DNA from: Nitrospirae bacterium CG2_30_53_67
Lineage (GTDB): Bacteria > CG2-30-53-67
DNA: 6,774 nucleotides
Direction: 5' to 3'
Assembly: GCA_001873285.1 (NCBI GenBank)
Contig: MNYV01000043.1
Coordinates: 1-6,774, forward strand
Shown here piece by piece: positions 1 through 6,774 of this stretch. A model generated the notes under the pieces. That model was not told the origin of the DNA and did not search any database. It saw nothing but the letters and a program-made list of their open reading frames with translations. The position numbers were made by a program, and so were the translations under genes. Position 1 is the stretch's first letter. Every line of letters begins with the position of its first letter.

Positions 1-69
1 CGCCAATATTCTCCAATCTAACGCTGAATCTTCGATGCGTCAAGGGGAGAGCTAGGACCCAAAAACAGA

Positions 70-211
70 GATAGAAAATTGTTTTCCAAGAAAATCCCCC
101 TCCCCTTGTGGGAGGGGGTGTGGGGGAGGGGTAACCTTAAAGGTGAAAACGATTCACCCTCACCCTGCCCTCTCCCATCAAGGGAGAGGGAATAATTTTG
201 GAATTTCTATC
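70..211. repeat. Large palindromic intergenic element, copy A
   Basis: The element is a nested inverted repeat. The outer arms gatagaaa (70-77) and tttctatc (204-211) are exact reverse complements. Inside lie two perfect 9-bp hairpins: 96-104 with 110-118 (loop 105-109), and 168-176 with 182-190 (loop 177-181). The G-rich stretch 119-135 can pair imperfectly with the C-rich stretch 151-167, bringing the two hairpins together in a cloverleaf-like fold. The right half resembles the right half of a second element at 2051-2087, with the shared pattern CCCTCAyCCT then a C-rich/G-rich hairpin. It looks like a dispersed REP-like or MITE-like repeat rather than a terminator, since no T-tract follows. 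It encodes no protein. Confidence 0.75.
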
Positions 212-237
212 GCGGAATTTAGGCCAGGACATTCTAA

Positions 238-266
238 TTGACAACAAAAACTTATTCTGGTAAGTT
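238..266 (+). promoter_or_regulatory. Possible promoter for the Cys-rich protein gene
   Basis: A perfect TTGACA (-35 consensus) lies at 238-243. The best -10 at the standard 17-bp spacing is TAAGTT (261-266), which matches only three of six positions. Transcription from it would begin near 273, giving a short leader before the ATG at 289. The strong -35 and its position just outside the palindromic repeat favour a promoter; the poor -10 keeps confidence low. Confidence 0.35.
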
Positions 267-288
267 ACTTTATATGGTGAATCAAACC

Positions 289-741
289 ATGAAAAAGCAA
301 TTGAAAAAATCGAGGCTTAGAACACCCCTGTTCATCGCTCTATTCCTGTTTGTGTTCCAGACCAATCCGGTCTTCTGTGCCTGCCTCTCCGCTGGTCATC
401 ATGCAACCGGATCTTGTAGTGCCATGTCCGAAAAGAGCCCCTGTCACGGCGATATGCCCATGAAGGCCTGCCATGACAAGGCATCGGACACAAAAAACGG
501 CTCTTCCAACTCCGGCGCTGATACCTGCCCGCTGTGCCAGTGCCTGATGACAGGAAACATCGAGAGTCAGAAGGTCATGGCCGCGATGTCATTGGACCCG
601 GTGCCGGGAAACCTTGCTTGCAACATCTCCCATATGCCCGGCGACACACTCAATGCCGCCAGGCTGACCTGCCTGGTACTGCCGCAGACGCCTGTTCGAA
701 CTCATCCCCTTTTCATTATAAACAGAACTTTCCGCATTTAA
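289..741 (+). CDS. Small secreted Cys/His/Met-rich protein, probable metal binder
   Basis: The 150-residue product has a basic N-terminus (MKKQLKKSRLR), a hydrophobic stretch at about residues 13-29 and an export signal. The mature part contains many soft-metal ligands: ten Cys in all (30, 32, 43, 52, 61, 80, 83, 85, 111, 128), six His and seven internal Met. They include a C-H-x5-K-x-C-H cluster at 52-62 (CHGDMPMKACH) and CPLCQC at 80-85. Residues 28-32 (VFCAC) could be a loose lipobox, giving a lipoprotein anchored at Cys32, or cleavage may follow Ala31. I chose the ATG at 289 because GGTGA lies 7 nt upstream (277-281); an in-frame ATG at 274 and a TTG at 238 have no comparable site, and the TTG is part of a likely -35 box. 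I do not recognise the family. The position upstream of Cu/Ag efflux genes suggests periplasmic copper binding or sensing, by inference only. It is separated by 203 bp from the next gene and probably has its own promoter. Confidence 0.72.
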   Translation: MKKQLKKSRLRTPLFIALFLFVFQTNPVFCACLSAGHHATGSCSAMSEKSPCHGDMPMKACHDKASDTKNGSSNSGADTCPLCQCLMTGNIESQKVMAAMSLDPVPGNLACNISHMPGDTLNAARLTCLVLPQTPVRTHPLFIINRTFRI

Positions 742-770
742 AATATCGCGCCCAACGTTAATTCTGACCC

Positions 771-849
771 GTGGTTCATCTCATACGGAATCCGTGCGTG
801 TGGATTCATGGACTTAGACTTCGGTCGAGTGGATTCATTCCGCGTGGAT
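771..849 (+). repeat. Short direct repeats in 29-bp phase, possible regulator sites
   Basis: GTGG(A)TTCAT occurs at 771, 800 and 829, exactly 29 bp apart, and a partial copy GTGGAT lies at 844. The first copy lacks one A; the second and third are identical over 10 bp. Sequence between copies is not conserved. An inverted pair GAATCC (788-793) and GGATTC (802-807) with an 8-nt loop and a small palindrome ACGGA-A-TCCGT (785-795) fall within the same stretch. All lie about 40-120 bp upstream of the predicted -35 box of the Met-rich gene, where an activator would bind. Function is inferred. Confidence 0.4.
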
Positions 850-889
850 CTTATGTGATAGCTGTATAACATGACCGAATATAAACGGC

Positions 890-917
890 TTGCAAAAGTC
901 TTTGTTTCAGATATACT
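890..917 (+). promoter_or_regulatory. Sigma70-type promoter for the Met-rich protein gene
   Basis: TTGCAA (890-895, four of six matches to TTGACA) and TATACT (912-917, five of six matches to TATAAT) are separated by 16 bp. Transcription would start near 924, giving a leader of about 21 nt that contains the strong ribosome site AGGAGGG (931-937), 7 nt before the ATG at 945. No CopA/CueR-type spacing of 19-20 bp is seen, so MerR-family control is not indicated at this site. Confidence 0.55.
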
Positions 918-944
918 ACCAAAGAAAAAAAGGAGGGTATCAAA

Positions 945-1439
945 ATGAAAAGAACCTTTAAACTTTTAAGCGGCTCCGTAGCATTGGTCCTGGCCCTGTC
1001 CGGTTATCTCTTCGCCGGGATGGGCGGCGGAATGATGGGCGGCGGGCAGATGCAGGGAGGGTCCACGGGCATGGATCATCCCGGCCAGGAACCCATGAGC
1101 GGGCATGCCCCATCATCGGGCACCCTGTCTCAGAATACCATGCCTCATCAGGAACAGATGAAGGCTATGGACCAGATGATGCAGGATCCGGCCATGCACA
1201 GCGAGATGATGAACCGGGTCATGGGCAATCAGGAGATGATGAAAGAGATGATGAACCGGATGGTTTTCGAACCGGGCCTTATGAATCAGATGATGGACCA
1301 GATGATGACAAACATGGGGACCCGGAACATGATCGTGGATCGGGTGATGCAGGATACGGAGATGCGGAACCGGATGATACAGGAGGTTCAGTCGCCCAAA
1401 CAGCCGAAGCCGCAGCATCAGCATCCGGCTCAGCCGTAA
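945..1439 (+). CDS. Periplasmic methionine-rich repeat protein, likely Cu(I)/Ag(I) binder
   Basis: The product has 164 residues, of which 31 are Met (about 19 percent), an extreme composition. Residues 1-24 form a signal peptide (MKRTFKLLSGSVALVLALSGYLFA). A Gly/Met segment follows (26-43, containing MGGGMMGGGQM), then a His/Pro/Ser linker (44-70). Residues about 72-148 are a helical repeat region with a period near 15 residues: PAMHSEMMNRVM (82-93), QEMMKEMMNRMV (96-107), GLMNQMMDQMMT (111-122), RNMIVDRVMQDT (127-138), TEMRNRMIQEV (138-148). The common pattern is M-x-x-x-M-M-[ND]-[RQ]-[VM], fading toward the C-terminus. The tail is Pro/Gln/His-rich (HQHPAQP). Thioether clusters are typical ligands for Cu(I) and Ag(I), so a periplasmic copper sponge or chaperone is likely, by inference. 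AGGAGGG gives a clear start. The next gene follows after 39 nt, so the two are probably cotranscribed. I cannot place it in a named family. Confidence 0.85.
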   Translation: MKRTFKLLSGSVALVLALSGYLFAGMGGGMMGGGQMQGGSTGMDHPGQEPMSGHAPSSGTLSQNTMPHQEQMKAMDQMMQDPAMHSEMMNRVMGNQEMMKEMMNRMVFEPGLMNQMMDQMMTNMGTRNMIVDRVMQDTEMRNRMIQEVQSPKQPKPQHQHPAQP

Positions 1440-1478
1440 ATTAGAGACCAGAACGGTCATTGAAAGGAGCTGAGGATT

Positions 1479-1871
1479 ATGAAAAAAATCATTACAGCAT
1501 TGGCCATAACCGCATTGTTCATGGCATGTACGAATTTGTCAAAGGGATACGAAGTGAAGAAGCAGGTGGGCGAATACGAGGTCGTGGCGCAGATCGACAG
1601 GAATCCACCGATTGCGGGTGACAACAATCTCAGCATCAAGATCAAGGATGCCTCAGGCAAGTACGTCACCGATGCAAACGTCATGGTGAATTATGTTATG
1701 CCCGCGATGCCCGGCATGCCGGCCATGAACTACATTGCCGAGACCACGTTGAGCGGCGAGGAGTATAAGACCAAAATGACGCTTTCCATGTCCGGCTCGT
1801 GGAACATCGAGATCAAAATCACCAGGCAGGGAAAGGTGGAGACCATGAAGTTCACTGTGGATGCAAAGTAA
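1479..1871 (+). CDS. YtkA-like (FixH/YtkA family) lipoprotein with Met ladder
   Basis: The 130-residue product begins with a signal peptide ending in L-F-M-A-C, an acceptable lipobox with Cys17 as the lipidated residue. The mature part (about 24-128) is a small beta-sandwich with the features of the YtkA-like family: Y-E-V, a PPIAGDNNLSIKIKD strand pair, D-A-N-V-M-V and then M-P-A-M-P-G-M-P-A-M, followed by strands ending in K-F-T-V. Met74, 77, 80 and 83 are spaced every third residue, a striking thioether ladder suited to Cu(I). YtkA-like domains recur near or fused to heavy-metal RND systems, and a role as periplasmic copper ligand or adaptor partner fits here by inference. AAGGAGC (1464-1470) lies 8 nt before the ATG. 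It probably shares a transcript with the Met-rich gene. Family assignment is good; exact role is unknown. Confidence 0.82.
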   Translation: MKKIITALAITALFMACTNLSKGYEVKKQVGEYEVVAQIDRNPPIAGDNNLSIKIKDASGKYVTDANVMVNYVMPAMPGMPAMNYIAETTLSGEEYKTKMTLSMSGSWNIEIKITRQGKVETMKFTVDAK

Positions 1872-1874
1872 AAA

Positions 1875-1906
1875 AAGCTCACCATGACAATTGTCAACCT
1901 GAGCTT
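1875..1906. terminator. Stem-loop just after the YtkA-like gene
   Basis: AAGCTCA (1875-1881) and TGAGCTT (1900-1906) form a 7-bp stem around an inner perfect palindrome TGACAATTGTCA (1885-1896). Six A residues (1871-1876) overlap the left arm, so on the - strand the stem is followed by a T-run, as in an intrinsic terminator blocking antisense transcription. On the + strand there is no T-run, so it may only protect the 3' end of the upstream message. The right arm is part of a repeat motif described separately, so the fold may be incidental. Confidence 0.3.
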
Positions 1907-1914
1907 GTCGAAGG
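1898..1914. repeat. Widespread intergenic motif CCTGAGCTTGTCGAAGG
   Basis: This 17-bp motif, in reverse CCTTCGACAAGCTCAGG, is one I recognise as recurring in intergenic DNA of many unrelated bacteria. It directly abuts the inverted-repeat element that begins near 1918 (GGCTGGATTCC), a junction also typical of such repeat clusters. It marks this gap as a site where dispersed repeats have gathered. The recognition is from memory, not from a search. Confidence 0.45.
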
Positions 1915-1917
1915 CTG

Positions 1918-2139
1918 GATTCCCCGATCAAGAGACTGTGTCACAATTATGGAGACTCCGTTCCTTTGGGGACAAGGTTTAGGGCAATCAATAAATTTCC
2001 TCTCCCCATGAATGGGGAGAGGGCAAGGGTGAGGGGTTGACCGGAAAGAGCCCCCTCATCCTAACCTTCTCCCCAAAAGGGAGAAGGAACATAAGGAAGA
2101 GATCAAGTTTACGACACAGCCTCCAAGCCGGGGAATGAC
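1918..2139. repeat. Inverted-repeat-bounded element enclosing palindromic copy B
   Basis: The left end (about 1919-1942) and the right end (2113-2136) are imperfect inverted repeats. Reading the right end in reverse complement, ATTCCCCG is shared exactly, eight positions diverge in part, and CTGTGTC is shared exactly. About 18 of 24 positions match. The enclosed DNA contains a complete second palindromic element at 1999-2087. No open reading frame of note is inside. The structure resembles a non-coding MITE-like unit or a stacked pair of REP-type repeats. No target-site duplication was evident. Confidence 0.5.
1999..2087. repeat. Palindromic intergenic element, copy B
   Basis: Two perfect hairpins bound the element: CCTCTCCCCA (1999-2008) with TGGGGAGAGG (2013-2022), and CCTTCTCCC (2065-2073) with GGGAGAAGG (2079-2087). 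The intervening arms also pair imperfectly: GGGTGAGGGG (2027-2036) against CCCCCTCATCC (2051-2061). The right half resembles the right half of the copy at 70-211, which makes the two one family. No T-tract follows either hairpin, so terminator function is not indicated. Confidence 0.7.
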
Positions 2140-2178
2140 ATTGTTTGTTATCGGAGGATGACATGATTTGTTACTGGA
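2135..2178 (+). repeat. Imperfect tandem duplication of 21 bp
   Basis: ATGACATTGTTTGTTATCGGA (2135-2155 as a pattern; 17 of 21 positions match) is repeated at 2158-2178, with GG between the copies, a period of 23 bp. The GGA at the end of the first copy plus the GG linker creates the ribosome-site-like GGAGG. The duplication overlaps the right end of the inverted-repeat element and places several start codons in front of the channel gene. Confidence 0.55.
2153..2157 (+). promoter_or_regulatory. Strong ribosome-binding site before a short upstream ORF
   Basis: GGAGG lies 5 nt before the ATG at 2163, ideal spacing for the ten-codon ORF. It is 10 nt from a TTG at 2168 that is in frame with the channel gene, and too far (more than 30 nt) from the ATGs at 2192 and 2210. 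The only purine-rich stretch close to 2210 is AAAGAGA (2199-2205). The best ribosome site in this region thus does not serve the best channel-gene start directly. Confidence 0.45.
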
Positions 2179-2195
2179 ATCAACCCATTCAATGA
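2163..2195 (+). CDS. Possible leader peptide (10 aa) coupled to the channel gene
   Basis: ATG at 2163, after the well-placed GGAGG, opens a ten-codon frame reading MICYWNQPIQ. Its TGA stop (2193-2195) overlaps an ATG at 2192 that is in frame with the outer-membrane channel gene (ATGA overlap). This is the classic geometry of translational coupling. The peptide has no signal or charge pattern and includes one Cys and one Trp. It may have no product function, serving only to load ribosomes, or it may be chance. Confidence 0.3.
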   Translation: MICYWNQPIQ

Positions 2196-2209
2196 CGCAA
2201 AGAGACCCT

Positions 2210-3487
2210 ATGAAAACCTTTTGCCGAACGATCTGTTTTATGTTTTTTTGTTTCCTATGCATCTCCTCGGCTGCATCGGCGGCCGAGGAACTCTTGAATC
2301 TTCAGGCCCTGGTCCAGGAGGCGTTGAAGAATAACCCGGAGCTTCGGCTTGCGGAGTCCAGATGGAAGACCTCGACCTTCAGGGTACCCCAGTCCAGGAG
2401 CCTTCCTGATCCCATGTTTATGCTCGGGTACCAGAATGAGGGGACCCGGAGATACACCTACGGGGAGATGGCGGATTCTGAATGGATGTTCGCCGCATCA
2501 CAGATGTTTCCTTTTCCGGGGAAACTTTCCATCAAGGAGGAGATGGCCGCAAAAGACGCACAAAGCCTCGAAGCCGACTATCAGGCTGTACGGCTGAAGA
2601 CCATCGCCAGGGTCAAAGAGCTCTACTTTGATCTCTTCCTCGCATACCGGAATATCGACATCATCCGGGATAAGACCGCCCTTTTCTCGAGGGTGGAGGA
2701 TGCGGCCGCGGCACGGTACGGATCGGGCATGGCGCCGCAGCAGGAGCTCCTCATGGCCCAGACGGAAAAGTATATGCTCCTCGAAAAGGAAGAGATGCTG
2801 AAGCAGAAAGTGGAATCCATGGAGGCCATGCTCAACAGCGCCACAGGAAGGGAAGCAACTTCGCCTCTGGGGAAGCCCCCGGAACCCGATGAAACCATGT
2901 ATCCCTACAGCATGGATGAACTGATCCAGACAGCGTATGAACATGCTCCGGAGATTAAATCCAGGGAGCTGATGATCGGCTCGGCCGAGGCCGGGATCCA
3001 TTTGGCCGAAAAGGAATACTATCCTGACTTCACCCTCAGTGCAAACCTGTCCAAAAAGGGCGGGGATTTTGAGAACATGGTGGGATTCACCACGACCATC
3101 AACCTTCCTCTCTATTACAAGTCCAAGCAAAGACAGGGTGTCTATGAGGCGAAATCGATCCTGTCCGAGGGAGAGCATGAACTCAAAGACATAAAGCTGA
3201 TGGTCTCGTCCTCGATCCGGGATAACTATTCCATGCTTCAAACAGCGGGCAAACTCATGGAACTCTACAGGAAGGGTCTTATCCCCAAGACCTACCAGGA
3301 TTTCGATGCCGCACTCGCCGGCTACGTAACCGGGAAGGTCGAGGCGATCACGGTGATCAGCCGCCTGAAATCCCTGCTCGACTATGAGCTTTTATACTGG
3401 GAGCAGTTCGTGACCAGGGAAAAGGCCATTGCGAGACTGGAATCACTCACCGGGAGTCCCGGTGATTTCGCATCCACACCCCGATGA
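2210..3487 (+). CDS. cusC: TolC-family outer-membrane efflux channel (CusC/CzcC type)
   Basis: This is the exit duct of a tripartite metal pump, a trimeric barrel and periplasmic tunnel that docks to the adaptor encoded next. From the ATG at 2210 the product has 425 residues. Residues 1-24 are a signal peptide ending in S-A-A-S-A, cleaved before A-E-E-L; there is no lipobox, unlike E. coli CusC, which is a lipoprotein. Two outer-membrane efflux repeats follow (about 28-220 and 235-415). The first opens with LQALVQEALKNNPELRLAES and the LPDPMFMLGYQNEG segment common to metal-type channels. The second has LIQTAYEHAPEIKSRELM and the beta-strand/helix pattern YYPDFTLSANLS. An ATG at 2192 would add six residues (MTQRDP) and is coupled to the small ORF before it; 2210 gives the cleaner signal peptide. 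A 67-nt gap separates it from the adaptor gene, consistent with one operon. Metal specificity comes from the neighbours. Confidence 0.88.
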   Translation: MKTFCRTICFMFFCFLCISSAASAAEELLNLQALVQEALKNNPELRLAESRWKTSTFRVPQSRSLPDPMFMLGYQNEGTRRYTYGEMADSEWMFAASQMFPFPGKLSIKEEMAAKDAQSLEADYQAVRLKTIARVKELYFDLFLAYRNIDIIRDKTALFSRVEDAAAARYGSGMAPQQELLMAQTEKYMLLEKEEMLKQKVESMEAMLNSATGREATSPLGKPPEPDETMYPYSMDELIQTAYEHAPEIKSRELMIGSAEAGIHLAEKEYYPDFTLSANLSKKGGDFENMVGFTTTINLPLYYKSKQRQGVYEAKSILSEGEHELKDIKLMVSSSIRDNYSMLQTAGKLMELYRKGLIPKTYQDFDAALAGYVTGKVEAITVISRLKSLLDYELLYWEQFVTREKAIARLESLTGSPGDFASTPR

Positions 3488-3491
3488 TCAT

Positions 3492-3517
3492 GGGGAATTT
3501 AGAAGATTTCGTTCCCC
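3492..3517. other. Small stem-loop between channel and adaptor genes
   Basis: GGGGAA (3492-3497) and TTCCCC (3512-3517) form a 6-bp stem with a 14-nt loop, four bases after the channel gene stop. There is no T-run, so it is not an intrinsic terminator. It could tune the relative levels of channel and adaptor mRNA, but may be incidental. Confidence 0.25.
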
Positions 3518-3554
3518 TTCCTGAAAAGAGGCAGGGGATGGAAAGGGCCATCCG

Positions 3555-4754
3555 ATGAAGACAAGAAGATTCAAGATCATGGTCATGGCCGCACTGGCCT
3601 TTATGCTGTTATCCCTTTCGGGATGGACCTCCGCTCCAAACCAGGCCTCGGCCGGGGAGCCTGCAACCGGTCACGTCGGGCATGGTGGAGCGTTGCCGCC
3701 CGCCCAGACCAAGCCGGCGCCTGATCAGAAGGCTTCGAGACAAGAAGCTCCCGCCGTCGAGATCCCCGCGGACAAGCAGGAGCTCATCGGGTTGAAGACG
3801 GTTGCTGTTTCGGTACAGTCTCTGCAGAAGGTCGTCCGGACGGTCGGGCGCATTGAATACGATGAGAGACGGCTGGCCACGGTCAACACAAAATTTGAAG
3901 GGTGGATCGAAAAACTCTACGTGGACTATACCGGAAGATATGTAAAAAAGGGAGAGCCCATCGCGGAGCTCTACAGCCCCGAGCTTTTCGCCACGGAACA
4001 GGAATTCATCAACCTCCTCAAGTGGTCAAGAGAGGGCAAAGAGACAAGCAGCCCTTTGCTTGCCGGGATGCTCACCGGGGATGCGGAAACCATCCTTGAT
4101 GCAGCGAGACAACGGCTCAGGCTCTGGGATATCAGCGATGCGCAGATCAGGAAGATCGAGGAGACCGGCAAGCCCATGCGTACGCTCACCCTCTACAGCC
4201 CGGTGAACGGCTACGTGGTGCAGAAACCGGCCCTTCAGGGGATGCGGGTCATGCCCGGGGACAAACTCGTGGACATCGCCGACCTGTCCACCCTCTGGGT
4301 CCTTGCGGACATCTATGAGTATGAATTGCCCCTGATCCGGATCGGGGACGCGGCAGCCATCCGTTTGAGTTCTCTACCGGACAAGGTCATCTCCTCAAAG
4401 ATCGATTATATCTATCCTTCGATCTCAGGGGATACAAGAACGGTCAAGGTGAGGTTTGTGATTGACAATCTGGAAGGACGGCTCAAACCGCAGATGTTCA
4501 CGGACGTGGAGATCCATATCGACCTGGGGAAAAGACTCGCCATCCCCGAAGACGCGGTCATCGATACCGGGGCAAGACAGATCGTCTACGTGGATAAAGG
4601 GAATGGCCTCTTTGAACCCCGGGAGGTGACCCTGGGCATCCGGGCCCAAGGCATGGTGGAAGTTTTGAAGGGCCTCACCGCTGGAGAAAAGGTTGCCTCC
4701 TCGGCCAATTTCCTCATCGATTCCGAGGCCAAACTGAAAGGGGTCGTTCAGTAA
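3555..4754 (+). CDS. cusB: Periplasmic adaptor (membrane-fusion protein) of a Cu/Ag RND pump
   Basis: The 399-residue product links the inner-membrane transporter to the outer channel. Residues 1-33 are a signal peptide ending in A-S-A. A Pro/Ala/Gln-rich linker containing GHVGHGG (39-45) follows. Lipoyl half-motifs are seen at about 106-138 (FEGWIEKLYVDYTGRYVKKG) and 212-245 (TLYSPVNGYV... MRVMPGDKL), around a helical hairpin at about 146-205. A beta-barrel follows (about 246-325, with IADLSTLWVLADIYE), then the membrane-proximal domain ending FLIDSEAKLK, characteristic of CusB-type adaptors. No CusB-type N-terminal heavy-metal-binding domain (YxCPMHP) is present, and residues 34-90 contain no Met, so the Met ligands of E. 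coli CusB that receive Cu(I) from CusF are absent. GAAAGGG (3541-3547) sits 7 nt before the ATG. The stop overlaps the start of the transporter gene by one base (TAATG), indicating coupled translation. Confidence 0.92.
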   Translation: MKTRRFKIMVMAALAFMLLSLSGWTSAPNQASAGEPATGHVGHGGALPPAQTKPAPDQKASRQEAPAVEIPADKQELIGLKTVAVSVQSLQKVVRTVGRIEYDERRLATVNTKFEGWIEKLYVDYTGRYVKKGEPIAELYSPELFATEQEFINLLKWSREGKETSSPLLAGMLTGDAETILDAARQRLRLWDISDAQIRKIEETGKPMRTLTLYSPVNGYVVQKPALQGMRVMPGDKLVDIADLSTLWVLADIYEYELPLIRIGDAAAIRLSSLPDKVISSKIDYIYPSISGDTRTVKVRFVIDNLEGRLKPQMFTDVEIHIDLGKRLAIPEDAVIDTGARQIVYVDKGNGLFEPREVTLGIRAQGMVEVLKGLTAGEKVASSANFLIDSEAKLKGVVQ

Positions 4755-6774
4755 TGATCTCCAAAATCATTGGATTCAGCGCGCAGAACAGGTTTGTTGT
4801 CTTCCTGATGGTCCTGTTTCTGGGCATATGGGGTTACTGGGCATTAAAAAACACCCCGCTCGATGCCATCCCGGATCTCAGCGACACCCAGGTCATCATC
4901 TACACGGAATGGCCGGGAAGAAGCCCGGACCTGGTGGAAGACCAGATCACCTACCCCATCACGTCCACACTGCTCGCTGCCCCCAAGGTGCAGGTCGTTC
5001 GAGGCTTCTCCTATCTCGGGAGTTCTTTCATCTACGTGATCTTCGAGGAGGGGACCGACATCTACTGGGCCAGAAGCAGGATCCTTGAATACCTGCAGGC
5101 CGTAAAAGGCAAGATCCCTGCCGATGTCAACCCCGTGCTCGGCCCGGATGCAACCAGTGTGGGATGGGGCTTCTCCTATGCCCTCGTGGATGAGGCCGGC
5201 CGGCACAACCTTGCGGAGCTGCGCTCGATCCAGGACTACAACGTCAAGCTTGCGCTGGAAAGTGTACCCGGCGTCTCCCAGGTCGCGAGCATCGGCGGAT
5301 TTGTGAAACAGTATCAGGTCACCATAGACCCGAACAGGCTCTCGGCATACGGGATTTCCATCATGAAAGTGATGGAGGCCGTCCGCAAAAGCAATAACGA
5401 CGTGGAAGGAAGGGTCCTGGAGTTTTCCGGGATCGAATATATGCTGAGGGGACGGGGGTACATCAAGACTGTTCAGGACCTGAAGGATATCCCTGTCGCG
5501 ACCGACGGCGCGGGCACGCCGGTCTTCCTCAGAGATGTGGCCACGGTACAGCTCGGCCCCGAGATCCGAAGAGGGGTCGCTGACCTGGACGGCAAAGGAG
5601 AAGTAGCCGGAGGGATCGTGGTTGTCCGGTTCGGTGAGAACGTCCTCAGCGTGATCGAGCGGGTCAAGGAGAAGTTCAAAACAGAGATCGCTCCAAGCCT
5701 TCCGGAAGGCGTGCACATGGTGACGACCTATGACCGCTCCGACCTGATCCTCCGGTCCATTGATACACTCAAGGAAGAGATCATCAAGCTCTCCATTGCC
5801 GTGAGCGTGGTCTGCATCATCTTTTTGTTTCACCTCCCGAGCGCCCTGGTCGTGATCCTGACGCTCCCCATCGCCATCCTTATTTCCTTCATCTGCATGC
5901 ACTATCTCGGTGTAACCTCGAACATCATGAGCCTGAGCGGCATCGCCATTGCCGTCGGCGCCATGGTGGACGCCTCAATCATCATGGTGGAGAACGCCCA
6001 CAAAAAGCTGGAGGAGTGGGAGGCTCACGGCGGAGAGGGGAGCAAAGCCGATGTCATCATTGAGGCCGCCAAAGAGGTGGGGCCATCTCTCTTCTTCTCG
6101 CTCCTCGTCATCACGGTCGGTTTTCTCCCGGTGTTCACGCTGCAGGCCCAGGCCGGAAGGCTCTTCAAACCCCTGGCCTACACCAAGACCTTTGCCATGC
6201 TCTTCTCCTCTTTCCTGGCCGTGACCCTGACGCCGGTATTGATGACCCTCTTTATCCGGGGCAAGATCAGACCGGAAGATAAGAATCCTATTATTGTGGT
6301 GCTGGGCAAGATCTATGAGCCGAGGGTCGGATTTTCTCTCAAGTACCCGAAGATAATCATTGTCTTCGCCGTCATCATCATGGCCCTGACCCTCTATCCG
6401 ATCCTCAAGCTCGGGTCCGAATTCATGCCGCCCCTCTATGAAGGGACCCTCTTCTACATGCCGGTGACCGTGCCGGCGGCATCCATCTCCGAGGTCACCA
6501 AGCTCCTTCAAATGCAGGACAGTCTCCTGAAGAAGATTCCGGAAGTAGCGCAGGTCTTCGGCAAGGCAGGACGGGCCGAGACGGCCACGGACCCGGCGCC
6601 GCTGGAGATGTTTGAAACCGTGATCAACCTCAAACCCGAATCCGAATGGAGGCCGGGGATGACGGTCGAGAAACTCAAAGACGAGATGAACGATGTCCTG
6701 ACCATTCCCGGCGTGTCCAATTCCTTCACCATGCCGATCAAGGCGAGAATCGACATGCTTGCGACAGGCATCCG
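4754..6774 (+). CDS. cusA: CusA-type heavy-metal RND transporter, 3' end beyond the window
   Basis: This proton-driven inner-membrane pump exports Cu(I)/Ag(I). About 673 codons are present of roughly 1040 usual, intact without stops or frameshifts. TM1 spans about 14-33, then the porter domain with DAIPDLSDTQVIIYTEWPG (37-55). TM2-TM4 lie at about 345-412, TM5-TM6 at about 446-501 and TM7 at about 533-553, followed by the second porter half. TM4 reads GIAIAVGAMVDASIIMVENA with Asp406 as the proton-relay Asp; this GAMVDA form marks the monovalent Cu/Ag subgroup, as opposed to the divalent CzcA form. By comparison with E. coli CusA recalled from memory, Met569, Met619 and Met668 match the Cu(I)-binding triad (573, 623, 672). 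Relay methionines 392, 404, 411, 482 and 497 match 391, 403, 410, 486 and 501. Position 271 is Ile here where E. coli has Met. The start ATG overlaps the adaptor stop by one base. It cannot be judged whether the C-terminal third is normal or fused to another domain. Confidence 0.93.
   Translation, partial: MISKIIGFSAQNRFVVFLMVLFLGIWGYWALKNTPLDAIPDLSDTQVIIYTEWPGRSPDLVEDQITYPITSTLLAAPKVQVVRGFSYLGSSFIYVIFEEGTDIYWARSRILEYLQAVKGKIPADVNPVLGPDATSVGWGFSYALVDEAGRHNLAELRSIQDYNVKLALESVPGVSQVASIGGFVKQYQVTIDPNRLSAYGISIMKVMEAVRKSNNDVEGRVLEFSGIEYMLRGRGYIKTVQDLKDIPVATDGAGTPVFLRDVATVQLGPEIRRGVADLDGKGEVAGGIVVVRFGENVLSVIERVKEKFKTEIAPSLPEGVHMVTTYDRSDLILRSIDTLKEEIIKLSIAVSVVCIIFLFHLPSALVVILTLPIAILISFICMHYLGVTSNIMSLSGIAIAVGAMVDASIIMVENAHKKLEEWEAHGGEGSKADVIIEAAKEVGPSLFFSLLVITVGFLPVFTLQAQAGRLFKPLAYTKTFAMLFSSFLAVTLTPVLMTLFIRGKIRPEDKNPIIVVLGKIYEPRVGFSLKYPKIIIVFAVIIMALTLYPILKLGSEFMPPLYEGTLFYMPVTVPAASISEVTKLLQMQDSLLKKIPEVAQVFGKAGRAETATDPAPLEMFETVINLKPESEWRPGMTVEKLKDEMNDVLTIPGVSNSFTMPIKARIDMLATGI

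Follow-up and report, generated by a model that had tools for sequence, protein, structure and literature searches.

A few unrelated protein scaffolds are known to serve as Cu(I)/Ag(I) sponges in the periplasm. SilE and PcoE, the classical periplasmic metal sponges (PMC5008109, PMC7558416), have ten conserved His and 10–15 Met residues, with MxxHxxxxxHxxM and HxxMxxxHxxM motifs (PMC5008109). CopM is a periplasmic protein with 23 Met, 8 His, and no Cys, which binds Cu(I) with a KD of ~3e-16 and is the partner of an HME-RND copper pump (PMC4335983). CusF supplies Cu(I) to the CusCBA pump (PMC9302797), and in E. coli CusA the ion is coordinated by M573, M623, M672, and E625, as resolved by cryo-EM (PMC8092243). 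Tris-Met mimics bind Cu(I) with a log beta of ~8, and many weak Met sites have been proposed to form a “Cu sponge” (PMC11840665).

The window analyzed here, the whole 6,774-nucleotide stretch of a contig from Nitrospirae bacterium CG2_30_53_67, encodes a Met-rich repeat protein next to a CusCBA-type pump. We consider it fairly probable that this protein is a Sec-exported periplasmic accessory of the Cu(I)/Ag(I) efflux pump, acting as a buffer or chaperone with exchangeable multi-Met sites. The features of the gene are as follows.

931–936, + strand: AGGAGG ribosome-binding site, 8 bases 5' of the ATG (sequence reading)
945–1439, + strand: Met-rich 14-residue-repeat protein, 164 amino acids, without Cys (open reading frame, dN/dS, composition, and period)
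945–1016, + strand: putative Sec signal peptide, residues 1–24, not of the lipoprotein type, MKRTFKLLSGSVALVLALSGYLFA, with predicted cleavage between LFA and the following GMGGG (sequence)
1017–1073, + strand: Gly/Met segment, residues 25–43, GMGGGMMGGGQMQGGSTGM (sequence; conserved in three homologs, with varying length)
1167–1208, + strand: repeat unit 1, residues 75–88, MDQMMQDPAMHSEM (14-residue period)
1209–1250, + strand: repeat unit 2, residues 89–102, MNRVMGNQEMMKEM (14-residue period)
1251–1292, + strand: repeat unit 3, residues 103–116, MNRMVFEPGLMNQM (14-residue period)
1293–1334, + strand: repeat unit 4, residues 117–130, MDQMMTNMGTRNMI (14-residue period)
1335–1376, + strand: repeat unit 5, residues 131–144, VDRVMQDTEMRNRM (14-residue period)
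1389–1436, + strand: Lys/Pro/Gln/His tail, residues 149–164 (sequence and alignment; no conserved tail in G005)

The open reading frame at 945–1439, with its ribosome-binding site and signal peptide, is a real gene, and Met is the conserved feature of its product, because dN/dS is 0.35 relative to a congeneric homolog with 81% identity (G003) and Met is preferentially retained among homologs: 30/31 Met residues are kept in the 81% identical homolog compared to 103/133 other residues, and 21/31 compared to 46/121 in a 47% identical homolog, where six of the ten replaced Met residues became Leu or Ile. The product contains 31 Met in 164 residues (18.9%), bearing out the estimate of the first-pass annotation that about one residue in five is Met; past residue 24, in the predicted mature chain, the count is 30/140, and within residues 70–148 it is 23/79. 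Relative to a background of 2.5% Met, such enrichment would arise by chance with a probability of ~2e-19. There are six His and no Cys. The FA/GMGGG junction at the predicted cleavage site is invariant across the three homologs, and a Gly/Met segment does precede the repeats, as had been claimed. Of the His/Pro tails also described, the tail at residues 149–164 is present, but it is not a family feature as it is missing from the 47% identical homolog. A His-rich open reading frame on the minus strand (1113–1460) was dismissed as a shadow of the Met codons.

Self-identity within residues 70–148 peaks at a lag of 14 (19 identities vs. 7.8 expected, z 4.8, reached in 0 of 5000 shuffles), whereas a lag of 15 gives a z of only 1.0, and a 15-residue period was therefore rejected. 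The first-pass annotation had proposed five units of roughly 15 residues between residues 82 and 148; the number of units stands, but the period is 14 and the units occupy residues 75–144 without gaps. Its literal motif, M-x-x-x-M-M-[ND]-[RQ]-[VM], is found only twice (residues 84 and 98). Instead, units begin with [MV]-[DN]-[RQ]-[MV]-[MV]-x-[DNE], and position 14 is hydrophobic and mostly Met. The five-unit array is also present in the G005 homolog. Met occupies unit positions 1, 4, 5, and 14, and Met pairs at i+4 are enriched in the repeat region. The suggestion that Met lines one face is supported by this register, as the same four positions are hydrophobic in a related scaffold described below. 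An AlphaFold2 model of the core built from three sequences predicts helices at window residues 68–80, 82–94, 96–107, and 110–149 with low confidence (pLDDT 71, pTM 0.28), and Foldseek and VIA-align searches with this low-confidence model as query returned zero matches.

The Met-rich protein matched no family in Pfam, NCBIfam, PADLOC, or the PDB, so the statement that it belongs to no named family held in these profile checks, and nothing was found in Rfam. Weak NCBIfam, PDB, and plasmid matches (RNase HII, SYK, scFv linkers, and GNAT) were attributed to composition or chance. Among 84,980 species genomes scanned, two orthologs were recovered, one in a Hainich groundwater MAG (L008) and one in the MAG Dive96_bin10.193 (L009), both from the same small phylum as the window genome. 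Whole-genome searches placed the gene in three of the eight genomes of this phylum (G000, G003, and G005). Plasmids, phages, and viral contigs yielded no relatives, a search in which the BLAST low-complexity mask may hide some.

The genes surrounding the Met-rich gene point to a copper or silver efflux locus.

286–741, + strand: Cys-rich exported protein (CPLCQC), an accessory found repeatedly in Cus loci across the phylum (with homologs next to CusC in G001, G004, and G005)
1479–1871, + strand: YtkA-like protein with an MPAMPGMPAM motif (PF13115, E 8.5e-18)
2210–3487, + strand: CusC-type outer-membrane factor (PF02321, E 1e-38)
3555–4754, + strand: CusB-type periplasmic adaptor (PF16576, E 1.4e-79)
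4754–6774, + strand: heavy-metal RND pump of the CusA type, truncated where the contig ends (TIGR00914 above cutoff; CusA triad)

The gene order in the window is thus Cys-rich, Met-rich, YtkA-like, CusC, CusB, and CusA, and the Met-rich protein is encoded with a CusCBA pump whose CusA, when aligned with that of E. coli, is identical at the M573, M623, and M672 triad and at E625. G003 repeats this order with a c-type cytochrome inserted ahead of the Met-rich gene. In G005, the order is Met-rich, outer-membrane-like, YHS/TRASH-like, a second Cys-rich gene, CusC, and CusB, where the contig ends within the CusB frame; the remainder of CusB lies on another contig, together with CusA and a cytochrome that has a YHS-like segment. 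The G005 locus is probably continuous because the two contigs have a 141-base end in common (the start of L006 and the end of L015 overlap inside cusB). All three copies of the Met-rich gene therefore lie in Cus-type (CusCBA) efflux loci, and the binomial probability of such linkage in two lineages under random placement is ~4e-5, taking a target of ~16 kb per genome and the two genera as independent.

Since the gene adjoins a CusCBA-type pump in three of three genomes and the window CusA keeps the triad, the best explanation is that the protein probably buffers or chaperones Cu(I)/Ag(I) on behalf of the pump. The sequence, its repeat and conservation, the gene neighborhood, and the pump type are established directly, whereas metal binding, fold, location, and handover are inferred. 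Context alone makes the copper role likely. The first-pass annotation had proposed a multi-site Cu(I)/Ag(I) sponge or store; the copper or silver role is favored by the Cus loci and the triad, but a pump-linked buffer or chaperone fits this context better than storage. The protein is an optional accessory of Cus loci because five of the eight phylum genomes have Cus-type pumps without it; the loci examined in G001, G004, G006, and G007 contained no Met-rich counterpart. Because no CusF-family gene was detected among the window open reading frames tested with Pfam and NCBIfam models, the place of CusF might be taken by the Met-rich protein or by the YtkA-like one.

Several other features recur around these pumps. 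A c-type cytochrome containing a segment rich in His and Met is found in Cus loci of the phylum (L005:4065–4613, L015:747–1526, L014, L016, and L023), preceded in some genomes by a YHS/TRASH-like segment; the window lacks the cytochrome that G003 has between its Cys-rich and Met-rich genes. The small exported Cys-rich protein accompanies CusC in several genomes (window 286–741, L006:1734–2192, L014:7576–8097, and L016:14302–14793) and is possibly another metal-binding accessory; the window copy carries a CPLCxC motif, and the protein has no curated family, its similarity to DUF2946 being weak (E 0.81). In G005, the Cys-rich and Met-rich genes are separated by one for a 152-residue protein with no family match (L009:5331–5789). 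Similar-looking intergenic sequences of the CCCTCACCC / GGGAGAGGG type flank the gene cluster (window 95–200 and 2000–2095) and, together with CCTGAGCTTGTCGAAGG at ~1898, resemble dispersed repeats of bacterial genomes.

The claim that the protein has no relatives proved wrong at the level of the scaffold, as the same 14-residue repeat is carried by lipoproteins without copper neighbors. At a threshold of E ≤ 0.01, a profile of the repeat core matched 11 of the 47 genomes belonging to the phylum of G332 (~0.5 expected by chance), and the matched proteins are mostly lipoproteins of ~120 residues with a 14-residue period and 6–15% Met (L032, L041–L049, and L063, with L066 also listed among them). 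Weak matches outside this phylum and that of the window genome, in six genomes at the same threshold with ~4 expected, were set aside (L033–L038). In the reverse direction, the lipoprotein profile recovered the Met-rich open reading frames of G000 (E 1.5e-8), G003 (1.8e-6), and G005 (7.4e-10) from 386 genomes, and the only two other matches outside the G332 phylum were one lipoprotein and one false positive, an OmpA-like protein in G268 with VEKP repeats of equal period (E 4.6e-7). Because periodic sequence inflates E-values, as in the G268 case, a control was made in which the order inside the 14-residue unit was scrambled identically across units, keeping period and composition; the 41 and 52 bits obtained with the real sequences were above every one of the 3000 controls, whose maxima were 32 and 28. 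The hhalign comparison of the Met-rich repeat with the lipoproteins gave 96.6%. The Met-rich protein has both the period and the unit motif order of the lipoproteins but not their lipobox Cys, as none of the three Met-rich proteins contains any Cys. Common descent is likely from these comparisons, and the two-way profile link of the Met-rich repeat to uncurated small lipoproteins of another phylum appears to be new here.

The lipoproteins have D/N-P capped repeats and two recurring neighborhoods (amidase/DegP-type and gyrAB). In the sampled and partly annotated neighborhoods, the recognizable neighbors are gyrase, an amidase, a DegP-type protease, and ABC-F, and no copper genes were recognized near the lipoproteins, so that the scaffold as such is no indication of copper. 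Thirteen of the 19 conserved Met columns coincide with hydrophobic columns of this scaffold (Fisher p = 2e-5), and Met fills 70% of those hydrophobic columns in the Met-rich proteins vs. 29% in the lipoproteins. At the remaining six Met columns (84, 93, 99, 113, 124, and 129), the scaffold has mostly non-hydrophobic residues. The Met-rich protein thus appears to be the scaffold with its hydrophobic face turned to thioethers, plus some additions.

Met could nonetheless be partly a hydrophobic filler, and this is the basis of the strongest rival explanation, in which the protein is a structural or organizing helical repeat with Met as flexible hydrophobic filler, for example a GerD-like rope that clusters pump or envelope proteins and binds metal only incidentally. 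Its strength derives from the scaffold occurring outside copper loci and from the lipoprotein L045, which has 20 Met among 101 residues (~20%) of its repeat region in a locus without recognized copper genes. Because scaffold proteins such as L045 reach this level outside copper loci, Met enrichment alone is no proof of metal, and the 13 Met columns noted above may simply be hydrophobic columns. GerD forms a trimeric superhelical rope (PMC11841064), and it is the best Pfam/NCBIfam match of the lipoproteins (E ~2e-4), which have no curated family. The resemblance is faint and only a lead: PF17898 was matched by four of nine members (best E 2.4e-4), and the lipoprotein profile matched PDB 4o8w at E 0.005 with unrelated coiled-coil matches close behind, but neither the three Met-rich proteins nor their profile matched GerD. 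The higher Met share of the hydrophobic columns, the six Met columns outside them, and the placement of all copies in Cus loci also argue against a purely structural role, which we regard as improbable.

A sacrificial sink for oxidants, as proposed for proteins like MrpX/BcrX, in which surface Met is oxidized and then recycled by MsrP/MsrQ, would account for the high Met content and periplasmic export, both as in MrpX/BcrX (PMC8315932), and copper stress does oxidize periplasmic Met, with MsrP maintaining CusF (PMC9302797). However, MrpX/BcrX consist of MXKDX repeats encoded in msrPQ operons, whereas a search for MXKDX found none in the window protein or G003 and one isolated match in G005, and the Met-rich protein has neither an NCBIfam match nor an adjoining msr gene. 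The Oxidored_molyb domain of MsrP (PF00174) is likewise absent from G005 and from the window genome (95% complete), and Met lies on the hydrophobic face rather than being scattered, making this sink quite unlikely. A cofactor donor, namely a periplasmic Cu(I) carrier feeding cuproenzyme or cytochrome oxidase assembly, is suggested by the adjoining YtkA/FixH-like gene and the c-type cytochrome of G003, but the same loci carry the full CusCBA exporter with Cys-rich accessories and the window has no oxidase or cuproenzyme gene, which leaves it the least probable alternative.

As a pump-linked buffer or chaperone, the five units would fold into short helices that, according to the low-confidence prediction, are interrupted near D/N/E-P turns, and the face that is L/I/V in the lipoproteins would present mostly Met at i, i+3, and i+4. 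This face could hold several soft ions in interchangeable two- or three-thioether sites, and the Gly/Met segment may contribute flexible ligands. Sites of this kind would have moderate affinity for Cu(I) or Ag(I) and fast exchange, so the protein could take up metal in the periplasm and deliver it to the CusB/CusA Met relay, the task that CusF, SilE/PcoE, or CopM performs in other systems. A more specific scenario, which we offer tentatively and consider somewhat doubtful, is that the L/I/V face was swapped for Met in one branch of an undescribed repeat family, giving a helical array of almost nothing but thioethers, free of Cys and poor in His, that would carry several Cu(I)/Ag(I) ions and supply the Cus pump instead of CusF.

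Among the known systems, SilE/PcoE are also small, exported, Met-rich proteins linked to Cus/Sil-type pumps, with repeated ligand motifs and a helix content that is expected here too. They differ in that His is scarce in the Met-rich protein and the 14-residue repeat is different; neither SilE/PcoE motif was matched in the three homologs. CopM, a duplicated DUF305 protein, is likewise periplasmic, with many Met, some His, and no Cys, and is paired with an HME-RND pump, but its architecture is not that of the repeat, and DUF305 was not matched at E ≤ 1 in the window or homologs. CusF is encoded with CusCBA as well, but its fold is a beta barrel instead of the expected helical repeat, and its family model was unmatched by the Met-rich protein. 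GerD is an exported protein whose successive helices are DP-capped, reached via the weakly similar lipoproteins only; its DP spacing is 13, not 14, in the aligned segment, and it functions in spore germination. MrpX/BcrX are periplasmic Met-rich repeat peptides too, but their pentapeptide repeats and msrPQ operon have no counterpart here, with neither msrP nor msrQ in the window. The lipoproteins agree with the Met-rich protein in repeat length and register and in two-way profile matches, and differ in being a mostly lipid-anchored class with an L/I/V face, without the Gly/Met segment or recognized copper neighbors. The job of buffering and handover is thus known from other proteins, while no named family shows this repeat architecture. 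Because each position of the presumed metal face can be compared with its counterpart in a same-repeat scaffold with no sign of a copper role, the comparison allows a direct test of how the hydrophobic face of a helix turns into an array of thioethers for metal, and of whether a high Met content signifies metal binding or just flexible hydrophobic packing.
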